A model generated the notes under the pieces. That model saw only the letters and a list, made by a program, of their open reading frames with translations. It did no database searches and had not been told where the DNA came from. A DNA stretch of 64,000 nucleotides from Arcobacter sp. CECT 8986 (GTDB lineage Bacteria > Campylobacterota > Campylobacteria > Campylobacterales > Arcobacteraceae). Position numbers and translations under genes: made by a program. The DNA lies in the NCBI RefSeq assembly GCF_004116725.1, contig NZ_PDKG01000007.1:62001-126000 (forward strand), read 5' to 3'. Shown one piece after another: positions 1 to 64,000 of this stretch (position 1 is its first letter; each line of letters opens with the position of its first letter).

Positions 1-705
1 GCTAATGTAAATAAATTAAAAAAAGGTTACAGACAAGAAGATATAAATAAAGCAAAAGCTACTCTACTTCAAAGAGAAGTTGCTATGAAAAAAGCGAAAA
101 AAGATTTACAAAGAAATACAATACTATTAAATAAAAATTCTATATCAAAACAAGATTATGATGATATAAAACTTGTTTATGATAATGCAAAAGCTTTATA
201 CTTATATGCAAAAAGCAACTACAATCTACTCAAAAATGGTTATGAAAAAGAAGATGTACAAGCTGCAATAGCTCAACTGCAAGCTTTAAAAGCACAAGAA
301 GAACTTCAAAAAATCAATTTAGATGATACCATTTTAAAAGCACCAACAGACGGAACTATTCTTACAAGAGCATATGAAATTGGCTCTATTGTAAATGCTT
401 CAACACCTATAATAGATATGGCAAAAAGTGATGAGCATTGGATAAGAAGTTATATGTCTGAAAAGTATTTAGGTAAAATTAAACCTGGAATGAGTGCAAA
501 AATCTATACTGATAGTACAAAAAAAGTATATAAAGCAACTGTTAGCTTCATTTCAGTAATTGCAGAGTTTACTCCTAAAAATGTACAAACAGAGGATTTA
601 AGAACAGATTTAGTATATAGATTTAGACTTATTTTAAATGATTATGATGATAACATTAGACAAGGTATGCCTGTAACTATAAAATTTGATAACTTAAAAG
701 AGTAA
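1..705 (+). CDS. HlyD-family membrane fusion protein, C-terminal part (5' end outside window)
   Basis: The frame is open from base 1, so the gene starts before the window and about 234 residues are visible. The visible part begins in a long Lys/Gln-rich coiled-coil hairpin, followed by a lipoyl-like half domain (ILKAPTDGTILTRAYEIGSIV) and a beta-barrel region ending INDYDDNIRQGMPVTIKF-like, the usual order in periplasmic adaptor proteins. Family knowledge: such adaptors bridge an inner-membrane pump and an outer-membrane channel. The next gene starts 6 bases downstream and encodes a double ABC ATPase, followed by two ABC-2 permeases, matching the layout of the Escherichia coli YbhG-F-S-R exporter. 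The membrane anchor or signal peptide would lie upstream and cannot be seen. Substrate unknown. Confidence 0.9.
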   Translation, partial: ANVNKLKKGYRQEDINKAKATLLQREVAMKKAKKDLQRNTILLNKNSISKQDYDDIKLVYDNAKALYLYAKSNYNLLKNGYEKEDVQAAIAQLQALKAQEELQKINLDDTILKAPTDGTILTRAYEIGSIVNASTPIIDMAKSDEHWIRSYMSEKYLGKIKPGMSAKIYTDSTKKVYKATVSFISVIAEFTPKNVQTEDLRTDLVYRFRLILNDYDDNIRQGMPVTIKFDNLKE

Positions 706-711
706 AAGTTT

Positions 712-2406
712 ATGTCATTAGTTAAGATTGATAATTTATCAAAGGCTTTTGATAATAATTTAGCTTTAAAAAATATCAATATTAATATAAAAGAGAAAAA
801 AGTTACAGGATTAGTAGGTCCTGATGGAGCAGGAAAAACTACTCTTATTAGACTAATGATAGGATTATTAGATAAAACAAGTGGTGAAATAACTGTGTTA
901 GGACACTCTCTTCCAAAATTTGCACATGAAATACAAAAAGAGATTGGATATATGCCTCAAAAGTTTGGTTTATATGAAGATTTAAGTGTGCATGAAAATC
1001 TTAATTTATATGCAAAATTACAAGAGATTCCAAAAAATGAAATATCTAAAAGAATAGAAGAACTTCTAAAATTTACTAATTTAACAGACTTTTCCTCTTT
1101 TTTAGCAAAAAATCTATCTGGAGGAATGAAGCAAAAACTAGGTTTAGCTTGTGCACTTATAAAAAAACCAAAATTACTGCTACTTGATGAACCAGGAGTT
1201 GGTGTTGATCCTATTTCAAGAAGAGAGTTATGGCAAATTGTACAACAATTAATAGAAGATAACGTAGGTGTAATATGGAGTACAGCATATTTAGATGAAG
1301 CACAGCTTTGTGATGAAGTGATTTTATTAAATCAAGGCACAGTTCTTTTCAATGGAAAACCTGATGATTTAAAAAAAACAATGAATAATAAAGTCTTTAA
1401 ATTAGTAGGCTCATTTAAAAATAAAAGAGAGACATTAAGACTTGCACTAAAAAGTGATAAAGTGAAAGATGGGGTGATATTGGGTGATAGCATAAAGCTA
1501 GTATGTGATGATGAAAGCTTTTTACCTAATTTAAAAGACATAGATGCAATAAATTGTAAGTATGAAAAAATAGAACCTAATTTTGAAGATGGTTTTATGA
1601 ATATTTTAAATGGGAATTTCAATTCAGATTCCCCTTTGTCTAAAGAACTTAAAACTTTAGAAAAGATTGATGGAAGTTTAATTGAAGCCATTTCTTTAAC
1701 TAAAAAATTTGGAAATTTTGTTGCTACAAATAATGTTAATTTTCAAATAAAACAAGGTGAAATATTTGGTTTTTTAGGACCAAATGGTGCAGGAAAATCA
1801 ACCACTTTTAAGATGTTATGTGGACTATTACATCCAACAAGTGGTGAAGCAAAAGTTCTTGGTTTAAGTTTAGAAAAAAGTTCATATTTAGCAAGAAAAA
1901 AAATAGGTTATATGTCTCAAAAATTTGCTTTATATGGAGATATCTCTGTAATAGAAAATATGAGATTTTTTGCAGGAATATATGGTTTAAAGGGAAAAGG
2001 AAAAAATACAAAAATACAAAGTATGATAAAGATTTTTGAACTTGAAAAATATTTAAAATATCCAGCAAAAGATTTGCCACTTGGATTTAAACAAAGACTT
2101 GCACTATCTTGCGCAGTTATGCATAATCCTTCTGTTTTATTTTTAGATGAGCCAACATCAGGAATTGATCCAATTACAAGAAGAGAATTTTGGAACCATA
2201 TTTATGCAATGGTAAAAAAAGGTATGACAATAATGGTGACGACCCATTTCATGGATGAGGCAGAATATTGTGATAGAATAGCACTAATCTATAAAGGTAA
2301 AGCCATCGCTTTAGATACTCCACATAATTTAATAGCAAAAGTTGGTGAGAATGCTACAATGGAAGATGCTTTTATTGAAATAATAAAAAGGAATGAAGAT
2401 GCTTAA
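712..2406 (+). CDS. ABC exporter ATPase with two fused nucleotide-binding domains (YbhF-like)
   Basis: This 564-residue protein holds two complete ATPase domains in tandem. Domain 1 has Walker A GPDGAGKTT (36-44), signature LSGGMKQ and Walker B LLLDEPGVGVDP. Domain 2, starting near residue 325, has Walker A GPNGAGKST and Walker B VLFLDEPTSGIDP. Its signature segment reads LPLGFKQR instead of LSGGQ, so the second signature is degenerate. Fused ATPases of this kind serve ABC-2 exporters made of two different permease subunits, and here two permease genes follow directly with overlapping ends. It probably powers export of a small hydrophobic compound at the inner membrane together with the upstream adaptor. 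The exact substrate cannot be inferred. Confidence 0.93.
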   Translation: MSLVKIDNLSKAFDNNLALKNININIKEKKVTGLVGPDGAGKTTLIRLMIGLLDKTSGEITVLGHSLPKFAHEIQKEIGYMPQKFGLYEDLSVHENLNLYAKLQEIPKNEISKRIEELLKFTNLTDFSSFLAKNLSGGMKQKLGLACALIKKPKLLLLDEPGVGVDPISRRELWQIVQQLIEDNVGVIWSTAYLDEAQLCDEVILLNQGTVLFNGKPDDLKKTMNNKVFKLVGSFKNKRETLRLALKSDKVKDGVILGDSIKLVCDDESFLPNLKDIDAINCKYEKIEPNFEDGFMNILNGNFNSDSPLSKELKTLEKIDGSLIEAISLTKKFGNFVATNNVNFQIKQGEIFGFLGPNGAGKSTTFKMLCGLLHPTSGEAKVLGLSLEKSSYLARKKIGYMSQKFALYGDISVIENMRFFAGIYGLKGKGKNTKIQSMIKIFELEKYLKYPAKDLPLGFKQRLALSCAVMHNPSVLFLDEPTSGIDPITRREFWNHIYAMVKKGMTIMVTTHFMDEAEYCDRIALIYKGKAIALDTPHNLIAKVGENATMEDAFIEIIKRNEDA

Positions 2407-3505
2407 TATAAAAAGATTAAATGCTCTTTTTATAAAAGAAAGCATTCAAATTATCAGAGACCCTAGCTCTATTTTAATCGCAGCAATCTTACCTCTTATC
2501 TTACTTTTTTTAATGGGATATGCAATTTCTTTGGATTCAAAAAATATTCCAGTTGGAATAGTTGTAGAAAAATCTTCAAAATATACACAAAGTTTAGTAA
2601 ATACTTTTAGTGTATCTACTAGTTTTAATGTAAAAGAAGTTGATACAAATAGAGTTCAACTTAATAAATATATAAAACAAGGTAAAATAAAAGCAATTAT
2701 TGTAATTCCTTCTACTTTTTCAAAAGATATAATAAAACAAAATCCAAAAATTCAATTTATAACAGATGGAACAGAGCCTAGTATTGCAGGTTATGTTTAT
2801 AAATATGGTTATAGATTATGGCAAAATTGGTTAATCCAAGAAAAACTAAAATTAAATCCAAAAATTGATATAGAGAGTAGATATTGGTTTAATGCTCCTT
2901 TATTAAGTAGCTATTTTTTATTGCCTGGTTCAATTGCTATAATTCTTACATTAATAGGTACCCTTTTAACTGCTTTAGTAATTGCAAGGGAATGGGAAAG
3001 AGGAACAATGGAAGCAATTATGTCTACACCTGTTACTTCTGCTGAATTAATTATAGGTAAAGTATTGCCCTACTTCTTCTTAGCTTTATTTTCTATGGTT
3101 ATATGTGTATTTATTACTTTAGCATGGTTTCAAATTCCATTTAGAGGCTCATACTTTTTACTTTTTATAACTTCTGCTATTTATCTAATACCATCACTTG
3201 CATTGGGCTTATTAATTTCAACTTTATCAAAAAATCAATTTGTTGCAGCACAAGTTGCACTAATAGTAGGCTTTTTACCAGCAATGTTACTATCTGGGTT
3301 TATATTTCAAATTAGCAGTATGCCAACTTGGCTTCAGTATGTAACGATAATAATACCTGCAAAATATTTTATTCCTATACTGCAAACACTATTTTTAAGT
3401 GGAAATATTTATGAAGTAATTATCCCTAATCTAATTTATATGGCAATATTAGGAATATTGATGTTTATAATAATTATAAAAATAACAAGAAAGAAGATTG
3501 AATAA
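2399..3505 (+). CDS. ABC-2 type exporter permease (first of two)
   Basis: About 368 residues. An N-terminal transmembrane helix (ILIAAILPLILLFLMGYAI) is followed by a soluble periplasmic segment and then five hydrophobic helices, the ABC-2 membrane topology. The conserved coupling segment REWERGTMEAIMSTPVT precedes helix 3. Two starts are possible: ATG at 2393 and ATG at 2399. The AAGG ribosome site at 2388-2391 is too close to 2393 but about 7 bases before 2399, so 2399 is preferred, giving an 8-base overlap with the ATPase gene. It pairs with the following permease to form the membrane channel. It resembles YbhS/YbhR proteins. Confidence 0.9.
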   Translation: MLNIKRLNALFIKESIQIIRDPSSILIAAILPLILLFLMGYAISLDSKNIPVGIVVEKSSKYTQSLVNTFSVSTSFNVKEVDTNRVQLNKYIKQGKIKAIIVIPSTFSKDIIKQNPKIQFITDGTEPSIAGYVYKYGYRLWQNWLIQEKLKLNPKIDIESRYWFNAPLLSSYFLLPGSIAIILTLIGTLLTALVIAREWERGTMEAIMSTPVTSAELIIGKVLPYFFLALFSMVICVFITLAWFQIPFRGSYFLLFITSAIYLIPSLALGLLISTLSKNQFVAAQVALIVGFLPAMLLSGFIFQISSMPTWLQYVTIIIPAKYFIPILQTLFLSGNIYEVIIPNLIYMAILGILMFIIIIKITRKKIE

Positions 3506-4596
3506 TGTTATATCAGTTGCTTGTATTAATAAAAAAAGAGTTCTTAGCAATATGGAGTGATAAACGTTCAAGAATAGTTATTATATCACCTCCTTTACTT
3601 CAGTTACTACTATTTTCTTTTGCTGTGACATTAGAAGTTAAAAATATATCTATTGGTATTTTAGATAGAGATAATAGTGTTCAAAGTGAAGCCATAATTA
3701 GAAAATTGAAATATAGCAATAGATTTACAAATATTATAAGGCTAAATAGTGAAAAAGAATTAACTTCATTAATAGACTCTCAAAAAGTTTTAGCAACTGT
3801 TTATATTCCTCAAAACTTTGAAAAAGAACTTACTTCAAATAAATCTAGTAAAATACAAATAATTGCAGATGGAAGAAAATCAAATAGTGCTCAAATAACA
3901 AATGGATATATAATAAGTGCCATATCAAAAGACTTTTCAGATATAAAATCAAATATTGACTCTATAATAGTAAGAAACTGGTACAATCAAAACCTTGATA
4001 ATTTTTGGTGGATTTTACCTAATTTAGTTGGATTATTATCAATGATTGTCGCAATAATATTAACTTCTTTAAGTGTAGCAAGAGAAAGAGAGTTAGGAAC
4101 ATTTGAACAAACATTAGTTTCCCCTATTCCACCTTTTGTTTTAATACTAGGGAAAATAACACCACCGATGATTATAAGTATGCTTGAAGCTACACTTATT
4201 TTTATTGCTGCAATATATTTATTTGATGTACCATTTAAAGGTTCATTATTTCTACTTTACATTAGTATGTTTGCATTTTTATTTTCTATTGTTGGATTTG
4301 GACTATTTATCTCTTCAATTTCATCTACGCAACAACAAGGTATTTTAGGAGCATTTGTTTTATTAGTTCCATCTGTTTTGATGTCTGGATTTGCAACTCC
4401 TGTTGAAAATATGCCAGAGTGGCTTATACCTTTTACAGATTTAGTATCATTGAAATATTTTCTTATATTATTAAAAGGAATTTTTCTAAAAGATATAAGT
4501 TTTGATATTGCAATTAATTTAATTTGGCCTATGCTTTTATATGGAGTTATTACATTGATTATTGCATCTTGGTTTTTTAGAAAAAAAGTCACATAA
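3505..4596 (+). CDS. ABC-2 type exporter permease (second of two)
   Basis: This 363-residue protein has the same plan as its upstream neighbour: one N-terminal helix (IVIISPPLLQLLLFSFAVTL), a periplasmic loop, then a cluster of hydrophobic helices, with the coupling segment RERELGTFEQTLVSPIPP. Its ATG overlaps the TAA of the previous gene by one base (TAATG), a sign of translational coupling. The two permeases are clearly paralogous and probably act as a heterodimer energised by the double ATPase. The operon ends here; no strong terminator with a T run follows, and a tRNA gene starts about 100 bases on. Confidence 0.9.
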   Translation: MLYQLLVLIKKEFLAIWSDKRSRIVIISPPLLQLLLFSFAVTLEVKNISIGILDRDNSVQSEAIIRKLKYSNRFTNIIRLNSEKELTSLIDSQKVLATVYIPQNFEKELTSNKSSKIQIIADGRKSNSAQITNGYIISAISKDFSDIKSNIDSIIVRNWYNQNLDNFWWILPNLVGLLSMIVAIILTSLSVARERELGTFEQTLVSPIPPFVLILGKITPPMIISMLEATLIFIAAIYLFDVPFKGSLFLLYISMFAFLFSIVGFGLFISSISSTQQQGILGAFVLLVPSVLMSGFATPVENMPEWLIPFTDLVSLKYFLILLKGIFLKDISFDIAINLIWPMLLYGVITLIIASWFFRKKVT

Positions 4597-4670
4597 ACGA
4601 GTAAAATTAAACAAACTTTAATAATATAAACAGTAAAATTTCAGCCATGCAAAAAATTGCATAACTTTCT

Positions 4671-4692
4671 ACAATTTAAAACGTTAAATTGT
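4671..4692. repeat. Perfect inverted repeat before tRNA-Met
   Basis: The arms ACAATTTAA (4671-4679) and TTAAATTGT (4684-4692) are perfect complements around a 4-base spacer. The second arm ends 5 bases before the tRNA. There is no T run, so it does not look like an intrinsic terminator. It could be a protein-binding site or a processing signal; neither can be shown here. Confidence 0.5.
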
Positions 4693-4697
4693 CAGGT

Positions 4698-4774
4698 GTC
4701 AAGGTAGCTCAGCTGGCTAGAGCGCTGGTCTCATAAGCCGGAGGTCGAGAGTTCAAGTCTCTCTCTTGACACCA
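4698..4774 (+). tRNA. tRNA-Met (anticodon CAT)
   Basis: The 77-base cloverleaf has acceptor arms GTCAAGG and TCTTGAC (one G-T pair), a D arm GCTC...GAGC, an anticodon stem CTGGT/GCCGG with CAT at 4732-4734, a T arm containing GTTCAAG, discriminator A, and an encoded CCA. The first base pair G-C argues against the initiator tRNA, which has a mismatched first pair. CAT could also belong to the isoleucine tRNA whose C is modified to lysidine; elongator Met is the better guess. Confidence 0.92.
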
Positions 4775-4860
4775 AAATTATTCCAAATTTTTCTTATAAT
4801 TAAATTTTAAAATATTTGTTCAATAAAGTATTTTTTAATTTTTATTTAAGAATTGTTAGT

Positions 4861-4866
4861 TATAAT
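4861..4866 (+). promoter_or_regulatory. Putative -10 box for the tRNA-Thr/tRNA-Gln unit
   Basis: A perfect TATAAT sits 44 bases before tRNA-Thr, after a T/A-rich upstream segment as is usual for Campylobacterota sigma-70 promoters, which lack a clear -35 box. The expected start lies near 4873, just before the hairpin at 4876-4898. Confidence 0.45.
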
Positions 4867-4875
4867 TTCGCCCAC

Positions 4876-4898
4876 AAAAAGTTAGCAACTAACTTTTT
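4876..4898 (+). other. Hairpin in the presumed tRNA leader
   Basis: The arms AAAAAGTTAG (4876-4885) and CTAACTTTTT (4889-4898) pair perfectly around CAA and end in a run of six T. It looks like an intrinsic terminator, but it lies directly after a good -10 box and 6 bases before tRNA-Thr. It may end transcripts coming from tRNA-Met, or form a leader structure that is processed off. Confidence 0.5.
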
Positions 4899-4904
4899 TC
4901 TAGG

Positions 4905-4981
4905 GCTGGTGTAGCTCAGTTGGCTAGAGCAGCTGATTTGTAATCAGCAGGTCGGGGGTTCAAATCCCTTCACCAGCTCCA
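4905..4981 (+). tRNA. tRNA-Thr (anticodon TGT)
   Basis: The 77-base cloverleaf has perfectly paired acceptor arms GCTGGTG/CACCAGC, a D arm GCTC...GAGC, an anticodon stem GCTGA/TCAGC with TGT at 4939-4941, a GTTCAAA T loop, discriminator T and an encoded CCA. Confidence 0.95.
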
Positions 4982-4985
4982 TTTT

Positions 4986-5060
4986 TGGGGTATCGCCAAG
5001 TGGTAAGGCAACGGTTTTTGGTATCGTCATTCGCAGGTTCGAATCCTGCTACCCCATCCA
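4986..5060 (+). tRNA. tRNA-Gln (anticodon TTG)
   Basis: The 75-base cloverleaf has acceptor arms TGGGGTA/TACCCCA, an anticodon stem ACGGT/ATCGT with TTG at 5018-5020, a GTTCGAA T loop and an encoded CCA. It starts 4 bases after tRNA-Thr, so the two are surely co-transcribed. The T1-A72 type first pair is typical of tRNA-Gln. Confidence 0.95.
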
Positions 5061-5324
5061 CTCATTTTGATAGCAATTTTTTATATTGCGATTAGATGAA
5101 ATAAAACAATCTTAAAACTTTTAAATACTTTATTTTATAAATACAAATAATTATTTAGTTTTATTTCGTCATTATCTTAGGAATAATATTACGTTCTCCT
5201 TTATAAATTTTGAAATATCCAACAATCAAACTTCATAATTTTTATTATTCCTTTGATAAAAATGATACTATTTTAATACAATCTTTTTATATCATTATAA
5301 TATTATTTTAAGGAGGCAATAGAA

Positions 5325-5537
5325 ATGATTGCGAATGATATTAAAAATAACATTGTCTCACACTTAGGTGAAAATCTAGTAGTTAGCCACTACTCTACAG
5401 ACAATGAAATTAGAGATTTAATAGGTAGAACTATTAATTATATAAAAATTATTTCAGAAAAAGATAAAGAAGAGATTATAGAATCTTCTTTAGTAAGTAT
5501 AAGAGAAAGAATAGATAAGAGTAGTATCTATTCTTGA
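5325..5537 (+). CDS. Small protein of unknown function (70 residues)
   Basis: This short ORF has an excellent ribosome site, AAGGAGG at 5310-5316, nine bases before the ATG, and a possible -10 box TATAAT at 5296-5301. The protein is soluble, charged and probably helical, with no Cys, no signal peptide and no membrane segment. The C-terminal half is rich in Glu, Lys and Ile (IISEKDKEEIIESS). The last codons and the stop lie in an 11-bp inverted repeat. It is monocistronic as far as can be seen. I do not recognise the family; the strong translation signal is the main support for it being real. Confidence 0.7.
   Translation: MIANDIKNNIVSHLGENLVVSHYSTDNEIRDLIGRTINYIKIISEKDKEEIIESSLVSIRERIDKSSIYS
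5507..5535. terminator. Hairpin over the stop codon of the 70-residue gene
   Basis: The arms AAGAATAGATA (5507-5517) and TATCTATTCTT (5525-5535) are perfect complements around a 7-base spacer. The second arm reaches the first base of the TGA stop. No T run follows on either strand, so it would be a weak intrinsic terminator; it is convergent with the lipoprotein gene ending at 5541. Confidence 0.45.
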
Positions 5538-5540
5538 TTC

Positions 5541-5675
5541 TTATTCTGTAGCTTCGTGAATTGCACTTTTTGTTGCTTTCCAAGCATCATTACTATCTTG
5601 TTTCATACCTTTCCATGTTGCACATCCACTAAATGCAAAAAGTAATACTAATAAAAATAAAATATTTTTTTTCAT
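5541..5675 (-). CDS. Small entericidin-like lipoprotein (44 residues)
   Basis: A short minus-strand ORF starting at ATG 5675 with AGGAGA at 5681-5686 as ribosome site. The N-terminus [15 protein letters not shown] is a signal peptide and is followed by a lipobox FSGC, so Cys18 would be lipidated after cleavage. The 27-residue mature part begins CATWKGMKQDSNDAW, a pattern like the tiny entericidin-type (EcnA/EcnB) lipoproteins. Family knowledge: entericidins are small envelope lipoproteins with a proposed antidote/toxin role in enterobacteria, but the function in Campylobacterota is not established. The gene stands alone, convergent with the 70-residue gene. Confidence 0.75.
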   Translation of the reverse strand: MKKNILFLLVLLFAFSGCATWKGMKQDSNDAWKATKSAIHEATE

Positions 5676-5743
5676 TATATTCTCCTATTTATTACAAATA
5701 TATTATCAGTTTTATTCTTTCAAATTATATAATAAAAAGGAAT

Positions 5744-5771
5744 AAAAAAGAGGAATTAAATCCGCTTTTTT
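5744..5771 (-). terminator. Terminator of glyS
   Basis: On the minus strand a GC-containing stem (GCGGA against TCCTC, one mismatch) flanked by A and T runs lies directly after the glyS stop and ends in TTTTTTATT. This is a standard intrinsic terminator for the leftward transcript. Confidence 0.6.
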
Positions 5772-5772
5772 A

Positions 5773-7788
5773 TTAAATTGTTATTTCTTTAATATCAGCA
5801 ATATTTCTAAATGCTTTATAAACTAAAGCTATAAGATTTTTTCTATTTGCTTTTATTTTTTCATTTTCATGATTTACAAATACATTATCAAAGAAATTGT
5901 CAAGTTGTGGTTTTAAAGAGAAAAGAGCATCTAATTCTAATTCATAATCATCATATTGTTTTGATGTAATAGTACTATATGCTTTGAATAAATCTTTTTC
6001 CTCTTCATCTTCAAATAATGATTCATCAATAGAGATATCATCTGATACATTCATATCTTTGATGATATTAGCAACTCTTTTGAAAGTTGAAGAAATCTCT
6101 TTGAAGTTATCACTTTGAACGATAGGATTTAATGCACAAAGTTTTAATGAAATTTGATATACATCTTTTTCATTACTTCCTAATACTGCTTTTAAAACAG
6201 ATGGATTTACATCAAATATTTTAAATAATCTTTCATTAAAAAACTCAACCAATTGTTTTTTATCTAAACCTTTATAATTTGAAGATAAATCATCTATTAT
6301 TTGCTCTAAACTAATTGGTAGTTTATGTTCAATAGCAATTTTTACAATACCAGCTGCTGCTCTTCTTAAACCAAATGGATCTTTTGAACCAGTAGGAATT
6401 TTTCCAACACTAAATAATCCCATTAGATTATCTAATTTATATGATAATGCAACGATTGAAGAGAATTTATTTGATGGTAAATCAGAATCTTCTCCATCTG
6501 GTAAATATTGCTCTTTTAATGCAGTGTAAACTAACTCATCTTCATTAGCTATTTTTGCATAGTAATATCCCATAAGTCCTTGTAATTCAGTAAACTCATA
6601 AACCATTTCTGACATTAAATCAGCTTTACTTAACATTACAGCTTTATTTAATAGCTCTTTTTGTGAAACATCAAATTTTGAAGCTAAATAATCTGCAATA
6701 ATCGCTTCTCTTTCAGATTTTTCATACATAGAACCAAGACCTTCAACAAATACAAGTTTTTTAAGACCTTCATTGTTAAGTCCATTTGCAATATCATTTT
6801 TGTAAAAGAACATACCATCAGCAAGTCTAGGTCTAAGAACTTTTTCGTTACCTGCAACAATTGCAGAAAAATCATCTGTTTTTGAGTTTGAAACAACAAC
6901 AAATTTATTTGTTAGATTACCATTTTCATATACTGCAAAATATCTTTGGTGCTCTTTCATTGAAGTTACAATTACCTCTTCTGGTAACTCTAAGAACTCT
7001 TCATCAAATTTACCAATTAATGCTGTTGGATACTCAGTAATTGCAACAACTTCTTCAAGTAATTCTTCATCAATATCAATTTTTACATTGTTTGATTTTT
7101 CTATCTCTTTCATTTGCTCAAGAATTCTTTTTCTTCTCTCATCTGGATAAAGAATTACACCGTGTTTATCTAATTTACAAAAGTAATCACCAGCAAACTC
7201 ATAAGAAAATGGCTCATAAGAAACCATTCTATGAGCAAAAGAAGTATTTGAAGATTTTACACCAAATAGTTCTGCATCAACAATTTTATTATCTAAAAGA
7301 ACAGATAAACTTCTAATAGGTCTAATAAAACTATCTGTTCTACTTCCCCATCTCATTGATTTACCAAAGTGTAAAGAGTTTATAAATTCATTAATCATAT
7401 CATTTAATAACACTTCACTATTTTTTCCAGTTACTTCTTGTTTAAAGTATAAAACTGGCCCTCTACCTTGGTCAATTTCAGTTAATTCTTTTACATCTAC
7501 TCCACATTTTTTGGCAAAACCTAATGCAGCTGCTGTTGGTTCACCATCTTTGTATGCTATTTTTATAGGAGCACCAAATTGTTCAACTACACTATTTGGT
7601 TGAGAAATAGGAAACTCTCTATGCCATAAAACCAATCTTCTTGGTGTGTAAAAAAAGTCAAATTCACATGCTAATTTATTATTTTCTAATATTTCCATCC
7701 ATTTTTTTTCAATATTTGGTAACTCTTTTAAAAATGGAATTGCAGGAAGTTCTTCTACACCAATTTCAATTAATAATGGTTTATTCAT
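5773..7788 (-). CDS. glyS: Glycine--tRNA ligase beta subunit
   Basis: This 671-residue protein begins MNKPLLIEIGVEELPAIP, the typical start of the GlyS beta subunit, and contains the family segments WGSRTDSFIRPIRS, EHQRYFAVYENG and KDPFGLRRAA. GlyS works with the alpha subunit GlyQ as an alpha2-beta2 enzyme that charges tRNA-Gly; the beta subunit binds the tRNA. No glyQ lies in the window. The length fits bacterial GlyS (about 670-690 residues). The start overlaps the end of a 49-residue membrane protein gene by 8 bases, so the two are probably translationally coupled. A terminator-like hairpin follows the stop. Confidence 0.97.
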   Translation of the reverse strand: MNKPLLIEIGVEELPAIPFLKELPNIEKKWMEILENNKLACEFDFFYTPRRLVLWHREFPISQPNSVVEQFGAPIKIAYKDGEPTAAALGFAKKCGVDVKELTEIDQGRGPVLYFKQEVTGKNSEVLLNDMINEFINSLHFGKSMRWGSRTDSFIRPIRSLSVLLDNKIVDAELFGVKSSNTSFAHRMVSYEPFSYEFAGDYFCKLDKHGVILYPDERRKRILEQMKEIEKSNNVKIDIDEELLEEVVAITEYPTALIGKFDEEFLELPEEVIVTSMKEHQRYFAVYENGNLTNKFVVVSNSKTDDFSAIVAGNEKVLRPRLADGMFFYKNDIANGLNNEGLKKLVFVEGLGSMYEKSEREAIIADYLASKFDVSQKELLNKAVMLSKADLMSEMVYEFTELQGLMGYYYAKIANEDELVYTALKEQYLPDGEDSDLPSNKFSSIVALSYKLDNLMGLFSVGKIPTGSKDPFGLRRAAAGIVKIAIEHKLPISLEQIIDDLSSNYKGLDKKQLVEFFNERLFKIFDVNPSVLKAVLGSNEKDVYQISLKLCALNPIVQSDNFKEISSTFKRVANIIKDMNVSDDISIDESLFEDEEEKDLFKAYSTITSKQYDDYELELDALFSLKPQLDNFFDNVFVNHENEKIKANRKNLIALVYKAFRNIADIKEITI

Positions 7789-7930
7789 TTATCTTATCCT
7801 TCTTCTTTTTTTCAATTTCCTCAATTTTATCTTTATGCTTTTTAATCTGTTGTTTATTAAATCCAATTATAAACATTGCTAACATAAATACAAACAAAAT
7901 CAAAACAATAATATCTAATATCTCTTTCAC
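7781..7930 (-). CDS. Small single-helix membrane protein (49 residues)
   Basis: A minus-strand ORF from GTG 7930, with AAGGA at 7936-7940 as ribosome site, ends at TAA 7781-7783, eight bases inside glyS. Residues 4-24 form one transmembrane helix (ILDIIVLILFVFMLAMFIIG), followed by a strongly charged coiled-coil-like tail rich in Lys and Glu ending KKKKDKINE. The ORF, a sensible ribosome site and the coupled overlap with glyS argue that it is real. Such proteins are often missed because of the GTG start and short length. Function unknown; the architecture would suit a membrane-anchored helper, but that is only a guess. Confidence 0.65.
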   Translation of the reverse strand: MKEILDIIVLILFVFMLAMFIIGFNKQQIKKHKDKIEEIEKKKKDKINE

Positions 7931-7980
7931 AATATTCCTTGTTTGTGGTATGTCATAAAAGCCACAATTTTATCTAAAAA

Positions 7981-8319
7981 TCACTTATCTTTTAGTAAAT
8001 CAATTAAGTTGGTATTACGATTATTAGGGAAGCTTAAAAAGTCTTCTTTACTAATATGACATTTTTTACAGCTTGCTAATTGTTGATGTGCTTTATAATC
8101 TGAATTAATTAATTTATTTTGAGAGTGGCAAGAGAAACAATCTCCACCACATTGAGACATTGAATTTGATATTTTATTATGGCAAGTTATGCACTGTTTC
8201 AAAATAATATGCTGTTTTTCATTTATTGTTTTTTCTAAAGTAGGATGACATTTTAAACAATTGCCACTACATGCAAAAATAAAACTAAAAAACATTATAG
8301 ATATTAAGAGATATCTCAT
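7981..8319 (-). CDS. Small tetraheme c-type cytochrome
   Basis: The 112-residue protein has a signal peptide (MRYLLISIMFFSFIFA) ending in FACS, which could be a lipobox, and four CxxCH heme-binding motifs: CLKCH (21-25), CITCH (43-47), CFSCH (61-65) and CKKCH (84-88). Additional His residues at 37, 78 and elsewhere could be the distal ligands of bis-His hemes. It is therefore an exported tetraheme electron carrier. Its ATG overlaps the preceding hypothetical gene by 4 bases. No reductase gene is next to it, so the redox partner is unknown. Heme attachment would use the CcsBA system encoded at 55802-58627. Confidence 0.85.
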   Translation of the reverse strand: MRYLLISIMFFSFIFACSGNCLKCHPTLEKTINEKQHIILKQCITCHNKISNSMSQCGGDCFSCHSQNKLINSDYKAHQQLASCKKCHISKEDFLSFPNNRNTNLIDLLKDK

Positions 8320-8687
8320 TTCAATATAGACCTATATATTATCCCATCAATTTGATTTTTTGCAATTTCTATAAATTCATCATTTATTTCAATAATTGCC
8401 AATATTTTAGAATCAAACATATAATTATCTGCAACTTCTTGAATATCTTTTGATAAATTTTTTTCACAAATTATATATTTTGCACTTAATGCATTTGCAT
8501 ATATTGCTTCTTTTAAATCATTTATAACAACAGCATATGATAAAGAGTTTTTAGAGCAATACTCAACCATATTTTGTTGATAATCAAATAAAACCAATGT
8601 ATTTGATTTTGTATTTAAAAAATCATTTATATCTTTTACTTTTTGAATCTCTTCAAAAGGAATATTTTCATCACCTATTAAAATCAT
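8316..8687 (-). CDS. Conserved hypothetical protein (123 residues)
   Basis: No family is recognised with confidence. The sequence alternates hydrophobic strands and helices (TLVLFDYQQN, SYAVVINDL, AKYIICEK, ILAIIEIND), suggesting a small alpha/beta cytosolic protein, perhaps with a Rossmann-like or receiver-like fold. There is no signal peptide or membrane helix. It overlaps the tetraheme cytochrome gene by 4 bases and starts 9 bases after the zinc-ribbon membrane protein gene, so it is inside a tight leftward operon ribA-rsmG-PP0621-this-cytochrome. Confidence 0.75.
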   Translation of the reverse strand: MILIGDENIPFEEIQKVKDINDFLNTKSNTLVLFDYQQNMVEYCSKNSLSYAVVINDLKEAIYANALSAKYIICEKNLSKDIQEVADNYMFDSKILAIIEINDEFIEIAKNQIDGIIYRSILK

Positions 8688-8696
8688 TTTTATTAC

Positions 8697-8915
8697 CTAT
8701 TTATTTAAACACTCTGATGAACAGAAATATTTTCCATTACTTAATATACCCTCTTTTTTAGAAACATATGTTCCACAAGTTGGGCACTCTACCATAACAT
8801 CTTCTATGTTTTCATCTCTTACATTTTTATTAATAGTCTTCTCTCTACTTTTTTTAAAAAAAAGTGTATACACTATAAATAATACTGCTAATACTGCTAT
8901 TAGTTTAAATATCAT
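8697..8915 (-). CDS. PP0621-type small membrane protein with zinc-binding tail
   Basis: The 72-residue protein has one N-terminal transmembrane helix (IFKLIAVLAVLFIVYTLFF) and a C-terminal metal site: CPTCGTYV, then about 15 residues on, FCSSEC. The combination of one helix, a basic linker and the CxxCGxYVSxxEG...YFCSxEC pattern is that of the PP0621 family, whose function is not known. The first codon overlaps the end of rsmG by 4 bases (ATGA), indicating coupled translation with the methyltransferase gene. Confidence 0.8.
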   Translation of the reverse strand: MIFKLIAVLAVLFIVYTLFFKKSREKTINKNVRDENIEDVMVECPTCGTYVSKKEGILSNGKYFCSSECLNK

Positions 8916-9499
8916 TGCTTACCTTTATAATACAAATAGTTTCTATCTTTTCTTTTTATAATTTTTATTTTTTCAATTTTAGCTTGAGCTATTTCATCTT
9001 CTAACATACTTCCTTTATAAAAAAGGAAATTGCAATTTTGCTCTATAATATTCTTTGTCAAATCCAATAACAAAGAAGTATTTGTAACTGCTCTTGATGT
9101 AACTAAATCAACTTTTATATCTTCTACTTGTTCTACTCTTTTACAAAGAACTTCTACATTATTTAAACCCAAAGTATTTTTAACAAAATTCAAAAAAGCA
9201 ACTCTTTTTACTCTTGGTTCTATTAAATAACATTTTTTATGAGGTTTTGCCATAGCTAGGATAAGTCCTGGATAACCTGCACCTGTTCCAATATCAGCAA
9301 AACTTTGAAAATCATCAATAAAAGATAATGGATAAACAGAATCTATTATATTTTCATAAATATCTTCATCTTTTAAACTTCCACTTAGATTATGAATCTT
9401 ACCCCACTTTTGTAATAACTCTACAAAAGTACTACATCTTTTCAAAAAATCTTCATCAAAAATAAGATTCTCTTTTTCTAATAACTCTTTTAATTGCAT
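8912..9499 (-). CDS. rsmG: 16S rRNA (guanine(527)-N(7))-methyltransferase
   Basis: The 195-residue protein has the SAM-binding segment FADIGTGAGYPGLILA and later LIEPRVKRVAFLNF and VTSRAV, all typical of RsmG (GidB). RsmG methylates G527 of 16S rRNA; loss of it gives low-level streptomycin resistance in other bacteria. It is near the usual length of about 190-210 residues. It starts on the last base of ribA (overlap of 1) and is followed by the PP0621 gene with a 4-base overlap, so the three are one transcript. Confidence 0.95.
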   Translation of the reverse strand: MQLKELLEKENLIFDEDFLKRCSTFVELLQKWGKIHNLSGSLKDEDIYENIIDSVYPLSFIDDFQSFADIGTGAGYPGLILAMAKPHKKCYLIEPRVKRVAFLNFVKNTLGLNNVEVLCKRVEQVEDIKVDLVTSRAVTNTSLLLDLTKNIIEQNCNFLFYKGSMLEDEIAQAKIEKIKIIKRKDRNYLYYKGKQ

Positions 9500-10080
9500 T
9501 ATAGAAGATGTCCCATTTTTGATTTTTTTGTATTTAAATAAAATTGATTGTATTTATTTGCTTTTGTAATTGAAGGGATTCTTTGTGTAATTTCAACTCC
9601 AATAGATTTAACAAAATCTATTTTTTCTGGATTATTTGTTATTAATTTAATTTTATTTACATTTAAATCTTTAAATATATATTCAATAACACTATAATCT
9701 CTTTCATCTTCTTTAAAACCTAATTCTAGATTTGCTTCAATAGTATTTCTACCTTGGTCTTGTAAAGCATATGCATTCACTTTATTTAGTAAACCTATAT
9801 TTCTTCCTTCTTGTCTATGATAAATAATCAAACCACCCTCTTTAGCAATAAAATCCATTGCTAATTGAAGCTGATTTTGACAATCACACTTTAAACTTCC
9901 TAAGGTATCTCCTGTTAAACACTCTGAGTGAATTCTTACATAAGGAGATTCAATTTCTTCAAAATTAGGAGTCATAATTGCAAGGTGTTCTTGGTTTGTA
10001 TCTAAGTCTTTATAAGCTTTTATTTTGAATTGTCCATATTTTGTAGGTAGGTTAGCAATATTTGATTGTTTTATATTCAT
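9499..10080 (-). CDS. ribA: GTP cyclohydrolase II
   Basis: The 193-residue enzyme carries the three-Cys zinc site in CLTGDTLGSLKCDC and the active-site segment YHRQEGRNIGL. It converts GTP to 2,5-diamino-6-ribosylamino-pyrimidinone phosphate, formate and pyrophosphate, the first step of riboflavin synthesis. It is a stand-alone RibA, without the RibB domain fused in many bacteria. It is the first gene of the leftward operon and diverges from hemB with 59 bases between the starts; a minus-strand TATAAT at 10116-10121 is a likely promoter. Confidence 0.95.
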   Translation of the reverse strand: MNIKQSNIANLPTKYGQFKIKAYKDLDTNQEHLAIMTPNFEEIESPYVRIHSECLTGDTLGSLKCDCQNQLQLAMDFIAKEGGLIIYHRQEGRNIGLLNKVNAYALQDQGRNTIEANLELGFKEDERDYSVIEYIFKDLNVNKIKLITNNPEKIDFVKSIGVEITQRIPSITKANKYNQFYLNTKKSKMGHLL

Positions 10081-10094
10081 TCGCTTTTAAACCT

Positions 10095-10121
10095 TATAAT
10101 GATAAAATAATCACGATTATA
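10095..10121. promoter_or_regulatory. Divergent promoters of ribA and hemB
   Basis: A plus-strand TATAAT (10095-10100) lies 40 bases before hemB and a minus-strand TATAAT (10121 to 10116) lies 36 bases before ribA. Both give leaders of about 30 bases. The two -10 boxes are only 15 bases apart, so the promoters overlap and may compete. Confidence 0.5.
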
Positions 10122-10139
10122 TCTAACAAAGGTAAAAAT

Positions 10140-11114
10140 ATGTTTAAACGATTTAGAAGATTAAGAATAAACGAAAATTTAAGAAATTTAGTACAAGAGA
10201 CAACTTTATCAAAAAATGATTTTATTTATCCATTATTTGTAAGAGAAGGTGAAAATATTAAAACTGAAGTTGAATCAATGCCAGGTGTGTATCAAATGAG
10301 TATTGATGAAATTTTAAAAGAGTGTGAATATATCTATTCAATTGGTCTAAAATCAATAATTTTATTTGGTATTCCGGATGTAAAAGATTCAGTTGGTAGT
10401 GAGTGTTTATGCGAAAATAGTATTATTGCTAGAACTATAAAAGCAATTAAAGCAAAATTTCCAGATATGTTTATAGTTACAGATTTATGTTTTTGTGAAT
10501 ATACAGACCATGGACACTGCGGTATTTTAGACCCAGTAACACAAACAGTTGATAATGATAAAACATTAGAAATTTCTGCGCAACAAGCAATTGTTCATGC
10601 AAAAGCAGGTGCAGATATGATTGCTCCTAGTGGAATGATGGATGGGATTATTGAGACACTAAGAACTGCTTTAGATGAAAATGGATTTAAAGATTTACCA
10701 ATTATGGCATACTCTACTAAATTTGCTAGTGCTTATTATGGACCATTTAGAGATGTTGCAGAATCAACTCCTTCTTTTGGGGATAGAAGAAGTTATCAAA
10801 TGAATCCAGCAAATAGATTAGAAGCATTAGAAGAATCTTTAGAAGATGAAAAACAAGGTGCTGATATTCTTATGGTTAAACCTGCACTTGCATTTATGGA
10901 TGTAATTAGAGATTTAAGAAATAATTCTAACTTACCAGTTTGCGCTTATAATGTAAGTGGAGAATATGCTATGCTTAAACACGCAGGTCTTGCAGGTCTT
11001 GTTGATTATGAAAGAATAATGCTTGAAACATTAATTGGATTTAAAAGAGCTGGTGCAGATATTATTATTACATATCATGCAAAAGAAGCTTGCGAATATT
11101 TAAATAAGAACTAA
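10140..11114 (+). CDS. hemB: Porphobilinogen synthase (delta-aminolevulinate dehydratase)
   Basis: The 324-residue enzyme condenses two 5-aminolevulinate molecules to porphobilinogen in heme synthesis. It shows the Cys-rich metal site DLCFCEYTDHGHCG, so it probably binds zinc, the Schiff-base lysines in STKFASAYYGPFR and MVKPALAF, and the SGEYAM segment. The open frame extends upstream to 10062, but the ATG at 10140 is preferred because it follows AAAGG at 10128-10132 and gives the typical N-terminus MFKRFRRLR. A PAS kinase gene follows after one base, an unusual partner for hemB. Confidence 0.96.
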   Translation: MFKRFRRLRINENLRNLVQETTLSKNDFIYPLFVREGENIKTEVESMPGVYQMSIDEILKECEYIYSIGLKSIILFGIPDVKDSVGSECLCENSIIARTIKAIKAKFPDMFIVTDLCFCEYTDHGHCGILDPVTQTVDNDKTLEISAQQAIVHAKAGADMIAPSGMMDGIIETLRTALDENGFKDLPIMAYSTKFASAYYGPFRDVAESTPSFGDRRSYQMNPANRLEALEESLEDEKQGADILMVKPALAFMDVIRDLRNNSNLPVCAYNVSGEYAMLKHAGLAGLVDYERIMLETLIGFKRAGADIIITYHAKEACEYLNKN

Positions 11115-11115
11115 T

Positions 11116-12336
11116 ATGAAGAAAAATACAAATACTTATCAACAGGCAATAGAAAACAGTAATATAGTTTCAAAAACTGATATAAATGGAATAATAACAT
11201 TTGTAAATGATGAGTTTTGTAAAATTTCTGGTTATACTAAAGAGGAATTATTAGGGAAAAATCACAATATTGTGAGACACCCTGATGTTCCAAAAGAACA
11301 TTTTCACATCTTGTGGGAAACAATTAAACAAAAAAGACAAACATATAAATCAACAGTTAAAAACTTAACAAAAGATGGAAGAAGTGTCTATTTAAATACA
11401 ACAATTACTCCTATATTAGATGAATTTGATGATATTGAAGAGTTTATTGCAATTCGTTATGATGTAACACAAGAGGTTGAACTAAAAAAAGACTTAGAAA
11501 AAAAAGACAAAGAACTAAAACTACTTAATAAAACTCTTGAGATGAGAGTTCAAGAACAAACAAAACAACTAAAAGAACTAAATCAAAATCTTGAACAAAG
11601 AGTTGAAGAAGAGATAGAAAAAAATAAACAAAAACAAAAAATACTATTTTGGCAATCAAGAATGGCAAGCTTAGGACAAATGCTTGCAAATATTGCACAT
11701 CAATGGAGACAACCTTTAACTGAACTAAATCTTGCTTTATTTAATATGAAAAAATCTGCTGTAAAAAATGAGATGGAAGATATTTCTAAGTATTACAATG
11801 ATAGTAAAGAGATAATAGCAAATATGTCTCAAACAATTGATGATTTTTCAAACTTCTTTAATCCAAACAAAGAGAAGAAAAAATTTGATTTAAAAAGTGC
11901 TTTAGAAGAGAGTCTTAATATAAGTAAGAAACTAATTCAAAAAGAGAATATTATAATAAAAAAAGATTATATTGATGTTGAGGTTTTTGGAGTATCAAAT
12001 GAATTATCTCAAGTTATAATAAACTTTCTACAAAACTCTGCACATGCTTTTAATAAGAACAATGTAAAAAATAGAATTATTTCTATTGAAATAAAAAAAA
12101 TTATTCAAGATAATCATGAATTTGCACAAGTGTTATTTTTAGATAATGCAATGGGTGTAAATGAAAAAACACTTGATAAAATATTTGAGCCATATTTCAC
12201 TACAAAACACCAAAGTAATGGTACAGGGCTAGGATTATTCATGTCTAAAATGATAATTGAGAAAAGTCTAAATGGAAATATCATTGCACAAAACTTTAAA
12301 AATGGATTACTTTTTACAATAAATTTACCATTATAA
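11116..12336 (+). CDS. PAS-domain sensor histidine kinase with Aer-type PAS
   Basis: The 406-residue soluble kinase has an N-terminal PAS domain (about 10-120) with the Aer-like signature GKNHNIVRHPDVPKEHF, a long coiled coil (about 125-175), a phosphorylation box IAHQWRQPLTEL, and an ATPase domain with the N box (NFLQNSAHAF), a D box reading DNAMGVNE rather than DxGxG, and a GTGLGLFMSK G2 box. Aer-type PAS domains commonly bind FAD and report redox state; that is inferred here. There is no membrane helix, so it senses inside the cell. It starts 1 base after hemB, suggesting co-transcription. The nearest response regulator is at 14071. Confidence 0.9.
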   Translation: MKKNTNTYQQAIENSNIVSKTDINGIITFVNDEFCKISGYTKEELLGKNHNIVRHPDVPKEHFHILWETIKQKRQTYKSTVKNLTKDGRSVYLNTTITPILDEFDDIEEFIAIRYDVTQEVELKKDLEKKDKELKLLNKTLEMRVQEQTKQLKELNQNLEQRVEEEIEKNKQKQKILFWQSRMASLGQMLANIAHQWRQPLTELNLALFNMKKSAVKNEMEDISKYYNDSKEIIANMSQTIDDFSNFFNPNKEKKKFDLKSALEESLNISKKLIQKENIIIKKDYIDVEVFGVSNELSQVIINFLQNSAHAFNKNNVKNRIISIEIKKIIQDNHEFAQVLFLDNAMGVNEKTLDKIFEPYFTTKHQSNGTGLGLFMSKMIIEKSLNGNIIAQNFKNGLLFTINLPL

Positions 12337-12405
12337 AATTATTTTTTTATTTTTGACACCATTGAGCTACCCTTTAGTAGTATATTTACAACTAAGGAGT
12401 ATATT

Positions 12406-12585
12406 ATGAAAAATTTAACACTATTATTATCTACATTATTTATATTCTTCGTGGGTTGTAGTAAAGACATATCAAAATATTCAAAAGATGAATGCATAGA
12501 AAATGGATACAAATATAAAAAAGTAAAAGCTATGAATTATTTAACTGGGAAATATGTAATAAGAGAAGTTTGTACACAGAAGTAA
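12406..12585 (+). CDS. Small lipoprotein (59 residues)
   Basis: A short plus-strand ORF with AAGGAG at 12394-12399, six bases before the ATG. MKNLTLLLSTLFIFFVGC is a lipoprotein signal ending in the lipobox FVGC, so Cys18 would be the lipidated residue. The mature part of about 42 residues has two further Cys (30 and 56) that could form a disulfide, and a lysine-rich middle. No family is recognised. A hairpin and T run directly after the stop suggest a monocistronic transcript. Proposed location: periplasm, anchored to a membrane. Confidence 0.72.
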   Translation: MKNLTLLLSTLFIFFVGCSKDISKYSKDECIENGYKYKKVKAMNYLTGKYVIREVCTQK

Positions 12586-12610
12586 GTTTTAAACTTACTT
12601 CTTATTTTTT
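12580..12610 (+). terminator. Intrinsic terminator after the small lipoprotein gene
   Basis: AAGTAAGTTT and AAACTTACTT pair around the stop codon of the lipoprotein gene and are followed by CTTATTTTTT. The T run lies on the plus strand, so it acts on the rightward transcript; it overlaps the end of the convergent 69-residue gene. Confidence 0.65.
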
Positions 12611-12811
12611 AGCTAATACTGCATCACATAATTTTGCCACTTCAAACATTTGTAATCTTAATGTTCTTTCAACAATACTTGTCATGCTTATATTTTTTTC
12701 AATAACTATTTGTGATGCTTTGTCAAAATTTCTTTCATATTTTATTGATCTAACAATTTCAACTATTGCTTCAGAAAGTTCTGAATTTCTTTGAACATCT
12801 TGTGCATCCAT
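12602..12811 (-). CDS. Conserved hypothetical protein (69 residues)
   Basis: This small soluble protein is predicted to be mostly helical, with a run of acidic and basic residues (IVEIVRSIKYERNFDKA) and no Cys, signal or membrane segment. It starts 7 bases after gshB and therefore probably shares its transcript. No family is recognised. The plus-strand frame across the same bases is a shadow with no ribosome site. The reading frame keeps a normal codon pattern for this genome. Confidence 0.65.
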   Translation of the reverse strand: MDAQDVQRNSELSEAIVEIVRSIKYERNFDKASQIVIEKNISMTSIVERTLRLQMFEVAKLCDAVLAKK

Positions 12812-12818
12812 AGCAAAA

Positions 12819-13850
12819 CTACTCCCTTAATTCATTTAGTCTTTTAAGTAAATACTCTAATTCTGCTCTTTTTTCTATTTTTTCTTCAACTTTTTCTTCT
12901 AAAAAGTCCACAACATTTTGGTGAAGTTTTAATTTATTTAATTTATTTATATTTGTTATTCCACCTGGATTTAGTACATTAACTTCAAGAATTTTATCGC
13001 CAATCATATCTAAACCTACAAAATATAATCCATCTGCAAGTAATTTAGCTCCGATTTTTCTACAAACATTCTTTTGACTTTCTGTTAATGTATATTTATG
13101 TGCTGTTCCACCTGCTTGAATATTTGCTCTAATTTCACCAACAGCTGGTTTTCTATGATATGCACCTAAATATTTTCCATTTAACATTAAAACTCTAACA
13201 TCACCATTTTCTGCACCTTGAATGTACTCTTGTAAAATTACATATTTATCACCTGATTTATCAATATAAAAATCAAGCAGTGAGTTGATATTAGATTTTG
13301 CATTTTTTTCTAATACAATAACACCTTTTCCGCCTGAACCATCAAGTGGTTTTAAAATTAATTTTTCATTTGGTGATTCTTCAATAATTTTATTTATATA
13401 TTTTTTACTTCCAGATACATGTGTTACAGGTAAAAATGTATTATTAGGGTCATGAAATGTTGTTGTATATAATTTATTATTTGCTTTTCTAATTCCATCT
13501 ACATCATTAATAATTACAGTTTCATCTTTTATTGCATCTAAAAAGTTTAATACTAATGGATTTATCGGAGGATCTTTTCTTAGCATAATACAATCAAATG
13601 CATGAAGAGCAGTAAGCTTCTTTTCAAACTCAACTTTTTTATAAAATGTTGTAATATTTTCTGGAATCTTCTCCATATCTTTAATTGTCAAAATAAAGCC
13701 ATGTACAATGTTATTTCTAACTGTTAAATTATTTGTGTAAAGAATTGATACTTTATGATTTCTTTTAATACATTCTCTAATAATTGTTAATGTTGAACTT
13801 TTAAGTGGCTCTATATTATCCCAATGCTCAATGATAAAACCTACGTGCAT
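12819..13850 (-). CDS. gshB: Glutathione synthase
   Basis: The 343-residue ATP-grasp protein has LKPLDGSGGKGVIVLEK as the ATP-binding loop, VILQEYIQGAENGDVRVLM, the RKPAVGEIRANIQAGG segment and the metal-binding EVNVLNPGG, all characteristic of bacterial GshB. It joins gamma-glutamylcysteine and glycine to make glutathione. GshA is not in the window. It is slightly longer than the usual 315 residues because of a charged helical C-terminus. The ribosome site AGAGGA precedes the ATG and a minus-strand TATAAT lies at 13887-13892. Confidence 0.93.
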   Translation of the reverse strand: MHVGFIIEHWDNIEPLKSSTLTIIRECIKRNHKVSILYTNNLTVRNNIVHGFILTIKDMEKIPENITTFYKKVEFEKKLTALHAFDCIMLRKDPPINPLVLNFLDAIKDETVIINDVDGIRKANNKLYTTTFHDPNNTFLPVTHVSGSKKYINKIIEESPNEKLILKPLDGSGGKGVIVLEKNAKSNINSLLDFYIDKSGDKYVILQEYIQGAENGDVRVLMLNGKYLGAYHRKPAVGEIRANIQAGGTAHKYTLTESQKNVCRKIGAKLLADGLYFVGLDMIGDKILEVNVLNPGGITNINKLNKLKLHQNVVDFLEEKVEEKIEKRAELEYLLKRLNELRE

Positions 13851-13886
13851 TTTTTCCTCTTTTATAAAATAAATTTGCTAATTGAT

Positions 13887-13892
13887 ATTATA
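13887..13892 (-). promoter_or_regulatory. Putative -10 box of gshB
   Basis: The minus strand reads TATAAT 37 bases before the gshB ATG, predicting a leader of about 30 bases that includes the AGAGGA ribosome site. No -35 box is evident, as usual in this group. Confidence 0.45.
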
Positions 13893-14029
13893 CATCATTT
13901 TTTCTAACTTATAAACTAAAATATAGCTTAATAGGTCTAAAACTCCATATATAGGCTTTTTTTACACTTTATTTTCAAAAAAAAGTAATTTTGAAATACA
14001 ATTTTTATCTATTTTTTAAAAAAAAATTC

Positions 14030-14035
14030 TATAAT
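14030..14035 (+). promoter_or_regulatory. Putative -10 box of the response regulator gene
   Basis: TATAAT followed by TGC lies 36 bases before the ATG at 14071 and is preceded by a run of A and T. It gives a leader of about 28 bases containing AGGAG at 14061-14065. Confidence 0.5.
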
Positions 14036-14070
14036 TGCTAATTAAAAGATATTTAATCTTAGGAGTATCT

Positions 14071-14760
14071 ATGTCAACTGACAATTTATTAAAAGAGTTT
14101 AAAGTATTGCTTGTTGAAGATGAACAGAATATTGCGAAGTTATTAAAAGAAGCAATAGGAGACTATTTTTTTAGTTTTACACTTGCAAAAGATGGTGAAG
14201 AAGCTATAGAAAAAGTTAAAAACGTTAAACCCGATATTATCATAACTGATATAATGATGCCAAAACTAGATGGTTTGGAAATGACAAAAAAAATAAAAGA
14301 AGAGATTGATGAAGATATTCCTGTTATTGTTTTAAGTGCATTCTCTGAAAAAGAGAGATTATTAAATGCAATTGATATAGGTATAACAAAATACTTTATT
14401 AAACCTTTTGATCCAGAAGAAGTTTTAGAGTATTTAAAAACATTAGTAACAAAACTTGATAAAAAAAGAGTATTTAAATTATCAGATACAATTTATTATG
14501 ATAAAAATAAAAATAATCTATTTAAAGATAATAAAATAGTTAATTTAACAAAAAGAGAAAAAAACTTTCTATTTTTATTAATTAAAAATCACCCAAACAT
14601 TGTAGAAGTAGATAAAATAAAAGATACTTTATGGGAAGGAGAGACTTCTTCTGATGAAAGATTAAGAACTTTTATTAAAAGATTTAGAGCTAAAACTTCA
14701 AAAAATTTAGTGAAAAATATATCTGGGCAAGGTTATTTAATTTCTCCACAAAATATTTAA
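14071..14760 (+). CDS. OmpR-family response regulator
   Basis: The 229-residue protein has a receiver domain (about 10-125) with the acidic pair in LVEDEQ, phospho-acceptor Asp60 in IITDIMMPKLDG and Lys in FIKPF, then a winged-helix DNA-binding domain (about 145-228) with LTKREKNFLFLL and SGQGYLI. The ATG at 14071 is chosen because AGGAG lies 6 bases before it; the frame is open further upstream to 14035 without a ribosome site. No kinase gene is adjacent, so it may serve the PAS kinase at 11116 or another. Its 3' end overlaps nrdG by 24 bases tail to tail. Confidence 0.93.
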   Translation: MSTDNLLKEFKVLLVEDEQNIAKLLKEAIGDYFFSFTLAKDGEEAIEKVKNVKPDIIITDIMMPKLDGLEMTKKIKEEIDEDIPVIVLSAFSEKERLLNAIDIGITKYFIKPFDPEEVLEYLKTLVTKLDKKRVFKLSDTIYYDKNKNNLFKDNKIVNLTKREKNFLFLLIKNHPNIVEVDKIKDTLWEGETSSDERLRTFIKRFRAKTSKNLVKNISGQGYLISPQNI

Positions 14761-15411
14761 CTTATTACTTAAAAGCTCTTTATCAATAGAGTTTTTAGGT
14801 TCTGTTAAATTTGCATAGTTATCTACATTTAAAAAGTTTTGAATATAAAAGTTATTTTTGTATCCTAAATCATATAATTGCTCTATCATTTTGTTTAACT
14901 GTTTTTCATCAATTAAATCTTCATGTAAAGTTGTTCTAACTTCAAAATCAAAATCAATTTTAATAAGATATTTTAATGTTTCAAGAAATTTATCATAAAG
15001 TTTTGAATTTGTAATAGCTTGAAAATTTTCTTCTAATGCTTTAAAATCAAGTGCAATATAATCTAAATAATCATTTTGGATCAACTCTTTTACTAGTTGT
15101 AAGTTTGTTCCATTTGTATCTAGTTTTATTTTAAAGCCCATTGATTTTATTTTTTTGCAAATTGGAAGTAAATCGTGCTTAGTTGCTTCACCACCACTTA
15201 AAACTACAGCATCAAGCAACCCTACTCTTTTTTCTAAAAACTCAAATAAGTCTTTTATTGCATAGTTTCCATCTTTACACTCAATAATATTTGTATTATA
15301 GCAGTACTGGCATCTCATATTGCATGATATAAACCATACAATACAAGATAAGTTGTCTTTATAATCTAATGTTGTGAAAGGTGTAATATCATATATTATT
15401 TTTTTCAACAA
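14737..15411 (-). CDS. nrdG: Anaerobic ribonucleotide reductase activating protein (radical SAM)
   Basis: The 224-residue radical SAM enzyme has the cluster motif CNMRCQYC and a SAM-binding segment VVLSGGEATKHDL. It installs the glycyl radical on NrdD. The N-terminus PFTTLDYKDNLSCIVWF is typical of this activase type. The start is a TTG, either 15411 or 15408, preceded by AAAGGG. It overlaps the 53-residue glycyl-radical gene by about 20 bases and, at its other end, the response regulator gene. It is the last gene of the operon nrdD - small radical subunit - nrdG. Confidence 0.9.
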   Translation of the reverse strand: MLKKIIYDITPFTTLDYKDNLSCIVWFISCNMRCQYCYNTNIIECKDGNYAIKDLFEFLEKRVGLLDAVVLSGGEATKHDLLPICKKIKSMGFKIKLDTNGTNLQLVKELIQNDYLDYIALDFKALEENFQAITNSKLYDKFLETLKYLIKIDFDFEVRTTLHEDLIDEKQLNKMIEQLYDLGYKNNFYIQNFLNVDNYANLTEPKNSIDKELLSNKLNILWRN

Positions 15412-15550
15412 ATTTCACCCTTTGTTTATGTTCACCTTTTTTCCCAATATTAAAACTCTCAACAGGTCTGTGGTATCCCATAACTCTAGTGTAAACTACA
15501 CATCTTGTTCTTTTAGACTCTAAATGTTTTGGTATTATGCTGTTTTGCAT
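15389..15550 (-). CDS. Separate glycyl-radical domain of NrdD (53 residues)
   Basis: A minus-strand ORF from ATG 15550 to TGA 15389-15391 encodes a protein whose centre reads RCVVYTRVMGYHRPVESFN, followed by IGKKGEHKQR. This is the C-terminal glycyl-radical segment that normally ends class III ribonucleotide reductases (RVxGYxRP then a GK-rich tail); Gly25 would carry the radical. The neighbouring nrdD product stops just before this part, after its CPKC zinc half-site. The ORF has its own ribosome site, AAGGA at 15557-15561, six bases before the ATG, and overlaps nrdD by 16 bases in the -1 frame. It is thus translated as a separate subunit that NrdG must activate. Confidence 0.88.
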   Translation of the reverse strand: MQNSIIPKHLESKRTRCVVYTRVMGYHRPVESFNIGKKGEHKQRVKFVEKNNI

Positions 15551-17640
15551 TCTTTATCCTTTTTTAAAATTTCTTCATCACATTTTGGACAAAACTCATG
15601 TTCTCCACTAATATATCCATGTTTTGGACAAACTGAGAATACAGGAGTTATTGTAATGTATGGTAATTTGTAATTTGAAATTACATTTTTTATTAATTTT
15701 CTACAAGCTTCTGTTGAACTAATTCTCTCTTTCATATATAAGTGAAGAACTGTTCCACCAGTATATTTACACTGTAATTCATCTTGTAAATTTAACGCCT
15801 CAAATACATCATCTGTAAAATCTGCTGGTAATTGAGTCGAGTTTGTATAATAGATATTTTTATTGAAACCTGCTTGAACAATATCTTTATATCTTTTCTT
15901 ATCCTCTTTAGCAAATCTATATGTTGTACCCTCAGCAGGTGTTGCTTCAAGATTATATAAATTTCCAGTTGTTTCTTGAAAATAAACCATTTTATCTCTC
16001 ATAAAATCTAATAATTCATGAGCAAATTTCATTCCAACATCTGTTGAAATATCTTCTTTTAAATCATAAAAGTTTTTAATCATCTCATTTATACCATTAA
16101 TTCCAATAGTTGAAAAATGATTATTAAAATGAGGTAAATATCTTTTTGTATAAGGGAACAATCCTCTATCATATAAAGTTTGAATAAACTCTCTTTTTTT
16201 CTCAAGAGTTGATTTTGAAAGTTCCATTAACTCATCTAATCTTTCTAATAATGCTTTTTTATCGTTTTTATATAAATATCCCAATCTTGCCATATTGATA
16301 GTAACAACACCAATGCTTCCAGTCATTTCTGCACTACCAAATAAACCACCACCTCTTTTTAGAAGTTCTCTTAAGTCAAGTTGTAATCTACAACACATAC
16401 TTCTAACATGTCCTGGTTTATATGCATTTTCATTTGGAACTAGATTTCCTTTTTCATCTCTTACATATTGACTACCAATAAAGTTTTGAAAATATGATGA
16501 ACCAATTTTTGCACTATTTTCGAACAAAATATCAGTATTTTCTCCATACCAATCAAAATCTTCTGTAATATTTACAGTTGGAATAGGAAAAGTAAAAGGT
16601 TGACCTGTTTTATCACCTTCTGTCATAACTTCATAAAAGGCTTTGTTAATCATATTCATCTGTTTTTGGAAGTCTTTATATGTTAACTCTTCAAAACTTG
16701 AATACCCTTTTTCTTTGATTTTTTCAAGAAGTTCAGCATCTTCGACATCTTTTAAAAGATGTTTTTGTCTTTTTGTAGGAATTTGGTCTTTTAAATCTTC
16801 TGGTACAGTCCAGTCAATTGTAACATTTGTAAAAGGACTTTGTCCCCATCTTGCAGGAACATTTAGATTGTAAATAAAACTTCTAATATTTTTCTTTACT
16901 TCACTATAAGATAATTTATCTTTAAAAACATATGGAGCAAGATAAGTATCAAAAGAAGAGAAAGCTTGAGCACCAGCCCATTCACTTTGTAATATTCCTA
17001 AGAAGTTAGCCATTTGACCTAAAGCTTCTCTAAAATGATTAGGAGCATCACTTTCAACTCTTCCTCTCACTCCGTTAAACCCTTCGTCTAAAAGAACTCG
17101 TAAACTCCAACCTGCACAATAACCACTTAAACAATCTAAATCATGAATGTGATAATCTGCATTTCTGTGAGCATAGCCCTCTTCTTTAGAATATATTTTA
17201 TCAAGCCAATAATTTGCAATTACTTTTCCTGCACTATTGTTGATTAAACCTGCATGAGAATACCCAGTATTTGAGTTTGCATTAATTCTCCAGTCAGTTT
17301 TGTTAATATACTCTTCAATAGTTTGAGTACAATTTATATAAGTAGTATCTTTATCTAAACCTAGGATATGTTCTCTTTGCATTTTATGCATATGTCTATA
17401 TAGCATAAAAGACTTCATAGCTTCAAAATATCCGGCTTTAAATAACTCATTTTCAATTGTATCTTGAATATCTTCAACTGGAATTACTCTTTTTTGTTCT
17501 AATGTTTCAATTACATTAAAAAATACTCTACTGTCATACTTGATATGTACACTTTTAAATGCTTTTTTAATTGCATCTTCTATTTTAAAACTTTGAAATT
17601 CTTTTGTTGTTCCATCTCTTTTTAATACGTTATTTACCAT
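15535..17640 (-). CDS. nrdD: Anaerobic ribonucleoside-triphosphate reductase, catalytic part without glycyl-radical tail
   Basis: The 701-residue protein begins with an ATP cone (about 3-95, VLKRDGTTKEFQSFKIEDA), then the ten-stranded barrel with HIHDLDCLSGYCAGWSL, FSSFDTYLAPY and SPFTNVTIDW, and near the end VCPKHGYISGEHEFCPKC, the zinc-binding region (one of the usual four Cys is His). It then stops with KDKECKTA and lacks the RVxGY radical loop, which is encoded by the next gene. It reduces NTPs to dNTPs without oxygen. The gene diverges from argF; 195 bases separate them. No frameshift is needed to explain the split. Confidence 0.94.
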   Translation of the reverse strand: MVNNVLKRDGTTKEFQSFKIEDAIKKAFKSVHIKYDSRVFFNVIETLEQKRVIPVEDIQDTIENELFKAGYFEAMKSFMLYRHMHKMQREHILGLDKDTTYINCTQTIEEYINKTDWRINANSNTGYSHAGLINNSAGKVIANYWLDKIYSKEEGYAHRNADYHIHDLDCLSGYCAGWSLRVLLDEGFNGVRGRVESDAPNHFREALGQMANFLGILQSEWAGAQAFSSFDTYLAPYVFKDKLSYSEVKKNIRSFIYNLNVPARWGQSPFTNVTIDWTVPEDLKDQIPTKRQKHLLKDVEDAELLEKIKEKGYSSFEELTYKDFQKQMNMINKAFYEVMTEGDKTGQPFTFPIPTVNITEDFDWYGENTDILFENSAKIGSSYFQNFIGSQYVRDEKGNLVPNENAYKPGHVRSMCCRLQLDLRELLKRGGGLFGSAEMTGSIGVVTINMARLGYLYKNDKKALLERLDELMELSKSTLEKKREFIQTLYDRGLFPYTKRYLPHFNNHFSTIGINGINEMIKNFYDLKEDISTDVGMKFAHELLDFMRDKMVYFQETTGNLYNLEATPAEGTTYRFAKEDKKRYKDIVQAGFNKNIYYTNSTQLPADFTDDVFEALNLQDELQCKYTGGTVLHLYMKERISSTEACRKLIKNVISNYKLPYITITPVFSVCPKHGYISGEHEFCPKCDEEILKKDKECKTA

Positions 17641-17800
17641 CTATTTTCCTTTCAAACAAGTGAAATTTTAGAGTACTATCTCTTAAATCCTCATAACAAG
17701 AAAAGTCACTAAAATGTTATTTTATGGGCTTTATAGCCATTTTTTAGCTATTTATATTAATAGTTTTATTTAATTAAGAAATAAATAATGTCAACTTATA

Positions 17801-17806
17801 TATAAT
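17801..17806 (+). promoter_or_regulatory. Putative -10 box of argF
   Basis: TATAAT in the context TTATATATAATAAAT lies 30 bases before the argF ATG, giving a leader of roughly 22 bases. The other half of this 195-base divergent region holds a short stem GGCT/AGCC (17727-17738) followed by six T, whose role is unclear. Confidence 0.45.
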
Positions 17807-17835
17807 AAATACTTTATATTAAAAAGGTAGATAGT

Positions 17836-18762
17836 ATGAGACATTTTTTAACATTAGCAGATTATACTAAAGAAGAAATATTAGAAATTTTAGAACTTTC
17901 AAGAAAAATCAAAAAAGAGACAAAAAATAGAGTTTTTAAAGATTATATGCATAAAAAAACTCTTGGAATGATTTTTGAAAAAAGTAGTACAAGAACTAGA
18001 GTAAGTTTTGAAACTGGAATTTATCAATTAGGTGGAGTTGGACTTTTCTTATCTTCAAATGATATTCAACTTGGTCGTGGTGAACCTATGAGTGATACAA
18101 GTAGAGTTATCACTAGAATGGTTGATATGGTTATGATAAGAACTTTTGAACAAAGTAAACTTGAAGAGTTTGCTAGATACTCAAAAGTACCAGTAATAAA
18201 TGGTCTTACAGATGAATATCATCCTGTGCAATTAATGGCAGATTATTTAACTATTCAAGAAGCTGGTTTAGATAAAAATTTAGTTGCTGCATATGTTGGT
18301 GATGGTAATAACATGACTCACTCATGGCTTAATTTGGCTGCAAAACTTGGTTTTGAACTAAGAGTTGCAACTCCAAAAGGTTATGAAGTAGATGAGAAAA
18401 TATTAGCAACTGCATTAGAGATGGCAAAAGAATCAGGTGCTAAAATCACGATAACAAATGATCCAAAAGTTGCAGTTGAAGGTGCAACAGTTGTTACTAC
18501 TGATACTTGGGTATCAATGGGACAAGAAGATGAAAAAGAAGAGAGAATAAAAGCTTTTGATGGTTATATCGTAGATGAAGCGATGATGAAATTAGCACAT
18601 AAAGATGCAATTTTCTTACACTGCTTACCTGCTTATAGAGGTTATGAAGTTAGTGAAGAAGTAATTGAAGGGCCACAAAGCTTAATTTTTGAAGAAGCAG
18701 AAAACAGATTACACGCACAAAAAGGTGTAATGGTTTGGCTTGATAGACAAAGAGATAAATAA
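17836..18762 (+). CDS. argF: Ornithine carbamoyltransferase
   Basis: The 308-residue enzyme has the carbamoyl-phosphate site [10 protein letters not shown], the HPVQLMADY segment, the ornithine-binding loop DTWVSMGQE and [10 protein letters not shown]. It makes citrulline in arginine synthesis; argG at 35719 encodes the next step. The length is standard. Its stop overlaps the start of hemN by one base (TAATG), so the two genes are coupled although their pathways differ. Confidence 0.96.
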
Positions 18763-20129
18763 TGATTGACTTTAAAAAATTCGAGAAATACTCTAAACCA
18801 GGACCAAGATATACTTCATATCCAACTGCACCTGAGTTTAGTGAAGATTTCACACAAGAAGATTTAATTAAACTTTATAAAAATCAAGATGATAAAAGAA
18901 ATCTTTCTTTATATATTCATCTTCCTTTTTGTAGAAGTGCATGTTATTTTTGTGGATGTAATGTAATTTTTACATCAAAAGAAGATAAAAAAGTAAGATA
19001 TATTCAATACTTAAAAAAAGAACTTGAGATACTTAAAAAACATCTAAATACAAATAGAGTAGTTACTCAAATGCATTTTGGAGGAGGAACACCAACTTAT
19101 TTTTCTCCTGAACAATTAAGAGAAATTATCTCTATGTTAAAACAAACATTTCCAAATTTTAGTGATGATGCTGAGATTTCATGCGAAGTAGACCCAAGAT
19201 TCTTTACAAAAGAGCATATGGATGTGCTAAAAGAAGGTGGATATAATAGATTAAGTTTTGGTGTTCAAGATATTGACCCACAAGTTCAAAAAACTATCCA
19301 TAGAGTTCAACCATATGAAACTACACAAAATGTAATGAATATCGCAAGAAATGCAGGAATTAAATCAATCAATATTGACTTGATTTATGGACTTCCTCAT
19401 CAAACAGCAGAATCTTTTCATAATACAATAAAACAAGTAATAAAATTAAATCCTGACAGATTAGCAGTATTTAATTATGCTCATGTTCCTTGGCTTATGA
19501 AAACAATGAGAAAATTTGATGAATCAACTTTTGCTCCTGCTAGTGAAAAACTTGTAATTTTAAAAGATACAATTGACTTTTTTACAAGTAATGGATACCA
19601 AATGGTAGGAATGGATCACTTTGCAAAACCAGAAGATGAACTATTTAAAGCTATTAAAAAAGGTGAATTACATAGAAATTTCCAAGGTTATACAACTAAA
19701 GGTGGAGCAGACTTAATTGGAATTGGTCTTACATCTATTGGAAATGGTGTTGATTACTATGCCCAAAACTATAAAGATTTAAAATCTTACGAAAATGCAC
19801 TTGATGAAGGAAAACTTCCTACATTTAAAGGTTATAAGTTAAGTAAAGATGACGAAATTAGACAATTTGTTATTATGGAACTTATGAGTAATTTTTCATT
19901 AGATATAAAAAGAGTTGAAAATAAATTCGATATAAAATTCAATGAATATTTTAAAGAAGATTTACCATTCTTAGATGAATTTATTGAAGCTGAACTAGTA
20001 AGTATAAATGAAGAAAAAATCCAAGTATCTCCTACTGGAACAATGCTTATTAGAAATATATGTATGCCTTTTGATGCATATCTTAAAAAAATTCCTGAAA
20101 ACAAAAGAAGATTTTCTAAGACTATCTAG
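18762..20129 (+). CDS. hemN: Oxygen-independent coproporphyrinogen III oxidase
   Basis: The 455-residue radical SAM enzyme has KPGPRYTSYPTAPEF near its start and the cluster motif CRSACYFCGC, where the last Cys of the CxxxCxxC-x-C arrangement is typical of true HemN rather than of HemW. It also has the GGGTPTYF SAM segment. It decarboxylates coproporphyrinogen III to protoporphyrinogen IX without oxygen, complementing hemB at 10140. Length is normal. The last codons and the TAG lie inside a perfect inverted repeat. Confidence 0.95.
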   Translation: MIDFKKFEKYSKPGPRYTSYPTAPEFSEDFTQEDLIKLYKNQDDKRNLSLYIHLPFCRSACYFCGCNVIFTSKEDKKVRYIQYLKKELEILKKHLNTNRVVTQMHFGGGTPTYFSPEQLREIISMLKQTFPNFSDDAEISCEVDPRFFTKEHMDVLKEGGYNRLSFGVQDIDPQVQKTIHRVQPYETTQNVMNIARNAGIKSINIDLIYGLPHQTAESFHNTIKQVIKLNPDRLAVFNYAHVPWLMKTMRKFDESTFAPASEKLVILKDTIDFFTSNGYQMVGMDHFAKPEDELFKAIKKGELHRNFQGYTTKGGADLIGIGLTSIGNGVDYYAQNYKDLKSYENALDEGKLPTFKGYKLSKDDEIRQFVIMELMSNFSLDIKRVENKFDIKFNEYFKEDLPFLDEFIEAELVSINEEKIQVSPTGTMLIRNICMPFDAYLKKIPENKRRFSKTI

Positions 20130-20135
20130 TCTTAG
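20116..20135. repeat. Perfect inverted repeat over the hemN stop codon
   Basis: CTAAGACTA (20116-20124) and TAGTCTTAG (20127-20135) are perfect complements around TC. The TAG stop is the first triplet of the second arm. No T run follows. With a 2-base spacer a real hairpin would open a few pairs in the loop. It may be a weak terminator or a 3'-end stabilising element. Confidence 0.45.
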
Positions 20136-20247
20136 AATCATCTTAGTTAAATATATTATATTTCATCAAATATTAACATTTTTTTTAGTATATTTGTTCG
20201 CATTATAAAAATAAGAATATTTTCTAATAATTAAAGGTTTATAAAAA

Positions 20248-21543
20248 GTGAATAATAATAAATTTGATTACACACAAATAAGTGATGATTGTGTAAAATG
20301 CGGTAAGTGTAAACCTGTTTGTACAATATTTAATATAAATCAAGATGAAACTACAAGTCCTAGAGGTTTTATTGACCTTCTTGGTGCTTATAAAAGAGAT
20401 GATTTAGAGTTAGATAGAAACGCAAAAGATATTTTTGAATCATGTTTTTTATGTACAAACTGCGTAGATGTATGTCCAAATGACCTTCCTACTGATATGA
20501 TTATAGAACAAGTAAGAAGTGATATTGCAAAAAAATACGGAATTGTTTGGTATAAAAGAGCATTTTTCTATCTTTTAAGACATAGAAAACTTATGGATAT
20601 CTTAGCTTCACTAGGTTGGGTATTCCAAAGCTGTGCACTAAAAAAAGATACTGAAAAGAAAACATCTTTTCTTAGATTTCCAGTTCCTTTAATAAAAAAA
20701 GAGAGAGCTTTAACATATGCTGATAGAAGAAGTTTTCTAAATAAATATCCAGAAAACATTAAAACTACTCAAGTAGATGAAAACAAAAAAGCTCAAAGAG
20801 TTGCTATTTTTATTGGTTGTATGAGTAATTATGCCTATACTCAAACAGGTGATGGATTAGTAAAAATATTAAAAAAACTAAATATAGATATTTTTATTCC
20901 TAAAAAACAGCTATGCTGTGGTGCACCTGCATACTTTACAGGTGATTTTGACACAGTAGATTACCTTATTAAACATAATATTGAGTATTTTGAGAGTTGG
21001 TTAGAAGAAGTTGATGCTATAATTGTTCCAGAAGCTACATGTAGTGCGATGATAAATCAAGACTGGGAGCATTTTTTACATGACCAACCTGAGTGGAAAG
21101 CAAGAGCTGCAAAAATATCTAAAAAAGTATTTATGGCTACAAAATGGCTAGAAGATAATACAGATTTAAAAACACTACTTGCAAAATCAAATAAAAAATT
21201 TGATACAACTGTTACATATCATGATGCCTGTCACGCAAGAAAAGTTCAAGGGGTTTGGAAAGAGCCTAGAGAGCTTCTAAAACAAAACTATGCAATGACT
21301 GAGATGAGTGATCCAAATAGATGTTGTGGATTTGGTGGGGTTACAATGCAGTCTGAGAAATATCATTTAGCTAGAGCAGCAGGTCTTCCAAAAGCAGCTA
21401 TGATTAAAGAGACAAATGCACAAATTGTAAGTGCTGAATGTAGTGCATGTAGAATACAAGTATCTAACTCTCTTCATATCTCAGATGTTGATGTGGTATT
21501 TAAAAACCCTATTGAACTAATTGCAGATGCATTAGAAGATTAG
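20248..21543 (+). CDS. Fe-S oxidoreductase subunit with two 4Fe-4S sites and CCG domains (GlcF-like)
   Basis: The 431-residue protein starts with GTG after AAAGG at 20233-20237. Two ferredoxin-type motifs lie near the N-terminus, CVKCGKCKPVC and CFLCTNCVDVC, followed by two CCG domains with GCMSNY...CCGAPA and CHARKV...CCGFGG. This is the plan of GlcF, the iron-sulfur subunit of glycolate oxidase, and of related lactate or HdrB-like subunits. No flavin subunit (GlcD) is next to it, so the substrate stays open. It is probably a membrane-associated electron-transfer subunit. Six bases separate it from lgt. Confidence 0.82.
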   Translation: MNNNKFDYTQISDDCVKCGKCKPVCTIFNINQDETTSPRGFIDLLGAYKRDDLELDRNAKDIFESCFLCTNCVDVCPNDLPTDMIIEQVRSDIAKKYGIVWYKRAFFYLLRHRKLMDILASLGWVFQSCALKKDTEKKTSFLRFPVPLIKKERALTYADRRSFLNKYPENIKTTQVDENKKAQRVAIFIGCMSNYAYTQTGDGLVKILKKLNIDIFIPKKQLCCGAPAYFTGDFDTVDYLIKHNIEYFESWLEEVDAIIVPEATCSAMINQDWEHFLHDQPEWKARAAKISKKVFMATKWLEDNTDLKTLLAKSNKKFDTTVTYHDACHARKVQGVWKEPRELLKQNYAMTEMSDPNRCCGFGGVTMQSEKYHLARAAGLPKAAMIKETNAQIVSAECSACRIQVSNSLHISDVDVVFKNPIELIADALED

Positions 21544-21549
21544 GTTTTT

Positions 21550-22368
21550 ATGGAAGTTTGGCAACATATATATTCGCACTTTAATCCTATAGCATTTGAA
21601 CTGGGAGCAATCTCCGTTCATTGGTATGGAATAATGTATGCGTTAGCATTATTAAGTGCAATTTTTGTAGCAAAAGCCTTTATCAAATATGATAATATTC
21701 CAATCAAAGAGCAAATCTTTGATTCATATATTTGGTGGGCTGAAATTGGTGTAATATTAGGTGCAAGATTAGGATATGTTTTATTCTATGACCCTAATAC
21801 TTCATATTACTTAACACATCCTTGGCAAATATTCAATCCTTATATCAATGGAGTTTATACTGGAATATCAGGTATGAGTTACCATGGTGCAGTAATTGGA
21901 TTTGTTATTGGTTCATTTTTATTTTGTAAGAGAAAAAAGATATCTTTTCTTTTTATAGCTGATATTGCAGTTTTAGGTGTATCAGCTGGATATGTATTTG
22001 GAAGAATTGGTAACTTCTTTAATCAAGAACTTGTAGGAAGAGTTACAGATGTTCCTTGGGGTATTTATGTAGATGGAACATTAAGACATCCATCTCAACT
22101 ATATGAAGCATTTTTAGAAGGTATTTTAATTTTTATTATACTTTTTATTGTTAGAAAATATAAAACATTTGATGGACAACTAGCAATATTGTATGGAATT
22201 TTATATTCGGTTGCAAGAATTGTTGCAGAACTATTTAGACAACCTGATATTCAATTAGGTTTTATTTATAGTGATTGGTTGACTATGGGAATGTTACAAT
22301 CAGCATTTTTTGCTATATTTTGTACTTTTGTTTATTTAAAAGTAAAAACAAAAAATAATAAAAATTAA
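21550..22368 (+). CDS. lgt: Phosphatidylglycerol--prolipoprotein diacylglyceryl transferase
   Basis: The 272-residue polytopic membrane protein has IHWYGIMYALA near its start, the Lgt signature GRIGNFFNQELVGR, and RHPSQLYEAFLEG near the C-terminal half. It transfers diacylglycerol to the lipobox Cys of prolipoproteins and would act on the small lipoproteins encoded at 5541, 12406 and others. Length and hydrophobic pattern (seven helices) are normal. Its transcript can end at the hairpin at 22381-22404, which lies inside the convergent gene. Confidence 0.95.
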   Translation: MEVWQHIYSHFNPIAFELGAISVHWYGIMYALALLSAIFVAKAFIKYDNIPIKEQIFDSYIWWAEIGVILGARLGYVLFYDPNTSYYLTHPWQIFNPYINGVYTGISGMSYHGAVIGFVIGSFLFCKRKKISFLFIADIAVLGVSAGYVFGRIGNFFNQELVGRVTDVPWGIYVDGTLRHPSQLYEAFLEGILIFIILFIVRKYKTFDGQLAILYGILYSVARIVAELFRQPDIQLGFIYSDWLTMGMLQSAFFAIFCTFVYLKVKTKNNKN

Positions 22369-22371
22369 TCT

Positions 22372-23670
22372 CTATTTTTTAGCAGCTGCTTCAGCTGCTT
22401 TTTTCTTATCATCTTCATAAGATTTTATTACATCATTTAAATCATCAATTTTATGTCTATACTCTTCAATATACTCTTGGTATACTTTTATTGATTCTTG
22501 TGCTTTATTAATCTTCTCTTTTAGTGCATCATTTTGTTTTTTGAATCTTTCGTATTTCTCATAGCTTACTCTTGTAGTTGTACGCATTTTTGAAAGCTTT
22601 TGAAGAAAATCCTCATGGTCTGCATCACATTTTTTTTCAGAATTTGCTAACTTATGCTCTAAGTTTAATATTCTACCTTTATCATCTTCTATTCTTGAAC
22701 GTAAAACTTTTATCTCACTATGAAGTTCCGCTACAAATATTGCAATTTGTTTATCTTTACTATCTAAAGCTTTTTTTAGCATATCTTGATATTTTGATTC
22801 TAGTTCATTCTCTTTTTTTACTTTTTGAGATTTTTGTTGTAGTATATATTTTTTTAATGTCTGCTTCTCTTCTTCATCTTTTGTAATTAAATATCTACTT
22901 CCTACATATTTAATAATATTGCCCTCATTATCAAATATAGGAGAAATATATGATTTCACATAATAAACAGTGCCATCTTTTGCAATATTTTTAAGTTTTC
23001 CTTTCCAAACATTTCCTGCTTGAATAGTTTCCCATAAATCTTCATATATTTTTGATGAGTTATCTGGATGTCTTACAATACTATGAGGTTTCCCTATTAA
23101 CTCATCTTTAGAATATCCAGAAACTTTGCAAAAAATTTCATTTGCATAAATAATATTTCCTTCTAAATCTGTTTCACTTATTAAATTTTGTTTATCCAAA
23201 AGATCTTTATATATTTTAAGCTCTTTTGTTTTTGTATCTTCTTGTACTTTTATCTCTTTTTCTTTTATTAATTTTGAAATATATTTTATTAAGAAGTCAA
23301 CTTTTAAAGGTTTTAATAAGTAGTTTGAAACATTATATAAAAAAGAGTTTTCAACTAAATCTATATTAGTTGAGTCTATTAATAAAACAATATTTAATTG
23401 CTTTTTAAACTCTTTATCAAGCTGTTGTAATAACTTTATTGTATTATTACTATCTAGATTTATAAGCAGTATTAAATTTTTACTTTTTTCATTTTTTATA
23501 AGATTTAATGGATTTTTATCAAAAGTAGAATAAATGATTTTATTAAAATAATTATCTAATTGTTCAGGTAATTTTTTATTTTCTTCTTCGTTTTGTGAAA
23601 CAAAAAATAGGTCTAATTGTTTTAAAATATCTAACTCAAAGGAGTTATCTGTTTTCAGTTCTGTAACCAT
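22372..23670 (-). CDS. Pseudo-receiver, Aer-type PAS and coiled-coil protein
   Basis: The 432-residue protein has no catalytic output domain. Residues of about 15-140 look like a receiver fold without the full acidic pocket (LDLFFVSQNEEE, LILLINLDSN). A PAS domain follows at about 155-270 with the Aer-like GKPHSIVRHPDNSSKIYEDLW. From about 280 to the end runs a long Lys/Glu-rich coiled coil ending AAEAAAKK. It may be an adaptor passing a redox signal by protein contact. It overlaps the preceding 87-residue gene by 26 bases. The Ala-rich tail is encoded by the hairpin at 22381-22399. Confidence 0.85.
   Translation of the reverse strand: MVTELKTDNSFELDILKQLDLFFVSQNEEENKKLPEQLDNYFNKIIYSTFDKNPLNLIKNEKSKNLILLINLDSNNTIKLLQQLDKEFKKQLNIVLLIDSTNIDLVENSFLYNVSNYLLKPLKVDFLIKYISKLIKEKEIKVQEDTKTKELKIYKDLLDKQNLISETDLEGNIIYANEIFCKVSGYSKDELIGKPHSIVRHPDNSSKIYEDLWETIQAGNVWKGKLKNIAKDGTVYYVKSYISPIFDNEGNIIKYVGSRYLITKDEEEKQTLKKYILQQKSQKVKKENELESKYQDMLKKALDSKDKQIAIFVAELHSEIKVLRSRIEDDKGRILNLEHKLANSEKKCDADHEDFLQKLSKMRTTTRVSYEKYERFKKQNDALKEKINKAQESIKVYQEYIEEYRHKIDDLNDVIKSYEDDKKKAAEAAAKK
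22381..22404 (+). terminator. Terminator of lgt lying inside the convergent PAS gene
   Basis: AGCAGCTG (22381-22388) and CAGCTGCT (22392-22399) pair around CTT and are followed by a run of T (22399-22404). On the plus strand this is a strong intrinsic terminator 12 bases after lgt. On the minus strand the same bases encode the final Ala residues of the PAS protein. Confidence 0.7.
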
Positions 23671-23908
23671 TACTAATTGCTAATTCATCAATTTTGTTCT
23701 TTAATAAATCCAATCTCCAACCATGTCTTGAAGCAAATTCTTCAATCTCTTTTTCTCTTTGTTCTGCATCACAGAAAACAAAAATTCTTTTTAAAAATGG
23801 TTTTGGTACTTGAATTGCAATTAGTTGAAAGTAATTCTCTTTGCAACTTCTAGAACAAAAAGCTTTGCTCATAGCAATCTTTTTTTTACAGAATGGGCAG
23901 TGTGACAT
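23645..23908 (-). CDS. Small protein with CxxC/CxxxC zinc-ribbon-like N-terminus (87 residues)
   Basis: The N-terminus carries CPFCKKKIA and FCSRSCKENYF, four Cys that could bind one zinc ion, a treble-clef-like pattern also seen in small DNA gyrase-inhibitor-type zinc proteins. The rest is a helical domain with EQREKEIEEFASRHGWRLD. It is cytosolic. It begins on the last base of the preceding 63-residue gene and overlaps the PAS gene by 26 bases, so it is part of a tight leftward operon led by the response regulator at 24119. Function unknown. Confidence 0.78.
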   Translation of the reverse strand: MSHCPFCKKKIAMSKAFCSRSCKENYFQLIAIQVPKPFLKRIFVFCDAEQREKEIEEFASRHGWRLDLLKNKIDELAISNGYRTENR

Positions 23909-24099
23909 TAATTTCCTTTTACTATTAGTTTGTAATACTTAGCATTAGTTACATCTTGAAGAAATTTTGGATCGACATCGTGAAGTGCAATAATTTGCAC
24001 TTCTTTATTGTCCATAATCCAACCTTTTCCAGAATCAATTATTATTTTATCTTCAAAAAGTTGAATTAATTCTTCTTTAGAAAGTATTTTTTCTTCCAT
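23908..24099 (-). CDS. Conserved hypothetical protein (63 residues)
   Basis: This small soluble acidic protein (MEEKILSKEELIQLFEDK) is predicted as alpha plus beta with no Cys, signal or membrane segment. It lies 19 bases after the response regulator gene and shares one base with the zinc-ribbon gene (TAATG), so it is translated in a coupled series. No family recognised. Position alone suggests a link with the atypical response regulator or the PAS adaptor. Confidence 0.65.
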   Translation of the reverse strand: MEEKILSKEELIQLFEDKIIIDSGKGWIMDNKEVQIIALHDVDPKFLQDVTNAKYYKLIVKGN

Positions 24100-24118
24100 A
24101 TCATTATCTTAACTCAAA

Positions 24119-24820
24119 TTACTTCTGAGGCTCTTCAATAACATAACCCTTATTAGAATGATTTCTAACAATTTCATAGTAAGTTTTTTGTCTAATTTTA
24201 TTTACAATGTTTCTCATTGTATAAATAGACATATTCTTACCTTTCCATACTACATCTTTAATAGTATCATAATCAACTATTTCACCTCTTTTTTGAATAA
24301 GAAGTTTAAGAAAAGATTTTTCTAATCTAGTAAAGTCTATTAATACCCCACCTGGTTTAAAGAATTGGTCTCTATATTCATCAAAGTAAATTCCATTTTG
24401 AAACTCTACTTTGTCACCTCTTTTTGTTTGGTTTAAGCACATAATAATTGCTAATTTAATATCTTTAACTCTTAAAGGTTTAGACATAAATGTATAAGCA
24501 CTATTATTTATAGCAGTAACAATATCTTCATTATTTTCATTATCAGAAATAATAATTTTAGGTAAAGAAGAAGCTTTGTTTGAAATCTCTACACATAATG
24601 TATTAAATGAATAATCATCAACTTGTGTATCAATAACAACTAAATCGAAATTGTTCGAACATGCTAAATCAATAGCTTCTTGTCCACCTTTACTTAGTTT
24701 TAGTTCTTTAAAATAGTCATCGAACTCATTTTCAATAGTGTTCTTTACACTCTCATCACTACTAATAACTAATAACTTTGCATTGTATAATTTTCTTATG
24801 TTTTTTTCTGTTTTTAACAT
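24119..24820 (-). CDS. OmpR-family regulator with atypical receiver
   Basis: The 233-residue protein has an N-terminal receiver fold and a C-terminal winged helix (DFTRLEKSFLKLL ... SNKGYVIEE). In the receiver the strand-1 acidic pair is replaced: LLVISSDES aligns with the usual LLVEDE, putting Ser-Ser where Glu-Asp should be. The phospho-acceptor position (VVIDTQ) and the Lys (FMSKPL) remain. Without the acidic pair Mg2+ binding, and so normal phosphorylation, is doubtful; such atypical regulators often act without phosphorylation. It is the first gene of the leftward operon running to 22372. Confidence 0.87.
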   Translation of the reverse strand: MLKTEKNIRKLYNAKLLVISSDESVKNTIENEFDDYFKELKLSKGGQEAIDLACSNNFDLVVIDTQVDDYSFNTLCVEISNKASSLPKIIISDNENNEDIVTAINNSAYTFMSKPLRVKDIKLAIIMCLNQTKRGDKVEFQNGIYFDEYRDQFFKPGGVLIDFTRLEKSFLKLLIQKRGEIVDYDTIKDVVWKGKNMSIYTMRNIVNKIRQKTYYEIVRNHSNKGYVIEEPQK

Positions 24821-24925
24821 CTTCTTCTCTTTGATATTAATTTTTATAGCAAAATAATAGCAGAAAAACTATACTTTGTCAAAGAAAAATTATTTATAAA
24901 TAAGAAAATTATACATTTTTCTTAT

Positions 24926-27607
24926 TTATTTTAGTTCTTGCCAACTTTTTCCTATGTTTTTCGACACTTTTAAAGGCACTTTAAGTTCAACTATATTTTC
25001 CATAATTTTTACTAAATCATTTGATAACTCATCAATTCTTTCATTTTTAATTTCAAAAATAAGTTCATCATGGATTTGTAATAACATTTTTATATCTTCA
25101 TCTGCTCTATATTTTTCCCAGATTTTCAACATAGATAGTTTTATTAAATCAGCGGCACTTCCTTGAAACTTAGTATTTACACCCTCTCTTAAAAAAGCAG
25201 CCTTTTGCATACCATTTGCACTATCAAAATCAAAGATTCTTTTTCTTTTTAATAAAGTTTCAACATAACCTTCTTCTAAAATAGAGTCTTCAATACTTTT
25301 CAAATAATCTTTTACACTTTTAAATGCTTGAAAATATGATTCAATATATGTTTTTGCTTCTTTTGGTTGAATTCCTAAAGTATCAGCTAACTTTCTACTT
25401 CCCATGCCATATATTAATCCAAAGTTAATTGATTTTGCAATTGATCTATTTTTATCAGCTTCTTCTTCCCCAAAAATCTTAACAGCAGTTTGTCTATGAA
25501 TATCAAGTCCACTTCTAAATGCTTCAACTAATGCTTCATCTTCACTAAAATGAGCTAGTAATCTAAGTTCTATTTGAGAATAATCTATACCAACTAGTGA
25601 ATATCCCTCTTTTGGAATAAATGCACTTCTAATTAAAGCTCCAGCTTCACTTTTCACTGGTATATTTTGTAAATTGGGATTTTTACTACTTAATCTACCA
25701 GTTGCTGTTCCTGTTTGTAAAAAAGAAGTATATATTCTATTTACATCACTTTTTTTAGCAAGTTCTAAAAGTGGCTCAATATATGTAGATTGTAGCTTGT
25801 ACGATTCTCTATAGTTTAACAATAAAGGAATTATTTTATGCTCATCGTACAATTTATTTAACACCATTTCATTAGTACTGTATCCACTTTTTGTCTTTTT
25901 AGAAGCTTTTAATCCAAGCTTTTCAAATAAGATTTCTCCTAATTGTTTTGGTGAGTTTATATTAAATTCACATTGTGCTAATTCATATATTTGAGATGTT
26001 AATTCTTGTATATGTTTATTGTTTTTTTGTTTTAACTCTTCTAATACAGAGATATCTAATTTTATACCATTTTGTTGCATATAAGCTAATACTTTAGTAA
26101 ATTCAAACTCTAAAGATTGTCCTAATTCAAATAAATAATATGTATCAGTTGATTTAAATTTTTCTAAAAGTGCATTATATAATTTTAAAGTTATTAGTGC
26201 ATCTTCACTTGCATATTCACAAGCTTTTTCTATTTCTACATTAGAAAAATTTTCACCTTTTTTAACAATATCTTTAAAAGCTATCATTTCATGTTCAAAT
26301 AACTCTTTTGCTTTTGAATCAAGCCCTACTTTAGAACCAGGATTTAAAAGCCAAGACATTATCATAGTATCTGCAAAAAGATTCATCTCTAAATTAAAGT
26401 TATTCTTGATAATTTCATAATCATATTTAAAATTTTGTGCTACAAGTTTATAACTATTTAATTTTTCTAAAGCTTTTTTACTATCTTCTAAACTAACTTG
26501 ATTTGTAACACCTAAGTAGTTATGAGCAATTGGAACATAATAACCTTTGTTTTCTTCAAATGAAAAAGAGAAACCAACAATACTTGCTTTATTTGTATCT
26601 AAATCAGTAGTTTCTGTATCAAATGCTACAATTGAATCATCTTTTATACTATTTAAAACTTCAAATAACTTATCTTTAGTATCAAGTAAAATGGCATCAA
26701 AAGATAGTTTTTCTTCTTTTTTAGGAATTTGAGTTTTATAATTTAGTCCATCTTTATTAACTCTATCTATTATTCTATTTAAATCATATTCATCTAAAAT
26801 ATCAGCAATTTTTAAAATAGGATTCTCTTTTGGGAGAACAAAATTTTCTACATTATCAATTGCATGACAATCGATTTTTAATGTAACTAACTCTTTTGAA
26901 ATATATGCCATATCTTTGCTAGCTTCTAAAAGATTTTTCCATCTTGTTTTTTCAATATTTTCTAAATTCTCATAAATATTATCAAGCGTTCCGTACTCTT
27001 TAATCAAAGCTTCTGCTGTTTTTGCACCAACACCTTTTACTCCAGGAACATTATCTGCACTATCACCTAAAAGTGCTTGATAATCTGTAAATTGTTTTGG
27101 CATAACACCATATTTACTAAAACATTTTTCTTCATTTACTACAACTTTTTTTATTGGGTCAAAAAGATATACTGTATCATCATCTATTAGTTGATAAAGG
27201 TCTTTATCATGACTTACTATTCTTACTTCTAAATCTTTTTGCTTTGCATCATGTGCAATTGATGCAATAATATCATCTGCTTCAAACCCCATTTTAGAAG
27301 CAGTTTGAAATCCCATTTTTTCAATCCATTCTATTGCTACTGGTAGCTGTTTTAATAAATCTTCTGGAACATCTGGTCTATGAGCTTTATATTGCTCATA
27401 TATTTCATTTCTAAAAGTATCACCTTTTGAATCAAGCGCAAAAACCAAATAATCTGTTTGAAAATCTTTTCCTATATTTGCAATGAAATTCATAAATCCC
27501 GTTAATAATCCTGTAGGGAATCCACTTTTTGACTTTAATGGTGGAAGAGCATAATAACTTCTAAATAAAAATCCAAATGTATCTATAACTGTTATTGTTT
27601 TTTTCAT
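24926..27607 (-). CDS. polA: DNA polymerase I
   Basis: The 893-residue enzyme has the N-terminal 5'-3' exonuclease domain (IDTFGFLFRSYYALPP, GFEADDIIASIA, DSADNVPGVKGVGAKTA), a 3'-5' exonuclease domain that keeps its catalytic acids (VAFDTETTDLD, FKYDYEI, YASEDALITLKLY), and the polymerase domain with DYSQIELRLLAHFSED, KSINFGLIYGMG and QIHDELIFEI. It therefore should proofread, unlike many Gram-positive homologues. It acts in Okazaki fragment maturation and repair. It is monocistronic and diverges from the PAS kinase gene at 27673. Confidence 0.97.
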   Translation of the reverse strand: MKKTITVIDTFGFLFRSYYALPPLKSKSGFPTGLLTGFMNFIANIGKDFQTDYLVFALDSKGDTFRNEIYEQYKAHRPDVPEDLLKQLPVAIEWIEKMGFQTASKMGFEADDIIASIAHDAKQKDLEVRIVSHDKDLYQLIDDDTVYLFDPIKKVVVNEEKCFSKYGVMPKQFTDYQALLGDSADNVPGVKGVGAKTAEALIKEYGTLDNIYENLENIEKTRWKNLLEASKDMAYISKELVTLKIDCHAIDNVENFVLPKENPILKIADILDEYDLNRIIDRVNKDGLNYKTQIPKKEEKLSFDAILLDTKDKLFEVLNSIKDDSIVAFDTETTDLDTNKASIVGFSFSFEENKGYYVPIAHNYLGVTNQVSLEDSKKALEKLNSYKLVAQNFKYDYEIIKNNFNLEMNLFADTMIMSWLLNPGSKVGLDSKAKELFEHEMIAFKDIVKKGENFSNVEIEKACEYASEDALITLKLYNALLEKFKSTDTYYLFELGQSLEFEFTKVLAYMQQNGIKLDISVLEELKQKNNKHIQELTSQIYELAQCEFNINSPKQLGEILFEKLGLKASKKTKSGYSTNEMVLNKLYDEHKIIPLLLNYRESYKLQSTYIEPLLELAKKSDVNRIYTSFLQTGTATGRLSSKNPNLQNIPVKSEAGALIRSAFIPKEGYSLVGIDYSQIELRLLAHFSEDEALVEAFRSGLDIHRQTAVKIFGEEEADKNRSIAKSINFGLIYGMGSRKLADTLGIQPKEAKTYIESYFQAFKSVKDYLKSIEDSILEEGYVETLLKRKRIFDFDSANGMQKAAFLREGVNTKFQGSAADLIKLSMLKIWEKYRADEDIKMLLQIHDELIFEIKNERIDELSNDLVKIMENIVELKVPLKVSKNIGKSWQELK

Positions 27608-27636
27608 ATTACCTACTTATAAATTTTTAAAGTTTT

Positions 27637-27647
27637 TATAATATAAT
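27637..27647 (+). promoter_or_regulatory. Putative promoter of the PAS kinase gene
   Basis: Two overlapping TATAAT hexamers (27637-27642 and 27642-27647) lie 26-36 bases before the ATG, after a T-rich stretch. Either gives a short leader with AAGG upstream of the start. Confidence 0.4.
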
Positions 27648-27672
27648 ATCAATACTAAAAATAAGGTTTTAT

Positions 27673-29142
27673 ATGTCAGAAGAACTCGATATTGCGAAGT
27701 TAAAACGTAGCAATGATGAACTAAAAGAGATAATAAATAATTCATGGGATGGAATTGGAATTATAGACTTATCAGGAAAGTTTATCTACTTTAATAATGC
27801 TTTTATTCCAATCTTAGGATATACAAAAGAAGAGTTAACAAATAAAAGTTTTATCTCTTTAATAAAAGACGATTATAAAAAACCTTTTGTCGAACTAATG
27901 AAAAAGAATCTTACAAATAGATATGATTCTGATATAAATATTGTTTGTATCAGAAAAGATAAACAAAAAGTCTATTTAAAAATAACTCTTTCAACGATGC
28001 TTAATAAAAAATTTTTTGTTATAAATACAAAAGATATTACAAAAGAGATTTCTGATGATGAGATTTTAGATAATTATGTAGCCTCAATTCATGTTGACAC
28101 AGCAGGAAAAATAACAGAAGTTAGTTCAGCTTTTAGTCTATTAAGTGGATATGAAAAAGAAGAGTTAGTAAATAAAAGCCACTCTATAATAAAAGCTTCA
28201 CAAAAAGATGAAGATATTTTTGATGAGATATTAGTTTATACAGTTGAATCAAAAGAGTGGAAAGGCAAAATTAGAGCCAAAAGAAAAAATGGTAGCTTTT
28301 TTTGGATAGATATAAAAACAAAACCTACTTTTAATAAATATGGAGATATCACAGGATATACTTCATTGATTTTTGATATTACAAATGAGATAAATTTAAA
28401 TGTAGAAACAAGAAATTTACAAAAAGAAGTGATTCAAAAAGATAATATATTATTACAACAATCAAAACTTGCAGTTATGACAGAAACTTTACAAATGCTA
28501 TCACATGAATGGAGACAACCTCTTAATGTTATATCAATTAGGGCTCAAAAACTTGAGCTTGACTTATCTTTGGGTGAAATAAATAATATTGATAATACTA
28601 TCGAAACGTTAAAAAAGATAAAAGATGATGCTCAAAAACTCTCAAATACAATAGAAGAGTTTCAAAGTTTTATAAAAATAAAAAGTGAAAAAGAAGATGT
28701 TGATGCAAAAGAGGTTATTTTAAAAGCAATAGAGATAATAAAAAAAGATGAAGAGACAAAAAATATTGATTTTATTAAAGATATTATGGATATTCCAACT
28801 TTTAAATCATATAAAAATGAAATTACTACAATTTTAGTAAATATACTTATAAATGCAAAAGAAGCAATAATAAAAAACAGTGTGAAAAATGGTGTTATTA
28901 AGCTTAAATGCTATTTTTCAAATGAAAATGTATATTTTGAAATAAGTGATAATGCAGGTGGAATAAAAGAAGATATTATTGATAAAATTTTTGAACCATA
29001 TTTTTCAACAAAACCATTACAACATGGTGTTGGATTAGGATTATATACATGTAAAATAATAACAGAAATGCATTTAATGGGAACAATAACAGTAACAAAT
29101 CACAATAGTGGAGCTACATTTAATATAGCTTTACCAATATAA
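27673..29142 (+). CDS. Sensor histidine kinase with two PAS domains
   Basis: The 489-residue soluble kinase has PAS1 (about 10-120, GIGIIDLSGKFIYFNNAF), PAS2 (about 130-245, VASIHVDTAGKITEVSSAF, with SHSIIKA in place of the Aer signature), a coiled coil, the phosphorylation box LSHEWRQPLNVI, and an ATPase domain with NILINAKEAI, DNAGGIKED and GVGLGLYTCK. The kinase core is the same type as three others in this window. It is cytosolic. KdsB follows 12 bases later, so the two are probably co-transcribed. No response regulator is adjacent. Confidence 0.9.
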   Translation: MSEELDIAKLKRSNDELKEIINNSWDGIGIIDLSGKFIYFNNAFIPILGYTKEELTNKSFISLIKDDYKKPFVELMKKNLTNRYDSDINIVCIRKDKQKVYLKITLSTMLNKKFFVINTKDITKEISDDEILDNYVASIHVDTAGKITEVSSAFSLLSGYEKEELVNKSHSIIKASQKDEDIFDEILVYTVESKEWKGKIRAKRKNGSFFWIDIKTKPTFNKYGDITGYTSLIFDITNEINLNVETRNLQKEVIQKDNILLQQSKLAVMTETLQMLSHEWRQPLNVISIRAQKLELDLSLGEINNIDNTIETLKKIKDDAQKLSNTIEEFQSFIKIKSEKEDVDAKEVILKAIEIIKKDEETKNIDFIKDIMDIPTFKSYKNEITTILVNILINAKEAIIKNSVKNGVIKLKCYFSNENVYFEISDNAGGIKEDIIDKIFEPYFSTKPLQHGVGLGLYTCKIITEMHLMGTITVTNHNSGATFNIALPI

Positions 29143-29154
29143 AAAAGGAAAAAA

Positions 29155-29880
29155 ATGATAATAATACCAGCAAGATTAAATTCAAGTAGATTTGAAAATA
29201 AAATACTAGCAGATATATTAGGTCTACCAATGGTAATTAAAACAGCAACTCAAGTTAGTGGCTTAGATAAAGTGGTAATTGCAACAGATTCATTAGAAGT
29301 TTTAGACTTAGCAAAATCACACAACTTTGAGGCAGTACTTACTTCAAATGAACACCAAAGTGGTACAGATAGAATCAATGAAGCAGTTAATAAACTAAAT
29401 TTAGATGAAGATGAAATTATAGTTAATGTACAAGCTGATGAGCCTTTCATAGAGCCAGAAGTTGTAAAAGCTGTAATAAATAGAGTAAAGCAAGTAAAAG
29501 AAAATGATGAAGATACAATGATAGTAAGTTGTTATAAAAAAATCAATTCAAATCTTGCAGATGACCCAAATCATGTAAAAGTTGTATTAGATGAAAATTC
29601 AAATGCAGTTTATTTTTCAAGAGCAAAAGTTCCATATAATAGAGACTATTACGAAGATGCAACTTATAGTGGACATTTAGGTATTTATGGTTTTACTAAA
29701 AAAAGTTTAAATAAATTTTGCTCTTTAAAACAATCAAAACTAGAAACTATTGAAAAACTTGAGCAATTAAGAGCAATTGACAATGGTTATAATATTGCAA
29801 TGGTAGAAGTAGAATCAAAATCTTTTGGTATTGATACAGAAAAAGATTTAGAAAATGCACTAAGAATATTTAAAAAATAA
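29155..29880 (+). CDS. kdsB: 3-deoxy-manno-octulosonate cytidylyltransferase
   Basis: The 241-residue enzyme starts MIIIPARLNSSRFENKIL, the nucleotide-binding start of KdsB, and contains VQADEPFIEPE and GHLGIYGF. It activates Kdo with CTP to give CMP-Kdo for the lipopolysaccharide inner core. Length is standard. Ribosome site AAAGGA lies 8 bases before the ATG. It lies behind a kinase gene and no other LPS gene is near except lptB at 33265. Confidence 0.95.
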   Translation: MIIIPARLNSSRFENKILADILGLPMVIKTATQVSGLDKVVIATDSLEVLDLAKSHNFEAVLTSNEHQSGTDRINEAVNKLNLDEDEIIVNVQADEPFIEPEVVKAVINRVKQVKENDEDTMIVSCYKKINSNLADDPNHVKVVLDENSNAVYFSRAKVPYNRDYYEDATYSGHLGIYGFTKKSLNKFCSLKQSKLETIEKLEQLRAIDNGYNIAMVEVESKSFGIDTEKDLENALRIFKK

Positions 29881-29976
29881 CAAATATAAATTATAAATAA
29901 AGATATAAATTTAGACTAATTACTTTATTTTAATACTTTTTTATTATAATTAAATAATAAAAAAAGAAGGAAGTTT

Positions 29977-31947
29977 ATGCATTTTGATGTTTTAATTGCA
30001 GATAAAGAATTAATAAATAATGAAAAACTAATTACTAAAACTAAAAATGAGTTGGTAAATGTAAATTTACATTTATCAACATCAAAAGAAGAGATACTCA
30101 AAAAAGCTTTTTCTATAAATCTTCTGATTATTGATATAAACATCAAAGACTCTTTAGAGATTGCAAAAAAATGTCTTGATGCAGATATAGATGTAATTTT
30201 CATAATTGATGATACAAATAATTTAGATGTTGCATATAATATTGAAGTTTTTGACTTCATTTATAAACCAATATATTTAAATAAACTTATTTTCAAAATT
30301 AATCATTATGTAAAAATAAGAGAAAGAGAAAAAGAGATATTAAAACAAAAAGAGTTCTCTTCAATTATATTAAATAATATTGCAACGCTTATTTTTTTGA
30401 CAGATGGGGAAAACTTTCTTTTTGCAAATAAAAACTTTCTAAAAACTTTGGACTTACAAGATGTTGAAGAGTTAAATAACAAATATAATAATGTAGTAAA
30501 TATATTTGAAAAAAGACAAGGTTTTTTATTTGAAGATAAAAATGAAGATTGGATAAATCAAGTAATATCAGACGATGAACTAAAAGTGATTATTAAAACA
30601 TCTCAAGATGAAGAAAGAATCTATAAAATTCAATGTAACTATCTAAAAGAGAATAAAAACTATTTAATATTTTTAGAAGACATAACTTTAGAGTTAGAGT
30701 ATAAAAATAAATTGATGAATCTTTTATATACAGACAACTTAACAAAAAAACCAAATAGAGCAAAACTTATAGATGAATTACAACACAATGAAATAAATAT
30801 AAATTCACTTGCTATTTTAGATATCACATCATTTAAAGAGATAAATGATTTCTTTGGGAATAGAGTTGGAGATATTGTTTTAATAGAACTTGCAGGAATA
30901 ATAGAAAATTGTATAGAAAAATATGAGAATATAAGTCTATATAAATTCCACTCTGATACTTATTGTATAACTGGTGAAAATATTGGGAAAAATGATTTTT
31001 TAACTATTATAAAAGAGATAATTGCATCAGTTTATACAACAGTAATAAGTCATGATAAATATGAAATTGACACTAGAGTTAGAGCAGGAATATCTTTTTC
31101 TATAAAAAACAATAAACTAATTACTGCAGATTTAGCTTTACAAGCTGCAAAAAAAGACAACAAAGAGTATTTAGTTTTTTATGAAAAACTTGATAATTTA
31201 AAAGAGTATGAAAACAATATGAAGTGGACTAAAAAACTTAAAAATGCTCTTGGAAATGATGATATTATACTTTATTATCAACCTTTAATAAATAACAAAA
31301 CAATGCAAGTAGATAAATATGAGTGCTTAGTAAGAATGATTGATGAAGATAGAATTATCTCTCCTTTTTTCTTTTTGGATATTTCTAAAAAATCTAATCA
31401 ATATACAAAAATTACAAAAATAGTAATTGACAAAGCATTTCAAAAATTTAGTGATTTAGATTATGAGTTTTCGGTTAATATTTCCTATGAAGATATAGAA
31501 ACTCCAAACTTTTTAGAATATATTAAATCAAAACTGTTACAATATAATGTCAAAAATAAGGTAGTATTTGAGATTCTTGAAGATGAAAGTATAAAAAATT
31601 ACGATATACTTATAAAATTTATTGAAGATTTAAAAAGTTTAGGCTGCAAAGTTGCAATTGATGATTTTGGTTCTGGATATTCAAACTTTGAACATATTTT
31701 AAAAATGAATATAGATTATCTAAAAATCGATGCATCAATTATAAAAAATATAGTAAAAGATAAGAACTCATATAAAATTACTAAAACCATAATAGAATTT
31801 GCAAAAAATCTAGGTTTAAAAACTATCGCAGAATATGTTGAAAATGAAGAAATTTTTAAAACAGTTAAAAATCTAGGAGCCGATTATTCTCAAGGTTACT
31901 ATTTTTCAGAACCAAAAGAGGCACCTGAACTAAACAAGTTTAACTAA
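29977..31947 (+). CDS. Pseudo-receiver, PAS-like, degenerate GGDEF and EAL protein
   Basis: The 656-residue protein has a receiver-like N-terminus (about 1-115, LLIIDINIKDS), a sensor segment (about 125-235), a GGDEF domain (about 245-400) and an EAL domain (about 415-650). The GGDEF motif is replaced by FHSDTY, so diguanylate cyclase activity is unlikely. The EAL part starts YYQPLINNKT with ECL in place of EAL, but keeps the catalytic Glu and the VAIDDFGSGYSNF and IAEYVEN motifs, so cyclic-di-GMP hydrolysis is possible. There is no membrane helix. The following gene starts 8 bases on and encodes an intact GGDEF protein, a likely antagonist. Confidence 0.9.
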   Translation: MHFDVLIADKELINNEKLITKTKNELVNVNLHLSTSKEEILKKAFSINLLIIDINIKDSLEIAKKCLDADIDVIFIIDDTNNLDVAYNIEVFDFIYKPIYLNKLIFKINHYVKIREREKEILKQKEFSSIILNNIATLIFLTDGENFLFANKNFLKTLDLQDVEELNNKYNNVVNIFEKRQGFLFEDKNEDWINQVISDDELKVIIKTSQDEERIYKIQCNYLKENKNYLIFLEDITLELEYKNKLMNLLYTDNLTKKPNRAKLIDELQHNEININSLAILDITSFKEINDFFGNRVGDIVLIELAGIIENCIEKYENISLYKFHSDTYCITGENIGKNDFLTIIKEIIASVYTTVISHDKYEIDTRVRAGISFSIKNNKLITADLALQAAKKDNKEYLVFYEKLDNLKEYENNMKWTKKLKNALGNDDIILYYQPLINNKTMQVDKYECLVRMIDEDRIISPFFFLDISKKSNQYTKITKIVIDKAFQKFSDLDYEFSVNISYEDIETPNFLEYIKSKLLQYNVKNKVVFEILEDESIKNYDILIKFIEDLKSLGCKVAIDDFGSGYSNFEHILKMNIDYLKIDASIIKNIVKDKNSYKITKTIIEFAKNLGLKTIAEYVENEEIFKTVKNLGADYSQGYYFSEPKEAPELNKFN

Positions 31948-31955
31948 GGCACGTA

Positions 31956-33275
31956 ATGAACAAAGAGATACTTAAAAATATTAAAGTTTTATATGTAGAA
32001 GATGAAAATGATGTAAGAGAATTTACAGGTAAAACAATAAAAGCTATAGTTAAAGATATTATAATTGCAAAAGATGGAAAAGAAGGATTAGATGAGTATT
32101 TAAATAATCCTGATATTGATTTAATTGTTACAGATATTAATATGCCTAAAATGGGTGGATTAGAGATGTGTGAAGAGATTAGAAAAAGCAATAAGGAAGT
32201 ACCTATTGTTATTACAAGTGCACATAATGACCCAAATTTTCTAAAACAAGCAATTGATGTTGGTGTTAGTGCATATGCAATGAAACCAATAGATTTATAT
32301 CAATTAATTGAAAGTATGATTAAAGCAGTTGAACCTATTTTTCTAAGAAATCAATTAGAAAAAGTAAACTTATCTTTAGAAGAGAGAGTTGAAGAAGGTA
32401 TAAAAAAAATAAAATCAATTTTAGATGCTCAAGATAATATTGTATTTGTAAGTGATATAAAAACTATAACTAATGTAAATAAAAAGTTTTTAGAGTTTTT
32501 TGATGTAAATTCACTTGAAGAGTTTTTGACAAAAACTCCTTGCATTACTGCATGTTTTAAAGAGGACAAAGGTTGTTTCAACTTAAAAAATATAGTTGGT
32601 GATGAAAAAAATTGGATTAAATATTTAATTAATCTTAGTGAAGTTGATAGAATAGTAAAAATAGCAAATAAAAATGGCGAAGATAGAGTTTTTACTGTAA
32701 ATATTGATGATTATAAACAAAATGACTTTTATGTTATTTCACTAACAGATATCACAGAATTAAAAGAGAAATCAAATCTTTTAGAGTATCAAGCTAATCA
32801 TGATTTATTGACAGGATTATTTAATAGACAAAAATTCCATGAAATTTTTGGAAAAGAGATAAGAAGAGATAAAAGATATGAAAATGAACTTTCATTAATA
32901 CTTTTTGATATTGACCACTTTAAAATTTTCAATGATAAATATGGACATAATCTTGGAGATGAAGTTCTTAAATTTCTTGCTCAAATTGTATCAAAAAATG
33001 TAAGAGAACATGATACAATTGTTAGATGGGGAGGAGAAGAATTTATAGTTTTACTTCCTGAAACAAATATAGAAGGTGCAACTAAAGTTGCAGAAAAAAT
33101 AAGAGTAGCACTTGAAAACTTTGAAGATAAGACTATTCCAGAAAAAGTAACAGCAAGCTTTGGAGTTACTACACTTACAGAAGGTGATGATGAAAATAGC
33201 TTCATACAAAAAGCTGACAAAGCTTTATATGAAGCAAAAACTCAAGGAAGAAATAGAGTTATCTCTAAAAGTTAA
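31956..33275 (+). CDS. Response regulator with GGDEF output (diguanylate cyclase)
   Basis: The 439-residue protein has a receiver domain (about 8-125) with VEDEND, phospho-acceptor in [11 protein letters not shown] and Lys in AMKPI, a middle PAS-like sensor (about 150-265) containing TPCITACF with Cys residues, and a GGDEF domain (about 275-439) with an intact WGGEEF motif. It should make cyclic-di-GMP on phosphorylation. The RxxD inhibitory site is not evident from the raw reading. It follows the EAL protein gene by 8 bases, so the two probably set the local cyclic-di-GMP level together. Its end overlaps the convergent lptB by 11 bases. Confidence 0.92.
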
Positions 33276-33987
33276 AATCTTCCCCTAAGTAGTGTTGTCT
33301 AACACTTCCATCACTTTTAATCTCTTCACTTTTACCTGAAGCTAATAATGAACCATTTTTCATTACATATGCTCTATCACAAATTTGAAGAGTTTCTCTT
33401 ACATTATGGTCTGTAATTAAAACACCAATACCAATTTGTGTTAACTGATGAATAATTTCTTGAATATCTTTTACTGCGATTGGGTCAACACCAGCAAAAG
33501 GCTCATCAAGAAGTAAAAATTTTGGTTTTGATACTAAAGCTCTTGCAATTTCAGTTCTTCTTCTTTCACCACCAGATAAAGATATACCTTTTCTTCTTCT
33601 AATTGGCTCAATATTAAAAATCTCTAATAACTCCTCAACTCTTTTATGTTGTTCATCTTTATCTTTTGTTATTACTTCTGCTGCTAAAAATAGATTATCT
33701 TCAACACTTAAATCTTTAAAAATTGAAGACTCTTGTGGTAAATATCCTATTCCTTTTAGTGCTCTTTGATGTAAAGGAAGATTTGTAATATTCATATTAT
33801 CAAAATATACATCTCCACTTGTTGGCTTTACAAGTCCACATACAGTATAAAATGTTGTTGTTTTACCAGCACCATTTGGTCCTAGAAGTCCAACAATTTC
33901 ACCACTTTCTATTTCCAAAGAAATACCATGTAATATCTCAGTTTTTTTAATTTTTTTTGTTATATCTTTTATCTCTAGTTTATGCAT
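33265..33987 (-). CDS. lptB: Lipopolysaccharide export ABC transporter ATP-binding protein
   Basis: The 240-residue ATPase has Walker [11 protein letters not shown], the Q loop YLPQESSIF, signature [12 protein letters not shown], Walker [14 protein letters not shown] and [10 protein letters not shown], the typical LptB set. It powers LPS extraction from the inner membrane with LptFG. The frame opens upstream to 34023, but ATG 33987 gives the standard N-terminus [11 protein letters not shown] and an 8-base overlap with tsaE (ATGCATAA), so this start is chosen. It lies in the leftward operon S4-trpD-tsaE-lptB. LptFG, LptA and LptC are elsewhere. Confidence 0.94.
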
Positions 33988-34399
33988 AGATCTTATATTG
34001 CCTTTTATTATCTTTTTTTTCAATTTTTACTGTTATTACATTAAAACCATATGAATTAAGTAACTCTTCTAATCTCTCATCGCCCCACTCTACAAAGTGA
34101 ATTCCAGATTTTTCAAACTCTTCTAATAATCCTAAAGAGATAAACTCTTCTAAGCCTTTATTATAAACATCATAATGATATAAATCATCAGAATAGATTG
34201 TTTGTATTGAGAATGTTGGTGAAGTTACTAAATCATCAACCCCATAACTTTTCACAAAGTTTTTAACAAGTGTTGTTTTACCACTTGCCAAATCTCCACT
34301 TAATAATACTACACAATCTTTTTTCTCTAGTAATAAATCTTTTAAATAATCTACTACTTTATTTATATTTTCTAATTCTAATTCAAACTCTTTTTGCAA
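33980..34399 (-). CDS. tsaE: tRNA threonylcarbamoyladenosine biosynthesis ATPase
   Basis: The 139-residue P-loop protein has Walker [24 protein letters not shown] and the HYDVYN and FVEWGDE segments of TsaE. It works with TsaB and TsaD in adding threonylcarbamoyl to A37 of tRNAs reading ANN codons. It is followed, with an 8-base overlap, by lptB and starts 6 bases after trpD. The tsaE-lptB neighbourhood recurs in Campylobacterota, as far as I recall. Confidence 0.93.
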
Positions 34400-34405
34400 A
34401 ATCTA

Positions 34406-35392
34406 CTACTTTATTAATTGATTAGAAACTTTTATTATCTCTTCTAGTTTCTCTTTTGCTTTTCCACTTAAAATTGCATCTCTTGCCATTTGAATACCCT
34501 CTTTCATATCTCTTGCTTTATCATCAACAAGTAAAGAAGCTGCTGCATTTAACAATACAATATCAAGTTTTGCATCAGTTATTTCATTTTCTAAAATACC
34601 TTTAGTTATTTTAGCATTCTCTTTTGCATCTCCACCAACAATAGCATCTTTAGGAGACAATTTAAAACCTAAAGCTTGAGGGTCTATTTCAAACTCATCA
34701 ATTTTACCATTTATTAGTGTATTAGCAAAAGTTATATCAGATATTGATATCTCATCCATTCCATCATTTGAACTAACTACCATAGATCTTTTTGAATCTA
34801 GCATGTTAAGAGCTTCTGTTAATTTTCCAACATAATCTTTAGAAAATACACCTATCATCTGTTTTGAAACGGATGCAGGGTTTGATAAAGGCCCTAAAAT
34901 ATTAAATATAGTTCTGTGCTCAATTGACTTTCTAATTGGCATAATATATTTCATTGCTGGATGATGATTTGCTGCAAACATAAAACAAAAACCTGTTTGC
35001 TCAAGCATAGTTACAAGTTTTGGAGAAGTTAGATTTAGATTTACACCTAAAACTTCTAGCATATCAGCACTTCCACTTTTACTTGTAATACTTCTATTTC
35101 CATGTTTTGCTACATAACATCCACAAGCAGCAAGAAGAATAGAAACAGTACTAGAGATATTAAAACTATAACTTTTATCTCCTCCTGTTCCTACTACATC
35201 AATTGCTTTTGATTTTAAGTCATAATTTATTGCAAGAGGAATCATATGCTCTCTCATAGCACTTGCTGCTGCTGCTATTTCAGCTGCTGTTTCTCCTCTT
35301 TCATAAAGTTCAATTAAATACTCTCTAACCTCTTCTTGAGTCAATCTATTTTCAAAGATATCATCAAATTTTAATTTTGCTAAGCTAAACAT
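34406..35392 (-). CDS. trpD: Anthranilate phosphoribosyltransferase
   Basis: About 328 residues. It has the glycine-rich phosphoribosyl site VVGTGGDKSYSFNISST, KHGNRS, and NILGPLSNPA, all typical of TrpD. It joins anthranilate to PRPP, the second step of tryptophan synthesis. Start chosen at ATG 35392 (MFSLAKLKF); the frame opens to a TTG at 35410, which overlaps the S4 gene more and lacks a better ribosome site. The ATG follows the S4 stop by one base. The other trp genes are not here, except trpB at 50046. Confidence 0.93.
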   Translation of the reverse strand: MFSLAKLKFDDIFENRLTQEEVREYLIELYERGETAAEIAAAASAMREHMIPLAINYDLKSKAIDVVGTGGDKSYSFNISSTVSILLAACGCYVAKHGNRSITSKSGSADMLEVLGVNLNLTSPKLVTMLEQTGFCFMFAANHHPAMKYIMPIRKSIEHRTIFNILGPLSNPASVSKQMIGVFSKDYVGKLTEALNMLDSKRSMVVSSNDGMDEISISDITFANTLINGKIDEFEIDPQALGFKLSPKDAIVGGDAKENAKITKGILENEITDAKLDIVLLNAAASLLVDDKARDMKEGIQMARDAILSGKAKEKLEEIIKVSNQLIK

Positions 35393-35393
35393 C

Positions 35394-35651
35394 TCAGTTC
35401 CCACCTTCAAGTTTTTCTACGTACTCGGCCATTTTTGATTTTGGAGTAGATTTCGTTGCTGGAATTTGCAAAACCTTAAACTTATCACTTCTTTCTAGAT
35501 ATCTAATCTCTATGATATCGCCAACTTTAATCTCTTTAGATTTTTTTACTGGCATATTATTGACAAAGACAACTTGATGTGCAAGCATATCTTCTGCAAC
35601 TGCTCTTCTTTTTGTTATATTTACTGCATTTAAAAATTTATCACATCTCAT
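35394..35651 (-). CDS. S4-domain RNA-binding protein (Hsp15-like)
   Basis: The 85-residue protein starts MRCDKFLNAVNITKRRAVAEDM and has an S4 RNA-binding fold with the ...VKKSKEIKVGDIIEIR strand, followed by a short Lys-rich tail (TPKSKMAEYVEK). It resembles the heat-shock protein 15 (HslR) group, which rescues stalled 50S subunits in E. coli; the role here is inferred. An upstream extension to 35690 (TTG, hydrophobic) is rejected. There is no ribosome site before ATG 35651, and a TATAAT is seven bases upstream, which predicts a leaderless mRNA. Confidence 0.88.
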   Translation of the reverse strand: MRCDKFLNAVNITKRRAVAEDMLAHQVVFVNNMPVKKSKEIKVGDIIEIRYLERSDKFKVLQIPATKSTPKSKMAEYVEKLEGGN

Positions 35652-35658
35652 AATGATG

Positions 35659-35664
35659 ATTATA
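35659..35664 (-). promoter_or_regulatory. -10 box implying leaderless S4 transcript
   Basis: The minus strand reads TATAAT, then CATCATT, then ATG. With the usual 6-8 base distance from -10 box to start, transcription would begin at the A of the start codon. No Shine-Dalgarno sequence is possible in between. Confidence 0.5.
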
Positions 35665-35718
35665 GCTAATTTTAGATAAAATACATCCAAAATAATTTTA
35701 TAATTTTATGGAGATGTC

Positions 35719-36954
35719 ATGAGCAAAAAAGAAGTAAAAAAAGTTGTTTTAGCATATAGTGGAGGTTTAGATACTTCTATTATCTTAAAATGGCTTCAAG
35801 ACGAATATAATGCAGAAGTTATTACTTTTACAGCTGATTTAGGACAGGGAGAAGAAGTTGAGCCAGCTAGAAAAAAAGCATTGGCGATGGGAATAAAACC
35901 TGAAAATATTTTTATTTTAGATATAAAAGAAGAATTTGTTAAAGATTATGTATTCCCAATGTTTAGAGCAAATGCTATATATGAAGGTGAATATTTATTA
36001 GGAACTTCAATTGCTAGACCTCTAATCTCTAAAAAACAAATTGAAATTGCAAACAAAATGGGTGCAGATGCAGTTGCTCATGGAGCTACTGGTAAAGGAA
36101 ATGACCAAGTTAGATTTGAGCTAGGTTACTTAGGATTAAACCCAGAAATTACAGTTATTGCTCCATGGAGAGAATGGGATTTAAATTCAAGAGAAAAACT
36201 ATTAGCTTATGCTAAAGAAAATGGTATTGAAATTGCAAAAAAACATTTAGATGAAAATGGAAATCCTGCAGTTAGTCCATACTCAATGGATGCAAATCTT
36301 TTACATATCTCTTATGAGGGATTAGCATTAGAAGATCCAAGTGCAGAGCCAGATGAATCTATGTGGTTATGGACAAATTCACCAGAAAAAGCACCAGATG
36401 AAGCTGAATATATTACAATTTCATATAAAAATGGTGACCCAGTTGCTATTAATGGAGAAGAAATGTCTCCAGCAACTTTATTAAAAACATTAAATGAATA
36501 TGGAAATAAACATGGTATCGGAAGAATTGATATCGTTGAAAACAGATATGTAGGAATGAAAGCAAGAGGTTGTTATGAAACTCCAGGTGGAACAATCATG
36601 CTTAAAGCTCACAGAGCTATTGAATCAATTACATTAGATAGAGAAGCTGCTCACTTAAAAGATGAATTAATGCCTAAATATGCAAAATTAATCTATAGTG
36701 GATATTGGTTCTCTCCTGAAAGAGAAATGCTTCAAGCTGCTATTGATGAAACTCAAAAAGATGTTGAAGGTACAGTAAAACTAAAACTTTATAAAGGAAA
36801 TGTTATTGTAGTAGGAAGAGAGTCTGAAAAAACACTATTCTCTGAAGCTCACTCAACATTTGAAGAAGATGAAGTTTATAATCAAAAAGATGCAGAAGGA
36901 TTTATTAAACTTAATGCATTAAGATTTATTATCGCTGGACAAAAAAGAAAATAG
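35719..36954 (+). CDS. argG: Argininosuccinate synthase
   Basis: The 411-residue enzyme has the ATP pyrophosphatase loop [13 protein letters not shown], the [14 protein letters not shown] segment, APWREWDL and [19 protein letters not shown]. It condenses citrulline and aspartate; it is the step after ArgF. Length is standard. GGAG lies 6 bases before the ATG. Divergent from the S4 gene with 67 bases between starts. A strong intrinsic terminator follows at 36978-37008, so it is monocistronic. Confidence 0.97.
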
Positions 36955-36977
36955 ATTAAACTCTTAATCAAAAAACT

Positions 36978-37008
36978 AAAGGAACATATTTTTTATGTTC
37001 CTTTTTTT
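36978..37008 (+). terminator. Intrinsic terminator of argG
   Basis: AAAGGAACATA and TATGTTCCTTT pair around five T and end in TTTTTTT. This is the clearest intrinsic terminator of the window, with both a stable stem and a long T run. Confidence 0.85.
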
Positions 37009-37089
37009 ATGCTTGCTATTTTTTAACTCTTTCACAAATACTTAAAAACTTGCTAAAATAGTATTTATTATAAATATGTGGGAGTTTTA

Positions 37090-39675
37090 ATGAAAAAGCT
37101 TTATAGAAACTATAATCAATCAACAGAAATTTTTAAAGATTTTCAAAATAGATTTCCAAATAATATTAAATTAGAAAGTATTGGAAAAACTTGGGAACAA
37201 AGAGATATTAATCTTATTACAATATCAAGTGATATAAAAACAGCAGATAGTAAACCTGCACTATTTTTTACAGGAACAATTCATGCAAGAGAGTGGATAG
37301 GGCATGAACTATCTATTGAATTTACTAAGTATATATTAAAAAATATCAATATCTACCCTACTTTAAAATCATTTTTAAATGATGCAACTATTTATATAAT
37401 TCCTTGTGCTAATCCTGATGGTTTTACTTATGCACAAAATCATTTCTCTTTTTGGAGAAAAAATAGAAGATTAAATAAAGATGGAAGTTATGGTATTGAT
37501 TTAAATAGAAATTTTCCAATAGGTTTTGAAAAGTCAACTCTTACAACATCAAGTATTTATGCAGGAGAAGAACCATTTAGTGAACCTGAAACAATAGCAA
37601 TTAAAAACTTTATTGAAACTCATACTAATATTACAATTGCACTTGATTATCATAGTCAAGGAAACGTATTTTTTCCTGCACATAATTTTAAACATGAAGA
37701 TACAATAGACTCAACAGATTTAAATATCTTATGTGCAAATATGGCAAATACAATAAAAAAAATATCAAATAGAGAATATGGCATTCATCAAGGTAAACCA
37801 CCTTGTGAAATCATTGGAGGAAGTGCAAAGGATTATTACTATTCAAAAGGAATATTATCAGCTGTTATTGAAGTTGGAACTAGAAATATAAGTGATTATT
37901 TAGACAATATGAACGAGCATGTAAAAGAACACATTGCTGCTTTAATTGAAGTATTAAAAGAAGTTCCAAATTATAATAAGAACAACACTCTAAAAAGAGT
38001 TGATGATTTTCAAATAGATGAAATTGGTTCAAATCATATTAAATTAAAATGGAAAGCAATTGTAAATAAAGATACTTTCTTTGAAATATATAGAAGTAAA
38101 AAAGATAAAGACTTTTGCAATGAATCAAATTTGATTGCAAGAACTCAAGCTTTAGAGTTTACAGATACAAATTTACTATCTAACACAAATTACTATTTTA
38201 ATATAAGAGCTGTAAATAGTAAACAAAATATTAAATCAGCATTTTGTCCTCAAATTAGAGCAAGGACAAAGGTAGAATATGATGAGTTTTCAAGAACATA
38301 CTTTGCAAATTTAAATCAAACAGGATACATCGCACAATATACACAAAACAATGAAAAACATCTAGGGAATGCTCCATTATTTGTAGGAATTGATGAAAAA
38401 AAAGGAGTATCTTATGCAGTTATTACCATTGATTTACAAACAATTCCAAAAGATGCAACTATAAAATATGCTTGCTTAAATCTATATCCAATAAATAGAG
38501 TAACAACTACAATAGAAAAATTTGGAGAATGGAATATTTCTATAATTGATACGGAAAATATTAAAGATATCACAAATTATGATGAGGTATCAAATGCAAA
38601 AATAATTAGTTATATAAGTAAACCAACCAAAAGCTCACAATTAACCCAAGGTATATGGAGAAAATGGGAACTCTCTACACTAGAATCTGCTTTACTTACT
38701 TCTCAAATAGAAAAAGGAAAAGTTGTTTTTAGAGTTGAAGGACCAAAAGAGTTAAAAATTGGACGAAAATCACAAATGATGCAGTGGGATATTGGAAATG
38801 GCAAAAATAGTTATGGTTTATCTTATAGACCAAGACTTGAATTGACTTTTACAACAAAGCCTTTGATAAAAAAGATTTCTGTAAATAATCTTTATACGAT
38901 AAAAAAATCAACTATAATAAAAGATGAATTAATAACAGGATTTGATGAAAACTCAAATAAAATATATAGTGCACTAAATTTTAACTTATCATCACTACCT
39001 TCATATGAAGAAACAATAATTACAAACGCATATATAGAGTTAAATTCTATAAATAATTATATAAAAGAGGATATAAGATTTCATCTTGAATTTGTAGAGA
39101 ATAGTATGCAAAAAAACTATAAAAGTATACAAAATAGAGATGTTATTCAAAATATAGGATATGACATAAGTGCAAGTGACTTACAAGATAATCAAAGACA
39201 ATACTTTATTTTTGATTCTTTTGCAAAAAAGGAGTTAAACAAAAAACTAAAAGAGCATTTAGATGTTTTATTTGTTTTAAAACCAACAACTTCAATAAAA
39301 AATATAAAAAACAAAAAAATATCATGGGAATTAGAAAATAAAAAGTTAGAACCAAAATTAGTAATAGAATATATTAAAAAAAGAAGATTTCCTCTTGCTC
39401 AAGTTAGTAATACAAAAATAACAGTTGAAGATAATAAAATCAAAATATCTTGGAATAATCCTAAACATAAGGATTTTGTAGGAGTAAAAGTAATAAGAAA
39501 TTCTTTTAGGAAACCTTTTAGTTCCCACGATGGCTATAAACTTTATTCAGGAAAAGATAATTTCACATATGATGAGTATGGAGCAATTGATGAAGATAAA
39601 TATTTTGCAATTTTTACTTATGATGATGTTCCTAATTACTCTAAACCAATAGTTTTAAAATATAAAGCAAAGTAA
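37090..39675 (+). CDS. Multidomain M14 zinc carboxypeptidase
   Basis: The 861-residue protein starts at ATG 37090 after GGAG. The peptidase domain (about 1-290) keeps the M14 set: zinc ligands His65 and Glu68 in TIHAREW, His188 in DYHSQG, substrate residues Asn139-Arg140 in DLNRNF, and catalytic Glu261 in VIEVGT. Then come a fibronectin type III domain (about 296-390, FEIYRSKKDKDF), two long beta-rich segments (about 391-585 and 586-790) that look like DNRLRE-type stalk domains (VGIDEKKGVSYAVITIDL, IYSALNFNLSSLP), and a final fibronectin-like domain. No signal peptide is seen, which is odd for such a stalk-like protein; a non-Sec route or a cytosolic role must be considered. Confidence 0.88.
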   Translation: MKKLYRNYNQSTEIFKDFQNRFPNNIKLESIGKTWEQRDINLITISSDIKTADSKPALFFTGTIHAREWIGHELSIEFTKYILKNINIYPTLKSFLNDATIYIIPCANPDGFTYAQNHFSFWRKNRRLNKDGSYGIDLNRNFPIGFEKSTLTTSSIYAGEEPFSEPETIAIKNFIETHTNITIALDYHSQGNVFFPAHNFKHEDTIDSTDLNILCANMANTIKKISNREYGIHQGKPPCEIIGGSAKDYYYSKGILSAVIEVGTRNISDYLDNMNEHVKEHIAALIEVLKEVPNYNKNNTLKRVDDFQIDEIGSNHIKLKWKAIVNKDTFFEIYRSKKDKDFCNESNLIARTQALEFTDTNLLSNTNYYFNIRAVNSKQNIKSAFCPQIRARTKVEYDEFSRTYFANLNQTGYIAQYTQNNEKHLGNAPLFVGIDEKKGVSYAVITIDLQTIPKDATIKYACLNLYPINRVTTTIEKFGEWNISIIDTENIKDITNYDEVSNAKIISYISKPTKSSQLTQGIWRKWELSTLESALLTSQIEKGKVVFRVEGPKELKIGRKSQMMQWDIGNGKNSYGLSYRPRLELTFTTKPLIKKISVNNLYTIKKSTIIKDELITGFDENSNKIYSALNFNLSSLPSYEETIITNAYIELNSINNYIKEDIRFHLEFVENSMQKNYKSIQNRDVIQNIGYDISASDLQDNQRQYFIFDSFAKKELNKKLKEHLDVLFVLKPTTSIKNIKNKKISWELENKKLEPKLVIEYIKKRRFPLAQVSNTKITVEDNKIKISWNNPKHKDFVGVKVIRNSFRKPFSSHDGYKLYSGKDNFTYDEYGAIDEDKYFAIFTYDDVPNYSKPIVLKYKAK

Positions 39676-39734
39676 GATTTGAATTTTTTATTTTTTGAAG
39701 CTATAATAATTTACTTTCAAAAAAAGGATATTTT

Positions 39735-40235
39735 ATGATTTTAAAATTTAAAGAGTTTTATCCCCAAATTGATAAAAAAGCATGGATTGCGCCAAGTGCT
39801 GATTTGATTGGAAATATTGAAATTGGTGAAGATTCATCAGTTTGGTTTGGTTGTGTACTAAGAGCAGATATAAATAAAATAAAAATAGGTAAAAAAAGTA
39901 ATATACAAGATTTATCTATGATTCATACAGATGTTGACACACAAACAATAATTGGAGATAATGTAACAATTGGTCATAAAGTAATGTTACATGGATGTAC
40001 AATTAAAAACAACTGTTTAATTGGAATGAGTGCAACAATATTAGATAATGCAGTAATAGGTGAAGGCTCAATAGTTGGTGCAAACTCTTTGGTAACACAA
40101 GGAAAAGAGTTCCCTCCTAATAGTTTAATTATGGGAAGTCCTGCTAAAGTTGTTAGACAACTAACATCAGAAGATGTAGAGAAGCTAATCAATCATGCAG
40201 CACATTATGTCGAATACAAAAATGATTATTGCTAA
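39735..40235 (+). CDS. Gamma-class carbonic anhydrase-like hexapeptide protein
   Basis: The 166-residue protein is a left-handed beta-helix of hexapeptide repeats with the three zinc His residues in the segments MIHTDVD, TIGHKVML and LHGCTI. This matches the YrdA/PaaY/CaiE branch of gamma carbonic anhydrases. Activity in this branch is variable, so hydration of CO2 is plausible but not certain. It has no signal peptide. It lies 59 bases after the carboxypeptidase gene and is followed by a shared terminator region with the convergent response regulator. Confidence 0.9.
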   Translation: MILKFKEFYPQIDKKAWIAPSADLIGNIEIGEDSSVWFGCVLRADINKIKIGKKSNIQDLSMIHTDVDTQTIIGDNVTIGHKVMLHGCTIKNNCLIGMSATILDNAVIGEGSIVGANSLVTQGKEFPPNSLIMGSPAKVVRQLTSEDVEKLINHAAHYVEYKNDYC

Positions 40236-40272
40236 AAATAAAAAAGATAGAAGAACTACTCATCTTCTATCT
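40234..40272 (-). terminator. Terminator of the receiver-domain gene
   Basis: AGATAGAAGA (40245-40254) and TCTTCTATCT (40263-40272) pair around eight bases that contain the stop codon of the minus gene. On the minus strand the hairpin is followed by TTTTTTATTTTT, so it ends leftward transcription. Confidence 0.75.
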
Positions 40273-40817
40273 AAAAGTTGTATTATTTCACTAAATAGAG
40301 TTAATTTTGTATTTAACTCTTTATCATTCTCTTTTTTTAAATCCTCTTTTGTACTGTTAAATACTCTTGCAAGAGCTTCTATTTGTTCGTTTTGTTCTTT
40401 TAGTTTATTTACATAGTGAGTTGATAAATATGATTTTTCAACCTCTTTAAATAGTGCTTCAATTTTAAAAGGTTTCAATATATAATGATTTACTCCATAA
40501 TTAATTGAATCAATTAAATATTGTTTATCACTATATGCAGTTGTAATTATGCATGCAATTTTTGGATTTATTGATTTTATTTTTTTTATCATATTTATAC
40601 CATCAATATGTGGCATATTTAAATCAGTTATTATAACATCAATTTTATTTTGAAATTGCATAAATTTATTTATGCCTTCTCTTCCGTCTTTTGCAGTAAT
40701 ACACTTTTTAAACATTGAAGAAAAGCAACATTCTAAATTTTCTCTAATATTTTCTTCATCTTCAACATATAAAACTGTTAAATTTTTCATTAATTCTAAA
40801 TTTATTGTATTTTGCAT
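40260..40817 (-). CDS. Single-domain response regulator with coiled-coil tail
   Basis: About 185 residues: a receiver domain (about 10-130) with VLYVEDEEN, phospho-acceptor in VIITDLNMPHIDG and Lys in ILKPF, then a Glu/Lys coiled coil (about 140-180). There is no DNA-binding or enzymatic output. The ATG at 40817 follows AGGAG by 8 bases; the frame opens to a TTG at 40832, which would sit inside that ribosome site. It could be a phosphate relay or bind a partner by its coiled coil. The next regulator upstream at 40871 is transcribed in the same direction. Confidence 0.9.
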   Translation of the reverse strand: MQNTINLELMKNLTVLYVEDEENIRENLECCFSSMFKKCITAKDGREGINKFMQFQNKIDVIITDLNMPHIDGINMIKKIKSINPKIACIITTAYSDKQYLIDSINYGVNHYILKPFKIEALFKEVEKSYLSTHYVNKLKEQNEQIEALARVFNSTKEDLKKENDKELNTKLTLFSEIIQLLDRR

Positions 40818-40870
40818 TTTATTTCTCCTCAATAAGAGAAATTATACAAACAAAAAGTATTAGAAAAGTG

Positions 40871-41623
40871 TTATAAAATATTTATTTTATATCCTAAACT
40901 ATAAATATTTTCAATATTTAACTCTGGAATTTTCTTTCTTAGTCTTGAAACTATGTTTTTTAAATTTTTTATATCCACTTCTTTATCAAAACTATCTTCC
41001 CACAAAATAGGAATGATTTCTTCAACAGAATGAGCTTTTTCTGGGGTTTTAAGTAATAGTTCTATTAGTAAAGTCTCTTTTTTTGTAAGTTTTATTGAGT
41101 GTCCATCTTTTAATAATTGTTTTGTTGTAATACTCCATATTAGATTTTCACTTATTTTTATCTCTTCAAAATTAATTTTTTCATTTAAACTGTTTTGTTT
41201 GTGAATTTTACTTGTTAATTCATAGATTAACTCTATAAATTCATCATAATTTAATGGTTTTTCTAAAAAATGTGAGATTCCTAAATTTACAAAAGATATA
41301 AGATGATGAGTTTCACTTTCACCAGATAAAACAACTATAATTTGATTTGGATTATTTTCATAAACTTTTTTAATAAGCTCAAGTCCATCCATTTTAGGCA
41401 TTTTTACGTCTGTTAATACAATATCAAATGTTTTATTATTTAACTTAGAATACTCTTGATATTTTAAAAATCCTTCTTCTCCATCATTTGCAATTACTAT
41501 ATCATCTTCAAAAAATAGCTCTTTTAGTAAATCTTTCATCTCTTTTCTAATATTATTATCATCTTCGACAAAAAGTATAGATATATTTTTGCAATACTCT
41601 TCTAATAAAACATAATCAACCAT
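40871..41623 (-). CDS. OmpR-family response regulator
   Basis: About 250 residues. Receiver domain (about 12-135) with LFVEDDNN, phospho-acceptor in VLTDVKMPKMDG and Lys in FLEKPL, then a winged helix (about 165-250) with LTKKETLLIELLL and NIYSLGYKIN. ATG 41623 is chosen because GGAG lies 7 bases before it; the frame opens upstream to 41641 with a TTG. It is divergent from the kinase gene at 41695 with 71 bases between the starts, the usual arrangement of a two-component pair. Its DNA site may be the direct repeat before cetA. Confidence 0.92.
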   Translation of the reverse strand: MVDYVLLEEYCKNISILFVEDDNNIRKEMKDLLKELFFEDDIVIANDGEEGFLKYQEYSKLNNKTFDIVLTDVKMPKMDGLELIKKVYENNPNQIIVVLSGESETHHLISFVNLGISHFLEKPLNYDEFIELIYELTSKIHKQNSLNEKINFEEIKISENLIWSITTKQLLKDGHSIKLTKKETLLIELLLKTPEKAHSVEEIIPILWEDSFDKEVDIKNLKNIVSRLRKKIPELNIENIYSLGYKINIL

Positions 41624-41694
41624 AAAACAACTCCAAATCAATTAATAAGAATGAAAATTATACAATATAAAAAATTAATTAGTAAGATAAAAAA

Positions 41695-42744
41695 ATGCCT
41701 ACAAATATAAATAATGATATAGAAGTTATTTTAAACTCATTAATAGAAGGAACAATCCTTGTAAAAAATGGTTTTATTGAAAATGTAAATGATTCGCTCA
41801 TTCAAATTTTAGAATATAATTCAAAAGATGAACTAATAGGAAATCTTGCAACTGGTGTTTTAATTCCTTCAACAACAGAGAAATTCTTAGAGTTTAACAA
41901 ACATATATTTCAAGAAGTTACTTTAGTATCAAATAATGGAGACTTAATTCCTGCAATACTAAAAGTAAATGATATAAAAATACAAAATGAAGAGTATAAA
42001 ATTGTTACAATAATTGATTTAAGAGAGTTTAGAGAAAAAGATACTTTATTATTTAAACAATCAAGACTAGCTGCAATGGGTGAGATGATTTCTATGATTG
42101 CTCACCAATGGCGACAACCGCTTAGTGCAATAAGCTCAATTTTGGCAAAACTAAAAATTAGAAGTTTAAAATCACAAAATGAAGAGATAATAAAACTAAA
42201 TGATGAATTTGACAATATAAGTAACTATATTCAATATATGTCAAAAACTATTGATGATTTTAGAAACTTTTTCAAAGATGATAAGCAAAAAGAGTATTTA
42301 GATATTATAGAAGTAGTTAATATTGCTGTAATTATGGTAAAACCTATACTTGATTCTAAAAATATAAAAATAGATATTAATAAAAAAGAGAATTTAAATA
42401 AAATATTTACATTTAAAAATGAACTAATACAAATAATATTAAATATACTAAATAACTCTATTGATGCAATGGAGGAAAATAATATAAAAGAAGGGAAAAT
42501 TAATATTAGTTTTTCTCATAGTGAAGATTATTTAAGAATAATAATCGCTGATAATGCAGGAGGAATTCCAAAACATCTAATCTCTAAAATATTTGAGCCA
42601 TACTTTACAACAAAACATGAAAAAAATGGAACTGGTCTTGGATTATATATGTGTAAAGTTATATTAGAAAAACATTTTAGTGGAACAATAAATGTAAAAA
42701 ATATAGAAAAAGGAAGTTCTTTTTCTATTGATATTAAAATATAG
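41695..42744 (+). CDS. PAS-domain sensor histidine kinase
   Basis: The 349-residue soluble kinase has a short PAS domain (about 5-110, NDIEVILNSLIEGTILVKNG) without the Aer signature, a phosphorylation box IAHQWRQPLSAI, and an ATPase domain with NILNNSIDAM, DNAGGIPKH and GTGLGLYMCK. It probably pairs with the divergent response regulator at 40871. No membrane segment. The ATG follows a weak ribosome site in an A-rich leader. A hairpin over the stop separates it from the convergent dUTPase gene. Confidence 0.9.
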   Translation: MPTNINNDIEVILNSLIEGTILVKNGFIENVNDSLIQILEYNSKDELIGNLATGVLIPSTTEKFLEFNKHIFQEVTLVSNNGDLIPAILKVNDIKIQNEEYKIVTIIDLREFREKDTLLFKQSRLAAMGEMISMIAHQWRQPLSAISSILAKLKIRSLKSQNEEIIKLNDEFDNISNYIQYMSKTIDDFRNFFKDDKQKEYLDIIEVVNIAVIMVKPILDSKNIKIDINKKENLNKIFTFKNELIQIILNILNNSIDAMEENNIKEGKINISFSHSEDYLRIIIADNAGGIPKHLISKIFEPYFTTKHEKNGTGLGLYMCKVILEKHFSGTINVKNIEKGSSFSIDIKI

Positions 42745-42766
42745 AGTAGAAGTTACTCTATATTTT
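42739..42766. terminator. Bidirectional hairpin between kinase and dUTPase genes
   Basis: ATATAGAGTA (42739-42748) and TACTCTATAT (42754-42763) pair around five bases. The kinase stop lies in the first arm and TTTT follows on the plus strand. The dUTPase gene ends at 42765, within two bases. Confidence 0.6.
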
Positions 42767-43685
42767 ATAGACTTTTATATGCGTCATCTAGTTTTTGATA
42801 AAGGTCTTTAAAACTTACATTCTCAGTCTGTTTTAAAATATTAATCATAATAACATTATCTTCTTTTCCATCCCACTCTTTTATATAAGTTCCCTCTTTA
42901 TATCCATTGTCTTGTCTAAATTTATTTAAACAATTTTTACCAATATAAAGTTTTTGTAACCAAGTAAAAGATAATCCAGAGATTTTACAACATCTAAAGA
43001 ATTGGTCAATAAATCTCTCTATTCCACTAAATGAAGGCATGTTATTTGTTTGAATAGCTAATGCAATATATGATAATTTTTCTGCTTCTTTTATCATAGC
43101 TTTAACATCAACTTCTTCATTTGCTTCATAAATACAATGTGTATTTACTAAAGATACAGCTTTAGGAACATTTGTTTCTTGAAGAATATAAGACATTAAA
43201 AAATGCCAAATATCAACTAACTCAACATGAACATTATTCATATCAGGTTCTGCATTAATATTTTTCCAGTGTTTCCAAGGAGCAGAATCAATTAACTCTG
43301 CAACTTCCATATGAATACATCTAAGCCAATTTATCTCTTTTTCAAACTTATTAATTCCTAATTCCCAATTTTTACCATTTGTAGAATCATTTAACTCTTT
43401 TTGTAATAAAAACATCTCTTCTAATTTATGTGGAAATGATGAAGCCTCTTCCAATAAAGTTGCAAGAGGTAAACACTCTTCAACTAAATTATCTAAAGTA
43501 CTATTATTTGGTAAAGGCTTTTCACCTTTTAAAAGATGTATAATCAATGAAATTGTATAAGGAACTTCCTCTTTTTGTTCCCATTGTAAAATCTCTTTAG
43601 GTGTAACACCTATATATTTTGCAAAATCTTCAATTGTTAAAAAACCTAATGATTTTGTAACTATTTTTAAATCTTTGTATAACAA
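42765..43685 (-). CDS. dut: Dimeric dUTPase with N-terminal helix-turn-helix extension
   Basis: The 306-residue protein has two parts. Residues about 86-306 match the all-alpha dimeric dUTPase of Campylobacter: KELNDSTNGKNWELG, metal ligands in HMEVAELID (Glu127, Glu130), WKHWKN (137-142), ELVDIWHF (Glu155, Asp158) and YIGKNCLNKFRQDNGYK. This hydrolyses dUTP to dUMP. Residues 1-60 are an extension with a helix-turn-helix look, TIEDFAKYIGVTPKEILQWEQ, like XRE regulators. The Campylobacter jejuni enzyme as I remember it, about 230 residues, lacks this part. It may bind DNA, or only help dimerisation. The gene lies 10 bases behind a sensor kinase gene. Confidence 0.9.
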   Translation of the reverse strand: MLYKDLKIVTKSLGFLTIEDFAKYIGVTPKEILQWEQKEEVPYTISLIIHLLKGEKPLPNNSTLDNLVEECLPLATLLEEASSFPHKLEEMFLLQKELNDSTNGKNWELGINKFEKEINWLRCIHMEVAELIDSAPWKHWKNINAEPDMNNVHVELVDIWHFLMSYILQETNVPKAVSLVNTHCIYEANEEVDVKAMIKEAEKLSYIALAIQTNNMPSFSGIERFIDQFFRCCKISGLSFTWLQKLYIGKNCLNKFRQDNGYKEGTYIKEWDGKEDNVIMINILKQTENVSFKDLYQKLDDAYKSL

Positions 43686-43695
43686 ATTTATTCTC

Positions 43696-45183
43696 CTATA
43701 TTAATGGTAATTCTATTTTAAAAACTGCACCTAAATCAGAATTAGATACAGAAAGTTTTCCTAAACTATGTTGTTCAATAATGGTTTTACTCATATAAAG
43801 CCCTATTCCTGTTCCATTCTTTTTCTCTTTTGTAGAAAAATATGGTTCAAAAACTTTTGATATTATATTTTCAGGTATTCCGCCTGCATTGTCTTCTATA
43901 TCTACAACTAAAAAATTGTCATTACAGTAGCAGTGAATATTAATTAAACTATCTTCAATTTTTTTCTCTACCATAATGTCTCTAGCATTTTTAATAATAT
44001 TTATTAAAACTTGCACTATTTCATTTATATGAATTTTTAAAACAACATCATCATCTATTTTTAAATTTAAACTTATTGCATCAACTTTTAGCATATAAGA
44101 TAAAAACTCAACTGTTCTATTTATCAAGCTAGAGATTCTAATAATCTCTTTTTCTTTATTTGGCTTGAAGAAATCTCTAAAATCATCAATTGTTTTTGAC
44201 ATATATTCAAGTTGTATTCCAACATCATCAACTACTTGATTTATGACATCATCTGTTATCTCACCATCAATCATTTTCATTAAAGGTAATTTTTGAATCA
44301 AAATAGAGACAGCTTGTAATGGTTGTCGCCATTGGTGAGCAATCATTGAAATCATTTCACCCATTGCAGCAGATTTTGACTGTTCAATTAAAATATTTTG
44401 TTGTTCTTCATACTCTTTTTTAGAAGTAATATCTTGACTAATAGCATAAAAACCAACTATATTTTGTACTTTATCAAAAATTGGTTCAATAGTTGCATAA
44501 ACCCAGTAATTTGAACCATCTTTTTTCTTATTTTTTATCTCACCATGCCATATTTTGCCAGATAAAATAGTTTGCCACATTTGTTTGAAAAGTAAACTAT
44601 TCATATCAGGGTGTCGAATTATATTGTGAGGTCTACCTAATAATTCATCTTTTTTATATCCAGCAACCTCACAAAAACCTTCAGAGACTTCAGTTATTAT
44701 TCCCTCTTTATTTGTTTTTGACATAATGATATATTTATTTACAATTGATAGTGTCTTAATAAGTTTGTCTTCAACTTCGTTTACAGTTTGAGTATATTTT
44801 GACAAAATATCTGAAAAGTTTAATTCAAAAATATTATCTAACTCTTTATCAAGCTCAAAAGAGTTTATTTTTCTATCATATGTAAGTCTTGTAATTGCTG
44901 ATTTAAAACTAGAACATATTTGAAAAAGTTCTACTGTAGAAAAGTTAAAATATCTAAAGTATTTTAGTAGTTCTTCCATTACTGGGCATTTGCCCATATT
45001 GGAACTGTCTTCTATAATTTTTATATAATTATCAAATACAAAACTTGCATACTCTTTACTAAAAAATTCTTTATCTATTCTTTTTGAAACTAAAATGCCT
45101 GATACATTTTTATTATCTAACCAATAATCAATAATAATATTTTTATCTTCTTGGAAAATAGTAATGTAATCAAGTAATTTCAT
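43696..45183 (-). CDS. Sensor histidine kinase with Aer-type PAS and helical input domain
   Basis: The 495-residue kinase has a helical N-terminal domain (about 1-140, with ELFQICSSFKSAITR) that resembles no family I can name, a PAS domain (about 145-265) with the Aer signature GRPHNIIRHPDMN, a phosphorylation box IAHQWRQPLQAV, and an ATPase domain with NIIKNARDIM, DNAGGIPEN and GTGIGLYMSK. It is cytosolic. The dUTPase gene follows 10 bases later and is probably on the same transcript. The PAS signature suggests FAD-based redox sensing, an inference from Aer. Confidence 0.9.
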   Translation of the reverse strand: MKLLDYITIFQEDKNIIIDYWLDNKNVSGILVSKRIDKEFFSKEYASFVFDNYIKIIEDSSNMGKCPVMEELLKYFRYFNFSTVELFQICSSFKSAITRLTYDRKINSFELDKELDNIFELNFSDILSKYTQTVNEVEDKLIKTLSIVNKYIIMSKTNKEGIITEVSEGFCEVAGYKKDELLGRPHNIIRHPDMNSLLFKQMWQTILSGKIWHGEIKNKKKDGSNYWVYATIEPIFDKVQNIVGFYAISQDITSKKEYEEQQNILIEQSKSAAMGEMISMIAHQWRQPLQAVSILIQKLPLMKMIDGEITDDVINQVVDDVGIQLEYMSKTIDDFRDFFKPNKEKEIIRISSLINRTVEFLSYMLKVDAISLNLKIDDDVVLKIHINEIVQVLINIIKNARDIMVEKKIEDSLINIHCYCNDNFLVVDIEDNAGGIPENIISKVFEPYFSTKEKKNGTGIGLYMSKTIIEQHSLGKLSVSNSDLGAVFKIELPLI

Positions 45184-45225
45184 ATAGGGCCTATCTTTAA
45201 TAATTAGTAATAATTTTACTATTTA

Positions 45226-45396
45226 TTATCTTTGTTTTGGATTATAAAAGTTACACTCTTTCCCACTAGATTTTTTAACAACATTTGCAGGAATTATTTT
45301 TGACTTAAAGCCATAAGCCTTGCAACCATGTGGGTTGTTATTTTCCCACGTAACATAATAATACTGACACTTTTGACATATAATTTTTTCACTCAT
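45226..45396 (-). CDS. Small Cys-containing protein (56 residues)
   Basis: A short minus-strand ORF from ATG 45396 with four Cys (7, 10, 25 and 48), CQKCQYYYVTWENN at the start and the PHGCKAYGFKSK segment, a pattern that suggests a zinc- or iron-binding mini protein. A very similar small protein occurs, as I recall, in many Campylobacterota and sulfur bacteria without known function. There is no ribosome site; a TATAAT ends 6 bases before the ATG, so the mRNA may be leaderless. It is transcribed away from cetA and toward the kinase gene at 43696, which starts 42 bases after its end. Confidence 0.75.
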   Translation of the reverse strand: MSEKIICQKCQYYYVTWENNNPHGCKAYGFKSKIIPANVVKKSSGKECNFYNPKQR

Positions 45397-45402
45397 AAGC
45401 TA

Positions 45403-45408
45403 ATTATA
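45403..45408 (-). promoter_or_regulatory. -10 box implying a leaderless transcript of the 56-residue gene
   Basis: The minus strand reads TTTTTTGTTATAAT, then six bases, then ATG. The predicted start point is the A of the start codon, and nothing resembling a ribosome site lies before it. Confidence 0.55.
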
Positions 45409-45706
45409 ACAAAAAATTACTAATTTTCATTTTAGATTAAGATAAGTTTAAATAGAATTCTATATAAATTATTACTATATGGCTGATTTGGTGCTTTTTG
45501 AAGTCTAGCAAAACAAAAATTTTTATTCTTCAAATGATATCATTTTTGCTTATTTTTTATGATTACGAATATCATAATCAAAGTGTCAATTAGTGTCATT
45601 TTTTTAACATTAGTTGATTTTTAGATTATTATTTTTATATGGAATAGTTTTTGCATATAAAAATTATTTATTTAGATATGTGAATTTACTCATAAGAGGT
45701 TATAAA
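45409..45706 (+). promoter_or_regulatory. Regulatory region of cetA with several repeats
   Basis: This 298-base gap holds four elements: a GG-N10-GC pair at 45481-45494 (TGGC...GTGC) that weakly matches a sigma-54 promoter; the 14-bp palindrome AAATGATATCATTT at 45532-45545; an inverted repeat TTATGAT (45557-45563) and ATCATAA (45571-45577); and a direct repeat AGTGTCA at 45582-45588 and 45592-45598, exactly 10 bases apart, as OmpR-type regulators often prefer. No clear -10 box stands out. The open frame extends from 45614 but shows no ribosome site until the ATG at 45707. Confidence 0.5.
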
Positions 45707-47104
45707 ATGTTTAGAAATGTCCCAACAAAATATAAAATATTAGCAAATATGCTTATATCTCAAGCTGCATTTGCTGCAATTAGTATTACATCAATTGTAT
45801 CTACACACAGTATAGTTGCAATTATAGTTGTTAATTTATTCTTTGCAATTACTATTGCTTACACAAACTATTCTGCCATGAGACGGATAATAGGTGGAAT
45901 AGATAGGATTAAAGAGTATCTACATGATTTTATGGATTATGCATTTATGAAATCAAATAAAATCAGAAAAGCAGAATTTATAAAAAAAGATGAAATTGGA
46001 GATATTTTAAAAGAGTTAAATATATACTTTGATTCATTTGATGATATGAGAAAACAAGATATGAAAGTATTAGGTGAAATTGTTCTTGTTTTAAATAAAG
46101 TAGAACAAGGTACTTTTAGATGTAGAGTAAAATCAACAACTGAAAATCCAATGATTATGACTTTAAGAAAGACAATAAACACTATGCTTGATTTGTTAGA
46201 AGACCATATGAAAAACCTTGAAGGTACTTTAAAAGCATACTCTAAAAATGACTTTACTCATAAAATTAATATTCCTGATAATTTAAGAGATAGAATGCTT
46301 TCAGTAATGACAGGAGTAAACTTATTAGGTGATACACTAATTGATAATGCCAAATCAAATTTACAAAATGGTCAATTACTTGAAAATGATGCTGTATCTA
46401 TGAAAAACTCTATGAATAATCTTGCAGCAAAAGCAAATGAACAAGCAGCAAGTTTAGAAGAGACAGCAGCAGCAATTGAAGAGATTACTTCTATTACAAG
46501 AAACAATGCACAAAATGCTCAAGAAATGGCAACACTAAGTGATTCTGTTAGAGACTCAGTTACAAGTGGTAGAACATTAGCAACAAAAACAGCAACTTCA
46601 ATGGAAGATATTAATACGCAAGTATCAACAATAAATGATGCAATTACAGTTATTGATCAAATCGCATTCCAAACAAATATTCTTTCACTTAATGCAGCAG
46701 TAGAAGCAGCAACAGCAGGAGAAGCAGGAAAAGGTTTTGCAGTAGTTGCAGCAGAAGTTAGAAACCTTGCTAATAGAAGTGCACAAGCAGCTAAAGAGAT
46801 AAAAGACATAGTAGAAAATGCCACACAAAAAGCACATGAAGGAAAACAGATATCTGATAATATGATTAAAGGATATGAAGAGTTAAATAGTAGAGTAGAA
46901 AAAACTATTACTATTATTGAAAATGTTAGTGCAGCCTCAAGAGAACAAATGACTGGAATTGAACAGATAAATGATACGGTAACTATGCTTGATAAAGTAA
47001 CACAAGAAAATGCAAGTGAAGCTTCTCAAATAACAAGTATTGCACACAATGTATCTAAAATGGCACAAGATTTAGTAAAAGATGCCAAAAATAAACAATT
47101 TTAA
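45707..47104 (+). CDS. cetA: Methyl-accepting chemotaxis protein without periplasmic sensor (CetA-like)
   Basis: About 465 residues starting [15 protein letters not shown] after AAGAGG at 45694-45699. Two hydrophobic helices near residues 15-60 form a hairpin with almost no loop, so there is no periplasmic sensor domain. A HAMP-like region follows and then the long signalling coiled coil with the hairpin tip [20 protein letters not shown] and [18 protein letters not shown]. The next gene encodes a lone PAS protein with the Aer signature. This is the layout of CetA/CetB of Campylobacter jejuni, a two-protein energy-taxis receptor equivalent to Aer. The symbol is given by analogy. Confidence 0.85.
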
Positions 47105-47115
47105 TGGAGTCAGTT

Positions 47116-47517
47116 ATGGCAAATGAAAAAGAAACAGTATTAGATGAATATGCATTTTTAGTAAGTGAAACAGATAAAAAAGGAATTATTACTTTTGCAA
47201 ATGATGACTTTTGTAGAATTGCAGAATTTAAACTTGATGAATTAATTGGAAAACCACATAATATTGTAAGACACCCAAGTATGCCTAAAAAAGCATTTAA
47301 AGATTTATGGGAAACAGTTAAAAAAGGCGAAATTTGGACAGGTTATGTAAAAAATGCTACTAAATCTGGTGGATTTTACTGGGTATTTGCTACTGTTTAC
47401 CCTTTTGAGAGTTGTGATGGTTCTCAAGGTTATTTATCTTGTAGAAGAAGAGCTTCACAAGAAGAGATAACTCAAGTGGAAGAACTTTATAAAAAATGGA
47501 ATGCTCAAGAGAAGTAA
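47116..47517 (+). CDS. cetB: PAS-domain energy-taxis protein (CetB-like)
   Basis: The 133-residue protein is a single PAS domain with the Aer hallmark GKPHNIVRHPSMPKKAFKDLW and WVFATVYPF, which in Aer and CetB surround the FAD site. It has no membrane helix and no output domain. The ATG at 47116 is favoured because TGGAG lies six bases before it; an ATG at 47104 overlaps the cetA stop. It should pass the redox signal to CetA by contact, in place of the fused PAS-HAMP of Aer. The recR gene converges with it. Confidence 0.85.
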   Translation: MANEKETVLDEYAFLVSETDKKGIITFANDDFCRIAEFKLDELIGKPHNIVRHPSMPKKAFKDLWETVKKGEIWTGYVKNATKSGGFYWVFATVYPFESCDGSQGYLSCRRRASQEEITQVEELYKKWNAQEK

Positions 47518-47537
47518 GGTTAAATAACTACCTTACT
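47513..47537. terminator. Hairpin between cetB and recR
   Basis: AGTAAGGT (47513-47520) and ACCTTACT (47530-47537) pair around nine bases. The cetB stop lies in the first arm and the recR stop starts at its last base. There is no T run. Confidence 0.4.
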
Positions 47538-48092
47538 CTCTATTGCTTTAGATAAAGATATTAAATCTACATTTTCTAAACTAACCCCTGTTGGAACACC
47601 TTGTGCAATCTTCATAAAATTAATTTCAAAATGTTTTAACTTATCTTCAATAAACAAAATAAAAGCATCATTTGAAATTGATGGTGTAATTGCAAATAAA
47701 ATATCAGTCACCCTATTTTCATTTACTAAATCCATTAATCTATCAATACTATGCTCATCAAGTTCTTCTATTACAAAATATAATCCATCAAACTGTTTTG
47801 ATTCTTCTATTACAAAGATATCTTTTGCACTTTGTACAATACAAAGCATTTTTTGATTTCTTGTATCATCTAAACAAAATTCACAAATTTCATGTTCACT
47901 CATTGAACCACATTTTGTACATTTATTTATATTTTTAATAGCATTTTCAATACTATGTGCTAACTTTACACCACAGTAATTATCATTCATTACAATATGG
48001 TAAGCCAGTCTTAAAGCTGATTTTTTACCAATAGTTGGTAAAGACTCAAATGCTTCGACTAATTCATAAAATTTTTCTAATCCTTTTTTCAT
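47520..48092 (-). CDS. recR: Recombination mediator RecR
   Basis: The 190-residue protein has an N-terminal helix-hairpin-helix (LPTIGKKSALRLAYH), a zinc finger with CTKCGSMSEHEICEFC, and a Toprim domain with LCIVQSAKDIFVIEE. It works with RecF/RecO to load RecA at gapped DNA. Slightly shorter than the 198-200 residues usual elsewhere. The Toprim part in this group is often altered, and here the typical ExxxD pattern is only partly visible (VIEESKQF). Divergent from dnaJ with 73 bases between the starts. Confidence 0.93.
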   Translation of the reverse strand: MKKGLEKFYELVEAFESLPTIGKKSALRLAYHIVMNDNYCGVKLAHSIENAIKNINKCTKCGSMSEHEICEFCLDDTRNQKMLCIVQSAKDIFVIEESKQFDGLYFVIEELDEHSIDRLMDLVNENRVTDILFAITPSISNDAFILFIEDKLKHFEINFMKIAQGVPTGVSLENVDLISLSKAIESKVVI

Positions 48093-48164
48093 AATTTGGA
48101 TTATATCAAAGATTTATCATAATTTAGATAAAATCGCCAAAAATATATGTTAGGAGTACTAATA

Positions 48165-49295
48165 TTGACTGAAATAGATTATTATGAATTATTAGAAGTA
48201 AGTAAAGATGCGGATAAAAGCACGATAAAAAAAGCTTATAGAAAAATGGCAATGAAGTATCACCCTGACAAAAATCCAGATGATACTCAAGCCGAAGAAA
48301 AATTTAAAGCAATAAATGAAGCATATCAAGTATTAAGTGATGAAGAAAAAAGAGCTATTTATGATAGATATGGTAAAGCAGGACTAGAAGGACACGGTCA
48401 AGGGGGTGGTTTTTCAAGTGCTGGTTTTGATGATTTAAGCTCAATTTTCGAAGAGATGTTTGGGTCTGCGTTCAGTGGTGGCGGAGGCTTTGGAAGTAGA
48501 AGACAAAGAAAAACTTATAATTATAATTTAGATATTGGAATTGAAGTACAAGTTGAATTTAACGAAGCTGTATTTGGTTCAAAAAAAGATATAACTTATA
48601 AATATAAAGATGCTTGTAGTACTTGTAAAGGTACAGGAGCAAAAGATGGTAAACTATCTACTTGTTCTACTTGTCAAGGTCAAGGTCAAGTTCATATGAG
48701 ACAAGGTTTTATGACTTTTGCACAAACTTGTCCAAATTGTCATGGTACAGGTGAAGCAAAAGCTGAAAACTGTAAAAAATGTTCAGGTACTGGATATCAT
48801 GAAAAAGAAGAGACTTTTGAAGTAAATATTCCAGAAGGTGTAAATGATGGAAATAGAATAAGAGTTTCTAAAAAAGGAAATATTGCACCAGATGGTTCAA
48901 GAGGTGATTTATATATCCAAATTTCAGTAAAAGAGGATTCACATTTTGTAAGACATGGTGATGATATTTATATTGAAATTCCACTATTCTTTACACAAGT
49001 TGCACTTGGAGGAAAAATTAAAATTCCAGGATTGAGAAATGAACTTGAATTAGTAATTCCTCAAGGAGCAAAAGACAAACAACAATTTACTTTTAAAGGT
49101 GAAGGTGTTAAATCTGTTCAAGGTTATGGAAAAGGTGATTTAATTGTTCAAATTCAAATAACTTATCCAAAATCTTTAAATAATGAACAAAAAGAGTTAT
49201 TAGAAAAACTTCAAGAAAGTTTTGGAATAGAGAGTAAACCTCACGAATCTAGCTTTGAAAATATGTTTGACAAAGTTAAAAAGTGGTTCTCATAA
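48165..49295 (+). CDS. dnaJ: Chaperone protein DnaJ
   Basis: The 376-residue co-chaperone has the J domain (about 1-70) with the HPD motif in YHPDKNP, a Gly/Phe-rich linker ([12 protein letters not shown]), the zinc domain with four CxxCxGxG repeats ([32 protein letters not shown]) and the C-terminal client-binding domain. It stimulates DnaK. A TTG at 48165 is the best start: TAGGAG ends 8 bases before it and the protein then begins [12 protein letters not shown]. An ATG at 48147 lies before the ribosome site. dnaK is not in the window. Confidence 0.96.
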
Positions 49296-49296
49296 A

Positions 49297-49326
49297 ATAA
49301 GTAAAGGTTTAGATACCTTTACTTAT
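49297..49326. terminator. Hairpin between dnaJ and the PhnN-like gene
   Basis: ATAAGTAAAGGT (49297-49308) and ACCTTTACTTAT (49315-49326) form a perfect 12-bp stem with a 6-base loop. It starts 2 bases after the dnaJ stop, and its loop begins with the stop of the convergent gene. T-rich sequence follows, but no long run. Confidence 0.55.
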
Positions 49327-49848
49327 CTTCTCAATTACATTTTTTAGATTTTTGGCTGATTCTAAAATAGGTTTATCATTTTCAAAATTTATTAGATTTT
49401 TTGCTTTTAGTTCAAAATCTGCTCTTTGCAATCTTTTTTCAATTTCTTCTAAAGATTCTCTTTTTCTTTTTATTAATCTGTTTTTTAAACTGCTTTTCTC
49501 AAGAGTTATATTTATTGTATAAACATTATCAAATATATTTTCAAAATCTTTAATTACACTTCTTGATACAGATATAATATTGATTTTATTTTCTATACTT
49601 GATTTTGCAATTCCATAAAAGTTATTATGTGCACACCAAGATGAGATAAAAAATTCTTCTTTTCTTAACTTTAAAAATTCATCTTTACTTAGATAAAAAT
49701 TATCTTCATTTTCATCTGCTTTTCTTGTAATATATCTTTTTACTATATTTATATTATCTACTTTGTGAAGTTGTTTTAATAGACTATCTTTGCCAACTCC
49801 ACTTGCACCAACTATTAAGATTATAATTTCATTTGATTTTTTTTGCAT
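49309..49848 (-). CDS. PhnN-like ribose 1,5-bisphosphokinase
   Basis: The 179-residue P-loop protein has IVGASGVGKDSLLKQL, KRYITRKA and SSWCAHNNFYGI, matching the PhnN pattern (GxSGxGKDSLL, RYITR, SWHANGxxYG). PhnN phosphorylates ribose 1,5-bisphosphate to PRPP and belongs to the guanylate-kinase fold. In E. coli it is part of the phosphonate C-P lyase operon, but no phn gene is visible here, so the physiological substrate is open; an unusual guanylate-like kinase is the alternative. It is monocistronic and ends in a hairpin shared with dnaJ. Confidence 0.78.
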   Translation of the reverse strand: MQKKSNEIIILIVGASGVGKDSLLKQLHKVDNINIVKRYITRKADENEDNFYLSKDEFLKLRKEEFFISSWCAHNNFYGIAKSSIENKINIISVSRSVIKDFENIFDNVYTINITLEKSSLKNRLIKRKRESLEEIEKRLQRADFELKAKNLINFENDKPILESAKNLKNVIEKISKGI

Positions 49849-49864
49849 TTAATATTTTATAAAT

Positions 49865-49883
49865 ATATTACTTAGAGTAATAT
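49865..49883. repeat. Inverted repeat upstream of trpB
   Basis: ATATTACT (49865-49872) and AGTAATAT (49876-49883) are perfect complements around TAG. It lies about 110 bases before the presumed trpB transcription start and 17 bases before the PhnN-like gene, so it might regulate either. Confidence 0.35.
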
Positions 49884-49980
49884 TTTAGATTATTTATTAG
49901 TCATATTTTTATTACTAAATTAAATAAATATAAGTAAAAATAGAAATAATATTAAAATTAACTTATAAAATAGGCAAAAT

Positions 49981-49986
49981 TATAAT
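49981..49986 (+). promoter_or_regulatory. Putative -10 box of trpB
   Basis: TATAAT after GGCAAAAT lies 60 bases before the trpB ATG, predicting a leader of about 50 bases of almost pure A and T. No leader peptide with Trp codons is seen, so attenuation is unlikely. Confidence 0.4.
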
Positions 49987-50045
49987 AGTTATTTAATTAT
50001 ATTTAACATATAATAATTATTAAATAATATTATATTGAGGTAAAA

Positions 50046-51248
50046 ATGAAAAAACCATACTTAGATTCATACCCAAATAAAGAAGGATTTTTTGGAGAAT
50101 TTGGTGGTTCTTATATCCCAGAAGAACTAATAAAACCATTTGAAGAGATAAAAAATGCATACGAAGAGATAAAATCTACTCCTAAATTTATTGAAGAGTT
50201 AAAATATGTAAGAAAACATTATCAAGGTAGACCAACTCCAATAAGTTTTGCAAAAAATCTATCAAACTTTTGTGGTGGTGCAAAAATATATTTAAAAAGA
50301 GAAGATTTAAATCATACTGGCGCGCACAAATTAAATCATTGTATGGCAGAAGTAATATTAGCAAAACATTTAGGTAAGAAAAAAGTAATTGCTGAAACAG
50401 GAGCAGGACAACATGGAGTTGCATTAGCTACTGCTGCTGCATATTTCAATTTAGAATGTGAAATTCATATGGGTGAAGTTGATATAAAAAAAGAGTACCC
50501 AAATGTAGTTAGAATGAAAATTCTAGGTGCAAAAGTAGTTCCTGCAACTCATGGATTAAAAACTCTAAAAGAAGCAGTTGATAGTGCATTTGAAGCTTAC
50601 TTAAAAGATACAGAAAACTCAATATATTGTATTGGTTCAGTAGTTGGTCCTCACCCTTTTCCAATGATGATTAGAGATTTTCAAAGTATTATTAGTATAG
50701 AAGCAAAAGAGCAATTTTTTGAATTAGAGTGTAAATTACCTGATAATATTGTTGCTTGTGTTGGTGGAGGAAGTAATGCTATTGGGATTTTCTCTTCTTT
50801 TATTGATGAAGAAAATGTTGATTTATATGGGGTTGAGCCTATGGGAAAAGGTGAAAAAATAGGTGAACATTCTGCATCATTGACATATGGAGAAGAAGGG
50901 ATAATGCATGGATTTAACTCAATAATGTTAAAAGATGAAAAAGGTGAACCAGCAGCTGTACATTCAGTTGCAAGTGGAATTGACTATCCATCAGTTGGTC
51001 CAGAACATGCTTTTTTGAAAACTAAAAATAGAACAAAAGTTGGTTTATGCACAGATGAAGAAGCAATTGATGCTTTTTATAAATTATCACAACTTGAAGG
51101 AATTATACCTGCATTAGAATCAGCTCATGCAGTTGCTTATGCAATGAAACTTGCAAAAACTCTTCCAAAAGAGAAAACAATTTTAGTAAATCTTAGTGGA
51201 AGAGGAGATAAAGATATAGATTACGTAGTAGAGAACTACCCTCTTTGA
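50046..51248 (+). CDS. trpB: Tryptophan synthase beta chain
   Basis: The 400-residue PLP enzyme has [13 protein letters not shown], the lysine segment [31 protein letters not shown] and ESAHAVAYA, the standard TrpB set. It joins indole and serine. It is a TrpB1-type protein but has no trpA next to it. Together with trpD at 34406, this shows the trp pathway is scattered here. GAGG lies 6 bases before the ATG. Confidence 0.96.
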
Positions 51249-51255
51249 AATATAG

Positions 51256-51283
51256 TGTAATTAGTTTTTTTAAACTAATTACA
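51256..51283. terminator. Hairpin between trpB and the DUF455 gene
   Basis: TGTAATTAGTTT (51256-51267) and AAACTAATTACA (51272-51283) form a perfect 12-bp stem with a TTTT loop. The minus-strand stop lies inside the second arm. No T run follows. Confidence 0.5.
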
Positions 51284-52093
51284 ACTATCTTGCTTTGATA
51301 GAAATTTCAATTCATTACAAGAAAATCCTGCTTGTTTTCTTGCTTCAAAATTGATTGGATATTTTTTATTTGTACTTCCTGGATATACTTTTTCTAATAT
51401 TTTTAGATATGTACTTTCAGGCTCTAAATTTTGTTTTTCACACTCATATTTAAACCACTTATCCCCTTTTGTTACATGAGTTATCTCTTCTTCCAATATA
51501 ATATTTAAAGCTTTTAATATTTTTTCATTAAACTTATCTGGGTTTGATTTTAGTTTTTCCATAATTTTTGGATTTTGCTCTAAACCATTTGCTTCTAAAT
51601 ATCTTGGAACAACTGCCATTCTACTTAATAAATCAGGTGTTAGTTTCATAGCTTCAAATAAGTTTGTATGTACATTTAACTCTCCATACTCTACTCCTAA
51701 TTCATTTAGAAGCTTTTCAATCATCAAAAAGTGTCTTATTTCATCTTCAGCAACTTCTAGCCAATCTTCATAATACTCTCTTGGTAAATTTTTGAATCTT
51801 AAAGCTGCATCTAAAGCTAAATCAATCGCACCATACTCAATATGTGCAACTGTATGGAGTAATGATACTTTTCCCTCTTTTGTATTTACATATTTTCTAG
51901 GTTTGGCTTCATTTGGAGGGACAATTTTCAAAAAGTTATGGTATGATGGTACTGTTATATTTTGTAGTGTATAGTTGTCACTAAAGTCAATTGTTGACAC
52001 TTTAAAGTTTTTGTAAAATTTTTCAAATAAGTTAAATTTATTTTTAGGGTTTTCTTCTAGTAAGATAGCTTCTAAATCTTTGAAATAATTCAT
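51275..52093 (-). CDS. DUF455 ferritin-like protein
   Basis: The 272-residue protein belongs to the DUF455 family, with a ferritin-like four-helix bundle. Possible metal ligands lie in TVAHIEYGAIDL, AEDEIRHFLMIE and EEEITHVTKGD, the two EExxH-like pairs expected for a di-iron site. The PPNEAKPRKYV segment is also typical. Function is not established; an oxidase or oxygen-binding role is inferred from the fold. Divergent from the MBL gene. Confidence 0.85.
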   Translation of the reverse strand: MNYFKDLEAILLEENPKNKFNLFEKFYKNFKVSTIDFSDNYTLQNITVPSYHNFLKIVPPNEAKPRKYVNTKEGKVSLLHTVAHIEYGAIDLALDAALRFKNLPREYYEDWLEVAEDEIRHFLMIEKLLNELGVEYGELNVHTNLFEAMKLTPDLLSRMAVVPRYLEANGLEQNPKIMEKLKSNPDKFNEKILKALNIILEEEITHVTKGDKWFKYECEKQNLEPESTYLKILEKVYPGSTNKKYPINFEARKQAGFSCNELKFLSKQDSCN

Positions 52094-52166
52094 ATTTTAC
52101 CTCTATGTTGATATAATGAATAATAGTAATTATAAATTGAATTTTATCGAAGTAAGGTTTAAACAT

Positions 52167-52760
52167 ATGCAAATAAAAAAACAACCAATGGGTGATTATC
52201 AAACTAACTGTTATATTGTCACTATTGATAACAAAGATTTAATTATTGATCCTGGAGTAAATGCAACACAATGGGTAAAACAAAATGTTACTAATCCTAT
52301 TGCAATTTTAAATACACATGGACATTTTGACCATGTTTGGTCAAATGCAGAAGTTAGTAAAGATTTAGATATTAAAATTTATTGTCCAAAAGATGATGAA
52401 TTTATGCTAAGTAGAGACCCATATAATTTAGGTATGAAACCTTCAAAAGCTGATGTTTTAGTAGAACATGACGAAGAGTTCGATTTTGATGGAATAAAAG
52501 TTAAATTTCATTTTTTCCCTGGTCATACTCCAGGTTGCTCAGCAATTGAGATAGAAGATAACTTATTTACAGGGGATTTTATTTTCAAAAACTCTATTGG
52601 AAGATGTGATTTTCCTTTTTCTAATCCAAAAGATATGAAAGATAGTATAAATAGAGTTCTAACTTGGGATAAAAACTTTAGAATATATCCAGGTCATGGT
52701 GCACACACTACACTTTTTCAAGAAAAAGAGTCTTTAAAGGCTTGGTTAAATTATTTATAA
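52167..52760 (+). CDS. MBL-fold metal hydrolase (glyoxalase II-like)
   Basis: The 197-residue protein has the metallo-beta-lactamase zinc motif THGHFDHVW, FPGHTPGCSAIE, GDFIFKNSIGRCD and a last PGHG segment, the YcbL-type single-domain hydrolases. Substrates of this branch are thioesters or unknown; it lacks the C-terminal domain of classical glyoxalase II. Start at ATG 52167 after TAAGG; the open frame starts at 52116 without a ribosome site. It lies 10 bases before the GGDEF gene. Confidence 0.88.
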   Translation: MQIKKQPMGDYQTNCYIVTIDNKDLIIDPGVNATQWVKQNVTNPIAILNTHGHFDHVWSNAEVSKDLDIKIYCPKDDEFMLSRDPYNLGMKPSKADVLVEHDEEFDFDGIKVKFHFFPGHTPGCSAIEIEDNLFTGDFIFKNSIGRCDFPFSNPKDMKDSINRVLTWDKNFRIYPGHGAHTTLFQEKESLKAWLNYL

Positions 52761-52770
52761 AAGGTAAAAA

Positions 52771-53730
52771 ATGAGTAATACAATGCTTAATTCTTTTAAA
52801 CAAATTTTAGAAGAGAAACAAAAAGATTTATCATATTCTGAACTTTCAATTAATGAAGACAAAAGACTTATTGAGATTTTTTCTGAATCTTTAAAATATC
52901 TTGCACTTTCACTAAAAAATAGTTATGAAATAGATATTATTGATATATCTTTTTTAGATAAATCAAACAATTACTCTGATTATATATATAAATCTGAAAA
53001 TAGTAAAAATAATAATTTTTTAATTGAGTATAAAATTACACTAAGTCACAATGTACAGATTATTTATGAAATAACTGCAAATGATGAAGAACACTATAAA
53101 AAATTAAAAAATAGTTACGAAATTTTGATTACAACATTTGACATTATCTCTCAAACTCTTTATAATAAATATTTAGAAGATTGTATTAAGCAGTTATCTT
53201 TAAAAGATCAAATAACAGGTCTTTATAATAGAAAATATTTAGAGCTTTATTTGGATAAGGTTTTATCTTTAAGTAAAAGAGAAAATAAAAAGATAGCTTT
53301 TTTAAAAATTGGAATAGATAAATTTAAAGCAGTTATTGATGAATTTGATTATAAAATCGGAGATAAAGTTTTAATTGCTTTAGCCAATTTATTAAAAAAT
53401 ATTATTAGAAAGTCAGATATTGTTGTTAGAGTTGATTCTGATGAATTTTTAGTTGTTTTGCAAAATATTGGAAATGATGAAAATGCAAAAATGCTTGCTC
53501 AAAAAATCATTGAAACTTTTGCACAAGAAGCAATTATTGTAAATAATGAAACAAATCAGACTCTTTTTAAAACAATTTGCGTAGGAATTTCACTTTTCCC
53601 CGATAATGCTGATACAATAGAAGAGGTATTAAGAACTTCTGACAATGCATTATATGAAGCAAGAAATAATGGAAGAAGCCAATACTTTCTATACAATGAT
53701 AGTAAAATGCACACAATAGATCTATTTTAG
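52771..53730 (+). CDS. GGDEF protein with altered active-site motif (DSDEF), first of a tandem pair
   Basis: The 319-residue protein has an N-terminal GAF-like or helical sensor part (about 1-150) and a GGDEF domain (about 155-310). The signature is DSDEF (VRVDSDEFLVVL), lacking the two Gly that hold the GTP. The rest of the fold is kept (YNRKYLELYLDKV, GIDKFKAVIDEFDYKIGDKVL). Diguanylate cyclase activity is doubtful; it may bind nucleotides or signal by contact. The downstream neighbour is a close paralogue. C-terminus MHTIDLF. Confidence 0.88.
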   Translation: MSNTMLNSFKQILEEKQKDLSYSELSINEDKRLIEIFSESLKYLALSLKNSYEIDIIDISFLDKSNNYSDYIYKSENSKNNNFLIEYKITLSHNVQIIYEITANDEEHYKKLKNSYEILITTFDIISQTLYNKYLEDCIKQLSLKDQITGLYNRKYLELYLDKVLSLSKRENKKIAFLKIGIDKFKAVIDEFDYKIGDKVLIALANLLKNIIRKSDIVVRVDSDEFLVVLQNIGNDENAKMLAQKIIETFAQEAIIVNNETNQTLFKTICVGISLFPDNADTIEEVLRTSDNALYEARNNGRSQYFLYNDSKMHTIDLF

Positions 53731-53739
53731 GATGTTATT

Positions 53740-54714
53740 TTGAGAAAAAATATATTAAATTTAATAAAGTCATCTGCCACGAATGAAGAAGATTATAAAG
53801 CTTTAGAAGATATCTTTACTTTATATGACCAATTACAGTTTGCATCGGATATAAAACAAATGGCAAATGATATTTACAGTTGGTTACACAATACATTTAA
53901 AATAGACAATGTATTAATCTCACTGTTTGATATTGAGAGTAATTCAAAAGAAGAGATATTAGAACATGGAAACCAATTTTATTTAGATGATAAATTATCT
54001 TTTTTCTTTATTATAAATACTCATACAAATTTAAATGCCATAGTATCTTTTTGTGCATCAGATGAGAGACATTTTGATGTACTTGATAAAAAATATACGG
54101 TTATAGAATCAGCATTTTTCCAAATATCTCCAATTTTACAAAATGGAATTATTAAGAAAAATTATATTGAATCTCAATCATTAGACTCAGTAACAAATGT
54201 TTTCAATAGACATTATTTAGTTGAAAATTTAAATAAACAGATTACTTTATCAGGTAAACAACATAAAAAAATATATTTTCTAATGGTTGGAATTGACCAC
54301 TTTAAAGCTGTAATTGATGAGTTTGATTATGATGTAGGAGATAAAGTTCTAATAGAATTAGCAAAAGTAATCCACTCAAATATATCAGAGTTTGATATGG
54401 TTGCAAGATTGACAGGTGATGAGTTCCTAATCTCTATTTTAAGTACTGAAAATGATGGGGATATAGACAATATTGCTAATAAAATTATTAATAGTTTTTC
54501 TCAAGTTGGAGTAAAAGTTTCACATAATCCAGAACAAATACTTAAAAAAACAATTTGTATTGGTTATGATGTTTACTCTTATGGAGAAGATAAAAGTATC
54601 GATGATACTATAAAAAATGCAGATATCGCTTTATACGAAGCAAAAAATAAAGGTAGAAGCCAAGTATTTGACTTCAATAACCTAAAAGAAGAAGATACTA
54701 TAGATTTATTTTAG
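53740..54714 (+). CDS. GGDEF protein with TGDEF motif, second of a tandem pair
   Basis: The 324-residue protein starts at a TTG with AGGAT at the preceding stop codon. It has the same plan as the preceding gene: a sensor part with FKIDNVLISLFDIES and a GGDEF domain with ARLTGDEFLISIL. TGDEF keeps one of the two Gly and could be partly active. It shares with its neighbour GIDHFKAVIDEFDY, GDKVLIELA and the C-terminal end DTIDLF, so the pair arose by duplication. It lies 9 bases after the first copy and its end overlaps cmoB by 4 bases tail to tail. Confidence 0.88.
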   Translation: MRKNILNLIKSSATNEEDYKALEDIFTLYDQLQFASDIKQMANDIYSWLHNTFKIDNVLISLFDIESNSKEEILEHGNQFYLDDKLSFFFIINTHTNLNAIVSFCASDERHFDVLDKKYTVIESAFFQISPILQNGIIKKNYIESQSLDSVTNVFNRHYLVENLNKQITLSGKQHKKIYFLMVGIDHFKAVIDEFDYDVGDKVLIELAKVIHSNISEFDMVARLTGDEFLISILSTENDGDIDNIANKIINSFSQVGVKVSHNPEQILKKTICIGYDVYSYGEDKSIDDTIKNADIALYEAKNKGRSQVFDFNNLKEEDTIDLF

Positions 54715-55625
54715 TTTTTCTTCTTCGCTTTAACATAAACTCTTTTAGGTGCTGGATAACCTTCAACTGTTTTTGTTTTATCATCTTTATCAAGAAAATC
54801 TTCCAAACTTTGGTCAAATGACCATTCTGTTTTTCGTTGTTCTTCTGATGTTGTTGTAGTAATAGCAATTACTTCAATATCCTCAAAACCTGCTCTATTT
54901 AACCAATTTTTTAATGCTGGGATTGTTGGAATAAAATAGATATTTGGTATTTTTGAATATCTACCATTTGGTGTTAAAGCAACTTCTTGCTCTCCATCTA
55001 TCATAAAAGTATCAATTAAAATTTCACCATTTTTATTTAATCCTTTTGCAAGGGATTTTAGACACCCTACTGGGTCTGCTCTATGATATAAAACACCTAG
55101 CATAAAAATAAAATCAAATGTATGATTATAATACTCTAAATGCTCAACTCCAAGTTTTTCATAAACAATATCTGACTTTACAAAGTGATTAATAAACTCA
55201 AATTGTAACATTGTTAAAGCACTAGGGTCAAAACCAATCAAACGTTTAGGTTTATCTTCTAACATTCTAAACATATAATAACCATTGTTACAACCAATAT
55301 CTGCAACTACTTTATCTTTTAAATTAAAATGAGGTCTAATAAGATTATATTTTATATTACTTTGCCATTCACTATCAATTTCTAATCCAAAAAGATTAAA
55401 AGGCCCTTTTCTCCATGGAATAAGTTTTTTAGCTGTTTCTAAAATAATCTCATGTTCTTCTTGTGTTAAATCTTCTTTTTTACCAACTGTAAACCAATCA
55501 TTATAATCTATAAATAAATTATCTTTTTGTATTTCAAATGACTTTTTCACTTGTTCATACAAAGGCTTAATATTTTTCCACTCTAAACATTTTGTTTTTT
55601 CTTTTTTTAGTTCTTCTATATTCAT
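54711..55625 (-). CDS. cmoB: tRNA U34 carboxymethyltransferase
   Basis: The 304-residue protein has WRKGPFNLFGLEIDSEWQS, the SAM-binding VVADIGCNNGYYMFRML, and a later MLGVLYHRADPVGCLKSL, the pattern of CmoB. It transfers a carboxymethyl group from carboxy-SAM to 5-hydroxyuridine at position 34 of tRNAs, giving cmo5U. The partner CmoA is not in the window. Length slightly shorter than the usual 320 residues. Divergent from ccsBA with 176 bases between. Confidence 0.92.
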   Translation of the reverse strand: MNIEELKKEKTKCLEWKNIKPLYEQVKKSFEIQKDNLFIDYNDWFTVGKKEDLTQEEHEIILETAKKLIPWRKGPFNLFGLEIDSEWQSNIKYNLIRPHFNLKDKVVADIGCNNGYYMFRMLEDKPKRLIGFDPSALTMLQFEFINHFVKSDIVYEKLGVEHLEYYNHTFDFIFMLGVLYHRADPVGCLKSLAKGLNKNGEILIDTFMIDGEQEVALTPNGRYSKIPNIYFIPTIPALKNWLNRAGFEDIEVIAITTTTSEEQRKTEWSFDQSLEDFLDKDDKTKTVEGYPAPKRVYVKAKKKN

Positions 55626-55762
55626 AACGCAATTATATTAAGTATTAGTTAAAAAGATGTTTTAATATCATTGTTCATTAGAAATAAAATTCAATTCTGT
55701 TATAATCGGCACTTTGAATTTTATAGTAAATCAACTACACATAAAATTCACAATAAAATCAC

Positions 55763-55768
55763 TATAAT
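55763..55768 (+). promoter_or_regulatory. Putative -10 box of ccsBA
   Basis: TATAAT in CACTATAATATAGG lies 34 bases before the TTG start, giving a leader of about 26 bases that contains AAGGA at 55791-55795. Confidence 0.5.
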
Positions 55769-55801
55769 ATAGGCGTATTATAAAATTAAAAAGGATAAAG
55801 T

Positions 55802-58627
55802 TTGAAAAGAGTGACTAATGTCTTGTTTTCTTTTAAGACAACACTTGCATTGCTAATGATTTTAGCACTTGGTGCAGCTGTTGCAACTTTTATTGAAAAC
55901 GACTATGGTACTTCAACTGCAAGAGTTTTAGTATACAATAACATATGGTATGAAACTGCATTAGTACTAACAACAATCAACCTTTGTGGAATTATATTTA
56001 AGTATAAGATGTGGAAGCATCCTGCTAGATTTATTTTTCACGTTTCGTTTGTTGTTATTCTAATTGGAGCTGGTGTTACTAGGTATTTAGGTTATGAGGG
56101 TATTATGCATATAAGAGAAGGTGAAACTCAAAATAAAATGATATCTTTAGAGCCTTATTTACAAATCAAAATAAATCAAGAAAATGCAACTTATTATAAA
56201 GAGTATAAAAAAGAGTTTGCAAATACTATTTATGGAGAAGAAAATACTTCTACATCTAAAAAGATTTTTGCAAGTATCGTAAAAACTGCAAATAATTTTG
56301 ACCATAAAATCAAATTTAATGGAAAAGTTTTAGATATAAAATATAACAACTATCTTTTTGTAAAAAAAGGTAATGCTTCTATGGGAATTTTAGCTGTTGA
56401 TGTTACACTAAATGGTGAAACAAAAACAATTAAACTTCCAGGTAAAAGAGGACAAGAAGGTGTTGTAAAAGTTGAAGACTTTGGAGATACAGTTGTAACA
56501 CTTGAATACGGTTCAAAAATACTTACACTTCCATTTAGTATAAAACTAAGAGATTTCCAACTTGATAGATATCCAGGAAGTATGGCTCCTTCATCTTACG
56601 CATCTGAAGTTACAGTTATTCAAAAAAATAAAGAACCTTTTGATTATAGAATATTTATGAATAGAACTTTACATGAAGGTAATTTCTTATTTTTCCAAAG
56701 TTCTTATGACCAAGATGAGAAAGGAACAGTATTGTCAGTAAATAATGACCCAGGGAAATGGCCAACATATTTAGGTTACTTTTTATTATCACTTGGTTTA
56801 ATATGGAATTTATTCGATAGAAAAAGTAGATTCTGGAAATTAACTAAATATCTTAAAAGTAATACAGCAGCTTCATTTTTATTAGCATGTTTATTAAGTT
56901 TTGCATTTACTACTGATGCAAAAGCAATTGAAGAACAAAGTATTGCTACTTCTGCACAAGATACAGTAATTAATTATTTAAATGCTTTTCAAAAAGATTC
57001 AAAACAAACAGCTGAGAAGTTTTCATATTTAGTTACTCAAAGTGGTATGGGTAGAATGAAACCAATGGATAGTTTAAATAATGAAATACTTCATAAAATC
57101 TCATCAAGAGGTTCACTATTTGGTATGAATGCAAATCAAATTGTTCTTGGTATGTTAACAAGACCTGAAGTTTGGAGACATATAAGAATGATAAAAATCA
57201 AAACTCCAAAACTAAAAAAACTACTTGGAGTTGACCCATCTAGAAAATATATTGCATTTTCAGAAGTTTTTACTCAAGATGGTAGATATAAACTTGAAAA
57301 AGAAGCGCAAGAAGCTTCTATGTCAAAACCTTCAGAAAGAGGAACATTTGAAAAAGATATAATTCAATTAGATGAAAAATTAAATGTTTCATATATGGTT
57401 TACAATGCAAATTTATTTAAAATTTTCCCAAGAGTTAGTAATGGAAAAGTTGATGATAACAACAGATGGTATAACCCATTAGATGCTTTCTCTTTCTTCA
57501 AAGGACAAAACAAAGCAGCTGTTGAAACAATGACAAGAGGTTTTGTTAATTCTGTAATAAATGAAGATTATGAATCTGCAAATAAATTTATTGATATGAT
57601 TAGTACTTATCAGAAAAAAGTTGGTGCAGATATTATTCCTAGTGAATCAAAAATCAATCAAGAAATTATGTTTAATAAACTAGATATATTCTTTAAACTA
57701 ACAATTGCTTATTTAATAGTTGGTTTAATTATCTTAATTGTTGCATTCTTTGTGATATTTAATCCAAAAATCAAACCTGTTAAAATTACTAAATTTTTCT
57801 TTATAATTCTTGCAATTTTATTTGCAGTTCATACTGCTGGTATGGGATTTAGATGGATTATTTCAGGACATGCACCTTGGTCAAATACATATGAATCATT
57901 ACTTTATATATCTTGGTCTGCTGTATTTGCAGGAGTTATTTTCTTTAGACGTTCACTTTTAGCTTTAAGTGCTGCAATTATTGTTGCAAGTATTTTTATG
58001 TTTACTGCACACTTAACAACAATTGACCCTCAAATTACAAACTTAGTTCCTGTATTAAAATCATACTGGCTAACAATTCATGTTTCTGTTTTAACAGCAT
58101 CTTATGGATTCTTTGGATTAGCTGCTATTTTAAGTTATATGGCACTAATTATGTTCATATTTAGAAAAAATAGACCACATATGGATAACAATATTAAAAA
58201 TGTTGTTGCAATTACTGAAGTTGCTTTAATCATTGGATTAAGTGCAATTACTATTGGTAACTTCCTTGGTGGAGTATGGGCAAATGAATCATGGGGAAGA
58301 TATTGGGGATGGGACCCAAAAGAGACTTGGGCTTATGTATCAATTGTAATTTATGCATTTGTAGTACATATGAGATTTGTTAAAAAATTAAATAATCCAT
58401 TTGCTTTATCTGTTGCTTCACTATTGGCATTTAGTACAATCTTAATGACATATTTTGGAGTAAACTTCTACTTATCAGGTATGCACTCATATGCAACAGG
58501 AGACCCTGTTCCAATTCCTATGTGGGTATATTATGTGACGGCAATAGTAATTATTACAATTGCACTAGCATCAAAAAATAGAGATTTAAAAGATACAATC
58601 TGCGAATCTAAAAACCAATCAAACTAA
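55802..58627 (+). CDS. ccsBA: Cytochrome c biogenesis protein CcsBA (fused ResB-ResC)
   Basis: The 941-residue polytopic protein begins at TTG 55802, which lies six bases after AAGGA. The N-terminal part is ResB/CcsB-like: three helices near residues 15-100, then a large periplasmic region with KIKFNGKVLDIKYNN. From about residue 620 on it is CcsA-like with FRWIISGHAPWSNTYESLLY, LTIHVSVLTASYG and the WWD motif in NESWGRYWGWDPKETWAY. System II maturation moves heme to the periplasm and attaches it to CxxCH apocytochromes, here also the tetraheme one at 7981. A single fused protein is typical for Campylobacterota. The stop lies in a hairpin. Confidence 0.95.
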   Translation: MKRVTNVLFSFKTTLALLMILALGAAVATFIENDYGTSTARVLVYNNIWYETALVLTTINLCGIIFKYKMWKHPARFIFHVSFVVILIGAGVTRYLGYEGIMHIREGETQNKMISLEPYLQIKINQENATYYKEYKKEFANTIYGEENTSTSKKIFASIVKTANNFDHKIKFNGKVLDIKYNNYLFVKKGNASMGILAVDVTLNGETKTIKLPGKRGQEGVVKVEDFGDTVVTLEYGSKILTLPFSIKLRDFQLDRYPGSMAPSSYASEVTVIQKNKEPFDYRIFMNRTLHEGNFLFFQSSYDQDEKGTVLSVNNDPGKWPTYLGYFLLSLGLIWNLFDRKSRFWKLTKYLKSNTAASFLLACLLSFAFTTDAKAIEEQSIATSAQDTVINYLNAFQKDSKQTAEKFSYLVTQSGMGRMKPMDSLNNEILHKISSRGSLFGMNANQIVLGMLTRPEVWRHIRMIKIKTPKLKKLLGVDPSRKYIAFSEVFTQDGRYKLEKEAQEASMSKPSERGTFEKDIIQLDEKLNVSYMVYNANLFKIFPRVSNGKVDDNNRWYNPLDAFSFFKGQNKAAVETMTRGFVNSVINEDYESANKFIDMISTYQKKVGADIIPSESKINQEIMFNKLDIFFKLTIAYLIVGLIILIVAFFVIFNPKIKPVKITKFFFIILAILFAVHTAGMGFRWIISGHAPWSNTYESLLYISWSAVFAGVIFFRRSLLALSAAIIVASIFMFTAHLTTIDPQITNLVPVLKSYWLTIHVSVLTASYGFFGLAAILSYMALIMFIFRKNRPHMDNNIKNVVAITEVALIIGLSAITIGNFLGGVWANESWGRYWGWDPKETWAYVSIVIYAFVVHMRFVKKLNNPFALSVASLLAFSTILMTYFGVNFYLSGMHSYATGDPVPIPMWVYYVTAIVIITIALASKNRDLKDTICESKNQSN

Positions 58628-58648
58628 GAAAGTTCTCTTTCTTAGTTT
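58621..58648 (+). terminator. Hairpin over the ccsBA stop codon
   Basis: AAACTAAGAAAG (58621-58632) and CTTTCTTAGTTT (58637-58648) form a perfect 12-bp stem with a TTCT loop. The TAA stop lies in the first arm. T-poor sequence follows. Confidence 0.5.
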
Positions 58649-58693
58649 ATATTATGTAAATTCTATTAAGTTATTTTTTGATAAAGTTAAATT

Positions 58694-59299
58694 ATGAAAA
58701 ATTTAATTTTATTAACTATCTTTGCCATTGCATTTTCTTATGCAATTTACTACAATGAAAACATTTTAAATCCAATACAAAAAAAAGATACTATTCCTAC
58801 AAAAACAATAAATAAGATAAATAATAAAATAGACTTATATTTTAAAGATAGTTCAAAAATAATTCTAAACAATAAAGATTCAATAATATTTTTTGTAAAA
58901 GATACAAATACAAACTCAGTAAAATTAAAAGAGTATATTACAAACTCAAAAATACTTCAAAATAAACTAACAAAAGAGGTAAATTCATATTATATAAATA
59001 TGAATAAAAATAAAAAACATACAATTTTTTATAAAAATGAAAAATTAGATATTGACTCAAAAACAATGGCTAGTCTTTATAATATAGATACTGTTCCCAC
59101 ACTTATTTTTCTTGATATGAACAACAAAGAGATATTTTCATTAATTGGAGAAATAGGGAAAGAGCAACTAATTGCAACTTTGGATTTTATAAAAGAGAAA
59201 CTATACAAAAATAAAGATAGAAAAAGTGGTGAAGTATATAATAGCTTGATTGAGTACTACAAAAAAAATGCAATTACAATAAAAAACTTCATAAAATAA
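58694..59299 (+). CDS. Thioredoxin-fold protein lacking the CxxC motif
   Basis: The 201-residue protein has an N-terminal membrane helix or signal (MKNLILLTIFAIAFSYAIYY) and a thioredoxin-like domain (about 45-175) ending with the conserved cis-proline strand IDTVPTLIFLD. Where the CxxC would be, the protein reads IFFVKDTNTNSVKL and contains no Cys at all. It cannot act as a thiol oxidoreductase. Placed directly after ccsBA, where thioredoxin-like partners such as ResA usually occur, it may have become a binding or holding protein for apocytochromes; this is inference. SoxW-like proteins are the closest relatives by look. Confidence 0.78.
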   Translation: MKNLILLTIFAIAFSYAIYYNENILNPIQKKDTIPTKTINKINNKIDLYFKDSSKIILNNKDSIIFFVKDTNTNSVKLKEYITNSKILQNKLTKEVNSYYINMNKNKKHTIFYKNEKLDIDSKTMASLYNIDTVPTLIFLDMNNKEIFSLIGEIGKEQLIATLDFIKEKLYKNKDRKSGEVYNSLIEYYKKNAITIKNFIK

Positions 59300-59354
59300 A
59301 AATATCTTAATCTTAAAAGGTTATAATCCAATATTTTATATTAAAGGAATTATA

Positions 59355-60644
59355 TTGAGCCAAATTATTGATATTTTTAAACAAATAACAAATATTCCTA
59401 GATGTAGTGGTACACATGAACCTTTCATAAACTTTATGAAAGAGTACGCAAAAAAATATGACTATTTATGTTTAGTAGATAAAACAAATAATATTTTATG
59501 TAAAAAAGAAAATTCGAAAGCAAAACTTAGTTTTCAAAGTCATTATGACATTGTATGTTTAAGTGATAATTGTGTTCCTAAAATTGTACAAGAAGAAGAT
59601 ATATTAAAAGCAGAAAATTCAACTCTTGGAAGTGATAATGGAATGGGTTGTTCATATATGTTATATCTTATGAGCCAAAACTATGATTGTGAATTTCTTT
59701 TTACAAGTGATGAAGAGATTGGTTTAATTGGTGCAAATAATTTAGATTTAGAACTAAATTCACAATATATGCTTAATCTTGATAGTGAAGAAGAAGGCGA
59801 AATTTGCATTGGTTGTGCTGGTGGAGTTGATATCTTTGGAAAAAACTTTAATAAAAAAATCATAAAAAATGATGAAAATCTAGATTTATACGAAATTTCT
59901 ATTTCAAATTTGCAAGGTGGACATAGTGGAGTTGATATAGATAAAAATATTCCAAATGCTATAAAACTTTTAGCAAAAACTATTAAAGAGTGTGATGGGA
60001 AAATTTTAGATATAAATGCAGGTGAAAGAATAAACTCAATTCCAGCAAATGCAAAAGCAATAATTGCAACAAATAAAGAGCCAATTACTTCGCACGAAAA
60101 TATGAAAATTGAAAAGATTGATACAAAATCTGAACATCTAAATATATTTGATGAAAAGATTATTGACTTTTTATACTCATTTTCAAATGGAGTTAGAGGT
60201 TATGACAAAAAACTTGGAGTAGTTTTAAACTCAATTAATCTTGCAAAAATTGAGACAACAATTGATAGTATTAATGTTGAATTAAGTGCAAGGTCAATGG
60301 AAAATAGTGAACTAAAAAATATTACAGATGAAACAGTTGTTTTATTAAAAACACATAACTTTGAAGTTAAAACAGCAGGAAAATATCCAGCATGGAAACC
60401 AGATGTAAATGAGTTTACAAATATTGTATTAGATACTTATAAAAAGTATAATGATAAAGCATCTCTTGAAGCAATTCATGCAGGACTTGAGTGTGCAATA
60501 TTTAAAGATAAATTTCCAAATATTAAAGTAGCTTCAATTGGACCAACAATAAACTTTCCACACTCTAAAAAAGAGCAAGTAAGTATAAAATCAGTTGAAA
60601 AAGTATTTGAAGTAGTAAAAGAGATTACAGATAAGTTTGTATAA
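59355..60644 (+). CDS. M20-family dipeptidase (PepD-like)
   Basis: The 429-residue protein starts at TTG 59355 after AAAGGA. It has metal ligands in FQSHYDIVCLSD, GSDNGMGCS and TSDEEIGLIGA, and the dimerisation region SNLQGGHSGVDIDKN. The pattern matches aminoacyl-histidine dipeptidases (PepD, M20C), which cleave Xaa-His and other dipeptides in the cytosol. It is shorter than the roughly 485 residues of E. coli PepD, so a related dipeptidase with other preference is possible. Convergent with the IclR gene; the stops lie in one hairpin. Confidence 0.86.
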   Translation: MSQIIDIFKQITNIPRCSGTHEPFINFMKEYAKKYDYLCLVDKTNNILCKKENSKAKLSFQSHYDIVCLSDNCVPKIVQEEDILKAENSTLGSDNGMGCSYMLYLMSQNYDCEFLFTSDEEIGLIGANNLDLELNSQYMLNLDSEEEGEICIGCAGGVDIFGKNFNKKIIKNDENLDLYEISISNLQGGHSGVDIDKNIPNAIKLLAKTIKECDGKILDINAGERINSIPANAKAIIATNKEPITSHENMKIEKIDTKSEHLNIFDEKIIDFLYSFSNGVRGYDKKLGVVLNSINLAKIETTIDSINVELSARSMENSELKNITDETVVLLKTHNFEVKTAGKYPAWKPDVNEFTNIVLDTYKKYNDKASLEAIHAGLECAIFKDKFPNIKVASIGPTINFPHSKKEQVSIKSVEKVFEVVKEITDKFV

Positions 60645-60665
60645 AAGATTTTTCTTTTATACAAA
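60636..60665. terminator. Hairpin between the dipeptidase and IclR genes
   Basis: TTTGTATAAAAGA (60636-60648) and TCTTTTATACAAA (60653-60665) form a perfect 13-bp stem with a TTTT loop. Both convergent stop codons lie in the arms. No external T run. Confidence 0.55.
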
Positions 60666-61388
60666 ACTTGAATTAACTAATTTAAATATTTTTTGTCCAA
60701 ATTCATGTAGTTTTGCTTCATCCATTCTAACAGATAAACCAGAAATTCCAACAGGTCCTACAAACTGCCCTCTTTTATTGAAATAAGGTACAGCAACAGA
60801 ACAAAGTCCAAACTCATGCTCTTCTATTCCTATTGCATAACCTTTTTGAGAAACTGTTTCTATCTCTTTTTTTAGTTTTGTTATGCTTGTAATTGTATTT
60901 GTAGTAAATTTTTTTAACTCTACATTTTCAATATTTGCTTCTTTACAAAAAGCTAAAATCACTTTACCAAAAGCATTTGTATGCAAAGGTGCATGTAAAC
61001 CAACAGAATCAATAGTTTTTAAAACTCTTTTTGATTTATCAACTTGATTTAAATATAAAACAGAATTATTATCTAAAATTCCAATATAAGCACACTCATC
61101 AGTTAAGTAAAATATCTCATCTAATAAAGCTTTTGTCTTTTCAACAATTTTTTGTCTATCATCTTTATGTATTATTTTTCTAAGAATATCACTTAAAACT
61201 ATCTCTTTTGTATTATCTTTATACTCTATAAACTCTTCTGTCATCAAAGTAGTAATAAGTCTAGACATTGTACTTTTATCAATTTGTAATTTTTGGCATA
61301 AAATATTAGCAGTTAAAGGTTTATTGCTAGACATTATCTCTTTTAAAACACATAAGCCTTTTGATAGTGATTTATTTTGTTTTTGCAC
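60657..61388 (-). CDS. IclR-family transcriptional regulator
   Basis: The 243-residue protein has a winged helix (about 10-70) with CQKLQIDKSTMSRLITTL and a C-terminal effector domain (about 75-240) with VGLHAPLHTNAFGKVILAF and GPVGISGLSVRM, the IclR signature. IclR proteins usually control genes for acid or aromatic breakdown next to them; here a CitE-like lyase and an acyl-CoA ligase are divergent. The inducer is likely an organic acid or its CoA ester. The intergenic palindrome at 61733-61761 is a candidate operator. Confidence 0.92.
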   Translation of the reverse strand: MQKQNKSLSKGLCVLKEIMSSNKPLTANILCQKLQIDKSTMSRLITTLMTEEFIEYKDNTKEIVLSDILRKIIHKDDRQKIVEKTKALLDEIFYLTDECAYIGILDNNSVLYLNQVDKSKRVLKTIDSVGLHAPLHTNAFGKVILAFCKEANIENVELKKFTTNTITSITKLKKEIETVSQKGYAIGIEEHEFGLCSVAVPYFNKRGQFVGPVGISGLSVRMDEAKLHEFGQKIFKLVNSSFV

Positions 61389-61803
61389 CCTACACTTCTT
61401 TTAATAAATTTATTTATTATGATACCTTTGTTTTAATTAAACAGAATTTATATACCATTTTGTTAACCATCAAAGAAAAATTATGTTACAAATGTGTAAA
61501 TTTTAGACTTTTTTTAAAAAATTTCTTTTAATATATGAGAAGAACAAAAATATTTTTCTCACTATGTGAAACTCATTTTTAAACTACAATAAAAATGCCT
61601 ATTTTATGGTATCTGGAAGATTTATTAAATTAAAATTAAATATTTTTTTATATGTATAATTTATGTAATAGTTTATTTTCTGTATGGATTAATGTCATCA
61701 AGACATCGCAGTAATCCTGTGATTTTACCTGATTTTCTTAAGTGAGATCCACTTAAGAAAAATTATAAAAACAATAAAAATTAATATAAAGAGGTAAAAA
61801 ATT
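61389..61803 (+). promoter_or_regulatory. Divergent control region between IclR and the CoA lyase operon
   Basis: This 415-base gap has no ORF with a ribosome site. It holds an AT-rich first part with several A and T runs, then an inverted repeat ATGTC (61692-61696) and GACAT (61702-61706) around ATCAA, then the long palindrome at 61733-61761. The last 40 bases before the lyase gene contain GAGG as ribosome site. No clear -10 box was seen for the lyase operon; a weak TATAAT-like TATAAA occurs at 61764. Confidence 0.45.
61733..61761. repeat. Perfect 12-bp inverted repeat before the CoA lyase gene
   Basis: TTTTCTTAAGTG (61733-61744) and CACTTAAGAAAA (61750-61761) are perfect complements around AGATC. 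The centre lies 57 bases before the lyase ATG. It has no external T run, so an operator or mRNA leader hairpin is more likely than a terminator. Confidence 0.7.
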
Positions 61804-62937
61804 ATGACATCATCACAATTAAATTTATCAAAATTAACGGCTAATGATGATTTAACACCATTGCTTGGTGGTTACTGGCCAGGTATTCAAATATACTATC
61901 CTCCAATTAAGTTCAATCCATTAGATGGAACTTATGAAACAATGGAGCAAGCAAAATTAAGATTACAAAAACATGCTTATAAAACAAAAGCACATACAGT
62001 ACTTTTTGATTTAGAAGATGGATGTAGACAAAAAGCTATGAGTAGAGAACTTTTAATTCAAGAGTTACCAAAATTTCCAGAGAGAAATTTTCAAATAGCA
62101 GTTAGAATAAATCCATTTAGAACAGAAGAGTATGAAGAAGATTTAAAAATGTTAAAACAAATTCATAAATATATTGATGTAATTGTTTTAGCAAAAGCTG
62201 GGGAAGTTTATGGAGATGCGGAGATTAGAGACTTATCTTCTTGGTTAGTTTCAATTAATGCAAACTTAACTATTCAGCCAATTATTGAGCATCCAAAATC
62301 ACTGCAAATTGCTTCTGATTTAATGGATTACTCAACAGTTAAACACGTAGTATTTGGAATCCATGACTTTTCAAAAGCAATGGCATATAAAATTACACCT
62401 GAAGGTTGGATTGATGAGTTAAAAACATTTTTTAATATTCTTACAATGGAAGCAAGAATTAAAGGTGCTGGTGTAATTGGTGGAGTTGAAGTTATGCTTA
62501 CACCAAACTCTTTACCTGATTCATGTTTAGAGAAAAAAGATATTAGAAGATGGTTAGATTTACATGGCGATGATGCAAGTAGACATGTATATTCTCATGC
62601 AAAAAAAGAGTGTGCCATGGGTCTAACAGGAAAACAAGTAATTACACCAAATCATATAAATGTGTGTAAAGTTGCTTTTACTCCAAGTCCAAAAGAGATA
62701 GAGCACGATGTAGCAGTATTAAAAGCAGCGATTGAAGCTGATGCACTATTAAGTGGTGCGATAAGATTTGAAGGTGAGATGTTAGATCCACCAATGTTTG
62801 GAAAAGCTTTACAAAATATCTTAAGAGCGTATGCTTTAAGAAGTTTAAGCACAGAACACCAAGATTTTGCATTAACAGTATTAAATAAAATGCCAATTCA
62901 CACATTTAGAGAAAACTGGCCATATGGTCAAATATAG
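61804..62937 (+). CDS. CitE-like CoA-ester lyase (HpcH/HpaI family)
   Basis: The 377-residue protein has the HpcH/HpaI aldolase pattern with the metal-binding segment VLFDLEDGCR, VRINPF, PIIEHPKSL and VVFGIHDFSKA, then a C-terminal helical tail with GEMLDPPMFGKA. It is longer than citrate lyase beta or malyl-CoA lyase (about 290-320). Such enzymes cleave or form 3-hydroxyacyl-CoA esters such as malyl-, citramalyl- or citryl-CoA. With the CoA ligase gene following after 14 bases, an acid is probably activated to a CoA ester and then cleaved. The exact substrate is open. Confidence 0.85.
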   Translation: MTSSQLNLSKLTANDDLTPLLGGYWPGIQIYYPPIKFNPLDGTYETMEQAKLRLQKHAYKTKAHTVLFDLEDGCRQKAMSRELLIQELPKFPERNFQIAVRINPFRTEEYEEDLKMLKQIHKYIDVIVLAKAGEVYGDAEIRDLSSWLVSINANLTIQPIIEHPKSLQIASDLMDYSTVKHVVFGIHDFSKAMAYKITPEGWIDELKTFFNILTMEARIKGAGVIGGVEVMLTPNSLPDSCLEKKDIRRWLDLHGDDASRHVYSHAKKECAMGLTGKQVITPNHINVCKVAFTPSPKEIEHDVAVLKAAIEADALLSGAIRFEGEMLDPPMFGKALQNILRAYALRSLSTEHQDFALTVLNKMPIHTFRENWPYGQI

Positions 62938-62951
62938 TAAGGAGTTATATT

Positions 62952-64000
62952 ATGAGTTCAACAATAAAAATTGATGTACCTGAATTTTTAAATATCGGTG
63001 TTGCTTGTACTTCTGCTCATTTAGGAACAGAAAATGAAAACAATACTGCAATGATAATTGAAGATGACAAATTAGGTACAGATGAAATTACATACAAACA
63101 ATTATCTGAAAAATCAGACCAAATATGTAACTTTCTTACAGAAATTGGATTAGAGCCAAGAGATAGAGTATTAGTATGTTTAAAAAACTCTCTTGCTTAT
63201 CCTATTTCATTTTTTGGTGCTATAAAAGCTGGGATTATTGCTGTTCCTACTTCAACACTTTTAAGTGGTTCAGAAGTTAAATACCTTGCAGAAGATTCAC
63301 AAGCAAGTGCGATAGTTATGTCAGCATCTATGTATGAGAACTTAGTTCCTTATTTAGAAAATGTTGATAATTTAAAAACTATTATTGTTGCTGGAACAAA
63401 TAGTGTTGAAGATTATAAAAAGCCTAAAGGTATAAATGTATATGCTTTAGATGAGATATTAAAAAATACAGATAAAACGCCAAACCATTACAATGCTAAA
63501 TCAGGGGAACCTGCATATTTAGTTTATACATCAGGAACAACTGGTTATCCAAAAGGAGTATTACACTCTCATAGATCATTAGTTGGAAGAACTCCTGCAA
63601 CAGAGTATTGGTTCAATTTTAAAAAGAATGACAGAATTATGCATTCTGGTAAATTTAACTGGACATATGTATTAGGTTCAGCTTTGATGGACCCTTTATA
63701 CAATGGTCATACAGTAATTGCATATGAAGGAGCAAATGATGCTTCGACATGGATTGATTTAATTAAAAAACACAATTGTACTATATTTATTGGAGTTCCA
63801 ACTATTTATAGACAAATCATTCAAAAAACTGATTTTACAATTGATGATTGCCCAAGTTTAAGATATTGTATGAGTGCAGGAGAGCATCTTTCAACGGAGA
63901 TGATTGAAGCATGGAGAACAAGATTTAAACAAGATATTTTTGAAGCTATTGGAATGAGTGAGTGTTCTTATTATATTTCACACTCAGTTAATAATCCAAT
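62952..64000 (+). CDS. AMP-forming acyl-CoA synthetase, N-terminal part (3' end outside window)
   Basis: The gene starts at ATG 62952, seven bases after AAGGAG at 62939-62944, and stays open to the last base, giving 349 visible residues. It has the ATP-binding loop YTSGTTGYPKGV, a substrate-side segment SGKFNWTYVLG and the adenylation motif GMSECSYY. It activates a carboxylic acid to its acyl-CoA. It resembles benzoate- and fatty-acid-CoA ligases, but the acid cannot be read from this part. It shares the operon with the CitE-like lyase and is probably under IclR control. Confidence 0.9.
   Translation, partial: MSSTIKIDVPEFLNIGVACTSAHLGTENENNTAMIIEDDKLGTDEITYKQLSEKSDQICNFLTEIGLEPRDRVLVCLKNSLAYPISFFGAIKAGIIAVPTSTLLSGSEVKYLAEDSQASAIVMSASMYENLVPYLENVDNLKTIIVAGTNSVEDYKKPKGINVYALDEILKNTDKTPNHYNAKSGEPAYLVYTSGTTGYPKGVLHSHRSLVGRTPATEYWFNFKKNDRIMHSGKFNWTYVLGSALMDPLYNGHTVIAYEGANDASTWIDLIKKHNCTIFIGVPTIYRQIIQKTDFTIDDCPSLRYCMSAGEHLSTEMIEAWRTRFKQDIFEAIGMSECSYYISHSVNNP

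Follow-up and report, generated by a model that had tools for sequence, protein, structure and literature searches.

Genes in a stretch of 64,000 nucleotides of Arcobacter DNA (the window) very probably encode a class III ribonucleotide reductase (RNR) of two subunits, in which a separate glycyl-radical protein (GRD) would dock in the barrel of NrdD and be activated by NrdG. There is strong support for a radical subunit made apart from NrdD: distinct reading frames with their own ribosome sites, action in trans, membership of one protein family and conservation can all be established from the genomes themselves. We propose more tentatively, and with rather more doubt than confidence, that GRD is a freely exchangeable plug-in in several phyla, that it would be replaced after an oxygen cut, and that phages might bring along just this part, of about 55 residues, to arm or re-arm host NrdD with GRD of their own.

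The locus and its two NrdD-family proteins

The features of the locus are collected in Table 1. NrdD terminates in CPKHGYISGEHEFCPKCDEEILKKDKECKTA. As the initial annotation had proposed, it stops just past a zinc half-site and lacks the radical loop, on which the open reading frames and a match to Pfam NRDD (length 562) limited to profile positions 2–529 agree. The loop lies, as also claimed, in a 53-residue gene with its own AAGGA site, and the 16-base overlap with nrdD in the −1 frame is present. The overlap with nrdG, given earlier as about 20 bases, amounts to 23 bases if the listed TTG start of nrdG, which is uncertain, is used. For the zinc site, of which the CPKC half-site had been noted, the refinement made here is that the first half-site has the form C-x-x-H.

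Table 1. Features of the nrdD–GRD–nrdG locus (positions refer to the window)
Feature	Position	Strand	Description
nrdD core	15535–17640	−	701 aa; ATP-cone, catalytic barrel, zinc ribbon; without radical loop
GRD, separate glycyl-radical protein	15389–15550	−	53 aa; contains VYTRVMGYHRP
Expected radical Gly, GRD residue 25	15476–15478	−	Placed by family alignment; numbering from ORF translation
Conserved Cys, GRD residue 17	15500–15502	−	Placed by Cys counts in the family
AAGGA ribosome site of the GRD gene	15557–15561	−	7–11 bases before its ATG
Overlap of nrdD end and GRD start	15535–15550	−	16 bases, −1 frame
Zinc ribbon CPKHGYISGEHEFCPKC	15580–15630	−	Close to the nrdD end; from sequence
Zinc ribbon residues of nrdD			C671-x-x-H674 ... 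C684-x-x-C687, counted on the 701-aa translation
nrdG activase	14737–15411	−	Radical SAM, CNMRCQYC; NrdG2 type; TTG start uncertain

A profile search with the 53-residue protein, suggested earlier as a check, matched the C-terminal NRDD positions 532–562 (30.3 bits), so that the large and small proteins tile a single family. This match, together with the unlinked genes described below, places the predicted radical glycine on the separate small protein, as had been supposed. NRDD was the only Pfam family matched by the small protein at E≤0.001, Gly_radical/GrcA not being matched, and a PDB sequence search with the same protein gave no match at E≤1. The nrdD core scored 538.6 bits against NRDD (cut-off 26.2) and 1104.5 bits against NF006126 (cut-off 548), and also matched the ATP-cone, while the activase scored 177.5 bits against TIGR02495 (NrdG2; cut-off 131.15). 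A radical-SAM activase is thus encoded alongside nrdD, as expected for a class III RNR, and a C-terminal zinc ribbon of the CxxH...CxxC form is recognisable in the sequence; the radical loop, which in this class belongs to the same polypeptide, has an open reading frame of its own. A second complete nrdD, named earlier as a finding that would speak against the proposal, was not encountered in this genome, where a search for NRDD returned the nrdD core and GRD and no other NrdD.

Docking was modelled on the read-through chain of a related locus (L023), with the stop read as Gly and with fused relatives included in the alignment. The GRD blocks 701–740 of this model had pLDDT values of 82–92 (pTM 0.80), the last 17 residues were low (68, 42), and the model aligned with P. 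copri NrdD (8p2s) as far as model residue 746 and chain residue 735 (Z 33.1). The small protein is thereby predicted to sit where solved NrdD structures carry the radical domain, a placement partly imposed by the design of the model, since a read-through chain was used and fused relatives were in the alignment.

In the enzyme that we propose, NrdD would supply the barrel, the nucleotide sites and the zinc ribbon, and the separately made 53-residue protein the glycyl-radical loop; the small protein would dock into the barrel next to the zinc ribbon. Docking may be held by an intersubunit zinc site to which GRD contributes its conserved Cys. NrdG would install the radical on Gly25, from which it would be handed to a barrel cysteine in each turnover, and the small part could be replaced once cleaved by oxygen. 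Phages with the small gene alone might, by extension, plug its product into host NrdD.

Distribution and conservation of the split form

The small piece was found in 185 of 397 genomes sampled from Campylobacterota; it stands as a separate short frame (≤129 aa) in 182 and is fused in three (G065, G141 and G246), which bears out the expectation that related genomes share the split. A survey of nrdD–nrdG intervals, also recommended at the outset, found the arrangement recurring within the phylum and beyond it, with similar splits in Pseudomonadota, Omnitrophota, Elusimicrobiota and an Opitutaceae bin. In Cupriavidus necator H16, whose nrdDG genes are on pHG1, the small gene is H16_RS32675 (66 aa). 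The fused forms L020 and L021 are nested among split Campylobacterota and the fused L024 is the sister of the split L022. This nesting suggests re-fusion. Two high-GC loci with long open frames over GRD (L283 and L300) were considered as fusions and, the coordinates of the NrdD core lying in another frame, were counted as split.

Selection on the small gene is strong at the protein level: when 74 distinct DNA versions of a 25-codon core of GRD, taken from the split loci of Campylobacterota, were compared in pairs, identity was 0.914, 0.961 and 0.515 at codon positions 1, 2 and 3, respectively. All 147 distinct not-fused tails that fitted a pattern with either C or H permitted have a zinc ribbon of the form CxxH...CxxC. 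In the separate form of GRD, the eighth residue ahead of the radical Gly is almost always Cys; one pair on a viral contig (L178) lacks it.

Permanent or exchangeable subunit

Exchange need not be the function for which GRD was selected, because nrdD precedes and nrdG follows it in 81 of 83 distinct split loci and fused relatives exist. It is a real possibility, if a doubtful one, that GRD is instead bound tightly and never exchanged, the split being neutral or related to assembly. Such a permanent subunit would be in keeping with genes that are mostly adjacent and that overlap in 27 of 82 measured loci, and with the nesting of fused among split forms, and replacement after damage is itself hypothetical. 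It accords less well with the retention of a separate GRD in nearly all genomes that have one, and the occurrence of GRD alone in prophages and on viral contigs is hard to understand without the uptake of a subunit from a second source.

Intact extra copies of GRD are present in 11 genomes, several of them inside prophages, and further extra copies (G091, G104, G126 and G154) seem to be broken. In 43 of 44 viral records searched whole, the small gene is present and an NrdD core is not, and some viral and prophage copies are located in lysis cassettes, which are usually expressed late. The missing core, the broken copies and the lysis cassettes could each be accommodated if phage copies were decoys or inhibitors that bind the NrdD of the host, or host genes taken up but serving no purpose. 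We nevertheless regard this as less likely than not, since the viral copies listed retain the radical Gly with its surrounding residues and the Cys is present in all 63 viral copies that lack nrdD and have readable upstream sequence. The 53-residue protein of the window had no match among 50,697 cultured-phage records, and a phage-type GRD query gave two weak matches to cultured phages. For the phage family phrog_4132, listed with function unknown, the proposed radical subunit suggests a function.

Evidence for separate expression and action in trans

In seven genomes nrdD lies 59–132 kb from the GRD gene, which remains directly upstream of nrdG (L127, L131, L133, L137, L139, L141 and L143), and the matching nrdD loci have no GRD behind them (L128, L132, L136, L138, L140, L142 and L144). 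The copy beside nrdG is the sole GRD match of the genome in five of the seven. The GRD product must therefore act in trans in these genomes, which belong to one genus and may represent one or two events.

A normal full-length NrdD produced by frameshifting or stop read-through is very improbable. A heptamer, A AAA AAG, does stand ahead of the nrdD stop in the window, and in 35 of the 83 split loci GRD shares the frame of nrdD (frame 0), with at least one stop between the two; however, slipping by −1 on this heptamer gives GGA TAA, a stop ahead of the GRD start. Relative to nrdD, GRD takes each of the three possible frames (0, +1 and +2 in 35, 22 and 26 loci) and lies at distances of −31 to +1587 bases, and it has its own ATG with an upstream ribosome-site-like 4-mer in 82 of 83 loci, where 11.3 would be expected. 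The unlinked genes rule out recoding as a general mechanism.

Service to a different glycyl-radical enzyme is a still weaker candidate: the small protein is autonomous, like GrcA, but it matches the NRDD family, the genome has no Gly_radical (PF01228) match anywhere, and nrdG follows GRD in all but two split loci, with fused relatives known. A sequencing error, foreseen earlier as a way in which the proposal could fail, or a decaying pseudogene might account for one isolated overlap and has a negligible chance of explaining the same division throughout a phylum and in others, with strong protein-level selection on the small gene.

Comparison with known systems

By sequence, the two proteins together have the core, ATP-cone, zinc ribbon and radical loop of fused class III RNRs (NrdD of T4, P. 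copri, S. thermophilus and T. maritima, with NrdG), and the modelled GRD occupies an equivalent place. They differ in having the loop encoded by a gene of its own, in the first zinc half-site (CxxH, compared with CxxC in P. copri NrdD) and in the nearly constant Cys of the separate form.

The resemblance to GrcA (YfiD) drawn initially holds as an analogy only. Like GrcA and T4 Y06I, as portrayed by Andorfer et al. 2021 (PMC8683613), GRD is by sequence a small stand-alone glycyl-radical-loop protein (53 aa, RVMGYHRP, own start and ribosome site), and a phage-encoded version exists. It belongs to NRDD rather than Gly_radical, and whereas GrcA is a spare part of pyruvate formate-lyase, GRD is no spare for an intact enzyme, no other source of the loop having turned up in the genome. 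The same paper names YfiD and Y06I as the only validated spare parts and allows for others serving further glycyl-radical enzymes. The split class II RNR NrdJa/NrdJb (PMC9669993) is likewise an RNR chain in two parts, and phage nrdD may be in pieces through introns, inteins or fragmentation (PMC3653736, PMC12363816); those breaks interrupt nrdD internally and some are rejoined by splicing, whereas here the division comes after the zinc ribbon and ahead of the radical loop, and the second piece begins at a start codon of its own. Nothing seen in the literature searched, a body that omits most subscription papers, describes an NrdD radical protein made separately.

If exchange does occur, GRD would extend the spare-part principle beyond pyruvate formate-lyase to another glycyl-radical enzyme. 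GRD is a spare-part candidate for an enzyme of DNA-precursor synthesis and is already a separate protein, and the natural unlinked pairs and phage copies make its exchange directly testable. A site assignment reportedly published for Cupriavidus may need re-reading. In three annotated records with both genes, each piece bears a reductase name, so that the annotation hides the two-subunit enzyme.

Organization of the locus

The coordinates that the initial annotation assigned to nrdD and the small glycyl-radical gene were confirmed by an ORF listing, and inspection of the sequence gave the same 16-base overlap between nrdD and the small ORF. An AAGGA sequence lies 7-11 bases ahead of the small gene's ATG. 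The two products divide the Pfam family NRDD (562 positions), the large protein covering positions 2-529 and the small protein positions 532-562. A Pfam NRDD search of the organism's own genome (2.65 Mb in 36 contigs, completeness 100) returned no match besides these two genes. The one other ribonucleotide reductase large chain, identified by PF02867, is of class I or II. The small protein had been likened to GrcA (YfiD), the stand-alone radical spare part of pyruvate formate-lyase; a Gly_radical family search of the own genome gave no match, and hence neither pyruvate formate-lyase nor GrcA was found there.

Class III ribonucleotide reductase genes in the window
Gene	Position	Strand	Description
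nrdD	15535-17640	minus	701 aa ORF
small gene	15389-15550	minus	53-aa ORF, after nrdD
nrdG	14737-15411	minus	NrdG2 type, after small gene

The split in Campylobacterota

The split is phylum-wide. Among 397 genomes drawn evenly from Campylobacterota, NRDD matches occur in 207 and matches to a small-protein profile in 185. The match is fused, lying in a frame of >600 amino acids, only in G065, G141 and G246; the other 182 genomes have it in a frame of 129 amino acids or fewer, as had been considered possible for related genomes, one of them (G354) being a draft without the NrdD core. The same three genes are borne by the Sulfuricurvum kujiense plasmid pSULKU01.

Statistics for split loci refer to distinct sequences among the loci fetched, a non-random set with many close relatives. 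With nrdD as the reference frame, 35 of 83 such loci have the small gene in frame 0, 22 in +1 and 26 in +2, and nrdG lies downstream in 81. A ribosome-site-like 4-mer accompanies an ATG in 82 of the 83, against 11.3 expected from control ATGs (432 of 3,982 with such a 4-mer). Where a start was chosen (82 loci), the interval from the nrdD stop to the small-gene start ranges from −31 to +1587 bases (27 overlapping, 42 at 0-30, four at 31-100 and nine at >100 bases).

In four loci (L163, L159, L150 and L154) a gene for a protein of ∼110 residues sits between nrdD and the small gene, accompanied in three of them by one for a ∼160-residue protein that is NifU-like by eye. In one genome of genus g24 (locus L149), a 456-aa gene (2437-3807), by eye a nicotinate phosphoribosyltransferase relative, puts 1.6 kb between the two. 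The NrdD core is divided over two overlapping frames in L151 (G225) and L162 (G329), which may reflect decay, an error or an additional split; an intact copy is present in G225 as well. Two Campylobacterota genera have a distant fused NrdD instead (L003-L019), with 22-24% identity to that of the window.

Action in trans

The small protein is very probably a separate, trans-acting radical subunit. Seven genomes, all from a single genus (G079, G170, G194, G201, G214, G262 and G368), have the small gene directly 5' of nrdG while nrdD lies 59-132 kb away with no small gene after it (distances in G201 and G262 were measured round the main contig, assumed circular). With the genes unlinked, the small protein must work in trans. 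The unlinked gene is the only small-gene match in five of the seven genomes, and extra copies are present in G079 and G214; the seven cases may descend from one or two events. The alternative is that recoding joins the small piece to the core in one fused chain. The window does contain an A AAA AAG heptamer ahead of the nrdD stop; a −1 slip at this site reads GGA TAA, ending before the small gene, and recoding is ruled out in the seven unlinked genomes.

Conserved cysteine and modelled structure

A cysteine eight residues before the radical glycine is present in all 83 split and all 20 unlinked or orphan copies of Campylobacterota, in 86/86 split and 6/6 other copies outside the phylum, and in all 63 viral copies without nrdD whose upstream sequence was readable, two viral loci being cut too short to read. 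It is absent from the viral pair L178. The partner NrdD has CxxH...CxxC in all 147 distinct tails fitting a pattern that allows C or H. Among seven pattern-fitting fused forms, four have CxxH and the cysteine, two have CxxH without it and L020 has CxxC without it; fused L323 has the cysteine and lacks the second CxxC, and in fused L287 the cysteine lies four residues after the last zinc cysteine. As a guess, the small protein's cysteine is possibly a zinc ligand shared between the subunits, acting as a clamp.

In locus L023 the small ATG is directly 3' of the nrdD stop and in frame, and its read-through chain was therefore chosen for modelling, with the stop read as glycine (757 residues). The model has a mean pLDDT of 83.7 and a pTM of 0.80, with pLDDT of 90, 92, 82 and 87 for the blocks of 701-740 and of 68 and 42 for the last 17 residues. 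Its alignment with P. copri NrdD (8p2s_B; Z 33.1, rmsd 2.6, 555 residues) extends to model residue 746 and chain residue 735, and that with T4 NrdD (1h79; Z 30.8) to model residue 728 and chain residue 585. If the last residues align without a gap, model Gly723 would fall on T4 residue 580, which we take to be the radical glycine. The P. copri NrdD radical domain comprises residues 676-739, with Gly711 (PMC11226230, eLife 2024), and the NrdD radical domain flips out for NrdG contact (PMC12662201, Sci Adv 2025); a separate radical subunit would be an extreme case of that flip.

A tree of 67 NrdD cores requires seven changes between split and fused forms, at least five of them on starred branches; its root is for drawing only, and the first direction of change is not fixed by it. 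Fused L020 and L021 are nested within split Campylobacterota (one is a long branch), and fused L024 is sister to split L022 with support of 100/96. These core sequences are most simply read as suggesting re-fusion at least twice.

Split genes in other phyla

On pHG1 of Cupriavidus necator, a 676-aa NrdD is followed, after a 142-base gap, by a 66-aa protein gene overlapping nrdG. The radical-loop motif is in the 66-aa protein, and residue 650 of NrdD is the glycine of ICPTHGYLAGEH, in the zinc ribbon. Siedow et al. in 1999 are said to have found that G650A inactivates NrdD of Alcaligenes eutrophus H16 and to have taken Gly650 as the radical site; if so, the positions of Gly650 and of the loop motif mean that this assignment needs revision. 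For C. metallidurans, the 2010 genome paper gives NrdDG as Rmet_5137 and Rmet_5139, skipping the intervening number (PMC2864759).

Among other plasmid records, that of Bradyrhizobium has a split nrdD, that of Thiothrix lists the small gene and nrdG, with the core located upstream, and that of Actinomyces has the match inside a large gene. In three records with both genes listed, the annotation calls the large gene ribonucleoside triphosphate reductase and the small gene nrdD. At least 589 matching places turned up across named genomes; the 80 that were kept, together with plasmid and further fetched loci (L247-L341), hold 83 distinct small-gene loci, 76 split with nrdD upstream, two fused and five without nrdD upstream within the retained stretch. 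Actinomyces L251, outside this count, is a further fused form with a variant motif. By title, split records include Pseudomonadota, Omnitrophota, Elusimicrobiota and an Opitutaceae bin, and fused ones Cellulomonas and a Bifidobacteriaceae bin. The small piece matches 16 of 398 sampled Pseudomonadota genomes (one being the genome chosen as centre) and is thus uncommon there; three of the 16 have it in a frame of >600 amino acids. Of the three matches in one Betaproteobacteria MAG (G403), one belongs to a complete locus (L286) and another (L293) is a small gene with neither nrdD nor nrdG found nearby.

Extra copies and phages

Intact extra copies of the small gene occur in 11 genomes of the Campylobacterota sample (G079, G214 and G348, two each; G115, G175, G205, G211, G213, G235, G261 and G349), and broken-looking copies in G091, G104, G126 and G154. 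All 11 belong to the 182 genomes whose small gene is separate, compared with none of the 215 others (Fisher p = 1.6e-4, genomes taken as independent despite kinship). Phage context was judged, at the loci tested, by PHROG matches of neighbour proteins. By these matches, G079 (L130) has a tail chaperone, spanins and a holin nearby and G205 (L147) an endolysin, G115 (L152) has a terminase together with spanins, an endolysin and a tail fibre, and G348 (L157) has a terminase. The match in G211 (L146) is to a transposition protein, and head proteins adjoin the broken copy of G126 (L160). The context is weak in G349 (holin-like and hemolysin matches alone) and G175 (a family of unknown function alone). 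The one neighbour protein compared in G261 had no PHROG match, and no phage gene was recognised by eye near the extra copy of G235.

In IMG/VR a relative is encoded on 130 contigs, from which 80 loci were kept; only L178 has an NrdD core within the retained stretch. Whole-record searches of 44 of the 80 found no core in 43, the exception being the 6.8 kb contig of L178 (G435); in G431 the zinc region gives one additional match, of 15 bits, and G430 gave zero Pfam matches. Of 132 proteins picked around 33 viral loci, 116 were scanned, and of the 135 families matched, the 25 most frequent include endolysin, holin, portal and tail families. All four small proteins tested match phrog_4132, of unknown function. 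Against 50,697 cultured phage records the window's small protein had no match and a phage-type query two weak ones, which argues against a wide phage role. We infer, with less than even confidence, that exchange is the selected function of the small protein, as initially proposed, and that phages use it.

Three prophage copies sit in lysis cassettes, L130 directly 3' of a holin-like gene and L147 and L152 directly 5' of an endolysin gene. The two further small genes of G348, L156 (2422-2640) and L157 (829-1209), encode longer and different N-terminal parts.
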